The notes under the pieces are model-generated. The model had not been told where the DNA came from. It worked only from the letters and a program-made list of their open reading frames with translations, and ran no database searches. Below, piece after piece: positions 1 to 64,000 of a stretch of 64,000 bases of DNA. Source of the stretch: Linnemannia hyalina (taxonomy: Eukaryota > Mortierellomycota > Mortierellomycetes > Mortierellales > Mortierellaceae); NCBI GenBank assembly GCA_019671135.1, contig JAHRHY010000012.1, positions 806,001-870,000 of the forward strand, given 5' to 3'. Position numbers and translations under genes: made by a program. Every line of letters starts with the position of its first letter. Positions within the stretch are counted from its first letter, which is position 1.

Positions 1-2149
1 GAGTGTTAGGAATATACAAACAGCTTGCTTTAAGAAATGAATTTGAGTGTACTTACTGGTGACAACAAGTGCGATGAAGACTGGAGCAACGACCATCTGG
101 ACCATTGTGGCGCCTTGACACCAACCATTGTACAGGTTGCTTCCATCGCCTGGGCTGGTTGCGTTGACTTCGACCGGCGTGCCATCTGACTGCGAGCCGA
201 TGAGGGTATCATTGTCCTCCTTGAGATCAACCACAGGGAGGGTCAATGTCAACAAGAAGACAATAGGGATCGACGCAACAGCAAGGATCTTCATGAAAAC
301 CGACTTGTCCTTCCATCCCATCAACGTAGGAAAATAAACTGGCTTGATCCAGTCGTTCAAGAAGAGTGCAGCCCAATGCCGCTTCCTCACACCACCCAAC
401 GTGTTGGCGTCAGGGGCACTCTGGAAGACAGGACTCCGTGGACGGTTGATAGGGTCACCCATGTCAGGAAGAATTAGGGAATGGTGGAGCATGACTTGTC
501 GGAGTTGAGCATAGCTTGGGTCCTGGCTCGGGCCATCGTATAATGGCGATGGCATGGGGCTCTTGGCACTGCTCCTCCGACTTCCTTTGGAAGAAGGCGG
601 TCCAGCGGACGAAAGTGGTCCAGCGGACGAAGGATGAAGACTTGCGGCCAAGTAACCAGGATCGACCACGATCGCAGGACACTTTGATTTAGACTTGAAG
701 CTTGAAGAGGGCTTGGTGCATGTGCTCAAAGGGGCCACGGCGGGAGATTGGTCAATAAGGCTCAGAACGATGTTGACGTGCTGGGTGTGTTCGGTACTCG
801 TTGTGTCTGGTTGGTGACGAAGTGTGTCGATATGAGCACCGTCCTCGCTGTGCTCTGACCCCGTCTCGCTGTCAGTGTGTAGCCGAGATTCCTGTCGTTG
901 TTTCTTCCAGTTGCCAAACACGACAAGGGCAACATAAACGACATAGGCAGCTATGAGGATGATGCTCTGGACGAATGTGATCTTACGGTCGAGAACCATG
1001 TAAAGAATGAACAAGATGCAGCCAGTGAAGAAGGTCATGTCGCGTAAGAATGGGCCCTTGCTCACTTTGAATGGCTTGACGATCGCCATTGAGCCAATCA
1101 CGATTGACGTGATGAAGGACGAGGCGCCTAAGGTGGGAGTAAATCGATCGTAGGTTAGGCGTAACCCCTCTTGAAAGATATATAGCCAAGTGACAATAAA
1201 GGGGATGAGCAACCTACCAACTATTTCGCCGACTGCCAAGGTTCCGCTTCCAGCACCAACGGCGGAGAATGTGCTAAAGATGTCTGGAGACGCGTTGCCG
1301 AAGGCGAGGAAAGTAACTCCGGCCTGGAGCGAAGAAAGTGAAAGTAAGAGAGAAGTGGTCAGTCAATGTGTAAATAAGGGAGCTCAAACGCGTTTGTCCT
1401 TACGATCATTGTTAGCACGCCGATTTACCATGCTCTCTGACAAATGCAACTTCTTGGATATTGTGTTGAGATTAGGGCCTGATGAACAAGCAAGGGTTGA
1501 AGGGGTTAGATGAAAACGTGATAAGAGCATAGGTCGCGAGCTGAGTCGTGGATGTCCATGTGACCTTACAGAAGAAATCAGAGGCGGCCACTCCGATCAA
1601 CGCAAAAAGGAAAATCATCCACGCGCCCTATGTTATAAAACGAAAAGTGTGAGATATTGTAGACAGAGCGATAAGAAGGAGAGCGGTCACCACTTGAAAG
1701 TTATACAATATTATTCTCACCATGATGACCAAGGCGACTGCGTGCATATGGTCCAGGTTGCAGAAATAAAGATGCAAGTAGTTGATCAAGCCAGCTTGAT
1801 GGTCACCACAGAACTCGTCGACGTATGCGCACCTGTCAGTGTTATCCCACACATCTCCACACTGTTACATTTGAGAAAATAGGAGATAAATGGTTAGGGT
1901 TGCATTCGCTACGGCCACCATTTTGAGGTAATTAGAGGAGAGACATGGGCAGGACAGAGCTATGCTGATGAGAGACGGTTGTGAGGTATGTACCATGTCG
2001 TCATCCGGATCATCTCGCTTAAACAGATGAGAGCCATGGGGTATTAAGGACGATCGAATATGATACTTGGGCCACAATTGTACAATCACTTGTGTGAACG
2101 AGAAGATCGCCATGAGCGCGTAAAAGCGCTTTGCACCGATTGAAGTCAT
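1..2149 (-). CDS. Na+/Ca2+ exchanger, NCLX/NCKX6-like, 5' part only
   Basis: This is a cation/Ca2+ exchanger of the NCLX/NCKX6 (yeast YDL206W/Ecm27-like) group, which exchanges Ca2+ for a monovalent cation across an organelle or plasma membrane. Exons join in frame at 2149-1994, 1861-1721, 1627-1570, 1478-1429, 1323-1218 and 1127-57; a donor GTAAGT at 56 starts an intron that leaves the window, so at least 527 residues are seen and the C-terminal half is missing. Residue 1 begins a hydrophobic signal-anchor stretch. A Cys-rich lumenal stretch (CAYVDEFCGD) and the first alpha repeat with the signature VTFLAFGNASPDIFS follow. A Ser/Pro-rich cytosolic loop then leads to a membrane segment containing LTLPVVD, as in NCLX. 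The family is recognised from the alpha-repeat motif and the order of segments. The ion specificity and the membrane are inferred. Confidence 0.85.
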
Positions 2150-3468
2150 TAGAGGTCGAGTATGAGAGATTAATGGAATGCGATCGGAAGGGTATAAGGA
2201 GGAACCGCAAAGGAATAAGGAGAGGAATGAAGGAGCCCCGGGGTATCTAGAAGGGTGTGATGGAAAGGGGGGATGAAAAGAAGGGAGGGTCCAGAAAAAA
2301 ACAAACAAGAAAGAAAGAAGAAATCGGCTGGTAGAAAGAGTGGTTTTATGTGTTTGAGGGCGGTGCGAGTGGTTTTAGTCTCTGCTCGGCTCTTCTGGGG
2401 GTTAATGGCGGGGCTGGTGGCTGCAGTCCTCTGTGAGCCCTGTCCCTCTCATTATAGGGCTGCAGAGAGAGACAGGAACAAAGTTGATGCACCAAGGTGT
2501 GAGTCCACCAATTGTCTTAATTGTCTTTGGGTTGATGTCATTTTGGGTGTCTTTTTCGCAACAGAGCTGGTTGCTCATCCCGGTCATCAACGCTGCTGCC
2601 ATCTCACTTCTCTTCACGCTTGCCGATTGTTCGTTCCTAAAACTTTTACACGCATACTAGGTCACTGTTCATGTCACGAATGGGGTGGTACTGAAACATG
2701 GCGTTTAGATGAACTGGGTAAACGGATCAAGAGCAAAAAAGAAAGATGTTCCTGGTGAACGTCGGGTTAGAAAGAGTGAAGGGAGGAGTCTAATAAAAGT
2801 TCTTATGCAGTGCATCCTGTTATTTTACAATGTTCCTGCCTAAATATGGCAAAAGTTGAGCGCACGCCAAGTTTTTTCCTTGTTGAATTATCCTTGAGCT
2901 GCATGGGCATCAACGTTGATCCGTATTGCACCCACAGGGGGAACAAAGTCCGCAACGTAATGTCCAATTCAAGGACAGAAGCGAGCCATGTCAGCTGGAT
3001 CACTTTTTGACCCGTTTAGGACCTAAGCTCCCCCCGCGTGATATCCACAACGGCCATTCAGAGAGGTACCACCACATTCAATTAGAAGTAGACATTATTC
3101 ACTCGGCGCATCGGGCGATCTTTTGGCCTGGTGCACGTTGTGTGGCTTTGTTCCTACAGTACCAAGATTGATTGGCAGTGAAAGTGTCAACACCAATGGC
3201 GTTTCTTGGCCCCAGCTGGCCCCTGTCTCCGTCCTCGGACTTTAAGCAGTTTTAGCACTCACCGCCATCAGCAGCCACCAGGGTTCTCGTGGGCTCATAC
3301 TTTTAGATAGTGTGGCATCCCTTGCTTTCACTACTGCTTCACTCCCCCTTCCTTTTTCCACTCTTTCTACCCATACTGCTCAGCACACAACACTACACCC
3401 TTCACCTTCATCCCCACCCCCATATCGACCGACATAACGCCAGCACATCAGGCAGAACTACAATCAAA
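2150..3468. other. Intergenic region, no supported gene
   Basis: This stretch holds the 5' leader of the exchanger gene and the promoter of the small membrane protein starting at 3469. A 161-codon open frame (2273-2758, +) and overlapping frames on both strands show no recognisable domain, no convincing start context and no splice logic. Positions 3320-3440 are C/T-rich, as is usual just upstream of start codons in this window. Confidence 0.5.
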
Positions 3469-3885
3469 ATGGCGAACCAAAAGACAATCCACAGCCGCAG
3501 AAGGTTCCTGGAAAAGTACGGCAGTGGTCCCCGGTCATACTTCAGGAGGGAAGGCGACATTGTCATGGGCGTCCTTACCATTTTACTTGTCGGTGCTGGT
3601 GCCTTTTGTCTCTCAGACTCCTCTCTCGGTATTGGATATTTTTTCCTCTTGGTTTTCATTTCTCTGCTCATCTCCTTCGTCGCCACATATATTATCCCTT
3701 CGTCTGTTTTCGACCGCTTTTGTGGTCGAAATTTATCCCTTCGATTGATTCTGCGAGCAGGGTCCTCTCCATATTTACAAAAAAAACACAGAGAGCACCC
3801 ACTCCGTCACATAAAAAAAGAGGAACCACCACGAGAGGAACTTCCATATCAACTTATCTTCCTATCACTTTTCCTTCACTTTTAA
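3469..3885 (+). CDS. Small two-segment membrane protein, unknown
   Basis: I do not recognise this family. The start is chosen at ATG 3469, which follows a pyrimidine-rich leader and an A-rich context (CAATCAAAATGG). It gives 138 residues: a basic N-terminus (HSRRRF, about residues 8-13), then two adjacent hydrophobic segments at about residues 33-50 and 53-72, then a basic tail. The open frame extends upstream to 3310, but the upstream residues are low-complexity Leu/Pro/His. An intron near the 3' end cannot be excluded, because the last 30 residues look like untranslated sequence. The role is unknown. Confidence 0.4.
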   Translation: MANQKTIHSRRRFLEKYGSGPRSYFRREGDIVMGVLTILLVGAGAFCLSDSSLGIGYFFLLVFISLLISFVATYIIPSSVFDRFCGRNLSLRLILRAGSSPYLQKKHREHPLRHIKKEEPPREELPYQLIFLSLFLHF

Positions 3886-4029
3886 ACGTCAGCGAGATGG
3901 ACAGGCAGAACAATAAGTGTGGATAAAATAGTCTCAGAGCCGAGCCTTCATAAAAGATAATGTTGTCAAAACCCTTGGACAATTCAGACGCCTCTCACTC
4001 AAAATAAGAGTTTGAATCAACCTCCATAA

Positions 4030-4561
4030 ATGAAATTGACTCCAAGACAGAAAGGAAAAAAAGAAGAGCGCTGGATCAAGGCGACAGACGGAGTGAAGAA
4101 AGATCAGACCAAGAGATGCGAAGTCAACTTATCATCGATGTTTTTTGCGTTGGTGAACGCGCTGAGTTTCCATGAAACGGCGCAGTTCGTTGCAAAGTCG
4201 GCCTGACGTCATATGTCTAACCACGCAACAACACCGACACAGCAGACTTCATCCGGCCCAGAGCGAGCAACCGACGACGATGACGCGGGCATGTCTACTC
4301 ACACAACAACATCTACACAGCAGGCTTCATGCAGTCCAAAACGAGCAGTTGACGTCGAGGATGAGGACATCGCCGACACTGCTTCCTCTAACAAACGCCT
4401 CCGACCCCTCCAGCTCCGGCTCGTCGACTCTCGTTGAAGACATACAGCGATTGCTGGCGACACAGCCATCCCAGATTAGGTTCGACGAGAGTCCTCGTGA
4501 TCTCCTTATTGCCTCTCCGCCCTCAAGATTCTATCTTGCCTTTCTCTTTATCGTGCTCTAA
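4030..4561 (+). pseudogene. Decayed copy of the XPG-N part of the XPG-Fanzor gene
   Basis: Read in one frame from ATG 4030, this resembles the start of the protein encoded at 8714. WIKATDG matches WIKEASDG, and MFFALVNALSFHETAQF matches MFFALLNSRAFYGTVSI. The frame is cut by TGA at 4204-4206, exactly where the intact copy has CGA (…QARLH versus …SA*RH). It then runs open to 4437. After a frame change it resumes with SSTLVEDIQRLLATQPSQIRF, the counterpart of NLMTQVQHLLQGGPAQIFL. Nothing after the first exon equivalent is detectable: no XPG-I, RuvC or zinc ribbon. The first residues (MKLTPRQKGK) differ from the intact MGISVLPS. It is a truncated, disabled paralogue about 4.5 kb upstream of the intact gene and in the same orientation. 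Confidence 0.7.
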
Positions 4562-4941
4562 AGATAACAAATCAACGCGTAATGTCTCAACACGACGCAT
4601 CTATTGCCTCTATCGCACTTGATTTTTAGAAATGCTCCGATCTCTCATCACTTTCCCTCAATGCAAGTAATACTTGGATATCGTAGGTAACCATAATTTT
4701 CTCAGCTCTCATGTTCACTTCCTCTTCCCACTTTCTGCTCTTTCCACCCCTTCAACTGCAACACGGTCAACGATCGCCTCCATTTTGACTATTTCTATCC
4801 ACATCCCTTCACGCACCAGTATCACCACCCGAGTCTGTCTCTTCAACGCAATCCCGCTGCTTTAGCCTCACCCCACACATCCTTCTCCTCCAGTCACTGC
4901 CACCCCAGCAAAACCATCGCAAGTTACCACCAACACCCACC
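4562..4941. other. Promoter and leader of the LDAF1-like gene
   Basis: No gene is visible. The second half is C/T-rich with runs of CCACC/CATCC, ending in CACCCACCATGG at the start codon. Confidence 0.45.
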
Positions 4942-5621
4942 ATGGCCACAACGAACATCGAGCGACAAGTCGACCAAGCCCGAGACGCCACCCATGAAAC
5001 CCCCCAGATCGTCGCCAGCAAAGCTCAATCGGCACTGGAGTCTGTCAACCAGATGGGTATAGTCCAGCACTATGTTTTCCCTCCCGCGGGATACCTCAAG
5101 AATCTATATGTCCAAGCTCCCACCAGTGTCAAGATTGGGGTCGTTGGGTTTGGAGCCATGTCGGCTTTTCCTTTGGGCTGCTTCATGGGCTTCATGGGGT
5201 TTGTCACCCTTGGGTCCTTGGTCGTTGGAGGGATTGGATTTACCATTGTTGAAGTGAGATATGTTTCTTTGGCACAATGACAATGATAATACGCACTCGA
5301 ATACCAAAGCCTGATAGACGAAACTGATCCGAAACTCCCTACCCTAACCCATTATCATCTACATGTGCCAATCATCACCTTATCTCTGTTTAGGTAGGAT
5401 TCGCAATTTTCAGCTTGGTTTTCCTGCTCCCAGCTTTGGGAGTCTCGCTGCTGGTTGCCTGCGGCGTCGGGTTGGTCAGCATGGTCGCCTATGTCGGGTA
5501 CCTCCTTTCCTGTGCAGTCCTAAGTATGATCTGGGGACATGGTGACTTGCGCAAGGCTAAGCGACAGATCCGGGAGGCCAAGCAGAGGGCTAATAAGGGC
5601 TGTCGACGAGCCAACGGCTAA
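4942..5621 (+). CDS. Promethin/LDAF1-like lipid-droplet membrane protein
   Basis: Two exons (4942-5253 and 5394-5621, phase 0; donor GTGAGA, acceptor TTTAG) give 179 residues. A polar N-terminus (MATTNIERQVDQARD) is followed by four closely spaced hydrophobic stretches rich in Gly, Val and Leu, about residues 68-80, 83-103, 104-122 and 124-144. A basic coiled tail follows (KAKRQIREAKQRANKG). This size and double-hairpin layout is that of promethin/LDAF1 (fungal Ldo16/45-related) proteins, which sit with seipin at ER sites of lipid-droplet formation. The assignment rests on architecture, not on a diagnostic motif. A four-helix membrane protein of another family is possible. Confidence 0.55.
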
Positions 5622-6953
5622 TAGAGTCGAACAATCACGAGGGACCATCGCACTAAACAATGGAACCAGGCCTCGCTTATGATAAGGACTGATTGATCTC
5701 AACAACCCCTTGAGGAATAGAGAGCGTCTTTTTTTTTTTCTTTTTTTCTTGAACTCGCCAACGCTTAAAACACTGTGGACAGTCATTCTTTTTTTTGGTT
5801 TTAGCCTTTTGAAAAGCTCTTTGTCTCCACAAGCATCTTATAATTCTTTCACTTCCTCATAAAGCAAAAAAATAAAAATCAATACACGGACGCGGTGGTC
5901 ACAACCAGCCAACGTTCACGGACACCCATCGTTAACTTGCATTATTTTTTATCGAAATGTAGTTCAAAACAAGCCAATCGGTATTGTGGGCGATGGGGAA
6001 GGGAGGTCGCACGAGTGCGGTTGCAGACAAGCAAGGGTAGCGAATGGCTGAAGGGCCGGGCTCACATAAACCACATCACCAGAAAAAGCAAAGCAAGACG
6101 AAAGGGTCAGCTTTCTGCCATGTAGATATCTCTTCAACGTCTTAGCACGGTTCGTATATAACATACCCTTCTGAAGCTGCTGCTTTACGGGCGCGTAGGT
6201 AATCGACTCACCCAATCCTTCCGAAGGCGTGGCCTTGCTCCAATTCACGCCCTTGGTGGAAACGTGCTCGCTGCGCGACCAGGTGGGCATAGTACTCCGC
6301 AGAAACCATAGAGACGGATCGAGTGCATCGAGCATACAGGTAGCATAGTCTGTAGGTTAGAGTCTGGAGACCGTCCGATGTAAATCAGCTCCCATCGCAG
6401 AGAACGTTGTGGAGGGCAGGTCTCGAAGTTCCAGTCAGACCCGCTTGCTACTGGAAGTAAAATCAAATTGGAATGGATGAACAATGCCAGTGTAGACCAC
6501 AGTTCCGGGTGGACAGTTTCCCGATCGATCGGCCTGGCCCTTCTGCATTAGAAAGAAGAGATTGTGATGGCGCTTCTGGACTACGACAGACGTGATCTTG
6601 GTGCAATGGTCAGACAGGACTTGGAAGAATGTGTATTGCTTTTGTTATATTTTATTATGAAGGAAAAGGAAGGAATAAGAAGAGTGTGCAGAAGTAAGGC
6701 AGGGGACAGATGTAAGTGAGTTATTGCAGACTGGGGAACAAGACAGGGGAACAAGGGGTTTATTTATGCTAAGGGCCGAATGAACAGAAGGAACCAAGGC
6801 GGCGCTTGGACATTGGACGGGGCTTGGATGTTGGACCGAGGCTTAGGACATTAGACGGGGCTTGGGGTTTGGGATCTTGAATGGTCAGCTGGCGAAAGTC
6901 ACGTGACGAGAAATCAGAAATCCATGGCGCGTTCAACGGAACTAGGACAAAGC
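5622..6953. other. Intergenic region, no supported gene
   Basis: The first part is the 3' UTR of the LDAF1-like gene, with T-runs at 5729-5750 and a late AATAAAAATC (5870-5880) that could serve for polyadenylation. From 5900 to 6953 only short unrelated open frames occur on both strands. None has a recognisable motif. Confidence 0.45.
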
Positions 6954-7537
6954 CTATTTTCGCATAACCTGGACAACCTGGGGCCTGGCAGCCTTGGGGC
7001 AAAAGTGGCACTTGGGAGCATACATAACTTGTAGCTTCTTGGAAGCCGACCGAATGGCATCCACTTCGACTTGGTGGGCTTGCACAAACTGACCCTCCGA
7101 GACTCTGTTGAGGTAGAGTAATATCCTCTCAGGCTTTTTCTTGGTCCTGCAAAAGATGCAAAGAATTGCCGAAAACAGAGGTGAACGGTAGGTGAGTACG
7201 AATTCGAAGCCCATCCAACAGAATTCGACACTTTCTCAGATATACTTACGAAGCAAAGATTGCTCTCGCAAGCTCGACGACCATAAGTGTCCTCGAGGTC
7301 TGCGATAGTTTCTAGGCGCGCTCCTTGGGTTCGGATAGAGGTTGCATACTTGGCGTCGCGGGACGAAGGATGGTTAGTAATGACTAGGGCGGGCAGAATA
7401 CGCCCGCTCAGTGCGCCCATCACGTTTGAGCAGCACAATCTGGTTAATGATCCGTCTGTTGATTGGGGGCTGACATCGGGAGGTGATGGTGACATCTTGA
7501 TGGTGGATGTTGATGTTGGGGAGTGTTTCGAGCTCAA
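6954..7537 (-). pseudogene. Possible broken two-exon gene, unknown
   Basis: An upstream open frame starting near 7537 or at the Met at 7495 ends with YGRRACESNLCF at a good donor (TTC|GTAAGTATATC, near 7250). A downstream open frame contains KPERILLYLNRVSEGQ and VMYAPKCHFCPKAA and stops at 6954. Its only nearby acceptor is TTTGCAG|GACC, near 7148. Both pieces look protein-like, including a CxxC pair, but the donor and acceptor leave the second piece out of frame. Either an exon is missed or the gene has a small indel. I do not recognise the family and give no function. Confidence 0.25.
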
Positions 7538-7899
7538 AGAAATTTGCGGACGTTGCAGACTTGGCCTAGATTGGCGTCGTGACGAGTTCAGTCAGCTTGA
7601 TAAAGGCGGATATGGTTGACGCTATTGTTCCAGGAGAGTGTAGAGTGATGAGTGTGCAAATGTGTGGTTGACTTAAGGTTCGTTATTTGTTTACTGTGTG
7701 TACTTTTGTATATGGGCGAGAGATAATAGGGGCTCAAAGGGCCAACAAGAGAAGCAGAGATACAATGAGAGAGGCAAAACGAGAATATGGTTTGCGATGT
7801 TGACCATCACCCAAGGTACGAATAAAACAGGCCTTTTTTTTTGTTTTTTTTGAAGCAAAACCATAGCCCTGCCATTTCCACAATAAACTCTTGGGTTAT

Positions 7900-8300
7900 T
7901 GTTTTGGTGACTTCATGCTGCATGGTGTGGAAACAAAGAGAGAGAGAGAGGCAAAAGGAAAAAAGAAAGGGACAATGAGAGAACAAAAGGTGTTTGTGAT
8001 GGTGACCATCATCCACGGTATGCATGAAGCAGGTTATTGTGGAAATGGTTTCTTGCTGTATGATATGGAAACAAAGAGGGAGAGAGAGAGAGGCGAAAGG
8101 AAAAAAGAAAGGGACAATGAGAGAACCAAAAAGAGACATGAAAGAGACATGAAAGAGATATGAAAGAGACAAAAGGTGTTTGTGATGGTGACCATCATCC
8201 ACGGTATGCATGAAGCAGGTTATTGTGGAAACGGTTTCTTGCTGTATGATATGGATCCACGGTATGCATGAAGCAAGTTATCGTGGAAATGTCAGGTTAT
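7900..8300. repeat. Imperfect tandem repeat block upstream of the XPG-Fanzor gene
   Basis: Two modules recur. One is GGTGTTTGTGATGGTGACCA followed by a CATCCACGGTATGCATGAAG segment and GGTTTCTTGCTGTATGATAT; it appears from about 7988 and again from about 8173, with a partial third run at about 8252. The other is an AG-rich tract (GGAAACAAAGAGAGAGAG ... GGGACAATGAGAGAAC) at about 7927-7984 and 8066-8124. Three copies of a GAAAGAGACAT-like 11-mer sit between them (8139-8170). The block ends about 400 bp before the start codon at 8714. Confidence 0.75.
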
Positions 8301-8713
8301 TTTTGGGCTTTTGTTTTGGCGATTTGTTCCTGAATGGTATAGATTATATCGCTTGTGTGTGTTGAGTGATAGTGGTCTCGACATGTAAGCCTTTGTCCTT
8401 TCCACTGCCCACTTTTCCTATAAAATCCCGCTTCCATTTTCCTTCTTCCCTCTTTCTTTCTTCCTCTCTAACCACACTCTCCTCAGCACACCTCACATCT
8501 CACACTCTCCTCCACATCCACCTATTCCTCCACATCCACCTACATACTACTTTACATATATCTTCGCCACACCCTTTCGAAGCAACCCACAACAGCCATT
8601 CTGTAAGGCCGATGCTGGATGTGATTGCGAACCGTACTCATTATACCCTTTCACAACTTATCAAGCAAGAAGACTCACACTAGCTCTCACACTTTTCTTA
8701 ACATAGTTCAAGA

Positions 8714-11700
8714 ATGGGAATCAGTGTCCTTCCTTCATGGATCAAGGAGGCCTCCGACGGAACCGAGGAAGATCTCACCCAAAAAACATGCCATGTGGAC
8801 TTTCCGGCGATGTTTTTCGCCCTGTTGAACTCGCGTGCATTTTACGGAACCGTCAGCATCGAAGCCAGGCAGGCCCGACTGCACTACTCACTAAAAACAA
8901 CTGTCGCTACCAACGTACCAGGCGAACAAAAACATCCACATTCGCCATCTGGGTCTGAGGGGACCGAGTCGGGGAGTCCATCCATCAAACATGCTCGCCT
9001 CACATTGGGAGCTCCCTCAGGCACAAGTACATCGACCGGTCCTGCGTTTGTTGCGATCCCTCCTGGCTCGGTTCCGACAAACCTTATGACACAGGTCCAA
9101 CATCTACTGCAAGGAGGACCAGCTCAGATCTTTCTCGACAGCAATGGTACTCTCACAACAACACGTACCGAAAACAAAGGCATTGTAAGTACATTCGATT
9201 TTCAAATACAACCGGCAAAGATAAAGCTGCTGTAAGAAATATACCTAATACTATCTCATCGCTTTGTGTTTTCAATAGGACTATGGCCACATAGGCCAGG
9301 TTATTCACGACATCCTCATGAAAAAAGTCTCACAGGGGCGCACAACAATCCATGCCGACGGTCCCCGTTCGGTCGAGAAAGAGCACGCCCATCAGAAACG
9401 GGACCGTGATCTAACAACGCGGATGAGGAAACTCATGGAGGACTACGACGAAGACAAGATCAAAGGGACGAAACGGCTATACCGGCGTCTAAAGTCTGTT
9501 TATCGGGCACCACCCGATGCCGCGAGACAAGTGCTGGATGCTCTTCAGAATCTGGGGTGGACAATATGTCGCTGCCCCCACCAAGCCGACTGCTGTATTG
9601 CCCGTTGTCTCAATAATGCCGTCAAGCCGGAGGATGTACGAATCATCACCAAAGACTCTGACCTGTTGGTCTATGAGGCCTCTACATCGATCACTATTCC
9701 TGTCGGCAGTCAGTGGAAAACATTCCAGAAGCAGGACCTTATGGATCGACACCAGCTCCCCACTCCAGCCCACCTTCTTCTTCTTGGTATTTTAACAACA
9801 AACGACTATACCGACGGCGTTCCTTACTATGGCTTGGTGTCGAACGCTGACATTGTTCGGACGTTTACATTGGACGGACTCGACGGATTGAGCGACCAGG
9901 AGCGACTTGGACAATTCAAACACCACGTCATTCAGTACTTGAAGATTGTATACGACAGCGCCGACAAGCTCCAGAAGATCGCAGAGGAGTCCTACCTCCA
10001 ATATGGGAAACACATGCAACTGTATAAGAAACACGCCAAAAGGTCCTTGAACAGGGTCGAGATGACTCAGTACCAGAAGAACGTAAAAGACAGCCAGTTC
10101 GATCATGCCCTTCAGGCGTTCGTGATGTGCACCGAGCATCCTTTACCTATGGGTGGGACCGAAACGACTTCCAGCACACCCGATATCCACAGCCTTGTCA
10201 CGACTATCATTCAGGAAGTTGAGATGAAAAAGGCGAAGACCAACTGGGAGCGTTTCTCAAGGAGCCAAACATCACATACAGGACCATCAGCGCCCACACC
10301 TATTATCGACCAAGCACCTCCATTCTACAAAAAGAGTAGAAAACAAGAAATGCGCCATGGCTCACGCGCCCGGTCAAGGAGAAGGCAGAAATGGCAGAGG
10401 ACAAAGTAAGAACTTTTTAGCGTCATCTTCAGTTATATCCAGCCACTTGTATTGACTTCTATTGCTTCTGTACTAATATTATTCTTCATAACATTGGCGC
10501 GTTTATTTCTAGATTCCGATCCCGGACGGATCAAACAGATCGATACGTACCCCAAACGGTCAACCTCGAGAACGCCAGCCCCGTCGAGGACATAGAATTG
10601 TCTGGTCTGAAACCATCAACCCCTCGACCATACAAGCCAAAGGATCCCACTACCACCAACGAACAAGCTGCCACTGCCCCTGTAGCCAAGAAAAAGAAGA
10701 AGAAGAAGCATCTTGACTATCACCAGGACAAGCCTGGTTATGCTGCTCTGAAGAAGTCATTCAAGTCTGTTTTCGCCACTGTCACTCTTACCACTGGATC
10801 AGTCAAGGGGTGCCTGAAACGAGCTACCGATCTCACCCCAGCGAACGTCGACATGGTTGCTCAGAGACTTGATATGGCTGTGTCTATCGTCAATACTGCC
10901 AAGCATTTTGTCTACAAGATGCTCGAAATGCGGATCCTTGGAGAGCTACTCTCTAGTTCGCCGCCGACGTCCTTTCTGGAGGATATTCTGGATTCAGACT
11001 GGGCAGAGATTGTTATTGGGAATCTGTTGTCGTTTGTTCTCCGAGATTCGACAAAAGCACTAGGACCTACAGCCAACAAGCCAAAGTCGAAGGAAGCACA
11101 GGCGGAGGCAGTGTCGATTTTTGCGGCCTTCAAGGGGTTCCATCCGGGATTCAAGGCTGTTAACCCATCCAGCATACCCCTCGGTGTTGTCATCGATGAT
11201 CTGGCGCCCAAGATCTGTTTGGCTATGAAGTTGCATTACAAGAAGCTCCCACAGACTATACGCACAAAGGTACTAATCGCCCAATTCGTTGATGAAGCGC
11301 CATTGATAATTGGAGAGAGTGTATTGCATATTCTAATACTGTGCCTTTTTTTCTTTTTGCAATAAAATAGATGGAGAAGCTGGAGTTCGATCCCGCCCTA
11401 CTTCCAAAAGTCGAACAGGAGGATGAAGACAAACCTGGTGATGACGGCACTACTCTAGACGATGACGGTACTATTCTAGACGATGATGCCGATGATGAGA
11501 ACCCCAGGAAAAAGTCGAAAAAAATTGTCTATCAGCCTGGACACATCCGATCATGCTGGAACTATCTCATGGCACTTCCAGCGGCAAACCGACCACGTTT
11601 CTGTACCCAGTCCAAGATGGCAGACAGCTTTATCGACATTAGGGAGGAGGGACTGATGCGTATCCTTTGGGGAAGAGATGCAGGTCAAGTCGGATTGATT

Positions 11701-13206
11701 TGGAGCGGCAGCCCTCATAGCCACGACTGGGCCAACCTACAAGTCAATACGTCATTCGGGAACCTCATCAAGATGCTTTTCATTGGAGATCGAAATACGG
11801 TTCGGCTCGCAAACAAACAACAAACAACATACGGGAAACGAAGTGCTACAATGAGTGAACTCAAGGCTGCCCACCCCACCATCTATGACCAAGGACCACT
11901 TGCACGACACCTGACAGATCGAATTAACTATTACCGAACCCGACACAATGCATCCATCTCGGCCGGATCGTCGTCATCGTCCTCAGCATCTGCAGTGCCG
12001 CCGCCTTCCAACCCCCCACTATTGCCGACCCCTCCTCACATCCAAGGCGCACAGTCTTCCTTTCGGTATGCATTGAACAATTTCATCCGCACGGACGGCC
12101 ATCAGCTGCAACTTTTGGCCTATGACCTCACCAAGAGTCGGCAGGCGCCGGGTCGTAAGGAGTTTCTACGACGTATCGAGAACCAGTACCCAACCCGACA
12201 GTCGATAATTGAAGCATTCGGTCAAGACTTGGAGTCGGTGGCGGTGATTGGCATCGATCCAGGCGAAGTCGTGAGCGGTGCGTTCTGTGTGCGTCTCGAT
12301 GACAAAACTGTGGTCAACTTGTTGGTAAAGCGCGCATCACTGTATCAGCCAACACTCGCCTTCAGAGCATGGGAACAGGAATGGAGGCGACAACACCCAG
12401 CAGCCGGTCCCGCAGATAATGTCGACGCGAGCCTTTGGACGAGGAAGACGGATGACAAGAACAGGGCAACTTTTCTACCTTCGATGCATGATCTTGAGAA
12501 TGCGCTCCATTCAACAAAATACGACTCAGAGGACGCCCTCAAATCCGCGCAACGGCAGTATTTCGAGTTGGAACCGATCATTCATGGATTCTACTCATCG
12601 TCGGACTGGAAGAAGGCCGTATACCAACATAGAATGGCAAAGTTGTCAGAGATGGACATGGCGGTGGCAGGCGTGCTCCGACTTGTGAAAGAAGCATTGA
12701 AGAGTAACCCAATGGGAGGGCGTAGGGTCCTCTTCGCGTTGGGAAACGCGACTTTTCGGACAGGGTTCAACCTTACATCGGTCCACACGACGTTCTTGCG
12801 CAGACTACAGCAGAAGGTAATAATGAGAAAGGAGAGAGTAGAAAGACGATGTACGGGTGGTCGTATCTACTAGTATCGTATGTCCCTTCAATACCATGGC
12901 GATCTGGATACACAAGTATATTAATTCATTTGTCCTTTTTAAAATTGATAGAGCATGGCCCTTGGGTACAAGGTAGCGTTAGTGGATGAATATCTTACAT
13001 CTACAATGTGCCCAACCTGCGTTTCCAAGGGTGAGACGACAAGACTTGCTAAGCCCTCGATGAGAACCTGTGCGTGTGTGAAATGCAGGCGGTGGATTCA
13101 CCGAGACTTGGTGGGTGCGCACAACATTGCTATCATCGGCAAGCATTACCTTAAGCATCTCGGACGCCCCCCTTCCCTTGCAAGACCGTCGCCGCAAAGC
13201 CCATAA
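8714..13206 (+). CDS. XPG/FEN1-like nuclease fused to a Fanzor (TnpB-like) RuvC nuclease
   Basis: Five exons (8714-9184, 9279-10405, 10513-11269, 11371-12816, 12952-13206) join in frame across four GT-AG introns into 1351 residues. Residues 1-345 look like a FEN1/XPG 5' nuclease. The N-terminus is MGISVLPSWIKEA with D29 in a VDF context, D184 is in IHADGP, D261 is in PHQADCCIA, D283 and D285 are in ITKDSDLLVY, and D333 is in a helix-turn-helix-like LLLLGILTTNDYTDGVP. A linker with a seven-Lys run and an Asp-rich stretch leads to the Fanzor part. RuvC-I is VIGIDPG (D1081). The relocated glutamate typical of Fanzors is in VDEYLTS (E1280). The zinc ribbon is C1287-x2-C1290 ... C1309-x2-C1312, and RuvC-III is HRDLVGAHN (D1319). 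Fanzors are RNA-guided DNA endonucleases of transposon origin; XPG enzymes cut flaps. All key RuvC residues are present, so activity is plausible. Whether it is mobile or domesticated is unknown. Confidence 0.85.
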
Positions 13207-13219
13207 CCTCTATAGATTG

Positions 13220-13265
13220 AAACTATAGTTTTTTTATCCTAGTCTGTCAATGACTAATGACGGAC
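13220..13265 (+). other. Palindrome, T-run and hairpin just after the Fanzor stop codon
   Basis: Directly seen: a perfect 12-bp palindrome AAACTATAGTTT (13220-13231) running into seven T (13229-13235), then an 8-bp stem GTCTGTCA (13242-13249) / TGACGGAC (13258-13265) with one G-U pair and an 8-base loop. Fanzor and TnpB guide RNAs are usually encoded around the 3' end of the nuclease gene, so this is the first place to look for one. No guide or element end can be defined from sequence alone. Confidence 0.3.
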
Positions 13266-15198
13266 GAAGGGATAAGTAGTAGAGCGTTATCAGAACGCAG
13301 AATGGTGATCCAATTGCCTTTCTTGCAATCGTCAACTCTAACAAGCCCACTGCATAAACGATAGACGTACCACTACATGATGACGCAGGCTCGCAAGACG
13401 ATGGCTACGTTTCCAAACTCAGAGATAGCCTTCCACAGTTCATTTGAGACGACGAACAAGGACCAAAGCTGGAACGATGCCTCTGTCTATGTCCCTCCAA
13501 CAAACTCAGCACCAGCAGCTACCCGACCATAGAGAGGAACAGGTCGTTGTTTAAAACTCCTTATTTTAATGCACAGTACTTAATATTTCACAAACCTCAT
13601 AATAAAGAACGAGATCCCTAGGAATGAAGCGTGGTGAACAAGGTTCAAAATATGTCGATCGTCGCCATGTGCAACCGGTGACTCTGTACAATTGAGCTCA
13701 CGTGAAGACGAAGGGCGAATGGTGGCGATGGTGATGATGACTCAGCCACTGGTCTCTGGCGATCGCATGGCATTGGGATAGAACGAATAAGCAGGTGAAT
13801 ACGTGTAACATGCAGTCGTAGTGAAGTAGAAAAGGTTCGTCTCAATTTGCTCCGATATTTGCAACAAAACAAGCAGGAAAAGATCCCGGTTCCAGGATGG
13901 ATCCTCAATCGGCCATCAATCACCATGCGATGTGTAAGAAGACCTATCAACGAGAGATCTCGTACTGCACCAGGTCAACAAGAACCACTTCACTCATTCA
14001 CTTCTTCCTTCTCCTTGCTAGACCCTCCTAAGAGTTTACGCACGGTGTGTTGGTAAAGCCACAGTATTGCATGCCCCACATATTCGTTTGTTCACCTCCA
14101 CTCAGTGTTGTTCCTCTTCTTTCTTTCACTCAACTTTTTTCTCTTTTTTTATACCTACCTCTTCCTCCCATGCAATGGTCCTATTGTGTTGTTGACATAC
14201 CCCTCTTCTTGCACCACAATAACCTCTATACCCTCAAACATACTTTTTTTTACCCCTACATACCCATCCCTTATCCCTTCGTTTCATACATTTTCTGTAA
14301 GTCGGAAGACATGCCCGTGATCCACATGGTTTAGAGGCAGTTGGAATAGTGAAGGAAATCCACACTTTTTCCTGCACGCAGTGACCAATAACCACAAACA
14401 ATTCAATTACCTTTGTCCCCACCTCCCGTACGCTTCTCGTCAGCCAGCCATTCTCAACAGCTTTTTCAACCGATGGCGTTGATTCTTTGTGTTTAGTGTC
14501 TTGCCGTGTGTTTGTGCGCGTGGGTGTTTGTGTGGGGGGGCGAATTGTGGCCAGCTGTTGTTGTTTTTGGGCGGCTGACATTGATCATCGCCCCCCTTTT
14601 TTATGTTTCTCTCGCTCGCAGCACACAATGCCAGATGTCCTATTTCTTTGCTTCTTTGCCATTTTCTCTCCTCCTTCCTTCTCTCTTCCGTTACTCTTCT
14701 CGACATTCATTCCTCACGTCCTCCCCTGTCCTCCCCTCCGCTAATGTAAATGCCCATTCACCACTCCATGCACAACTTACTTTTTGAGCGTAACTATACG
14801 TTTAGATTATTTTCGCCCTGGAACGTGTGAGAGCCCGTAGTAACGAAAGAAATGCAGAACAGGAAAATGCAGAGTGACCAGTCAGGAACACAGGAAGCAG
14901 ACAAAAAGTGACGCCTACATATCATACTGCGTGGATATTCATGCTCACACGGTGTATTCTTCTTTGTCGCTTCATGTCCTCATAGGAACCCATTGACACT
15001 GACGACTCGACCTTAGGACAACTAAAGAACACATATTCAAAAGATACACCAAATCAAAAGGACGACTGCAAATCCCCTTACCCACAACAACTACGAACCA
15101 GTGCTGAGGACCATAATTGAAGCAAATCCACTCCCAGCAACCAACGCCCAACACACGCAGCGACAGGCGAAGGAATCGACAAAAACAAAAAGACTAAA
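13266..15198. other. Intergenic region, no supported gene
   Basis: No convincing gene is present. The stretch holds the 3' flank of the XPG-Fanzor gene and the promoter of the IQGAP gene. Positions 14080-14300 and 14590-14770 are strongly pyrimidine-rich and produce long but meaningless open frames. A (TG)n-like tract with GGGGGGG lies at 14505-14545. No terminal inverted repeat pairing with the region upstream of 8714 was recognised by eye. Confidence 0.45.
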
Positions 15199-18100
15199 AT
15201 GCTGTCCAACTCGAGAGAGACACGGCCGATATCGGCTTTGATCTCTGTTTCGTCCATCGCCGACCTCACGCTCTCTGGCGACACAGAGGATGTCACAGGT
15301 AACGAAATTTACATGCCTGGTGTTCTTTTATGAGGCAGGGCGGGCGGACACGATGCTTGCAATTTGCTCGTGTGAGTGTTTTTGTGTGGGTATGCAGTAT
15401 CGGAAAATATGGGAAACAATTGAAGGAACTGGAAGCAACTTGGCCTCCTTCTCTCTCCTTTTCTTTTTATCTCTCTCTCTCTCTCCTTCCGCCTCTTATG
15501 AACAGAAAGTGGAAACCAGGAACGAAAGGGAATTTAATCAGTGAAAGGGGAGGGCTCATCTGTTCGTCATAGTCTGCCCCTGTGCCCCTGTCTCCTATAT
15601 TATACGGCCATAGGACAGATGACACCTTTTTCTCTCTCGCATTTGTGTTCCTATTTGGATTAAGGAGAGGCGAGAGAGTATGTGGTCACGACGACGACAA
15701 CGGAATGGGTTTCTACTTTGCATCGGACAAGCTAGCATATGGCTGTAATGACCGACTGGACAGAATACCTAACTGCACTATTCCAAACTTTCGCGTACGG
15801 TGTACAATTAGGCATGAAAGGACGTATCCGACTAACTCGCGATGATGGAGCCAGGGGTGGTCGGTGGATGGATCAGTCCCGAAAGCAGGTGCAGGCATAC
15901 GACTATCTATGTCACATTGGTGAAGCAAAAGAGTAAGTGCTCCCTGATGTCTCTCTGCGCATATGCTAAAGCCCCTGTGTTGAGAATATGGCTTCCCTGC
16001 CCCCCCTCCAGTATTAACACGTTTGCGTTCGACTGTATGATAGATGGATCGAGGCTTGTATCTGCGAGGAGATCGACGCCATCACGACCTTGGAGGAGAG
16101 TCTTCGGAATGGTGTTGTTCTGGCCAAGCTAGCCCGGTACTTCGACCCACCCTCAGTCAGAAAGATCTTCGAGCACCCTGTCCTCCAGTACAAACACTCG
16201 GACAACATCAATTGCCTTTTCAAAGCCATGCGCAAACTAAAGCTTCCAGAGGTATGTAAAACATCTTCCAGAGCTGGATACAGGTGCTTATGTATGTATC
16301 AGCTTGAATCCTAATTCTTTTTCCATGATACTCTCTCTCTACTACGACTAGATCTTCATTTTTGAGCTCACAGATCTCTATGACAAAAAAAACATCCCCA
16401 AGGTCATCTATTGCATCCACGCGCTCAGTCATATGCTCGCAACTCGAGGTATGGCTCCCAACATCAAAAACCTGGTCGGAGAGCTCCAGTTCACCGATGC
16501 TGAGATTCACGCAACCCGTCAGGGGCTGGACGCTGCAGGTATCTCGATGCCCAGTTTCGGCAACATTGGATCCGCTCTTGCCAAGGAACTCAAAGGACCT
16601 GTCGAGAGTGGTGTTGCCAGACAGACTATTATTGAGGAGGAGGAACCTGAACCATTGGAAGAAATAATTGAACCAGAACCTGAGACTTTGCTTTCGAACC
16701 AAGAACTGCGGGACCTCTTCTGGGGCAACAACACGGATTCGATTGTGCGCTGCCAACAACTTCTCCGGGGGGCATTGGAACGCAAGAGGTTCTTGGCCCG
16801 CCGCAACCTTCATTATGACATGGAGGAGTTCTTGATCACTCTCCAGGCCCAGGGACGTGGGGAGTTGGCAAGACGACGCTATAGAGCGCGACTGGATGAA
16901 CTATACGAATTCGAACCAGAAGTCGTCAAAGTAACTTACAAACTGCTTCAGCCGCTTGTGTGTTGTCATAACTTTCTGGATGATATGACAGAAATCGGAC
17001 ATGCTCTTTCTGACACTATCTTGTTCCTATGATTATGTAGATTCAAGCCCACATGCGGGGATTCTTGCAGCGGAAAAAAATTGCAGAGAGACAACAGTTC
17101 TATAGAGACAACATGGAGAGCATCGTCAAGGTGCAAAGTGTCTTCCGAGCCAAGGCAGCAGGAGACGCCTACCGCAGCCTGAGTAAGCCCAAGTGCCTTG
17201 ACGAACTACATTGGCCTACATGCCGCTGTTACTTGTACTGTTGATTACTTACAACGGCTCTTTTTTGGGTGTCATCTCTATTAGCCACGGGAGCAAACCC
17301 GCCCATCTCGACACTCAAGACATTTTTGCACCTCTTGAACGACAGCGATTTCGACTTTGAGGAAGAACTGGAGCTTGAGAACCGGCGTCAGAGTGTTGTC
17401 CGTCGCATCCGTGAGAACACCCAATCAGATGCCCAGTTGAACGAACTCGATATCAAAATTGCGCTTCTGGTTCAGAACCACATCACCCTCGACGAGGTCC
17501 TCAAGACGACCTCGTCCCTCACCAAGAAGAAGCAGCAACGCCGTATGTCGATGCCCATCTCTGCGACCAGCAACCCCTTCACCCTCAAGTCGTTGGACCG
17601 GGAGAGTCGCGATCGGCTGGTCCTCTACCAGCAGCTGTTCTATCTGTTGCAGACCCAGCCTACCTACTTCAGTAAGCTGTTCTTCATGATGTCCAAGACG
17701 GGGCTCTTCTCGGACAGGATCAAGAAGCAGATTGAGGGTGTTGTCTTGACCCTCTTTGGATATGCCCAGAACTCGCGCGAGGAATACCTATTGCTCAAGC
17801 TGTTCAAGGTACCTTTGCCCTTTCTCTGCTGGTGACAGTGACTTCCTTTACGTGTTGCATGCAATTGCAAAATGCTAACAGGCTTGGTTCTCGTTTTATG
17901 CACCCATTTTGTAGCAATCGATCTTTGAGGAAGTGGAGCAGATCTTGAACGTGAACGACTTTATGCGAGGCAACTTCATGTTTGTCAAGATGGTCATGAT
18001 CTACGTTCGTGGGGCCAAGGAGCGTCGCTACCTCCGTGATCTCTTGGGACCACTTGTCCGACAGGTCCTCGAGGACGACTTTTTGGACTTGGAGAGTGAT

Positions 18101-20269
18101 CCTCTCATGGTAATTACCCTTTTTTTCTATGGCACTTCCTGAACTTCTGTATGCCCTCACTTTGTAACCCCCGTTCTCACCCCAACGTTACTTCTCGTAC
18201 AACATGCATGCATAGATCTACAAAGCCAGTATCAATAACGAGGAATTGCGAACCGGTCGCCCTTCAGATCGCCCATTGCACATCGACCACACCGAAGCCC
18301 TGAACGACCCCGAAACCCGTACGACGTTTATCCGTCACTTGCAGGAACTCCGTCTTCGCACAGAGATGTTCTTGGATGCCATCTTGGAGAGTTTGCCCAG
18401 GATGCCCTATGGTATCCGTTACATTGCCAAGGAGGTCGGAAACGCCCTCCGGTCAAAGTTCCCTCATGAGTCCGAGGAGAGCATCACCAAGGCTGTTGGT
18501 AACCTGATCTATTACCGATACCTCAACCCCGCCATCGTGTAAGCCTCAACCCTGTTAACGCCTCTGTACTTCCTTCGTTGAGAGTCATGTCTGTCCCGAA
18601 TTGTTAATGACTTAACTTTTTTTGTTCTTTTGTACCTCTAGTGCGCCAGAAGGTTTCGATGTTATTGAGGGAGTTGTGAGCCCCATGCAGCGAAAGAACT
18701 TGGCTGAGATCTCCAAGATGCTGAACCAGATCTCCGTCGGAAAGCTGTTTGCAGACGACAATGTCTACCTGAAGCCCCTCAACGAATATGTTGGCTACGC
18801 TGGTCTCCGTTTCGCCAAGTACTTCAAGAACGGTAAACACTGCACCCTTGGCAGATGTGTGTTATCTCCTACGCTCCATGTGCCATTGAGTGATTTTCTA
18901 ACCAACCTTTTTTTGTATCATTCATTAGTTGTGGAGGTTGCGGAGCCAGAGATGCAGTTTGAGGTGAACCAGTATATCGACCAGGTGAACACCATCCGCC
19001 CAACAGTCTACATGTCCCCCTTCGAGATCTTCACCATGCACGCCATGTTGATCGACAAGATCGACATCCTCGCACCCGAACTGGACGACCCTCTCCGCGT
19101 GATCCTCTCCGAACTCAACAACCCACCCTCGGGCTTTGAAGAACACTCGCAGGGTCATGGCGAAGTCTGTCTCACTCTCCAGAACCGATTCACGGCCAAC
19201 TTGGACGATCCCGATATGGACCTCAAGCACCTCTTTGTCGAGACCAAGCGGTACATTCTGAGCATCATCCGTATCCAGTCTGGTCGCAACTTGATGGAGA
19301 TTCTTGAACGCCGCGTGACGGTCCATGAGGAGCAGGCCTGGGAAGACCTCAAGGCGACAGAGATGAAGAGACAGCGGCAACATCATCAGCGGCGGCTTGA
19401 GAATGGGTCCGAGTCGTCGTTGAACGAGTCAAGTCAGTGGCGGTCTGCGTCGGGTCCCAATATGGTTGATATGAACGCGATGCGGTTTATCGAACTCAAA
19501 CAACGCGCCATTGACGGGATCCTGCAGTTGGAATCGACGGGCAAGGTCACCAGGAAGAACGGGTACCAGGACATGATCAACGCGATCGCGGTCGATATCC
19601 GGACAAAGCACCGTCGTCGGATCCAACGTGAGGTAGAACTGGCTCAAGTCAAGCAGACCCTGTCCAACCTTAACGAGAAGAGGCATTTCTTGGAGAGCCA
19701 GATCAAGTCCTACCACGACTATGTCGAGTCCTGCATGACAAATATCACCACCAAGAAGGGCAAGAAGCAACGCTACATCATGCCCTTCACCAAACAATAC
19801 TTCCATATTCGAAACCTCCAACGCCACGGAAAAGTCCCGCAATTCGGATCTTTCAAGTATACTGCCCAGCGGTTGTTTGAGAAGGGTGTCCTGTTGAACC
19901 TCGACGGTGTTAGTCCCAAGCAATACTCTCAAATCTCATTGACAATCTCCTGTGACGAGCCTGGGCTGTTCCAGATCGAGGCTGAGACGTCGATTATGAT
20001 GGTTCGTTTGCCTGTGTCGACAATGGAGTTGCGACTGGAGGATCTGTTACAGTGCCAGTTCAACAATATCCAGATCATGAGCCTCTTTGATGATATGGCC
20101 AAGGTGAACGTCAACCTGCTCCTCTTCCTTGTCAACAAGAAGTAAGTTCCCCTCCCTTCTCTTTGGTCTCTCTTTTCTCTATTGGTCACGGTCCTTAAAC
20201 GCGTTTGTGGTTTACTTTTTGCTAATCGTCTCATGTTTTTCTTTTTTCTACAATAGGTTCTACATCTAG
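15199..20269 (+). CDS. IQGAP/Rng2-type Ras-GAP-related scaffold
   Basis: Eleven exons close in frame to 1202 residues: 15199-15298, 15812-15932, 16044-16251, 16352-16930, 17041-17182, 17285-17808, 17915-18109, 18216-18538, 18642-18832, 18929-20141, 20257-20269. A calponin-homology domain (about 58-172; AYDYLCHIGEAKEWIEAC, IPKVIYCIHALSHML) binds actin. IQ-like motifs follow (IQAHMRGFLQRKK, VQSVFRAKAAGDAYRS). A GAP-related domain spans about 545-800 (KEVGNALRSKFP, NLIYYRYLNPAIVAPEGFD), and the RasGAP C-terminal domain ends in LLFLVNKKFYI. IQGAPs organise the cytokinetic ring and polarity and bind Cdc42/Rac-type GTPases without being true GAPs. The 96-bp intron at 18833-18928 is open in frame, so retention would add 32 residues. 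Intron 1 (513 bp) is long compared with its neighbours. Confidence 0.92.
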
Positions 20270-20494
20270 ACATTCGGAACCAGGATGCAACCACCAACAA
20301 CAATAACACAAACATAAAAACTCCTCCCTCCCTCCTTCCCTCCCTTTCTTAATAATAAAAACTACACCAAAATACGAAGCCATTGTTCATTTTGTTATAT
20401 TTCAAAAGAGAGTGAGGGATGTGGTATGCTACTTTTTATGTTGTGCCGGTTATGGTTTTTTTTTTTTTTTGTTCCATCCTTTTTTTTTTTTGTC

Positions 20495-23400
20495 TCAGTT
20501 GAATCCGTTGACTTCCATGGGCATATCATGAACAATTGGCGATAGCGACTTCCAGTTATCGAAAAGACTTTGGCTCGACTTCATCTGCTCGTGTACATAG
20601 GTCTGGTACATTCCTGCGATCAATGAATGGCTCTTGTGGTAATATGTGATCTCCATCCACAGCGTATGTTGCAGAAGCACTGCTCTTTGTCCCTGAATCT
20701 CTAGCTCTGCGCGATCCTATGAGAGTGAATGAAGGAAAAAGTGGTTGAAAAAAAAAAAAAAAAAAAAAAAGTTGAGACAATAGTTCGCATTATTACCATT
20801 ATACTTTCACACACCATGCGCCGATGGAAAACAAAAAAAAAATCTGGGATAACTTACAGAGTTGATGTTGTTGGTGACCTTCTCGATCTGAGCATCATAC
20901 AACCCTATCGACGCAGAATTAGATCCTGTCACTCCTCCTCCATTTGCATTTCCTGATGCTCCTCCTCCTCCACCAGCAGCATTGGTCGCAGAAGTCCTCA
21001 GCGTCTTGAGTTTCGCCTCGTTCGACGCAATCCGCTTCTTCAACATCTCGGCCATATTACCCTCCCGGATTCGATCCCGCCGCTGGAAGAGCTCCCGGAC
21101 AGAGATCAACAGGTCCCGGTGTCGCTTCAGACTTTCTATCATCCCCTGTTGTGCTGCACGGGCCTGGATGTCTATCAATGTCGAGGCTTGGCTAAAATGA
21201 GTTCCAATCTTGCCGTATGCTTGGCTGAGCTGTCCGCAGTTATAACAATCGTCAACGTGGCATTGCTTCTCACAGTCTGCCAATGCTCTGTGGTATATGA
21301 TGGATGAGCCAAGTTGCATGCATGAATATTAGGTCAGCTGTCATAGATCAAGCAAGATATCAACACACACACAGAAAAAAAATGAAACGAAAAGAGAAAA
21401 AACACGTACCCAACGGCGAGACTGAAACGGGTATAATCGGCCGCACTGGCCTCTGAACGCTTCTGGATCCGGTCTAGGGTTGCCACCATGGTACGGTAGT
21501 ACTCGATCGATGCCGGCAATCGTCTCTTGACCGCTTCTACCTCCAACTCCAATGTCATCGGGATCTGTTTCGACAAGGACGACGCAATCGGCAGTCTCGT
21601 CGTGAACTCGTCTTCTGTGGAAACTACAATATCTTTTCTCCAGATCGCCAATTCCTATTACATTCGACGAAACAAAAAAGAGCGTGTGAGTTAGTTTCGC
21701 ACAGACCGGCAAAGGTTACAAAGAACACCATTAGAGCCATGTTCACCACGTACCACCGGCTCTGTCAAAAATGACACTACGAGAGGATCACTCCTCAGGA
21801 CGGGGTGTCGGACCAACGCGTTCATAAATCTCGTGAGTCCACGGATTCTTCGTTCCAAGAATATCTCGTCCGCAACTATTTCATTTCAGGGGGATAAAAG
21901 GAAATGAAATGTCTCGTTAATAAAGAGTCGCATGAAAATGAACGACAGGAAGAAAATGAAAGGGCCAAACCACAGTTGTATGAACACTTTACTTCCTATC
22001 CTTTTGGGTGGCAGGTTGGGAAGGATCCTGAACGGGAATCTCTTTGCGAGGACTTCCAGCAGCCACCAAAAGTCACTGTATCTCCTGATCACCGTCGTTT
22101 GTCGATTCTATCGTTGGCAATTGCAAAAGAAGAGACATTAGTACCTCGGCTCAAATAAGCTATCCACTGCTATATCCAAAAGGCTAGTTTGATCCAGTCA
22201 AAGCAAGTACCTTGGATTCAACAATGTAGTTGACGTGTTTGAACAAGAACACGCCCTCTTTTTCGGGCGCAAAGCTGATACGGATAACATCAAGATTCAG
22301 GAACCATTGATACATCTCCTTGCGTGTCGCTTCGGGATCTGCTGACTGAGGCAGGATCTCGGTCGCTCTGATCGGAGGGGAAGCCAAATAGGATGGTGCT
22401 GGAGGATAGCCATTGCCTTTGGGGGTTGAAATGGTCGAGTTTCTCCATGGATCTGAAACAGTTGTATCCGAATGGATGGGATGGTGTCGAGGCACCACTG
22501 GCGTGGTTGGGTACAAGGTTGAATCGTTCGAACTCCCGAAATCGATCGATTCTAGCCCTGGCAGGTGTGGGATCGGCAAGTCTAAACGAGACGCAGCCCA
22601 TAGGTTGCACCAAAAAAGAAAAAGAGAGTTGGTTGGAGAAAAAAAAGTAAATAAACAACTGAGCTTTGATTGTGAGAGCACAACGAGAGAAAAAAAAATC
22701 GCCGCTCTGATATGTCATCCTTAGTTGTCGCATGCTCCATTGCTCGATGCGGTTGGTGCGCCAATTTCCTTTCTTCTTTCCTTCCTACTTTCTCTCTTTC
22801 GTTGTTCATGCTTTCCATTATTATTTTTCCTGCAAAAGATAAAACCGCTTGATCCTCTTACCTTCTCGGTGGGCAATCAGGTTCTCGACCGTGAGATCCA
22901 TGTTCTTTTGTGCCATTGCTACAAGCGCCAAGGTCACACTGCATTCTCCCTTGGAGATCCTGGATTGCGTCGGCGTCACCACGATATTAAGTATCTATCA
23001 TTCGCGAACAAGAAAAGGCATATACCCCGTCAATCTCTCTTCAAAGACTACGCAACTGTCCGATGCTTGCTTCCCGTATGTCCTAGGTACATCTCGTTTC
23101 GTCCTCTCAGTTTACCTGGTTGACGGTCCCGTGTGGCAATCCAGACACGGCGATAATTTTGTTGAGTGCCGAGACGGTAATCCTACCGCCAACGGGTTGT
23201 GCAAGATCGAACGCTGTGGTATAGATGGTTGGCAGAGGCATTCCAGCTATATTTTCACAATTGGAAAAGACGTGTGAAAAGTAGCACAGCAGAGTGGGAA
23301 ATCGTTAGTTGTGTTGCTGTATAAGTGTCAAGTAGGGACCCAAGTACGCTAAAAACCACACTGGCTACAACAACAGCATCAAACCAAACAACTCTCTCTC

Positions 23401-23633
23401 TCTCTTGAGAATGTCCGTCAATTATTCATATCACTAAAGCAAGAGATATGAAGGTAGGTAGAATTTGGCGGTGGTGGAAGGGGAAGTAAAAAAGGCGTAC
23501 AGAGAATACTGCTGAGGTCCATAGGGTCGAGTCCTCCTCGCGCGGTATTGGTGCCCCAGGGGTCATTGACTTCGAATGTCGGTGCGGAGAATGAAGCGAC
23601 CATGGCGTCGGTGGGGTCTTGGACGGTGTTCAT
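20495..23633 (-). CDS. Sorting nexin SNX8/Mvp1-like (PX-BAR)
   Basis: Nine exons join in frame to 633 residues: 23633-23501, 23246-23116, 22994-22862, 22581-22211, 22107-21993, 21875-21754, 21654-21410, 21287-20858, 20716-20495. The N-terminal region ([32 protein letters not shown] segment) matches the conserved block before the PX domain in Mvp1/SNX8. The PX domain (about 215-330) carries [17 protein letters not shown] and PNLPPKRIG, the phosphoinositide-binding features. A BAR-type helical region follows ([19 protein letters not shown]). A Gly/Ala/Asn-rich loop interrupts the BAR part ([16 protein letters not shown]). Mvp1 and SNX8 form tubules on endosomes for retrieval to the Golgi. The two genes IQGAP and SNX8 converge, with stop codons 226 bp apart. 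Confidence 0.88.
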
Positions 23634-24881
23634 GGTTGCCGTGAAAGTGTAGGGAGAGAAGTCGGTGTGTGCGGTGAGAGAGGGAGGATGAGAGAGGTGA
23701 GAAGGAGAGTGGGAAAGTGATGAGCGAAAAGGGAAGAAGGAAAAGAAATAGAGACGGGAAAGAGAGATGAGGGCGATCTGTTCAGACACGAGCAAGAAGG
23801 GAAAAAGGAAAGGAAGGGGAAAGAGCAAAGGGGAAGAAAGGGAAAAAAGGGAAGAAATGGTAAATCCTGCTGGAAAACGCAGACAAGTGGCATATAGATG
23901 TCCCTATCCATCCTCCCCTCTTTTCCTTCCACCCCTATCAATTGTCTCTCTCTCTCCCTCTCTCTCTTCTTGAATCCATTCCAGTCTTACACTCTTCCTT
24001 TGCTTTCTTTATTACAATTGCCCTTCACCAGGGTGTATTCGAGCTGCAAGTGGAAAGGAAGAGAGTGTCTGTTGCCTTTATGTTCGAATAGAAATTATTT
24101 CTGATCCCTCAGTCAGTGATACCCACAGAGTTATTAATGATGGTGCCTGGATGGGGATCGACCTTCTGCCGATTGTCAGTCTTTCTCTGGCAGAAAGAAA
24201 GCGGGGGGACCATTCTCTTTGAAATGCCCACACCCAGTTTCTCATTTACGATAACTCCATTCTCCCTTGACGGACAGGGCCTGCGAGACGGCTAATTAAT
24301 AACAACAACAACATTGGTTTGCAGGTATGAAAACTGCTCGATTGGATTGAACAGAGCAAAGGCCAAGTCAACAACCCCTGATGGCTCTTGTCCAAGAAAT
24401 GCTCATTTGTTTCTTCTCTTCAACCCCTAGCAGATAGCACGAAAAAGAAATGAAAGGGCCGTTGAGTTTTTCATTATTGATAAAAGCCCATGGATGGTTG
24501 GACCCATTTTGGCTTCTTATCCAATCCACTCCAAAGCCTGACTGCATTATCATTACTGTTGTTGTTTGCTCGACAGAAAAAATGGAGCAAGCGAGCACAC
24601 GACACAAAAAATCGACTTCACTGCTTTCTTTGCACCAAACACAAGCCGTTACACGAAACGCACGTGTAGACTAAGACTAGAAGCATGAACCAAAGAAGAA
24701 CGAAAGTAGTTCTTTTCACACTCAATCCATAGGGACAAATCTATATGCATTCGAACAGCTTATGCGCATTGCTACTCCAATGGTCGTTTTTCTTTGTTGA
24801 TGTCTTGTTTTATTTATGTTGTCTATCTACAGCCAAAGAGAAAGGAATATGGGGATGGGGGATGGGATGAAAGGAATGATT
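23634..24881. other. SNX8 promoter and thioredoxin reductase 3' flank
   Basis: No gene is visible. Positions 23640-23860 are strongly purine-rich (GGAAAAG/GAAGGG repeats), giving long meaningless minus-strand frames. A (TC)n tract lies at 23946-23972. The AAC trinucleotide run AACAACAACAACA is at 24300-24312. Confidence 0.45.
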
Positions 24882-28203
<3,322 letters not shown>

Positions 28204-31024
28204 CTAGGGCGAATCGGTGGTCTGTTCGCCAAGGATACCGTCGACTGTGACACCATACTCCATCTGGGTCAAACCGCGAGGGTTCTCGGGCATCCATGAC
28301 AAAACATACAGTCCTGCTGCCTTAGCTCTGAACTTGATCTCGATACCTTCACTCGATTCAGGGCAGTCTGACAAGTTGTAGAACTTTGTAGGCACAACAC
28401 TATATGGATCCAAAGAACATAAGAGTGTCAGTAAGTGAGAAAAAAATGAGTGCAGTTCACAGCCAACTAAGAGAAATACTTACATAGTGCCGCTGTCAGC
28501 CTTCTCGCCAAACTCAAAGCGCGCAACAGTAAAGTTGAGTCCATCACAGGCAGCGCGGATACCCTTCACACGGAATTTGATGAGGACCTCAGGCTCGCGC
28601 TCAACATCCTCGTCCGCTACCACGATCTCATACTCGCAAGGTTTTCCATGTGACAGGGTCGAAAACATCTGATAGATGCCGTCCTGGGGCTGAGGCATGA
28701 CAAAATCCATGATCGAGTTGGCCGATGCTGTTGAAGACGAGCGAGGGCGCAGGTAGGTGGGCACAGCCAGGAGATTGCCGTTCGATACAGGCGCCTTTGG
28801 GACGGGCTTGATGTTGTTAATAATCTCAGAGGGGACGCATCCTCCAGGCATATGATTGCAAGTACATGCTCCGCCCAAAAAGTCCGGGAGATTCTCAGGG
28901 TCAATATGAGCGAGCAACACTGACTTGTAGTCCTTTCCAAGAATGTGAATCTTTTCAATGACTATAAAGGTGTGAATGGTTAGCAACAAGAACAAGAATT
29001 AGCATAAGGAGGTAGAGGAGCGAACAACTACAAAAAAAAAAAAAAAAAGCCTTATCCTCACCACCGGGGTCGAGCCACTTCTTGATCATAGAGTACACCT
29101 TGACGAAGACAAAGGGACTGTTGACGATGAACAACTTTCCAAGACGTTCGGGATATGCCTTCTGATCCATGTCGGTTAATGAACGGAGCATGTTCAATCC
29201 CTCCATGTGCAACTCTAAATAACCGTGAGAGAATAGCGTACAAAGAGATGCGGTTTAGTGCAGAGTTGGAGCCCACCAGAAGTAAATTAATAATGTTCCC
29301 AGCATAAATTCGCTTCTCAATGCTCTCGTAAATCGATAAACGCCAGTTAGTCACCACTTACGATGGAAGCCCATGCCAGTGCAGTCGAAAATAACGGTCT
29401 CCTTGTCGATGACCTTGTCGTCCGTTCCAAAGCGCTCCTCACACTCAGGCATGATGGTGTTGTGGACGAATTCCGTGCAGCGGATATGGTAGTCGACCAA
29501 CTCAGGTGTTGTAACATTCTTGGCCAGACCTTTGACGTTGTGTTGGCCCTATTAAAAATACAAGAATGGATCAAATGAAAAAGAGGTGTGAGTCTTAAAG
29601 TCGTTTTGCAACATTTCACCCTGTTGTGTCGCAACTGCCATGCTTGTCCCTGGTGTTATGCAAATAGGAAAGAGACTGTCCACGCCATTAACCCGACAAG
29701 TTGTTATCTCCTTGTTTCTCCTTTTTTTTTTCTTCATTCTTTCTCGGTCGGTGCCACTCCCCAATAGAAAAGAATCATTTCGTCTGTGCTCTGAAAAAGA
29801 ATGTTATAATTACCATGCGCTCGATATAGATTGGACGGCCAGCCTTATCCCATTTGTGGAGACAGCTGCCTCCCATGTACTTTTGAAGACGGACAGCATG
29901 CTCGGGGACATTAGGCTGTCCAGCCTCGATGTTGGCATCGGGAACAGAGTTCCAGCCGCGGACAGCGTACATGACACCGTTCGAGTTCTTGGGTCCTGGA
30001 ATAGGCAGATCATCGACCTTGTTGGCAGTTCTCCAGTCCAATGAGGCGAGCAGCTGCGTCTTTGCTCCGTTCTAATCGATTTGTGAATGATGAAGAAAGG
30101 AAAAAGAGTGGTGAGAACAATGAGGGGAATAGAGTTCACGATCTTGGTTATTTTTGGGCAAAAAATCCCTGGGGAGTTGGATCCATGACACCGGTTGAAT
30201 AACCAACCACCACTCAGAACAGTCCTTTTGTATTCCTGTGGCTGTCGGCTGTTTTGTTTCCAAAGGTTCATCTCCAGTGCCCATTTCGTATTTGATTTCG
30301 AGCTTTGGTTCAGCCCTTCTCGTTACTCATTTGCGCGATAACGAGCCGTCCACCGAAATTGCTGTAACACACTTCTCTGTTGTTGCTGTTGTTGATGATG
30401 ACGATGATGTCCAGCTAAACATTCGCTATCCGTGTAATTATCGTCATTTGTTCCTTTGTTCGCCATCCCTGCCATATTCTTCAGCTCCTATGATTTGCTC
30501 GACTTACCAAGTCATAGCTTCTGGCAACGATGAACCGCATCAATTCCTACAAACAGATAACAAATGACAAGTCATAGAAAATAAAATGATGTCAGTATAC
30601 CCGGATCGACAAAAAACATTGGACCAGAGACCAATTCCGTTTTGCTCCATTATCGAACGAACGGTAAGAAATAATGCAAAGCAAAGTGCGGGTCCGTGTT
30701 GAGGTATTGTAAGCCTATTCCATGAATACACTGTTTCCGCGATCTGCCAGGCTTGTCCATCGTAAGAGATTATGCGTGTTGTCGACGTCGTTGTTGCTTC
30801 CTGTTGCATTCAATTCTTTGATTGTTCGAGTCGATCGAGACCCACATCAGAAGGTAGAAAAAAGATAGAAAGTAACTTACCCCGTCATCATACTTGTCGC
30901 TATCGGCACCCAGGAGAACACGGAAGTTCTTGAGGGCCTCGACCTGCTTTGGCTCCTTGTAGGGGTGTTTTGAGCGGATGGAGGCGGCAGAGGTGCCTGT
31001 GGTTGAGGGTGGTGTTGACTGCAT
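28204..31024 (-). CDS. Sec14-like lipid-transfer protein with C-terminal GOLD domain
   Basis: Seven exons (31024-30881, 30546-30508, 30071-29814, 29548-29362, 29214-29062, 28961-28484, 28399-28204) join in frame to 484 residues. Exon 2 is a 39-bp microexon (ELMRFVVARSYDL-like). The CRAL-TRIO N-region and lipid-binding lobe follow. Markers are GRPIYIERMG, VIFDCTGMGFH, LFIVNSPFVFVKVYSMIKKW and the terminal ENLPDFLGG. Next comes a Cys-rich turn (CTCNHMPGGC), and about residues 355-475 form a GOLD-type beta domain (KPCEYEIVVADED, GLYVLSW). This CRAL-TRIO plus GOLD layout is that of SEC14L-type proteins, which move phosphatidylinositol or other lipids between membranes. Ligand and location are not shown by the sequence. 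The C-terminal end is short of charged sorting signals. Confidence 0.88.
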
Positions 31025-32859
31025 TGTGTGTTGTTTAGATGTGAGTGAATGAGTAAGTTGTGTTTGTTGGAAGAATGCGAATGGGAGAATGAGGATGAGA
31101 GAGAGTTGAGTGTGTAGATGAAGAAAGGAAGAGAAGGAAGAGAAGGAAGGAAAGGTAGTGGAAGTAGAGAACAAAAAGAAGGCGAAAGACAGGAAGACAG
31201 ACAGCTAATAAAAGAAGGTAGTGTGAGGAAGGGGACACAGACATCGACATCGATTTAATTTGTTCGACTGACAGACCACTGACATCACATATTAGTGTTA
31301 TCTCTTGCTCTCGCTCGCACACATTACATATATACATACTTGGCATTGTTCTTCCAGACACCCTCTTTCCTTCATTGCCATGCCCTGCAACGCTATCCGA
31401 CTTCCCCTTTTCACCCGGGTTACCTGAACTAATAAACGCTCACCAATTGACCATGTCAACCCTGGCTCTCACTCTCGAATGTGTATGGACAAATGAGTCT
31501 GAAAGTGAGACTGCGCGGCGGGCCTGAAGTTTCCCCCTTTGGCCGGAGGAAGAAAACGAGACGACACGCACTCCGTTTGTGTGTTAGAACCCTACCCCTT
31601 TCCTTCCTTCCTTGACTGGGTAAACAAATTGCCACTCGCACCTTTTTGTCAGGGTGCACCCGTAACTTTGACAAACAGGATTCACATTTGACTGCAACGA
31701 CAACTAAACGGCAAAAGAAAATAAGAAAAAAAGAGCAAAACTCGTTTTGTTCGAAATATCAAGCATCCTTTCTTCTGTCGTTCGTCTCCCTCTCTACCTA
31801 CTTGAACAGTCCATCGCTTCATCACAGACCACGGGCTAGCGATACACTCCTTGTCCATGTTCCTGCTCCTGCCCCTCACCCCTGTCCCTGTCCTGTAGAC
31901 CCAGCCATGCCCTTGCTTTCATCTGTCTCGTGATGGAAGCACTGGCTTGGCTGACTACCATTATTCGACAACGAGCCAAAAATCATCACCCCCTTCTTGT
32001 CCAGCACATGCCACTATGCTGCCTGATCAGCATGTGGAGGGAAAAAATAACAAAATCGGGACACGCGACCCCTCCATCCACTTGGACACTTGGACAGCGG
32101 ACTCGGCGATCTTAATCATCAGTCAAAGCGAATTAAAAAAAAAACAAAGCATAAGAGGAGACCGATGAAATAGGAATGAGGGCGAAGATCAGTCTGCAAA
32201 AGGTTGCAGGAACAGGACGCGTCTGTGGGTGGAAAGTAGGGTGCTAGGAGCAGGCTGTTGCCTAGCGCGCAAGTTTGCTCTTGCGCTTGCGCTCGAGCCA
32301 GTCAAAGTACTTTGTGTGCTTGAAAAAAGCATAACATCCACCTCTGCCGATGTCATCCGGCTCAGGCAAGGTAATTGATTCGCTCAGGCAAGGTAATTGA
32401 TTCGCCCACCCTGCCCTTCCCTACTTCGGCTTCCACGCTGTCGTTTCTTATGTATTGGTCATGACATCCGTGCAGTCTCTTTTCGAGAGTGCTGCCAATA
32501 CGATGTGCTAATGATGATAATTGAATGAAATGGGATATGCTTGGCTAGCGTGTGGCCTTGGCACTTTAAGACAACTCTCCTCCTCTCTCTCTGTACGTTG
32601 ACCGTTAAAACAAAAGACGTCCAAAAAGACGATCGATTTCCCCCCGCTCATGTCGCTCATTGGATCTCGCAATTCGCGAGTCGCAAGTCGCATTTCGCTC
32701 TTTTTTTCACACAACGTCTTTGTCAACCTTTGTTCACTTTGACGTTTTGTTTCCTTAACCTTCTTATTGTTCGCACCTCGTTTTTATTAACCTCTTTCTT
32801 TCTTTTTCACTTTTCATTCCACCCAGCCCCTCATCCTTCCTCTCATACATATACACACA
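31025..32859. other. Divergent promoter region between Sec14-GOLD and PRXL2-like genes
   Basis: This 1.8-kb region separates two divergently transcribed genes and holds both promoters. Purine-rich sequence (31080-31180) precedes the minus-strand gene and pyrimidine-rich sequence (32760-32840) precedes the plus-strand gene. No gene was recognised in it. Confidence 0.5.
32361..32404. repeat. Perfect 22-bp tandem duplication
   Basis: The unit starting CTCAGGCAAGGTAATTGATT (22 bp) occurs twice head to tail at 32361-32382 and 32383-32404, about 450 bp upstream of the PRXL2-like start codon. Confidence 0.9.
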
Positions 32860-33933
32860 ATGACCGACCAACACGCCCAACATTACACCGCCATCAAGGA
32901 CGTCGTCCTCACCGACTTTTTGGACAAGGAACCCGAAACAACCTTCAAGGCCAGCGATATCTGGAAGGACCAACCCGCCATCGTTGTTGGTACTTTAACA
33001 TATTCACATGGCAGACGACACATCGGCAGGCAGGATTGAATTTTTTTTTGTGTCTGCACCATCGATCATTTTTCTCTCGGTCACTGACTGGGAATACCTT
33101 GTTTCTTTGAATGTTGTTAGTTATCCGTCGTCCTGGATGCCCTTTCTGTCGTGAGGAGGTCCGCATTATTGACGATCACCGCGAACTCATCGAGAAGGAG
33201 ATGGTAAGATTCACAAAAGGTTTTCTTGACAGTAAAACACGCAACAGAAAGACAAAGCGCAAAATGGCTCACACTCCTCGACCACCCAAATGCACAAATC
33301 AACAAATGAATTCAATAGGGCTTCCGTATTGTGGTTGTCCTCCATGAGAAACTGGGCGCTGCTACGTTCAAGCATGATTATTGGAACGGTGGCGAGACTT
33401 ACTTTGACAAGTCCAAGGGTTTCTACAAGGCCTTGGGGTACGTTCTCTATTATTATTATTTTTTCAATTTGCGTTTTTTGTTAACTCTAAAATGAATAAA
33501 GGCTCGCCCAACTGACACAAACATTCTTTTTCTTGCCCTCCCCTCGAAAAGAGGTGGCAAGTTGAGCTGGGCATCCATCGACCAGTTGATCCGTCCAACC
33601 CTATGGTTCAATACCCTCCGAAACCTACGATCAGGCGTCCGTGGAAACCTCCTTGTAGGCGAAGGACGCATCTTTGGAGGTCTCTACATTGTTCGCAAGG
33701 GTGACGAAGGAATCGCATACAAGTTTGAGGAGACTGTTCTCGGAAACTTGGCTCCTATTAGTAAAATCCTAGAGGTCTGTAGTCAGGTCTCGGGTGTGGA
33801 TCTCAAGGATGCTGAGATTCAGAGGGCAAAGAGACAGGAGGTTCAGGTCCAGGAGCGGGCTGATGCGGCTGCCAAGGCCGGTCAGACGGAGTGCGATGGG
33901 GATGTCTGCGCCCTTCCCCCTTCTAAGCTGTAA
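32860..33933 (+). CDS. PRXL2-like thioredoxin-fold antioxidant protein
   Basis: Four exons (32860-32989, 33121-33203, 33319-33437, 33552-33933) join in frame to 237 residues. The protein has one thioredoxin-like fold of the AhpC/TSA-2 (PRXL2/FAM213) type. The redox motif is C50-P-F-C53 in VIRRPGCPFCREEV. Further family features are VVLHEKLGAATF, the YFDKSKGFYKALG segment and GEGRIFGGLYIVRKGDEGI. The C-terminus is a charged helix followed by CDGDVC, a second close Cys pair. Members are linked to peroxide or disulfide metabolism. The substrate is unknown. Confidence 0.82.
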
Positions 33934-34392
33934 CTCGTTTTTTTTTCAACAGAACCGATATCTACTCAACTTTTTCACAACACGTGGAAATCCCTCGTTT
34001 CATTAAAGATACCATGCATCATCAATGCCATTGCCCTCACACTGTCAACCAACATGGAAGTGCAAGCAGATTTTTTTTCTTCGTACACAATTTATTTCTC
34101 TAACAAACAGCATAGAGAAGTCATTTGGAAGTAAAAGGGGACTACATACCAAACTCTTCAGTGCACCATCCACCAGTCGCAGTCCGGTCCAGAACCTGGC
34201 TCTGCGCAACAATTGTCGCTGCTCCTCACAGCTTAAACGGAAGAAAATAAAACTAGATACGAATGAAGGGGATTCTTCCCATCCTCTCCATCATTGACAA
34301 CCTCCTCCTTCCTAACAAACTCTCCAACAACCGCTCGTCAGCAGCGCGTGGGTCCTTGGTCGCTCCAGGGCACCTTCTTTCATCATGTGTGA

Positions 34393-35010
34393 CTAGCGAA
34401 GCGCCACACGGGCAGAAACCATCATGCGTGATGTAACCGTATCCTTGACTCCAGTCACCTCGGGGCCTGTGTACTTGGATGTCTTGTTCTTGGCAGAGAT
34501 ACCTTGGGTCTGCTCCCACGCGCTCGTTGCGGAGCACCGAGGTTTCCAGATCAGCTCCGAGGCCTGCGCCTCCAGGTAGCCAACAAACTTGTGAAGGACT
34601 GTCTTGGCGATGGACATTGGGGTCCGGAAGACCGCGGACCATTCAGTCAACATGCTCAAGGGGGTGATGCCGCGGAGGAGATCCGACACGTTCCACATCG
34701 GTCTCTCGTCTCGATCGGGAGCAGGACTGCCGCTGTGCACGGCTCGAGCTCCACCGATGGAGGAAAATCCTCGTACATGATCCGCATCCGAAGGGGGCCA
34801 CCAGTGTATGGGTACTGGCCTCGGTACCTGACGACCTCTGTCCACCGCGCGTTTGTATTCTCGCTTCCTGGCCGCGTTGTAGCTGTTTGTCGCCTGCACA
34901 CCCCACTCATTAATCTTGCCCATGGCCTCCTTCCAGATCTCAGTGGTGGTTCTGTAAACTTGTGCAGGACCGATCAGGTTTTTTTGCCAATTTTTTCATG
35001 TCGTCATGGC
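34393..35010 (-). mobile_element. Probable LINE-type element fragment
   Basis: One open frame covers 34923-34393 and continues upstream without a stop to about 35010, so the Met at 34923 need not be a start. The protein has ELIWKPRCSATSAWEQTQGI near its end, resembling the C-terminal IWxxRC region of non-LTR reverse-transcriptase polyproteins. An upstream charged helix contains NAARKREYKRAVDRG. No reverse-transcriptase motif remains, so if this is a LINE it is 5'-truncated. It could instead be an unrecognised orphan gene. The 5' break lies about 80 bp from tRNA-Leu. Confidence 0.35.
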
Positions 35011-35088
35011 ACGTGACTAGCGCCACCAACTTGACTTCATTGGGACCGGCAGTTGAAATTAGAGCCAGAATACATCTTTTCAAGATCT

Positions 35089-35171
35089 GGTAGGATGGCC
35101 GAGTTGGTCTAAGGCGCCGCACTCAAGTTGCGGTCTCGAGAGAGGCGTGGGTTCAAATCCCACTTCTACCA
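35089..35171 (+). tRNA. tRNA-Leu (anticodon CAA)
   Basis: Acceptor arm GGTAGGA pairs with TTCTACC (one G-T pair). The D-arm has GGCCGAGTTGGTCTAAGGC. The anticodon stem CCGCA/TGCGG encloses loop CTCAAGT with anticodon CAA, reading codon TTG. A long class II variable arm and the T-arm with GTTCAAATC follow. The encoded part is 83 bases, with no intron between the anticodon and its stem. A TTTT run follows a few bases after the end, suiting RNA polymerase III termination. Confidence 0.95.
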
Positions 35172-35652
35172 TCTTCTTTTGCTTCCGTTCTGGAGACTTT
35201 TTTTTACTTGACAACCCATGCTCAATTTCCGTGCTAAGTCCATGTAACACACTTTTTTGCCTCGCATTGTCTTGTTTTTATAACATACACTCACAGTTTT
35301 TGCGCTCAATTGGTCGTCAGACCCCCTACAGTCCACTTCATGAAGCTTGCGTCCCTTGTCGTCATCAAACACGGCTTGTAGATACCTAGAAGTGTCGTAT
35401 TCAACATTAGTGCTTCAATGATTGATCACCTTCAAGGAGATACCAATAGTGCTTAAAGGGAGAGCGAATGAGAACAAGTCGCCCCCAAGAGTTTCTCCTC
35501 TTTTCTTCATCTTTTTATCTCAAACACAGAAAAAGCGTGTTACATGGGCTTAGTGCGGAAAGCTAAAATTCGAACAACCCGGGTTGTCAAGTATATTAAC
35601 CTTTTTTTTTTGTTCGCGCTATCGTTTTTTGTTGCTAGGACGTACAGTACAA
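35172..35652. other. Intergenic, 3' flanks of tRNA-Leu and TAF4
   Basis: No gene was recognised; only short frames occur. Confidence 0.45.
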
Positions 35653-37340
35653 CTACTTGACGTAGTTCCTGATGAGCACCTTCAGACCCTCGCCACCACA
35701 GTCATGCTCAAGACAGAACAACGCGTCCTTGATATTGACCTTCCCCAGAGGGTTGCACAGACCACGATTGAATCGACTTGCTCCTGCTCCTGTGGCTCCA
35801 AGCGAATCGGACGAGGGCGAGGAAGGATCGAGAACTGTCGAGTCAGGGTCTTGGGGCCGCTTCAGCACTCCACCACTTCCTGCCATCCAAGCATAGGCCC
35901 TGTTCTGCCCTCTGTTTCCCGCAAATTTCAGAGCAGTTTGGTTCACAAATCGTAGCTTCACCTCGTCTGTCAGCACTACCTTTGGCTCCTTGACCTTGGC
36001 AATATTTCCGAAGCGAACCCTTTTGGCCTTGCCACCACCACCATCCCTAGCGATCTCGCTATCAGCCGCTTCTGCTGCCAGTTTCTGCTCGCGCAGCGCT
36101 GCAATGTGCTCCTTGTATTTAAGTTCTTCCTCCCGTTCAGCACGCTCGATCGCTAGTAGCTGCTTCTTGACATCCTGACCAACACCGAGGCGGAACATCG
36201 TGTGGTCAGTATCGTACATAGGAGGTGGGCCGAATGTCTCCGAGGACGACTTTCTGCGATGTCTGGATACATGGATCATTCGCTCGATCAAGATTCGAAG
36301 TCGCTGCTTGGTGGCCAGCGCCAGGTAGGTGATCACATCACGGTCGACCGTCAGTAGCTCATGTTTACGAGCTAATACAAAAAGAATGCAAAAGGTCCTA
36401 TTTAGTATCTATCTGGTCATTTTCATACATATGTTAAAGGGGAGGCGATAGCAGAGCCAGGCTTACCGAAACGCATAACAGTCGCAGCCAGGATGTCCTC
36501 TTTCATGAAGTCCTGCGCCGTTGGACTACCTCTGACTCCACACTCATTACCACTGTCATTACTTCCACGCCTCGCCCCAGGTCTTGAAGTAAACTTGAGC
36601 AAGTCGTTCGCCTCATCCATCAGGTCAAATTCGACATATCCCATAACGTCCAACATGTCGAACTCGAACCCTCCTCCTCCGCGGGCAACAGTCATAGAGG
36701 ACGTTCCCTCTGCTCCGTGCACTCCCACTCTTTTTTGAGCCCCAGTCGCAGAGGCGATACAAGTCGAAGCTGAGATTGCAGAGGCAGAGCCTGTAGTTGT
36801 TCGAATGCTGGGTGTGAGTGCAGCGTGCGGTCCTGTCGCTGGAGCCGCAGGTGCGGGTGCTCCTGAGCTTGTACGAAGAGAGGTTGGTGGGAGAGCAAGA
36901 GAGGAGGTCGGGGGGAGGGCAGGGCGAGAAGATGTCGACGGAAGAGCAGAGAAGGACGTCGTGGGGAGAGAAGGACCAGACGACGTTGGTGGCAAGATAG
37001 CAGCCGAGGAGGTCTTGAAAGGAAATTTTCTAACAAAACATAGTGGCGTTAAAACATGGTTTACCATGAGAACACTCCCTTTTACTCTCTTGTCCTATGC
37101 TGGCAAAGCAAAATGACAACAAAATCAAAGCAAAAGAAAAGTGCTTTACTGTTCTTCGGCAGATCGTTTTCGACCAGTGAAGCTTGGTGCGACGTCTGCT
37201 GCTGCTGCAGTGGGGAAAGTTGCCGATACAGATGTAGTGGTTCTAGAAGGAGTGAGAAGGTGACTTAACGAGCGTATTCGTAGTCTCGTGGGACTCTGTG
37301 GGTCATTTTGTTTCGGTGGTGAAGTCTTTCGTTCCTTCAT
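35653..37340 (-). CDS. TAF4: TFIID subunit TAF4
   Basis: Three exons (37340-37150, 37029-36467, 36371-35653) join in frame to 490 residues. The first half is low-complexity Ser/Pro/Thr/Ala with several near repeats of LPPTSS. The C-terminal half (about 252-490) is the TAF4 domain: a helix around ARKHELLTVDRDVITYLA and RLRILIERMIHVSRHR (histone-fold-related region), a charged helix with DVKKQLLAIERAEREEELK, and the end VNIKDALFCLEHD ... VLIRNYVK. TAF4 pairs with TAF12 in the general transcription factor TFIID. The first exon lacks domain evidence, but its frame and splice sites fit. A GC-rich, strongly biased central exon is normal for this subunit. Confidence 0.85.
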
Positions 37341-37771
37341 GGTTGTGTGCGTGGAAGGGGAGTGGCAAAGGGAAAGGACGGAGGAAAGGAAGGAGTAGTG
37401 GGGTGGTGGAAGGGTGGAGGGGTGGAGTGGAGAGGAGGAGAGGTCCCTTTTTATACTTTGCATTTCTGCTGCGCGTGCAAAATTGTGACTACTCTGATAG
37501 TAATTGCGCCTATTGAATTTGAACTTGTTTTTTATTCATAGTTGGCATATTAATCGTCAAGAGGTAGGGCATCAGTATGTATACATGAGTGTATAGGACG
37601 AAAGGGTGTGAAAGTAACAGAGTGTAGAAATACTGATCGCTTGTTTGTCTTTGTATGTGTGAGAGAGGGGGTGAGGAAAGGAAGGCAGAGAAAGAAGGAA
37701 AGACAGACGGAGGAAGGTCAGTTGAAAAGAAGGAAGCATTCGTGGCCATCTCGAATCCTCCTTGTCCACAC
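37341..37771. other. TAF4 promoter and 3' flank of the secreted-protein array
   Basis: A G-rich purine tract (GGTGGTGGAAGGGTGGAGGG, near 37400) and an AG-rich stretch at 37662-37735 are present. No gene was recognised. Confidence 0.45.
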
Positions 37772-38306
37772 CTAAATGCAGACCCAATAATCGTACTCAA
37801 TCTGCACAACCGTGTTCAACTTCAATCGAACAGTCGCCTCATTGTACTCTCGAAGCATAAACGTCTGATCAAGGTACTCCAACCTCAACGTTTGGTTCGC
37901 CCCAGCCTCGCCATGCTTGACCGTGAATCTCTTGTCTGTTGATCGGAGGGTCGTGTTTGGCTTGGAAGGGTGTTTAGGGATGAGTCCATAGTACCCGTTG
38001 CTTATCAGCAGCCCAAAGATGTCCTCTCGCACAGTTTTATCCTCCCGTGGGTAGGTTGTTGTACGGGCGGCCCATTTCAGTGTGCTGGATAAACGCCCGG
38101 GAACTCCTGCGGATTTGATTATACAAGAAGAAAGGTAGACAAGGTTGGGTAGCAGAGAGGCTAGGAGTCAGATGTGATAAATGTACAAGGACGAGTAGAG
38201 AACATCAAGAAAACGAAAAAGGAGCGACCTACTCTTGATTGTCCCTCTTTGTGGGAGGAGCAAAGACAACCATCAGGATCAAGAGAAGAAGGATTAGAAA
38301 TATCAT
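37772..38306 (-). pseudogene. Small secreted protein array, copy 1 (frame break at the splice junction)
   Basis: Exon 1 (38306-38233) encodes a signal peptide, MIFLILLLLILMVVFAPPT, and ends at donor GTAGGT. Exon 2 (stop at 37772) encodes the mature domain found in copies 2 and 3: LSSTLKWAAR, GYYGLIPKH, DKRFTVKHGE, LRLEYLDQTF and a final IEYDYWVCI. In copies 2 and 3 exon 1 leaves two bases and exon 2 supplies one. Here the only good acceptor (CCGCAG|GAGTTCCC, near 38113) puts exon 2 one base out of frame. The copy is either newly disabled or carries a sequence error. Function unknown; about 130 residues if read through. Confidence 0.6.
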
Positions 38307-39409
38307 AGGCGGAGGGGGGAGGATGGTGGTGATGGTAGTGGTGATGATGATCTTTGTTGGAAGTATGGGATGGTGTACGAGTGGGGAATGATATGGAAAG
38401 ATGGTTCAAGTGGGCTACACAACGACGAAATAGTCCAGGTATATATACGTTTCTTGCATTGCAGTGTGAATTGCCGCCTTGAGCTCAAGTAAGCATTGGG
38501 CATTGGTGCCTGAATGTGGATGAAAATGATGGCAGTGTTGTGACAAGTCAGATGGTTCAGAGGGTTCAATTCGAGAGGCGCGGGCCTATTTCAAGTATGT
38601 GAGACATGACAGATCAACATAATCTTTAGCAATAACGAACGTCAAACACGGTGGCGCCATTTCTTATTTTGTTGTATCTATGTTCATATGCGTGTACTGT
38701 ACATGTGCAAGAAAGAGAGAAGGAGAGGCGCCCAAAAAAACTGATATAAGTTCTTATACCAACTGCAAATGGAGGGGTGTACGCTGCCCTTTCTACCATA
38801 GACCATTGCATGAAAATTGAGATGGGGATTGAGAAAGAAAAAAGTCACTCGTTCCATGCTATTGTCTTCTCTCAAATGTCCGAAAAGGCTTGCTCATCCA
38901 CGTATTCTCATTTCTCCATGTGTTTTGCGTGTTGCAAGTTGAAACGACAATATGGTTGTCCCATGTCATTACGCCTTTATCTCGTTTTTCTTTGCAGTCG
39001 ATCGAATGTAGCAGAGAGTTCTCGAAAGAGCCAGTCGTTCTAGTGTCAAAAACTTTTTGTTTGACGATAATGAACGAGGGACGATGTCGGTTCAAGGGAA
39101 ATTGACTCACTCCTGCCTTTGCAACCAATTGTCCCCCTCACTCATCTCGTTCGATGCTTCCATGCCGCCCAACCATAACATGCTTAGCAAATGTGTTTCT
39201 CGGAAATACCGAAATACAAGTGGAAGAAAGTTATTCACCAACGTAAAGTATTCGTTTATTCAGATAAAAAGGGTCGTTATTTTCGTGTGCGAGATAGAGT
39301 TAAAAAAAGGTGCGCACATGGTGTCTGTGCGATAGAACAAAAAAAAAAAAAAAATCTGCGCACGTAGCTTGGGTAGCTCAAATCCTCCTACCCTCTCACT
39401 TTCTCACCC
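38307..39409. other. Spacer between secreted-protein copies 1 and 2
   Basis: The spacer holds the upstream region of copy 1, including two GATGGTTCA motifs (38400, 38551). Short frames at 38777-39335 have no recognisable feature. A run of A lies at 39341-39354 just downstream of copy 2. Confidence 0.5.
38551..38580. promoter_or_regulatory. Shared upstream element of the secreted array (copy 1)
   Basis: GATGGTTCAGAGGGTTCAAT followed by TCGAGAGGCG lies about 250 bp upstream of copy 1. It closely matches the element upstream of copy 2 and is preceded in both by GCCTGAAT. On the gene strand the core reads TGAACCATC. Confidence 0.35.
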
Positions 39410-39941
39410 TTAGATGCAGCAGTAGTACTCATACTCCCATTCAGTGATCTTGCTGAGCTGGGCGATTCTCTTCTTGTTTTGGTACGCCTCGAACGCAAAG
39501 GTCTGATCCTTATAAATCAAAGTCAAGGTCTTGTTCTGGGCAACTTCGCCATGCTTGACTGACCATGTTTTGTCCTTGGATTCGATAAAGACGTCGTTCT
39601 GGGAGGTGTGGGGAGCAATGATTCCATAATAGACTTGGTTGATATCTAGGGCGAAGGCATCCAGACGAGTGATTCCCTTGCTGACCGTGTCAACCTGTCG
39701 CGCGGACCATGTCAGGGTGCTGGAGATGCATCCCTCTCTCTCAGCTCTAGTTTTGTAATGGGAAAAGATAGTGCCATTTGAAAAAATGAGGGGACGAAAG
39801 TGTTAGGTATACAATGGCATGATCGACGTTGTTCAACAAGTTATGAGATGGAGAGAAAATTACTTACCGCTTCTCGACCCCGTTGGTGGGGAGAGCGAAG
39901 ACAACCGTGAGAGCCAAGAGGAGGAGGATCAAAAGCTTCAT
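39410..39941 (-). CDS. Small secreted protein array, copy 2
   Basis: Two exons (39941-39868, 39746-39410; donor GTAAGT, phase 2) give 136 residues. A clear signal peptide MKLLILLLLALTVVFALPT (cleavage probably after FA or ALP) precedes a mature domain of about 115 residues: CISSTLTWSAR, VYYGIIAPH, DKTWSVKHGE, LTLIYKDQTFAFE and a final WEYEYYCCI. The family is not one I can name. The conserved aromatic and Gly positions and the absence of membrane segments suggest a compact extracellular beta-fold. A TTG/GTT microsatellite lies in its 5' leader (40003-40030). It sits in a same-strand array with copies 1, 3 and 4, which points to tandem duplication. An effector-like or wall-associated role is only a guess. 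Confidence 0.75.
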
Positions 39942-40200
39942 AGCGGGATAAAGTGCTGGTGATAGACTTGTTATTTTGATGGTAGCAATTGTTGTGGCTG
40001 TCGTTGTTGTTGTTGTTGTTGTTGTTGTTGTGGAAGTGCGCTGAGAAGAGAATTGCTGTGAGTGGATTGCAGAAAAAAAAGAGGTAGAAGGAAACTTCTT
40101 ATATACGTTTTTTTCTTCTGTCGAATGGATATGAATAGGCGCTGCTATCCACAACGATTCCAGTGCTTCAGCGAGGGCATGATGCCTGAATCCCAGAGCA

Positions 40201-40230
40201 GATGGTTCAGGTGGTTCAAGTTGAAGAGGC
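40201..40230. promoter_or_regulatory. Shared upstream element of the secreted array (copy 2)
   Basis: GATGGTTCAGGTGGTTCAAG followed by TTGAAGAGGC lies about 260 bp upstream of copy 2 and aligns with the element at 38551. Confidence 0.35.
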
Positions 40231-40745
40231 GTATATTATTTCGCGTCTGCATGTTGCGGTAAAAATATCGACGCGAACCATCTCATTTTTCACTTTGTTG
40301 TTGCTCGACACAGGTTGAAGGAGGCATTCTCGTACTCCCTTAATCAACATGATTCCACTCGCAATAATATATTGCTATCATAGTGCACATGGAGACGTTG
40401 TAAGACTGAATGTCTATGAAAATATATTGTTTACCTTTCCTCTTCGCGTTGTTGTCTGAGACAGAGAGGGGCGAAGATAATTTAAACGAGTCGAGGGGTG
40501 GGCAACACGTCTGCGTGGCAATAGTAAGAGAGCATAACCTTTTGTTGGCTTCACCCTCTACAACAAAATCAAAATAGACAGAAGGTATTCATGGAACTCG
40601 TTTTCGCAATGTTCGCCGCGCACAATAATAAGAGCTATTCAATTTATTTGAATATAGAACAAAAGTGTAGGTGAAGTTGAGAGTACGCGGAAGGGAGAAA
40701 AAAATGGCCTCTGAGAGCTAAGACTAGTCGAGACGCCATTCACAA

Positions 40746-41247
40746 TTACGCCCCAATACATAGCCAGTAGTCATACTCGATAAAGTACTCCTTCTTAGTC
40801 CTATTCGTTCGAATATCATTTACCTTGGAAAACTCAAACTGATGGTGCCACCAATTCAAAGTCAGGACATGGGTCGTAACATCGCCATATATGATCGTAA
40901 ACATCTTGTCGGGCGATCGAAGGATTTGGTCGTTTTTTACCAGCCGCATGGGAATGCTTCCGTAGTAAGTGTCGCGGATAGACACTGTGAAGAGCTCATG
41001 GGATATACTCCAGCCGGTGTACTTTGTTGCGCGGTTTGTCCATGTCAGTGTGGTCGGTTTGCAGTCTGGTAGTTCCTCGTAGCCGCCGCTTCTATTGAAT
41101 AGGTAGAGGATCGGTTGGTGTTAGAGTGTGTTTGTGTGGACTGAAAATATGGTAAAAAAAAGAAATAGGAACAGTTATGGCATTCACGATTCACCTCCCA
41201 GAGGGTAGAGCGGAGACAACCGCGAGTGGGAGAAGGAAGGGGACCAT
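40746..41247 (-). CDS. Small secreted protein array, copy 3
   Basis: Two exons (41247-41195, 41091-40746; donor GTGAAT, phase 2) give 132 residues. The signal peptide is short (MVPFLLPLAVVSALPSG). The mature part aligns with copies 1 and 2: TTLTWTNRATKY, DTYYGSIPMR, DKMFTIIYGDV, LTLNWWHHQFEF and the end IEYDYWLCIGA. It is more divergent than copies 1 and 2 are from each other. Two Cys bracket the domain (near the start of exon 2 and in the terminal WLCI), so one disulfide is possible. GATGGTTCAA motifs occur upstream at 41337 and 41487. Confidence 0.72.
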
Positions 41248-42059
41248 GCTTCTCAATGCATAATAGAGTTATCGTGTTTGTCGTCGAATAAAGAGAGTGC
41301 ATGGTGGAGGACGGTTCAGAGAAGAAGAGAGAAGGAGATGGTTCAATTGCATTAGATGTAAAAAAGGGAGAGAGAAGGTGAAGGTTTGTTGAGTTACATG
41401 GCAAAAAGAAAAGGACAAGGAAAGCCCAAGGGCATGGAGGTTGACGTAATCCAATAATCGTTCGTGAGTCGAAGTGAAGGGGCGAAGATGGTTCAAATTA
41501 ATGTCAGCGTGACCTGCAATCTCGCGCTCCTTTTACCAATGTAGTTCTTTTCTTTTGACCATTCCAGTTGAGTGCGAGTGTCTATTTTGAGATTTCGTTC
41601 ATGAACAAAAGGACGGCGGCGCTTCTCTGTGTAAGTTATTCGTGTAAGACCAACAATGAACATCCCCTTCGGGAGCATGATAGCTATGTTGGCTTATTCA
41701 AATCGTAGTGGTGCAGACAGAGGGTGCCGCTTGGGATACGTGGTTGTAGTAGTTTTCGTGTCTAGATGATACGATAAGGTGTCGGGTCAAAAAGATACGG
41801 AGGGTAGCCCTTCACCCTTCCTCCTGTAGTTCGTAATGATGTGTGTAAAATTTATTCGGGAAAGCATGCAAAAAAACTTGGTAAAGAAGGCTGAGCATGA
41901 AAAAGGAGAGCTGCAAGATGTTCGAGTAGCAGCTCCAATGAGATGAGAGAGAGAGAGTTAAAGAGAGGGAAAAAGTCGTCTGGACTGCCTAGAGATGGAA
42001 TATTCTCTACGTTAGGCCACAAGGCAAAGACAAAAGTAAAACTCACGTACAACTTCATG

Positions 42060-42545
42060 ATGTTCATGTTCGCCTCATTGTTCTCCTTGAACTTGTACTG
42101 ATGATTTTCCTCATGAGAAGGTCAAGGCTCGGGATCGGTAACATTACCATGAGGGACCGAAGACTTGTCGTCGGCCGATTGGAGGTTGTCCCCAACATCT
42201 GCGTCCTACGAGAAGTTGTAACCTTGGTAGGTGTTACGGATCGTCAGCCCATAGCCTACAGAGGGGATCTCCCGTCTTGAAATTGCTGTTGCGATGGCGA
42301 ACCATGTCAATGTGCTCGGTTTGAACTCTGGAGTGAGTAGTGCCAATTACTGGACTCCGCTGCCACTACTTGAATACAGGGAAGTAGAAGAGATGGGCTT
42401 GTGACAGAGTATGTTTGTCTGAACAGAGAGAGTACAAGGTAACGGCAGAACAGCAAGCACGAGAGACCTATGGCACTCATGTCCCACTCCCCGCTTCCAA
42501 GGGGGGCAAAAACAACTGCGAGCTTTCTATTATTTTCGCGTTTGT
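42060..42545 (-). pseudogene. Small secreted protein array, copy 4 (relic)
   Basis: A signal-peptide remnant (RKLAVVFAPLGSGEWD, about 42490-42540) is followed, across a plausible intron, by FKPSTLTWFAIATAI (about 42280-42330) and GLTIRNTYQGYNFS, then a stop codon. The next residues, DNLQSADDKSSV and HGNVTDPEP, are the equivalent of the SPDK...IIYGDV region of copy 3, with another stop. Order and orientation match the intact copies, so this is a decayed fourth copy. Confidence 0.65.
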
Positions 42546-43049
42546 TACTTTTATTTAACCGCTTCCCTCTCTCAACATACACCCCTCTTCATTCTCTCCT
42601 GGCCATAGGTCTAAGTCGGTGTCGCTCTCGTTTTCGTTGTCCTCGTCGTTGTCGTCTTGCCCAAGGTGATACCTTTCTACTGTTTGCGAATTTGTTTGTT
42701 GTTTTGCCTTTTTCCCATCACCGCTCAAGGCCATTGGTCCAAGTCGGTGTGTCATTGGTCCAGATCGGTTCCCGTTGTCGTCATCGTCGTCGCGTGTTGC
42801 CCAAGGTTTTTTAGCCTCCTCCCTTCTCACCATACAACCCCTCTTCATTCTCTCATCGTCTCTCCTCCATAGGTCTCGCGCTCATCCCCTCCTCGGTCAT
42901 AGTCGCCCAAGGTACTTTTCTACTTTTCGAGTTTGTTTGTCGTCTTGCCTTCTTCCCTTCCTCCATTCTCCTTTCTTCCTTTCTCCTTTTCCCCTTCTTC
43001 CTTTTCCCCTTCTTCCTTTTTCCTTTCTTCCTTCCTCACCATACCCCCC
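42546..43049. other. Pyrimidine-rich low-complexity region
   Basis: Long CT-rich runs dominate, notably CTTCCTTTCTCCTTTTCCCC-type sequence at 42960-43040. Short GGTCCAAGTCGGTGTG-like repeats occur at 42607-42620, 42735-42750 and 42755-42770. No gene was recognised. Confidence 0.5.
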
Positions 43050-44262
43050 CATCCCTTCTTCTCTCATCGTCGCCCAAGTAGCCCAAGGAGAGGACTGGTC
43101 TTCTCTCCTTGCGGTTGACTTTGGGTGAACTCCTCGCCAGACAGGACAAAGACTCCAGGCAGACAGGAGGCCCATCTCTATCGGCCGAGTTGCAGTCGTC
43201 CGATCCCCAGTCGTCATTAGAAGCATTGAAGTAAAACCCCGAGTGCTGGGACAGAAGCTCGATCACTGCGCGGGTCTTGCCACAGCCTATTGAGCATCAA
43301 AGATCAAAGAATGTAATCAGTTAATTTGATTCTTTTGTTACAGCACAAGTACAAAATGTCTCGTAGGCCATATACAAAACCTCAGACACGCCAAAAACTG
43401 GAATGACTGGATGGTTATCTTCTTTGACCATGTCCAGAATTGAACCCGCTGCGAGATTCCTTGATGCCGAATCAGGTATCGAAGGGTCGGGAAGGTCCAT
43501 GGAATTAGACTTGGTCTCGTCGCTCTTGGCTTGCCGAAAGCGCTACGGTATGCTCTTGGTAAGCCTACGATCTTTCCTGTAGTGAGTGGGAGCGCGCCTT
43601 TTCCTTTGACAAATGCGTCGAGAAGGTCGGTAATGGGTGTTCATGATGAGAACGTGTCTGTGATCTTTTTGATGTCAATACGTAAGTCGCCTAGTTCGCC
43701 TAGTTAAATGAAAAGGCAAGGTATGAGATACTAGAAATATAATGGGCAGGTCGACGCAGTGGCGCTTACCGGACAGCGGCGTGCCAGGACGAGACTGATC
43801 CAAGAAAGGAGTGGAGCTGCGAGCACGGACTGGGAGTGGGACCGCAACAGGCGCATGAACTATGTTAGTGCAGTGGGTTGCGTGCATTAGATTAGTACAA
43901 TGGACAAACTCATGAGCAAGATGTTAATGAAACCAAAGCGCGCCTGCATTACCTGGAGGGGCGCTGGACGATGATGTGGATTGTTTTCTTGAGCGGCTGG
44001 TTTTCAAATAATCTGATAGTTCGCTTGTCGCCCTGAGTTTCTTCTCAGAGACCAAGTCCAACTAGATGGGTTGTTCGTCGTCGTTCTCGTCGTCAGGAAT
44101 GGAGACGCGCCAAAGGGTGAGGTTGTTTGCAACAATGTCGTCAAAGTCAGGACTCTGCTCAGCCTTGATGAGCTTCTTGAGGTCACCGATTGTCTTGGTT
44201 GACTCAATCTCGACAGGGAATGCTCCATCAACAAGACAGAACAGGGTCAAGTGGTTTGTCAT
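43050..44262 (-). pseudogene. Crinkler (CRN)-type gene, disabled
   Basis: The start at 44262 encodes a full CRN header: LTLFCLVDGAFPVEIESTKT and NNLTLWRVSIP with an IKAEQSPDFDD stretch between. The header has a ubiquitin-like fold and is found in secreted or host-targeted effectors. Exons at 44262-43953, 43859-43770 and from 43690 carry RSRPGTPLSG-type linker, DLRIDIKKITDTF, DLLDAFVKGKGALPLTTG and KIVGLPRAYRSAFGKPRA. After a frame change they continue with SMDLPDP, ILDMVKEDNHPVIPVFGVS and, across an intron, GCGKTRAVIELLSQHSGFYF (Walker A of the CRN P-loop NTPase). Damage: TAG at 44062-44064, TGA at 43641-43643, a frameshift near 43505, and loss of homology after DDWGSDD. Confidence 0.8.
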
Positions 44263-44628
44263 TGTAGACTGAAGACGAGTGATTTCAATTATTTTTTATT
44301 GAAAAAGGAAAAAGAGATATTGATGACGTTTCTCTTTTTTTTTTATCAAATGACTACCATCGCCACTACTCCTCCCTTTTTCATTACCTTACGCTTTTCT
44401 CTTCATTGCTCCACCATCCTTACTCTGTAATCTTTTCTCTCACAAACACACACATACACAGACACACCCTCTCTCTCAGTTGAAACGCTAGTTGAAGGTA
44501 ATGCTTATTATCTGACTGAGATCGCACAGAGACACCATGTCATTAGTGGCTATAACAGACATACTCGGGAATTGTCAGGACAATGGACCCGCCGATATCG
44601 TACTCATCCAATCTGAGGTCCCACGTCA
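44263..44628. other. Crinkler pseudogene promoter side
   Basis: The region is rich in A and T with a T-run at 44334-44343 and an ACACAC tract at 44445-44470. No gene was recognised. Confidence 0.4.
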
Positions 44629-44870
44629 TAAGTAGTCCCGCTTCTTTTGTTCCAGCAGATACACCACCAGCAGATACACCTCTGGGCTCTGCCGTGGGCT
44701 CTGCCGAATGGGGGAGTGACTACGATGCTGGTCATCAGAGGAGATGGACGATTCAACATAAACCACAGTATCCTAAGTAGCCCCACTTCTTTTGTTCCAG
44801 CAGATACACCACTGGGCTCTGCCGTGGGGTCTTCCGAATGGGGAAGTGGCTACGGTATTGTGGCGTATGA
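44629..44870. repeat. 145-bp tandem duplication
   Basis: TAAGTAGTCCCGCTTCTTTT at 44629 and TAAGTAGCCCCACTTCTTTT at 44774 begin two copies offset by 145 bp. Both continue with GTTCCAGCAGATACACCA, TGGGCTCTGCCGTGGG and CGAATGGGG-type segments. Inside the first copy CCAGCAGATACACC and GGGCTCTGCC are each locally doubled. The block ends about 90 bp before the start codon at 44959. Confidence 0.85.
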
Positions 44871-44958
44871 TGTTGTTGTATTACTCTAGTATTGTGCACT
44901 TGAGAATGAGGTCTTAATTGAGTTTCCGGTCTTAATTTGAGTTTCCAATCTTGTACAG

Positions 44959-47236
44959 ATGTCTTCGCCGGCTCATCTACGCTGGGTTCTTGATAAGGTC
45001 AAAGGCGAAGAGCATGTCACATTTGAAAATTTTGTGCGGATCTTCAGCTGTACCGAGAGGCAGCTGGCCACGCTAACTTATGCAAGGCTCATTGACTCAC
45101 ACGAGATACGATCATGCAGGCGAGAGAAGCTACGGGCGTCATTTGATGAGTTTTTAAATCATAGGGAAGAGATATTTTGGTCCGAACGAAGATTAGAAGT
45201 TAGCTCTGAGATTGTTGCAAATGACGCCGGAGTCTCTGTACAAGAAGCTGGGGGAGTAGCATCTCGAGATGGATTTACACAATTGTTGGCAAGGAAGAAA
45301 AAGAGTAAGAGTTTATGTAGGTTATTATTTTTGTTATTTTATGTATTTACAAAAAGCGGGAGTGTTTGTAGACTTCTTTACTCATAATGTAGTATGATAA
45401 TATAGATGGCGAATCATCTGGTCAAGCCACTGCTAGGATTTCCCCAGTGTCATCATCATCGTCGCTGTTAACATTGTCGTCGACAGCATCATCAAATCTC
45501 AAGAAGCGGAAGCGATCGACGACGACCGAGACCAGTAGAAAGCCCGACCTGAGCAGCCGGAAAGAGGTATGTAAACCAAGTCAACGCTGGGGAGTATCTT
45601 CATGAAACTATATTAGGATGAACACGTGGAAATATGTGCCTGACTGTAGATATTCACAGATGATATACGATCCCTTTACAATAGCCAGCGTTCGAGGATC
45701 TCAACAATTCGTTCCTCGTCCAAGCTCACGCATCAAAAACCGAGATCGACGGATCCGAGCCTGGATCAAGCACACAAGGACTAATGTGCTCTGTAAGTTT
45801 ACACTCTTGGCTCCTGACAATATTTCAACCGTACAATGCATATTAATTCCTGGCTTACCGGTATTGAATTAATCATTAGGGAGAGTCATGGTCATCATTG
45901 ACTGGAGCATCAAGCAGTGGTAGCAGCAAAAGCATCAGTGATTCGACAACGTATGCAGGCAGCAATGACAGCAGCGCCAGCGCGAGCAATGGGAGCCCCA
46001 GTCATCCTACTCATGAGCCTGATTTCCCAGGTTTGTATTTGATATGGAGGAACCATCGCACTCTCCAATGCGTCAGCCGGCAATAACTTACGATGAGTTT
46101 CCTCTCTCTTTTGCTACTTGATAGATCCCACCTTGAATTTGGAACATTACGTCACTATTAACCAGCCGGTGAAGTGGACTGTGGAGGAGATGGACCTTGT
46201 GCAAAAGTTCCGGGAGTTCAGAGCAGAGAACTTGCACGATTTCTCGCTTGCTCGCGACGGGGTAGCCAACTTGAGCGTAGGCTCCAAGTTCAGAAAGAGC
46301 CTCGCCCCAGATGTCGGCAAAGCAGCAACCAAGTTGGGTCTCGTCGGCGAGCTGCATACAATCTGGCCAACATTGACAGACATCTTGGGGCGCGTCTTTG
46401 CAAAGAACCATTATGACGACGTGGCTGAGGCGATCACAGATGAGAGCATGAAGGACCCGGTCGCGCGCTACATCATGTCCGTCATTTCATCATAGTATGT
46501 TTTTTTTTTTTTGTTCGCTAAAAACATCAACCATACTCGATACGCTGAAAGACGTATTCCTCGTGCTGTACATTCATTATCTAGCGCGCACTATTTTGCC
46601 TTCCAGGACCACGTCCCCACTCACATCAATGAACTCCAGGGTTTTGCGGACTTGACGTGGCCATTTATCAGAGGTGCAATGACAATGACAGGTGTTGAGA
46701 CGCAGTACCTAGAAGTTCCCATCTCTGGAGTCCTTGAGCGCAAGAACTTGGAAAGGGATGACCTGACGGAAGCCAAGCAACCAGGCCAATATGCTAACGG
46801 GGTTGCTATTTGGGGAGACAGCCAAGTATTCCTCTCAGAAGTCTCGACCACCCACAGCACAAAGGCGGAGAAGCTGAGGCGAGATGAATTCAAGCTCGCT
46901 AGGGCAATGAGGGATTCATGGGTCAGTCAAGTCAGGGCCACATGCAAGCATTCGGTTCCCCTGAGCGGGATCGCTGTCTTTGGGTCCAGCACATTCAAGG
47001 GTGAAACCAAGCTCTGGCGACTTGACTTTCATGGCGTTTTTCGGCTTGTTCACTTTAACTCTTTCTTTGTCCCGCTCAAGAAAAGCGAATTTGGAAAGAA
47101 AGCCAAGGTGTCCATCCTTCTTTGCCTCGAGTTGGCGATGCGTGTCAAAGCAGAGGTCGATGCGCGAGAGGAAGGCGCCGCTCCTATTGATCATGGGATG
47201 CGCGAGCTGTTAGAGGAGGCTGTGTCATCCATTTAG
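44959..47236 (+). CDS. 595-residue orphan protein with possible nuclease-like C-terminal domain
   Basis: Six exons (44959-45304, 45406-45566, 45685-45792, 45880-46030, 46125-46494, 46585-47236) join in frame. I do not recognise a named family. The N-terminal 115 residues are helical and charged (SSPAHLRWVLDKVKGEEHV). The next 125 are Ser-rich with a nuclear-localisation-like KKRKRS. The C-terminal 350 look globular: VKWTVEEMDLVQKFREF, FADLTWPFIRGAMTMTG, GDSQVFLSEVSTTHSTKAEK, RRDEFKLARAMRDSW, WRLDFHGVFRLVHFNSF. The order of acidic and Lys residues around FLSEVSTTHSTKAEK could fit a PD-(D/E)XK-type fold, but this is a weak inference. The start may be further upstream, because TTGTACAG just before ATG looks like an acceptor. 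It lies next to a Crinkler pseudogene and a tandem duplication. Confidence 0.65.
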
Positions 47237-49318
47237 TGTACCTCAACAACTCCAATGGAGAATCGCAAGAGAAAACCGTCTGCGTTCTCTTGCGCATCAT
47301 CGAAGTAACAAAAAGAAAAACAACAATTGCATGCAGACAGGGCGATGGTCAGCGGCGAGGTGAAATATTCCAGTTCCGCAATCTTCACGCTCGTGTGCAG
47401 GGTTGTGGTTGAGTCTGGATCCCTGTAATCTTGCGCAGAGACTTGAACCCTAGAATGTGGGAATGAAGGCGTTCTCTGGTCATGGAGGGTGTCTTCTTTT
47501 TTGTGAAAGCTGGCATGTAATCACCGAACCTGAACCTAAAGTACAGTTGATGTTGGTAAGACATGCCGTTCGAAGATGTTGATGATAAAAAACGAACGAA
47601 AAGGATTCCTCTGTGACGTCCGAGAGACGGCCTATGGCAATGCAACGGAATGAGCAAGCAAAGCGACAAAGAACGCAAGGAATATTGAGCAAGTGAGAGC
47701 AAATGAGAGTGGTGAGGAAGGGGTTCTTGCAGGGTTGTACTGGCTTGGAGACGATTGAGAGTCCTAATGATGCGTTGTTGAAGAATTACTGGATCACGGA
47801 TAACAACACCATTCGTGCTGTTCTGAGCGGGGAAGGTGTGAATGGAACAGGAGTACTGGAACTGGAGTACTGGCGCCATTGCATGGTCGGATTCTGCGAC
47901 GGTTCTGTGCAAGCATGGCAGATACGGGATTGCCACAACCAACACAAGAACAACAACAGTCGCAACTACTCCTCCCACAACCCATCCAACAACAGACCCA
48001 AGAAGAAGTCGACCCATCAGTGCGCGACGAACGACACGCAAACTCGACATGGGCGATCCAGACAATCAACCGAACCGAGCAGCAGCAGAGCACGCGGCAA
48101 CAATATCCACTAATCCGGGGTCACCAGCACTTGTTGTCAGGAAAGAGGTCTGGCACACGACTGTGGTCCATGGGACAGGACCTTTGGTCGCACAGTCTAT
48201 CGTGCACACTTCCTCCCACCGGGATGGAATGCTGGTCGCTTTGGATTTGATCGACCCTCGAGGCGTTTCTAGTCAGCACATACAACAGATCCCTGGTTCA
48301 CTCCAAATACCTCCATTGCCTCGAGATTCACCACAGCGACAATCCATCCGCCTCGTATGGACTCGACCCACTCAGGACCCGCTTATTGGTGACAGATAAA
48401 TCCTCCTTCTCCTCCTCCTCCTCCTCCTTCTGGGGGTGCCTACTGTTAACAAACCACCATCTCGAAATCGGCGGAATCCCACGTTCCAACGAAAGTACCA
48501 CCGCCGATGACAGCACCTTTGATCAGCAGGAGAGCCACAGGATCCAACGCCAAGTATACCGCCGATGACAGCACCCCTCACCCGCCTTCAAGAGCTCCGA
48601 CTCGGTCGCGCATGCGAGCGCCAGGACATCGAAACCTACGAAGCCCATCAGCCATACCAAGAAATCCAACGCACAATAGGAAACAGCTCTGAGAAAGTCC
48701 CAGGGTTCCAGCGAGACTGCCTGGAAATGACGCTCAAAAGTGGATTGGACCTGTTGGGAACACTCAGAAAGCTGCCAGTTGGATCTAAGTCAGATGGACC
48801 ATCGTGTAGGAGAGCCTGAGCTGAGGTGAATGCGGCGGCACTGGTCTCACTTCCAGACACTTCCTGGCGTATCATTGGCCCCATAAGAAATCACCCACAA
48901 GAGAGAAGACCAAGAAAAATAAACAATGCGGGAAAAGGAACAGGACAAAGAGCAAGCGAGCACTGGCAGAGAAAATTGGAGCACGATTTTTTTGGGGTTA
49001 TTATGTTATGTTTACAAGGGTGCGAAAAAAAAACGCAAAAAAGAAAGAAATAAAATAACGCGAGGAACTGAACAACGCAAGAAAGAGATAAAGAATGATA
49101 AAGAAAAAAGAGGGGTTTCTATGGACAGTTTTTTTTGTAGGGTACTATGTTTTAACAATTTTTTTGTATGTTAAGAAAGAGTGGGGTAACGATCGAAAGA
49201 GTTGCCAACGAGATCATCACTTTACATTCTCTTCACACTCTCTACAAGCCTTCTCCCCCCACTCCACTTCAGTGCTCGCATATAATAAGATCAGTGTACA
49301 TGACTCTTATTGGTGAAC
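47237..49318. other. Region of competing open frames, no resolved gene
   Basis: Between 47385 and 48820 long frames exist on both strands (226 codons -, 185 codons +). The most protein-like stretch is on the plus strand from the Met at about 47918 (MADTGLPQPTQEQQQSQLLL, Gln/Pro-rich). A different frame then has VWHTTVVHGTGPLVAQSI and LVALDLIDPRGVSSQ near 48150-48270, and a third has RACERQDIETYEAHQPYQEI near 48610. This could be a frameshifted plus-strand gene, but no splice set joins the pieces convincingly. GCCGATGACAGCACC occurs twice (48503, 48561). The rest is A-rich. Confidence 0.3.
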
Positions 49319-50834
49319 CTAGTAATGTCGGATTGTAGATACGTTTCCATAGCCATCATCGTCAAAGACATAATCCTCAAAGTAAACTCCAGCATCGCCG
49401 TTCAAAGTCTTAAGGCTCAGAGTGTCGACATAATACGGCTCGCCGTCCATGTATTTGAAGATGTATTTCAGTCCACGCTGAGGGTGTCGTAGGTCCGTGA
49501 ATACATCTGTATTGTGTGGGCTAGGCACGACTATTGCGTTTCCTGTAGACGAGATCAGAGATAGGAGACCTAGGAAGTTGTTGGACTATCCAATGCAAAA
49601 GAAAAAGTGATCGGGGAAGAAGAGGAAGAGAAGGAAAGGAACGAATAAGCGAGAGTAAAAGAAGGGGAAAAAAAGCATCTGCGTTCCATTGTTGAGAACT
49701 GAGTCTTACCAGGCGCAGGTCGCATCCATGGGTTGCCTGCATGACAACAAACGCATTGACGAGCCGACCAATCCTGAGATTCCCCTGAATCGAACCCGAG
49801 TCCGCCTTGGCGTCAATTCTGGTTGTGCCAATATACCATGGTCCAATGTACACTCCATCGAATCGGATATCAAAATCAATATTACCCTTGTGGGCGACTA
49901 GGTTGAAGTAGTGAAGCGTTTCCGTCGGCTCTGTTGGATACCACGGCTCACCATGTGGGGTGGAACTAAACATGTTGGTCAGGGCTTCAAAGGTGATATC
50001 GCCCTCACGGGTCTCGAGGTGGGCATGGAAATCTCGAGAGTATTCTGCGGCTACCATGGGTGAATTGAGGAGGATGGATCCTCGTTGGCGGATGTTGGCG
50101 TAGAGGGCCTTTGTTCGCATAGTCGGTTGGTAAATTCCGTATCCTGAGTCGGTCCGAGACCCGTTGTGGAAAGTGATGTTACCGATATCTGTCGAGAGAT
50201 GCAACAGGCGGAGGTTGGCATTTCCTAGATTCCAGGTGTTGATATCCAGTGTCGTTCCGTCGATGGTAAGCTCGCCGTCGAAAAGGCGTGGGAACGAGAT
50301 CAACACCTTGAACTGGGCGCTGTCCTCGGGATGGTATTTGGATGCGACCGTGTATCTGACAAGCGTTCCAGTGTCACTCTTGACGTTGTCGAATTTGACC
50401 ACGGGGTCCAAGACCTTGTCCTTGTTGTCGATGTTTGTGCGGTCAGAGACATACGATTCGGTGATTTGGACCGTAACGTGCTCCACTTCTCCGGTTTCGA
50501 TAATCGCCTCGGTCACCATGTTGCCGTTTCCCTCTCCAAACACAAGGTGGACACGGGTGTCGTCAATGGTCACAGTTGTTGGAAAGTCGAATTTTGCGGC
50601 GGGACGTCGTTTGGCGAGAGGGTACGCAATAACGATGGATATTCCAATGACAGAAAGCACAGTCAGTCCAATAGATAGCCATTTCAGCAAACGTCTCCTC
50701 TTGTTCCTCGCATCTTGCCCAACCACCACTATGTTGACAAAGAGAACAACGAGTGGTTAGATCCTTCACGATGTTGATGCAGGAGAATTGTGGCAGTTGC
50801 TGGACTTACATTGTTCGCTGTCGGCTTGATCCAT
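49319..50834 (-). CDS. Single-pass membrane protein with large beta-rich external domain
   Basis: Three exons (50834-50810, 50728-49710, 49585-49319) join in frame to 436 residues. A short cytosolic N-terminus (MDQADSEQ..., then NKRRRLLKW) precedes one membrane segment, LSIGLTVLSVIGISIVIAYP (about residues 21-40). The rest, predicted outside, is repetitive beta-type sequence: ADLRLLHLSTDIGNITFHNG-like strands, GIYQPTMRTKALYANIRQRG, HLETREGDITFEALTNMFSS, GNIDFDIRFDGVYIGPW, DAKADSGSIQGNLRIGRLV. The recurrent short G-x-I/F pattern resembles adhesin-like DUF4097-type beta-solenoids, but I cannot name a family. N-in/C-out topology is inferred from the RRR before the membrane span. A decayed paralogue lies directly downstream in sequence (51361-52729), same strand. 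Confidence 0.72.
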
Positions 50835-51360
50835 GTTGTATCTTTTCAGAGAAGAAAAATCTTCAGGCGGGCGGGAGAGGGTTCTTTTTATTCTTGTGCC
50901 AGGTGCTGATTTTTTGTTCTGCAAAGGATCTGTGTAACTAAACATCTCTCTCCGCGGGAAGGGGATGTCCCAGTTCAAAGTCGACGAATTGGTCAGCATT
51001 GCAAATACTTTTTTCTTGTTCCCCGCACCTGTGTAACCTCTTTCTCCCTCCCATCACCGTCAAGAAGGAGCGCGTTTGTCAACAACATGACAACAGCTTG
51101 TGAGGAGGAGAAGATACCAAGCGGGAAAAGAGGAACTGACGTTCACACAGACATTATTTTGAACATGCTTCTCGCACACCATCATGTCCTTGAATAAGCC
51201 AATCTGTCTCACTGCCTGCATCAATGGTGATGGGAGATGAGCCGATTTGCCATATGTATACTTCATTTCAATCCTTCCCACTCCATGTCATGGGTACACA
51301 CAGAAAAAGACATGATAGGCAACTTGTTATTCAACTATTGAAGACTGTAGTTAAGTTCTC
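50835..51360. other. Spacer between the paired membrane-protein copies
   Basis: Promoter of the 50834 gene and 3' flank of its decayed paralogue. No gene was recognised. Confidence 0.45.
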
Positions 51361-52729
51361 TCAGGGTGAATAGTTGTAATTCTCAAAGTACAATCCAATA
51401 TCGTCATGGGTGGTCGTAATGCTCAGGGTGCCAATACCAAAGGGTTCGCCGTCGTTAGATTTGAAGATGTGTTTTAGTTCACGTTGTTGAGGTCGTAGGT
51501 CCTTGTAGATTTGTGTGCTGTTTGGGGTTGGTGTTACTGTTGCGTTTCCTGTGAACGAGATCACAGTCAGGGGTGCTTCAAAGTTGTCGGACTGTTGGAC
51601 AATACAAAAGATTAGAAAGAGCAAAAAAAAGATGCCCCATATCCAACATGTGTTGATTTTTGAATCCTGACCGAGTGTAGGTCACAGTCCTGGGTTGCTT
51701 GCAGGTCGATAAATACATTGACGAACCAACCGACTTTCATGCGTCCCTGAATAGAATCGGCCTCTGTTTTGGCATCAACCCTGGTCAAACCAGGATACCA
51801 CGGTCCGCGGACGACTCCATCGAATCGGACGTCAAATTGGGTATTTGCTCTTGTGCGCCACAAGGTCGAAGTAATGAAGTGTGTCCGTCATGTCTTTTCG
51901 ATACATGATTCGTTGCCGTAGCGCATGGCATTTAACATGCTGGTCACGGCCTCAAAGGCAATGTCGCTCTCACGGGTCTCGATGCGGGCATGGAAGTCGT
52001 GAGGGAATTCTTGCGCCACCATGGGTGAATTGAGGAGGATGGATCTTCGTTGGCGGATGTTGGCGTAGAGGGCCTTTGTTAGCATAGTCGGTTGGTAAAT
52101 TCCGTATCCTGGGTCGGTCCGGGACCCGTTGTGGAAGGTGATGTTGCCGATATCTGTCGAGAGATGCAACAGGCGGAGGTTGGCATTTCCTGGACGCTAG
52201 GTGTTGATATCCAATGTCGTTCTGTCGACGGTAAGTTCGCCGTTGAAAAAGGGTGGGATGAGGACCGTCGGATCCATCTGACAAGCGTGCCAGTGTCACT
52301 CCTGATGTTGTCGAATTTGACCACGGGGTCGTAGACTTTATCCTTGTTGTCGTAGTCAGACGGTGACACGGTCTACGACATAGGAGACCTCGATGATAGC
52401 CTCGGTCAGCATGTTGCTCTTTCCCTTTCCGAATACGAGATGTACACGTTTGTCGTCAATGACCAAAGTCGTTGGAACTCGAATCTCGTGGGTGGTTGTC
52501 GTTTAGTGAGAGGGTAGACGATAGCGACGGATATCGCAATGACGACGAGCACAGCCAGTCCGGTAGTCAGCCACTTCATTAGACGTCTTCTCCTGTCTCT
52601 CGCATCCTGACCCACAACCACTATCGTGGCGAAGAAATAAAAACCTCCTAGTTAGATCCTTGACGATGTTGAAGTAGGAGATCTGTGGTTGCTACTGGAC
52701 TTACATTGCTCACTGTCGGTTTGATCCAT
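51361..52729 (-). pseudogene. Decayed paralogue of the 49319-50834 membrane protein
   Basis: It begins like the intact copy (MDQTDSEQ at 52729, then VVVGQDARDRRRRLMKW and a membrane segment TGLAVLVVIAISVAIVYP). Frame changes follow near 52470 and again between 52340 and 52240, with a stop next to LDINT. The segment ADLRLLHLSTDIGNITFHNG-like through DFHARIETRESDIAFEAV is nearly intact. Another frame change comes near 51870 (after ESCIEKT and a stop). Then FDVRFDGVVRGPWYPGLTR and the final exon QSDNFEAPLTVISFTGNATV continue to a stop at 51361. Identity to the intact copy is high in parts, so the duplication is not ancient. Confidence 0.75.
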
Positions 52730-55700
52730 GTCGTCAACTTTTTGTCTTTCTACAAGTAAGCTGAAGGTGTTCTTTTATTCTTTCACCAGGTACTTGACCA
52801 TCGTTTGCTCTACTTTTGTGTTATATGCATGATCTCGAATGTAACTCTGCTCAACGCCCATTTCTTCGAAGAATTGTGCAGCATCGCAAATGCTGTTTTT
52901 ATTTCTTGTCCTCAACTGCCGTATAACTTCTTTGTCCTCTCATCCCCGGTCAAGATGAAGCACGGCTTGGCATCGTATATGGCAACAAGTTGTGAAGGAG
53001 AGACAAATGCCAAGCGGGGAGGAGCCAAGTCATAGTCACCAAAAAGTCGAACCTAGGGCGACAAATACACGTTTCTAGATAGTTGAACGCGTATGAATGA
53101 GGGAGTGAGAAAAAGCATGTCTCGTTCGGTTGTTCGTGATGATAAGCCCAGATGATACCAAAAACAACAGTTTTTGTTTCGGCGATTGATTGACGACGGC
53201 CTGTACAACTACGAGGACGAGAGAAAAAAAATGGCGACCTACCTTCTACACTATGACGAATCGAAAAACAAAAAATGGATACTTTGGGAATGAACAAAGA
53301 TGGACAGAGGACATTTTTTGTTGTTTCTGAAGGCGAACAAAGAACGCACCCTTTTTTAATTGTGGCCCGTCAGGCAGCTAGTCAGTCACAGGAGATCGCA
53401 AAATCCCTTGATCTGGTTGCCAACTGAAAAGTTAGACGGAATTGCCTCCTCCTCCTTTCTTTCCCCCTTCCCTTAGGCTGCTCCTTTTGACGATCTAAGA
53501 AACCCGAGGAGCACATCGTGTCGACAAGATCGATCGATGGTTGGTGTGTTTTCTGACAAAAGGCAGAAATAGAAGGCAAAGATCTTGAAGCAATAGTCTT
53601 GGAGTTGAGCTTGGTCTTTGGTCAAAAATGAATGGGGGGTGGTCGTCGGCGAGAAAGAAACCATCAGGAAGAGAGACACAGAGGGAAGAGCCAAGAAGGG
53701 GAAGCAGAGTGATATGAAAACAAACAAACATGAGAGCACGAACTGCAAAGGCGCAGGGGTTGAGGATATAAAAAAACGAGGGCACGGGGGCAGAAAATCC
53801 AAAGGTGCACCGGTACACCAGGGGAAACAGGGGACCAGGAAAAGAAGGTGAGCAGCGAAGGAGAGAGGGTAATGCCCCGGTCCGTTCATTTCATTTCTTT
53901 TTTTCTTATCCAGCCAGCCAAGGAAAAAAAAGATGAGCACAAATATGTCCATCCAGCAAATGAAAGATGAAGGCAAGAAAACCATTTGCATCAAAGAGAG
54001 AAAACGCATCGCACTGAGAGCTCTCACTCATGTATGTATATGCATTCAGAAGGAGCGAGAGATGCTATTTTTATTCCTCCTGCATTTCTGAGCTAGTGCG
54101 GCGGCGAATATTCGGTCCTAGGGGGACAATCATCTTGTTTAGATCGAGGCTGGGGCAGCGGCGGACCAAGGATGGACAGGGGTGTTATTGTTCCTGGCGT
54201 GCTGTTGGTGGTGGGGTAACCGAGAGAACGCTAATTCGAGTCTACCATGTGGCTGTGACGAAGGACCACGTATACGTAGGAAATAAGGAGCAGTTCTTCT
54301 TAACCTGCACTGTGCATCGTTTTCTCTGATGCTCGATGCGATCTCACACGCATGTCCACGCATCCATGCAAGATAAATGAGCGTGGGTCTCTGCTGGCTA
54401 CTTTTGAAATGCCATGGGGAAGCACAGATTCTGTATTCCCTCTCATCGGTTGTCCTTGATTCCCATCTAGCATAATACAGTAGGTGAAGAAGACGGAGAC
54501 AGGCAGTTCAATTGCTTATTTGAGAAAGAAACCTTCTTTTTCTTCTCTTTTCTTTGTTTCCTTCCTTTCCTTCCTTTCCTTCCTTGTGGCAGTTAAGAAG
54601 GGAAAAAAGGGTTTTGAGATGTTGATCTGACCTGGCGCCATCTCTGGTTGGGTGAATCAGGAATGAGGAATGGCGGTCAAGCCTACTTTTTATTATGAGC
54701 TACACAACCTTCAGGCTACAACATGCATACTTACATACCACGCAGACAGATGTTTATTGTTTGTTTGTTTAAAGGTCGTTCATTGTGCAGTATGCCATGT
54801 CGTGTGAAGTATGTAGATTTGTGAGAGACGACAATGAGCTGGGAATTATGTCCACATGGACCCTTCTTCGTGCTGTTGTGTGTATTTTTGTTTGTTGAGC
54901 CGAACAGGCTTTTTCAAATAAGGGCGGAGATGGCTTCCTCCTTTGCTCTTCCTTCATCTTCATCTTCATTCATTACCATTCCATGGATACATATGGGACA
55001 GGCTGATCAGGTTCATTGATAATGGTGGTGATAGTGGTAGTGATGATGGTGATAGTGATCATGACGGTGATGAGGGCGATGATGTTTCCTGGCAGAACCC
55101 AGCCAGTCTTGATCCAGGCTGTCCGTCTGTTCGAACACTAGATGCGAGACAAACCAATCCAATCCAAGACAATCTGAAATAAAAAATAAAGTCGATCGGT
55201 GCCTGGATGTGAATGAACGAGGTGCGGGTCCTCCTCACCATCTCTTTATTTGTTATTGTTGTAGTTACTGTTACTGTGACCAATTTCTTTCTTTCTTTTC
55301 ATGTCTTTCTTTCTTTTCATGCCTTTCTTTCTGCTGTTCCTTCTTTCTTTTTCCTTCTTCTTTCTTTTCTATTCTTACACTCTTCTTTCTTCTTTATTTT
55401 CCCTTCTCTGCATTCACTCTTCTTCACCCTCAGCCCTCGCATCAACTCACAATCAGGGGGTCCTGCAGGAAAAGCCTAATCCACTCTCGCACTCCTTCTC
55501 GCTCCTCATTCCATCCACATTCCTTTTCTGCATTCACAGCCTAAGAAAGAATAGAAACAAATAAGTACAGCCCGCACTTACACGACTGTGCTCCTCACCC
55601 TTGCCTTTTTTTCCTTGCTTCCTTCCATTCTCCTATCCCTTTTCTTCTTCTCTTCTCTTCTCATTCTTCATTCTTCGCTTCCCTTCCTCTTCCCTATTGT

Positions 55701-56045
55701 GCAGAACACACTCACTCACACACTCTCTCGTACCCATCATATACACTCTCGACCATTATTTTTACACTCTGCTTCGAGTCTGCATTATCGACACACCTGC
55801 GACGAACCCTCTCCTTGCACTCCTTACGTTCTTCCTCCCCTTTCCATTTCCTTGTCTCCACCCCACCTATCACCCTTAACAATAATACAACCACATCCAA
55901 AACATAATTCCAACCGCAATCCTCAGGAAATCAGGGACGATTTACTTCTGCCACCACCAACAATAGCAGCAACCAACTACGACAACAACAGCAACAACAA
56001 CAGCCACAACTTGCAACAAAGAACCAATAATACAGCCTATATATA
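52730..56045. other. Long intergenic region, no supported gene
   Basis: This 3.3-kb stretch holds only frames driven by composition. Features seen are a purine-rich block at 53640-53860, TTCC repeats at 54549-54583, a GATGGTGATAGTG-type GAT/GGT repeat at 55020-55085, and a strongly pyrimidine-rich promoter for chitin synthase (55280-55870), followed by an AAC-rich leader just before ATG 56046 (CAACAACAGCAACAACAACA near 55982). Confidence 0.5.
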
Positions 56046-59000
56046 ATGTCCGGCATGCCCAGCGGACCAGGAGGACGGTCAACAACGATGCAGCAGGGAG
56101 GCGGCGGCCTCCAGTCGCATGGAACCATCCGGAGAGGAGGCACGCTCAACCGTGGCAAGACGCTCTCTCGCCCCGATCGATTCCAGACACCAGAGACCAT
56201 GTTTAAGAAGCGTAAAGAGGACGAACCCGCCTCTTGTTGGGTAATCTGTTCCAGGATCACCACCTGCTGGGCTTTGCCTCCTTTCCTGAGGATGTGCGGT
56301 ATGCCCGACAAGCAGGTTCAGCAAGCTTGGAGAGAGAAGGTCACCCTCTGTTTCATTATTCTGCTGATCGGAGGGATGGTTGCCTTCTTGACTGTCGGCT
56401 TTTCCTTCTTGCTCTGTCCCACGGACCAGAGACAGGGTGCGCAGACCTTTGTTCGTTATGGCGATGGGCTTTCTCAAGGTAAGAAAAAGAACGATGGTAT
56501 ACTTGGTTGCTGATGTATAACATAGCCCACCACTGCTCTCTTTATCGTCAGTTACAAATATCCATAACAATTGAGAGGGCAGGGGCGTCGCGGGTAAAAA
56601 GATGCACTAAAAAAGACAATGCTATTGCCCAAGCCCATCGGCCGTCGTGGGGTAGGTGGAAATAGAACTGGGCAAGAACAAAAATACAACAAACACAAGG
56701 AGGTGTGTCAATGTCTGTGTGCGTGTGTGTGGGCCACATTTTGATTTATATTTAATTTTGGGGATATTCGTTCTGTGGTACGACGGAAAACAAAGTATAG
56801 CAAAAGGAGAGTTTATGTTCACGCACGTAACTGTTGTTACCAGCAGTTAGTCCCGGGTGAACGGGCTTTTTGTAATGCTAGGTGGGGCTATACAAGAGAG
56901 GAGCAACAACAACGCACTGTTCGGACAAATCAACATACTATCGCAACAAGATGGAGCTGAGGGAAGATTCAAAGAGCTGTCAACAAAGATTAATGTCCCC
57001 GATGCGAAACACAAAGGCGGCGGTCATGCGTCATTTCAATAAGGGATCTCTACAAGAGTCGGACAGGCTAGCCGAGGAGGAGGAGGAAAGAGTAGGACAG
57101 GGCGCTGCTTTATTTTTCCGCTGTGGGTTATTTTAAGGTGCATTTGCCCACATCCATGTCCATTACTCTCATCTTCCCTGGTTGTTCTGCTCTTCACCCC
57201 TGTTTCTCATCCTCTTTATCTTTTTCTATAACTATCGTGAATGGCTGTGTCAATGGATCTGAATCTCAGATAAAGGAGTAAAAGTTGACAGTCAACCAAA
57301 AAAAACAAAAAGAGTGCAGTACCCTGGACCTGGCTGTTTAACAAGTCAGTCAGTAAGGCGGTCAGAAACACCCAATTGACCTGTGCCCCTGACACAAACC
57401 AGCTGGATACAAAGTCCGAAATTAGCGCTCGACCTTACAGTTGATGTTGTGCTCCCCCTCCCTTGCAATGATACACTCTAAATATACATGCAACGCTGCA
57501 CTCACATACACTAAGATCCTCAGACAAGAGAGAGAGAAGACTCGAGCCCAAAAATAAGGCTGATTCACACGCCTGTGTTCTTATTATTCCTGGTGCTCTC
57601 TTCTCACCCTTCTTTTTTCTCAGTTATCTATTACTTTATCTTATCTTCTTACCCCTACCCCTCTCGCCCACTCAAGAACAATACTCCGGGAAACTGTAGC
57701 CTGACTATTGAACATTGACCAACTAACCAACACCCCCAAAAAAAAAAAAACGCACATTTTCTATATTACATTAGCTCGCTTCGGTATCCACGGAAACATC
57801 TACGACTTCAGTCTTCCAGGAACGTTGTTCCCCACGGGATTCCATATCGATGATCTTACACCGGGTCAGGACATCAGTAACCTCTTCCGCCGTACCGTAA
57901 ACACCCCCAGCTGCGTCAAACTCACCAGCGCCGCCGCCAGATTCGACAACTGTCTGGCCCCCGGAGGATGCGAAAACAACTTTACAGTCAACCGCGACAC
58001 CTTGCTCAAAGAGTACAACCTCCGCCCCTCCCAGAACCTCAAGGCAGGATACGATTGGGGTCAGATGGCGATGCCCGAGTTGGTCAACTATATGGTCATT
58101 GATGGAAACGTCCTGAACCTGGACAAGTACTTTGCGATGTACAAGAACCCAATCGCCGACGACGAGCTGGATACGGTCTTGAGGAACGTTCGGGACGCGC
58201 CTCAGCCTGAGGGTGGACGTGATGCGACAAAGGTGTTCTTTCGACGGGAATCGCTCAAAGAGTCGGCGTCGTGTTTGGTCGAGAAGTTTGGAGCTGGATA
58301 TATCGACAAGGCGACTCCGGGTTGTTTTGCATCGGATTTGTTCATGTTTGTCTCGTTGACGGTTGTGTTGGGCATTGTGATGTCTCGTTTTGCGATGGCG
58401 ATTATCTTTGACTGGTTCCTGTCTGCCAAGCTGGCCAAGCCCCCATCCAAGTCCAAGATTCAGACCTTGGCATCCGCCTCGTCTTCTGCAACGACGATCG
58501 CCAACAGCAACCCCAACGGCAAAAACTTGAACGGGAACAACGGTGCTTTGGCACGCGCACCTAGTGGCCCCGACAACGCCTCGATTCAGGATTTGCACAC
58601 TTGTCTCTTAGTCACCTGTTACTCCGAGGGCGAGTCCTCGCTCCGAACCACCATCGAGTCCTTGGCTGCGACCGAGTATCCCGACAACAAGAAGCTGCTG
58701 TTTATTATCTGTGACGGAATCATTACAGGATCAGGAAACGACCGTTCAACACCCGACATCTGCTCCAGTCTCATGGAACTTGACCCAACCTTTGATTCCG
58801 ATCCCACCCCACAGTCCTATATCGCCGTCGCCGCCGGATCAAAGCAACACAACCGGGCCAAGGTCTATGCAGGTTATTTCCGGTGGAAGAACCGTCGTGT
58901 CCCCACTGTCCTTGTTGTCAAGTGCGGAAACGAGGAAGAGCACGAGAAGCCCAAGGCTGGAAACCGAGGCAAGCGCGACTCGCAGTTGATCTTGATGAAC

Positions 59001-60662
59001 TTCTTCTCGCGCGTCACCTATAACGACCGGATGACGCCTCTCGACTATGAACTCTTCCGCAAGATCCAGCATCTGATGCAGGTCACACCCGACAAGTTTG
59101 AGATTGTCCTCATGGTCGATGCCGATACCAAGGTCTACCCGTCTTCGGTCCGTCTGTTGATGAACTGTTTGAACAACGATCCCATGATTATGGGCCTCTG
59201 CGGCGAGACCAAGATTGCGAACAAGCGTCAGTCCTGGGTCACGGCGATCCAGGTCTTTGAGTACTACATCTCTCACCATCTCGGAAAGGGGTTCGAGTCT
59301 GTCTTTGGAGGTGTGACCTGTTTGCCTGGATGCTTCTGTATGTACCGCCTCAAGGCCCGCAAGGGCGACGACTGGGTCCCCATCATCACTAAACCCGAAA
59401 TCGTCCAGGAATACTCCCAGAACATTGTCGAAACTCTCCACCAAAAGAACTTGCTCCTTCTCGGAGAGGATCGTTTCCTGACCACGTTGATGCTCCGTAA
59501 CTTCCCCAACCGCAAGATGATGTTCATGCCCCAGGCTATCTGCAAGACCGTCGTCCCCGACGAGTTCAACGTCCTCCTCTCCCAACGTCGTCGCTGGATC
59601 AACTCTACAATCCACAATCTCCTCGAACTGGTCCTGGTCCGCAACCTCTGTGGAACTTTCTGTTTCTCAATGCAGTTCGTCATCCTCATGGAACTCATCG
59701 GTACCATCGTCCTCCCCGTCGCCATGATCCTTACCGTCGTCTTGATTGTCAACCTCTCCCTCGTACAAATCGACAGCCTTGCCCGAGCCGCACCTCTGAT
59801 CCTCCTCGTTTTTGTCCTCACCATGCCCGCCATCTTGATCCTCCTCACCACCCGGAAACTGATCTACATCGCCTGGATGCTTGTCTACCTTATGGCCCTC
59901 CCCGTTTGGAACTTCATCCTCCCCCTCTACGCCTACTGGCACTTTGACGACTTCTCCTGGGGAGAGACCCGTAAGGTCGACGGAGAGGCCAAGGGCGAAG
60001 CCCACGGCAACGCCGACGGCACGTTTGATTCCTCAAAGGTACCTCTGAAGCGCTGGGATGATTACGAAAAGGCCCGTGTCCGTCAAGTCAAGCGTATCGA
60101 ACGTGCCGAACGTCAACGTATCCAAGGAAGCTCCCCTTTCCTCCGCGCCCAGACGGGCACTCCCACAAGCATGTACATCGACGGCGGGGACTCCAAATCG
60201 GAACTCGCCTCTGGCGAGTTCTTGGGACCGCAGCAGTACCACTATGACTACAACGGTCGTCAAACCATGAACCCTCCTCTAGCCGGTAACCCTCCTCGTC
60301 CCATGATGATGGGCCCCCCAGGATCGGGTGGACCTCTTCCTCCTCCTGGCTCGAACGGAGGGCCTCAGAGACATATGTCACAGATGTCACAGATGTCACA
60401 GCATCAGCGGCCCATGACCAACAACTGGGGACCAGGACCTCAACAACAGCAACAAATGCAACACATGCAACAACCGCCATTCCCAATGCACGGACTCGGT
60501 TCGCCCGGTGGACCCATGAGTCCTCCTCCACCAGGCACACCCGGCATGGGCCCTATGCCTCCGTCTCCCTTGGGTCACCAGCATCAGCAACAGCAAGGAC
60601 AACCTCCAGTCCTTCAGGGTGGCATGCGAAGGATCCGTTCTGAGAACCCCATGTCTCCTTAA
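56046..60662 (+). CDS. Chitin synthase, class IV-like (division 2)
   Basis: Two exons (56046-56478 and 57775-60662; phase 1) give 1106 residues. This enzyme polymerises UDP-GlcNAc into chitin at the plasma membrane. Exon 1 has the class IV-type N-terminus with a Cys-rich stretch (CWVICSRITTCWALPPFLRM) and a membrane segment at about 99-123. Exon 2 has an extracytosolic domain, a second membrane pair (FVSLTVVLGIVMSRFAMAI), then the GT2 catalytic domain. Its motifs are CYSEGESSLRTTIESL, VDADTKV (D593-A-D595), GEDRFLTTLM (G708-E-D-R711) and QRRRW (748-752). C-terminal membrane spans follow. The tail is Pro/Gly/Gln/Met-rich with three SQM repeats from a 9-bp tandem repeat (CACAGATGT, 60376-60402). 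There is no myosin motor. The 1296-bp intron is far longer than others here. Confidence 0.93.
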
Positions 60663-60904
60663 TTTTTATTATCCTCTCCACCTTTTCACTCACCCACAAA
60701 CCCCCCTATAGACATGTACAGATACCCGTTCCTTTGTTGTTTTTCTTCACGCATTTTCGCCCTTTCATCTCATTAATCTCTCGCAAAAATAAAATTAAAA
60801 TTGATTCGCATTCAGTTAGCCCCTTACATTACATGCAAATGTATCGTACTAAGAGGGCTGCAATTGTACATCTTTAGTACATGCATGAATGGCACAGAGG
60901 TTTT

Positions 60905-63475
60905 TTAATAAGGAGAAGCGGCGACAGAATCCTGGAGGACCAAGAAATGCAACAGTCGTCGACAGAAGTTTTCAGCCTGGATGAGCCGTGCGCTGATCTC
61001 GGCCAGTTTGGGGCTCTGGACCTGCACCACTTTGTCCTCGAGTGTCGTCGCAATCTTTCCTCTATACTTGCTATTTTTTCGAGATTGAGAAGGAGTTAGG
61101 ACAACGTTGGTATACGTTTGATTCGTAAGAGACCCATTTCACATCCACAAGAACGACGAAAGAAAAGCTTACTTGATGCCGCCCTTGCTGGTTTGACCAA
61201 TTTTGTCCGATGTCGGCAGAACAACAGGTTCTATGTAGCCGAAGGGAGTACGAGAGAGTCAAAGTCAGTACAGCGCGCCCCCGGAAACCAGCCGTTTACT
61301 GAATGTAGATGTAAGATCTCCTTACCAGGATGGAGTGCGGTTTGAGGGGTGGATGGTGACCTTGTAGGTGACCATGGCTTGGTTGTTCTACCACCAGCAC
61401 CGCCATTCCCACCCTGTCCATGCTGTTGAGTAAGATGTGATTGATGACTGGCGTGGCTCGGGTGTCCAGATGTCCCGTTATGATGATGAATTGGCGACGC
61501 AGGCCGTGGAGTTCCATGTCCACCCCTCCCTCCTCCTCCTCCATTTCCTGTTTGCCCGTTATGCACCGACGCGCTCGACGCCGACGTATGGTGATGGTCT
61601 GCAGAAGATCCTGATGAAACTGCCGCGGTTGTCGAAGCTGAAGACAACGATCGCACTACTGCGTGAGGTAACGAAGGCATCGAGGCCGAGGAAGCTCCCG
61701 GGAGGGCATGCTGCAAGTATGTCGTCAATGCGTTTGCTGCCGAACTGCTTTGACCACTGCCAGATCCGGAACTCAGCTGCAAGGCGTAGGCTGCACAGAC
61801 CAACTGCGAGTCGCGGATGTAAAACTCGATCACAAAGTCCTCGCTCAATGCCGGGCTAAATATCTATTCGCAATGGATAATTCGAGCGGTTAGGATCGCT
61901 TCCCTTTTGCATTCAGTTATTTGAGAAGAGAAATTCCTCCGCAGATAATAAACCGATCGTACTTTGGGATCGCAAACACGGAAAGGGTATAATTTCTCCT
62001 TCCCAGGTTGAGCCATGGCCTCAATGCTCGCTCGAATATGTCTCCCCAGAAGCTCCAGCATAGTCTTCAACGCCCTCGTGATCTCTTTGATATCCAATGT
62101 CGCACCGTCTCCAACATTTGTTGCCTCGCCTCGCCATTTCCGATAATCTTCCAGTCGGAAGATTGCTTGCGCAGTATGGTTCTGTACATCCCGGAGTTGC
62201 TCCAACGCATAGGGCTGTGTGACGTGACCTGGGGGTCGATAAGAGTGTAGCACTTGGTGGGCGTTCATCTGGGGTGCAGGTATTGAAGGTGTTGCCGATC
62301 CTGCTGTAGCTGTTGTTGCAGTTGACGAAGGCGCTGTTGCTGCGGGCGTAGTGGCTGTCGCGGGAGCTACTAAAGATCCTGCTCCGATGCCTGTTTCAAT
62401 TCCAGTGGCAGTAGCAAGACCCTGTGCTATTGTCGGCAGCTGCTGAGATCCATGTCCATCATCTGCTTTAGAAGCCTCAGTTCCTTCCGTCGCTGTAGCG
62501 TGAAATTCCTCAGGGCTTGTCTCGCCTGTACTGCCTCCTCCTAGTGCCCCTGTAACAGAAGACGCCGAAGAAGATGATGCACCGCCTCCTGTCGTAGAGG
62601 CGTTTGATGCTGTCAAAAGAGACTGGGCCGCCGAGATGTTGGTTGTGATCTGGGAGTGGATCGCAGCCTTCACGACCGGGAGCTTTGGCAACTTGATCGT
62701 CAATTCCTATGAAAGCCATATACAAAATCATGTCATTAATTATCAAGCTGTAGAAACGACCAGCGCATCCAGTCTGTAATGCCCTTTGTGTTTGTTGATC
62801 GCTTGGACGTACCCCCTTGACGATGAAACTGCCTGACAGGGTGACGAACCCTTTGAGCGTGTCGTTGCTATCCGGAGAACACGATACAATCGGGCATCCA
62901 TGGTTAGGTCGACAAGAGCAGGGCACATTTTATTGCGCAAGATATTCATCGCCTTCAACAATAACAACATCAAGAGAAAACGTCCTGTAGGGTATCCTTA
63001 CTTGGGAGAAGAGATAGCAAGCGTCAAAGCTCCCATCACATCATCCTGAAGCCTCGCCGCATCCTGACAGGCCTATTCTCCCAGGCGGTAAAGAAAAAAG
63101 TACGATGCGATTTCGTTCAGTATCCTCATCCTGGTTGAACTGGACGTGTGAAAAAAACACTGGTTCGACTATGCTGTAGGTGTCTTCCAGTTGATATCGG
63201 CTTGCACGCTCTATTTTACCACAAGGGCCTTTTGGATGGCGTCGAGACTAGTTGTGACCTGAGTTGTCAGGAACCATTCCTGTTCTGCTCTCTAATTCAA
63301 TGGTTTGAAGTTGAAGAGAGATGCCGAGGTGTTAATGTATTATGCATGCAGAAGAAGGGGGAATGGGGAACGTGGGAGAGAGAATGAATGTCTTGAGCAC
63401 CGTTGTGTTGGAGGTATTTACAAGGACTTTTTCTTCTTCGGCCAGTTCTTGTTCGAGGGTTGTTAATGGTAGCAT
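60905..63475 (-). CDS. ROGDI/Rav2 (V-ATPase assembly RAVE subunit)
   Basis: Eight exons (63475-63422, 63291-63220, 63072-63002, 62867-62813, 62706-61963, 61863-61326, 61230-61173, 61070-60905) join in frame to 585 residues. Matches to the ROGDI pattern are LEQELAEEEKVL then QEWFLTTQVTTSLDAIQKAL at the N-terminus, TLKGFVTLSGSFIV, IKLPKLPVVKA, ALEQLRDVQNHTAQAIFRLE, LYPFRVCDPKIFSPALSEDF with VIEFYIRDSQLVCAAYAL, and the final KVVQVQSPKLAEISARLIQ. ROGDI/Rav2 helps reassemble the V1 and Vo parts of the vacuolar ATPase. It is longer than the usual 290-350 residues because of two low-complexity insertions: Ala/Thr/Ser-rich (exon 5) and Gly/His/Ser/Pro-rich (exon 6). The exon 4 acceptor (GGATAG) has a CTAAC branch site upstream. 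Confidence 0.85.
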
Positions 63476-63752
63476 CGAGAGAGGAAAGCAAAGATGTTGT
63501 CGAAGAGGTGAAGGATGAAGGGTGAGAGAAGAGAATGATGTTTGCAAAAAGACAGGGGAGAGAGAGAAAAGAGATGCCTATCGCGTAGAACGCGTGTGTT
63601 CACAAAATTATCAAAGTCGACACAAAGGAGACACCCATTTCCTCCTTTCCGGCAGAAGAAGAAATGTTGACAAAATACAAAATACAATTTATTATGGTAC
63701 ACTGGGTGAGGAAGTATGTGCAATGGTATGATCATCATAGGGGCAGCCAGCC

Positions 63753-64000
63753 TCAGCAACTATTATGAGGTTTTGTCACGCCAGACCCGGTGGCATGAGG
63801 GACAGCAGGTAGTATTGATGGTACACTGTCAGAATTGACGTTCAAATGGTCATATGATTCACTGGTCGTCGCCAATAACGTAGTGGGAGAAAGAGGGGTG
63901 TATGAACTGAGTCCCTCAGGGTTTGTAGCGACGGAGACTCTGGGTGGCAATACGGGGCTGCTGGTACTGGTCCTGGCTATAGGAAGTTCAGGGCGGGGGG
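63753..64000 (-). CDS. 3' end of an unidentified gene
   Basis: An open frame without a stop enters from the right edge and ends at TAA/TAG at 63753-63755. It encodes a Ser/Thr/Pro-rich tail (ELPIARTSTSSPVLPP, GLSSYTPLSPTTLLAT). The segment continues past 64000, so no start or domain can be given. The gap of about 280 bp to the ROGDI start codon fits a head-to-tail arrangement. Spliced 3' ends elsewhere are possible. Confidence 0.45.
   Translation of the reverse strand, partial: PRPELPIARTSTSSPVLPPRVSVATNPEGLSSYTPLSPTTLLATTSESYDHLNVNSDSVPSILPAVPHATGSGVTKPHNSC

Follow-up and report, generated by a model that had tools for sequence, protein, structure and literature searches.

A transposon gene of Linnemannia hyalina predicted to join a FEN1/XPG-like domain to a Fanzor nuclease in one polypeptide

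Sequence comparison together with structure prediction supports the view that a gene of the fungus Linnemannia hyalina encodes one chain, in which a conserved, basic linker connects an N-terminal domain of the FEN1/EXO1/XPG fold with a Fanzor1 at the C-terminus. Likewise supported is the placement of this gene in a repeated transposon with inverted ends, related to the piggyBac-carrying elements of the same genome. All positions given below are those of the window, that is the whole stretch of 64,000 nt analysed (C4:806001-870000), in a genome totalling 51.5 Mb.

Gene structure and domains

The initial annotation had joined five exons by four GT-AG introns, and this model stands: the exons yield 4056 nt, corresponding to 1351 codons and a stop, and contain no internal stop codons.

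8714..9184, + strand: exon 1, starting MGI, where the XPG/FEN1-like half begins; first acidic position D29
9279..10405, + strand: exon 2, remainder of the XPG/FEN1-like half (residues D184, K191, R198, Q259, D261, D283, D285, D333), then the beginning of the linker
10406..10512, + strand: intron 2 (GT-AG), at the XPG/Fanzor junction, within a conserved coding block
10513..11269, + strand: exon 3, junction block FRSRTD...PSTPRPYKPK and beginning of the Fanzor recognition lobe
11371..12816, + strand: exon 4, Fanzor recognition region and RuvC; the catalytic Asp of GIDPG is residue 1081
12952..13206, + strand: exon 5, catalytic Glu of VDEYL (1280), C4 zinc ribbon, RuvC-III HRD (Asp 1319) and stop
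35088-35173: tRNA-Leu (CAA), 86 nt, from Rfam

The XPG N-terminus, the Fanzor zinc ribbon and RuvC-III, all claimed earlier for this product, were recovered in it by profile and motif matching, the zinc ribbon matching PF07282 with E=1.5e-10. The Fanzor1 motif D-X(125,275)-[TS][TS]XX-C4-X(5,50)-RD, as given in PMC3627910, is matched by regular expression with the Asp of GIDPG included, and the predicted model of a relative matches the fold of solved Fanzors. A database protein search returned the Linnemannia hyalina protein KI688_001067 with 99% identity and 85% of the query covered; Rfam at gathering thresholds found the tRNA only in the whole window.

One polypeptide or two genes

That the two halves form a single predicted polypeptide is supported by the gene structure, by ten intact copies and by a conserved junction. 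In all ten own-genome copies examined, the window's among them, the 4056-nt frame is intact and none of the four GT-AG pairs is lost. In the alignment A1, all ten protein models, of which nine come from other species, span the same XPG/Fanzor junction, and the predicted folds of relatives provided structural matches for both halves of the fusion. The junction block KW..S.FR.RTD...ASP...PSTPRP.KPK is kept in Linnemannia, Entomortierella, Dissophora and Podila, with a count of invariant columns that is flattered, since all ten rows cover this block and several lack other parts.

A distant family has the two parts within one exon. At L070 (C23:1073700-1078300) a single open frame, 1398 codons long, takes in the XPG motifs (MGIGDTF, HIDGK, GEAD, GDSD, SRNDY) and then RuvC-I (AMDPG), and the next exon carries the zinc ribbon (PF07282, E 1.7e-10); because the frame matches the Fanzor profile weakly (E 0.0075), it is chiefly the zinc ribbon, together with the motif order, that assigns it to Fanzor.

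The contrary reading, in which two adjacent genes have been fused by an artefact of the gene model, could appeal to the stop codon at 10407-10409 that is met on genomic read-through of exon 2, to P0024 and P0028 of Mortierella sp. AD031, annotated as two adjoining gene models, and to the separately annotated, 515-aa XPG-only model P0027 of Benniella. The stop codon, however, falls within intron 10406-10512, an intron at the junction that is present in the ten intact copies; there is no start codon near the Fanzor half, whose first in-frame Met lies 114 codons beyond the junction; and both the conserved junction block and the single-frame fusion at L070 speak against two genes. We reject this reading, to which we leave hardly any probability.

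The XPG/FEN1-like half

The FEN1/EXO1/XPG superfamily fold is predicted over about 286 residues, including the MGI start, in the model of a relative, and its nearest structural matches are EXO1 and FEN1 with DNA. Matches between sequences are weak: Pfam XPG_I_2 matches the window protein with E 0.085, and a search of PDB sequences with the A1 profile matched XPG weakly (E 0.069) and Fanzor not at all, while the single window protein gave an XPG/FEN1 entry at E 0.16 and, at the zinc ribbon, a transposase entry at E 0.19.

The metal ligands of FEN1 are D34, D86, E158, E160, D179, D181 and D233, and its basic residues K93 and R100 serve as further reference positions. Mapped by eye, the ligand positions correspond in the window protein to D29, D184, Q259, D261, D283, D285 and D333, such that Q259 and D261 occupy the Glu and Glu positions of XPG (6vbh; alignments, likewise by eye). 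Gln259 is kept in all A1 rows that cover the position, and two distant loci, L070 and P0038, have Glu-Ala-Asp in this region. Equivalents of the K93/R100 pair, a Lys 7 and an Arg 14 residues after the Asp, occur in all three sequences compared; the window family retains this pair and the five remaining acidic positions. Since one Glu ligand is replaced by Gln259 and the next by Asp261, XPG catalysis may be weakened in the window family.

Among the ten copies, distinct variant codons number 25 nonsynonymous to 22 synonymous, as against about 3.3 : 1 in sites, which indicates purifying selection on the coding sequence overall; the evidence is weaker for the XPG half (12 : 8) than for the Fanzor half (13 : 14).

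The transposon, its ends and its insertion sites

3692..13274, + strand: transposon copy of 9583 bp, among the nine complete ones, left end TTATCCCTTCGTCTG, right end ACGGACGAAGGGATA; these ends are common to independent copies
4072..4491, + strand: decayed exon 1 of another XPG-Fanzor family, 88.6% identical to L037, matching P0009 at 1e-38

Ten own-genome copies of the window's family (F1) were compared, nine of them with both ends defined. Six of these nine complete copies measure 9.53-9.82 kb; the other three, of 6.47-6.48 kb, differ from them in the left part. The right end ...GGGATA is found in all ten copies and the left ends read TTATCCC, with one exception (TTATACCC), while the host flanks differ from copy to copy, the right flank in 10/10. 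The tenth copy, c49a, matches the window from 5668 rightwards; its left end was looked for and not found.

The decayed exon is carried by the long form, in its variable 5' part, and suggests that the 5' regions of this form are chimeric or captured. The left part of the long form contains ten open reading frames, one of which is an interrupted host frame, with no Pfam matches at E 0.01. In the short, 6.48-kb form, four of the ten frames of at least 70 aa to the left of the gene were compared with Pfam; none scored above the cut-off, a single sub-threshold match being recorded among the four. The interrupted host frame (3307-3691) encodes a small hydrophobic protein (MANQKTIHSRRRF...), and the break made by the window copy seems, judged from the right flank, close to the frame's 3' end. 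Direct repeats at 7912-8255, immediately 5' of the gene, seem to vary in number among copies, with extra BLAST matches in c1 and c18.

Copy c6 is inserted in a repeat, of which nine unfilled relatives were compared. In this one case about 7-12 bp of target are missing after filling, and no target duplication was found at the empty site. piggyBac transposons duplicate a TTAA target; no such duplication was found in the flanks of the nine complete F1 copies or at both ends of two copies of a second family, F2. The loss at c6 thus fits standard piggyBac insertion poorly, on a single case. A TA target duplication is unsupported by this single empty site, and the pattern search for a leading T specific to the element was confounded by right ends.

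Association with piggyBac transposases

Hits to the piggyBac profile PF13843 (DDE_Tnp_1_7) collapse to 39 loci. Of these, 27 precede an XPG locus on the same strand by no more than 5 kb, which amounts to 27 of the 81 XPG loci entered. Within 8 kb downstream of XPG loci there are none, and on the other strand one of the 81 has a hit within 5 kb. As no F1 copy has a PF13843 hit nearby (0/10), this family is probably moved in trans. The family F2 has piggyBac upstream together with a left end TTATCCC and a right end GGGATA; its piggyBac hits cover the start and the end of the transposase profile only, so that its transposase looks internally deleted. The annotated combinations of piggyBac and Fanzor in P0005 and P0007 are read as gene models into which, besides the XPG-Fanzor gene, a piggyBac remnant lying upstream of it has been drawn.

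A Tc1/mariner helper, considered for the TA at both ends, was rejected: of the 58 DDE_3 hits 57 were entered, and none lies within 5 kb upstream of any of the 81 XPG loci, four of which have a hit up to 8 kb downstream and one on the other strand. At C44:2686376-2689315 two DDE_1 transposase hits adjoin.

The 3' end and a candidate guide RNA

13207..13274, + strand: candidate guide-RNA scaffold, two hairpins in the 68 nt between stop codon and element end
13210-13215 pairing with 13223-13228, + strand: hairpin 1
13235-13240 pairing with 13269-13274, + strand: hairpin 2, with an inner stem of 13242-13249 and 13258-13265
13275..13290, + strand: predicted guide-encoding host flank, its length set by analogy with SpuFz1

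The fold of the 68-nt 3' end has a z of -2.47, and 5 of 200 shuffles were equally good. Hairpin 1 is found at the same place in several families with different stems, namely CTATAG/CTATAG (F1, F2), CAACAT/ATGTTG (F3), CTGCG/CGCAG (F5), CTCCG/CGGAG (F6), AAGACC/GGTCTT (F7) and ACGTTC/GAACGT (F8). As the complete 3' ends could not be aligned by MAFFT, the count was made on excised hairpin 1 sequences only and leaves out F3 because of its loop of 5 nt. In the remaining six families 94.4% of cells pair and 17 cells carry double changes; the percentage of pairing, the number of double-change cells and the covariation score were each reached by 0 of 500 shuffles, the presence of a double change in six of six pairs by 38 and the number of pair types by 7, all of these numbers leaning towards structure since the stems were picked by eye before counting. 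By inspection only, hairpin 2 is seen to close with TATCC/GGATA in F1, F2, F3, F6, F7 and F8; the element end of F5 was not recognised.

In SpuFz1, according to PMC10432273, the right end carries a scaffold of 75 nt and, after it, a guide of 14-15 nt. Since the 3' layout of the window element resembles this arrangement, its guide is predicted to be the right-flanking host DNA from 13275 onward. A second Fanzor group of the same genome (L033, L034, L035, L036) has another common 3' sequence, GACGTA..GCGCCCATTSTCCT, and in three of these four loci XPG lies upstream by profile.

Spread of the pairing in the genome

Two queries, the window's XPG half and a distant XPG sequence, were set against 91 zinc-ribbon hits. 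With the first, an XPG locus lies 1.5-6.5 kb upstream on the same strand of 51 of the 91, downstream of none, and on the other strand of two. The second adds 11, such that with both queries XPG is upstream of 62/91, downstream of two (one of them also upstream) and on the other strand of three, while 29 are without an upstream XPG match to either query. Seen from the XPG loci, a zinc ribbon is downstream of 51 of the 57 found by the first query as against 11 of the 30 further ones found by the second, many of which are short or contain stops; 25 of the 87 (6/57 and 19/30) are without a downstream zinc-ribbon hit. Among nine loci fetched, eight gave an XPG profile match, the exception being L035, with none over the 6.2 kb read. 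At L032 (649-4240), pieces of the Fanzor recognition region precede the XPG domain, which lies in one 576-aa frame with RuvC-I; this locus looks like a rearranged or decayed copy.

Relation to known systems

Both Fanzor1/SpuFz1, in the Spu-1 element (Saito et al. 2023, PMC10432273), and the window system have the RuvC D/E/D triad and a zinc ribbon, inverted repeats, and a conserved non-coding stretch from the stop codon to the right end followed by variable host DNA. The window protein differs from SpuFz1 in an extra N-terminal XPG/FEN1-like part of about 530 residues, and its 1351 aa compare with Fanzor1s of up to about 800 residues in PMC10711439. The Mucor MCi-2 Fanzor elements (Bao and Jurka 2013, PMC3627910) likewise combine variable 5' parts with a near-identical Fanzor-bearing 3' part; unlike the window element they have no recognisable TIRs and show 11-12-bp duplications, and an XPG domain goes unmentioned there.

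With the FEN1/EXO1/XPG (Rad2) superfamily the window protein has in common the predicted fold and most acidic positions, the differences being that its XPG-like domain belongs to a transposon protein and has Gln at one metal-ligand position. The element resembles piggyBac (PF13843) in its short inverted ends and in the upstream transposase hit of related families, and departs from it in the ends TTATCCC...GGGATA, the lack of a TTAA duplication and the lack of a transposase hit in the window family. Bacterial IS elements are retained by TnpB through guided cutting at element-free sites; the same role is expected here, in a system that is eukaryotic and has a second nuclease-like domain in the chain.

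The initial annotation knew of no description of the pairing, and none was found in the titles and abstract beginnings of the papers listed by searches of open-licence literature; a term search of the main texts of PMC3627910, PMC10711439, PMC10432273, PMC11423790 and PMC12324416 likewise gave no occurrence of "XPG".

Proposed mechanism and alternatives

From the joining of the two halves we infer a functional coupling by XPG-Fanzor, in which a guided cut would be followed by the processing of 5' ends or flaps, as the initial annotation had proposed. The 3' end of the transcript, consisting of the two hairpins and then right-flanking host DNA, would act as guide RNA, so that each copy would target its own insertion site wherever the element is absent. 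The Fanzor half would cut this element-free site and the tethered XPG half would work on the 5' ends or flaps so exposed, shifting the odds away from rejoining and towards repair from an element-bearing copy; the element would thereby be retained or recopied after piggyBac-type excision, with the window family, lacking a recognised transposase, presumably moving in trans. Taken as a whole, this combination of one chain, flank-guided cut, tethered end processing and retention or recopying seems to us slightly more probable than not. A stronger formulation, that this is a eukaryotic transposon lineage with an all-in-one homing machine, in which a Fanzor permanently fused to a flap/5' nuclease processes its own cut and biases repair to element copying, the fusion being widespread in Mortierellaceae mobile elements and often accompanied by piggyBac transposases, is tentative, and the balance tilts slightly against it.

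In principle, the fusion could be real and the XPG-like domain non-catalytic in the window family, the domain then binding DNA junctions or 5' ends so as to position Fanzor. Q259 and D261 in place of Glu and Glu, with the Gln kept in the family alignment, and the weaker constraint on the XPG half would agree with this, whereas the conservation of the five remaining acidic positions and of the K/R pair, and the Glu-Ala-Asp of the two distant loci, speak against it; we consider such a role unlikely. It is distinctly improbable, in our view, that XPG-Fanzor is itself the mobility enzyme, excising and inserting the element without a transposase: the three copies of the 6.48-kb form hold no other recognised protein among the four of ten frames tested, and the single empty site is without a target duplication, but piggyBac lies upstream of a third of the XPG loci entered (27/81, up to 5 kb) and the piggyBac-linked F2 has the same TTATCCC/GGGATA ends. 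Finally, the domain could work on RNA or R-loop flaps in guide-RNA maturation rather than on DNA ends, given that TnpB is reported (PMC10278001) to process its own mRNA into guide RNA and that a tethered nuclease could do likewise; since EXO1 and FEN1 with DNA, which match the fold best, are DNA nucleases, this appears very unlikely. For the proposed coupling of guided cutting to end processing, the idea of retention or homing is directly testable by point mutants in each active site of the fusion.

The fusion with a putative end-processing nuclease bears on the reasons for which transposons keep Fanzors and points to the events after the cut. XPG-Fanzor widens the known architecture of Fanzor proteins and offers a template, provided by nature, on which guided cleavage could be coupled to the processing of ends.
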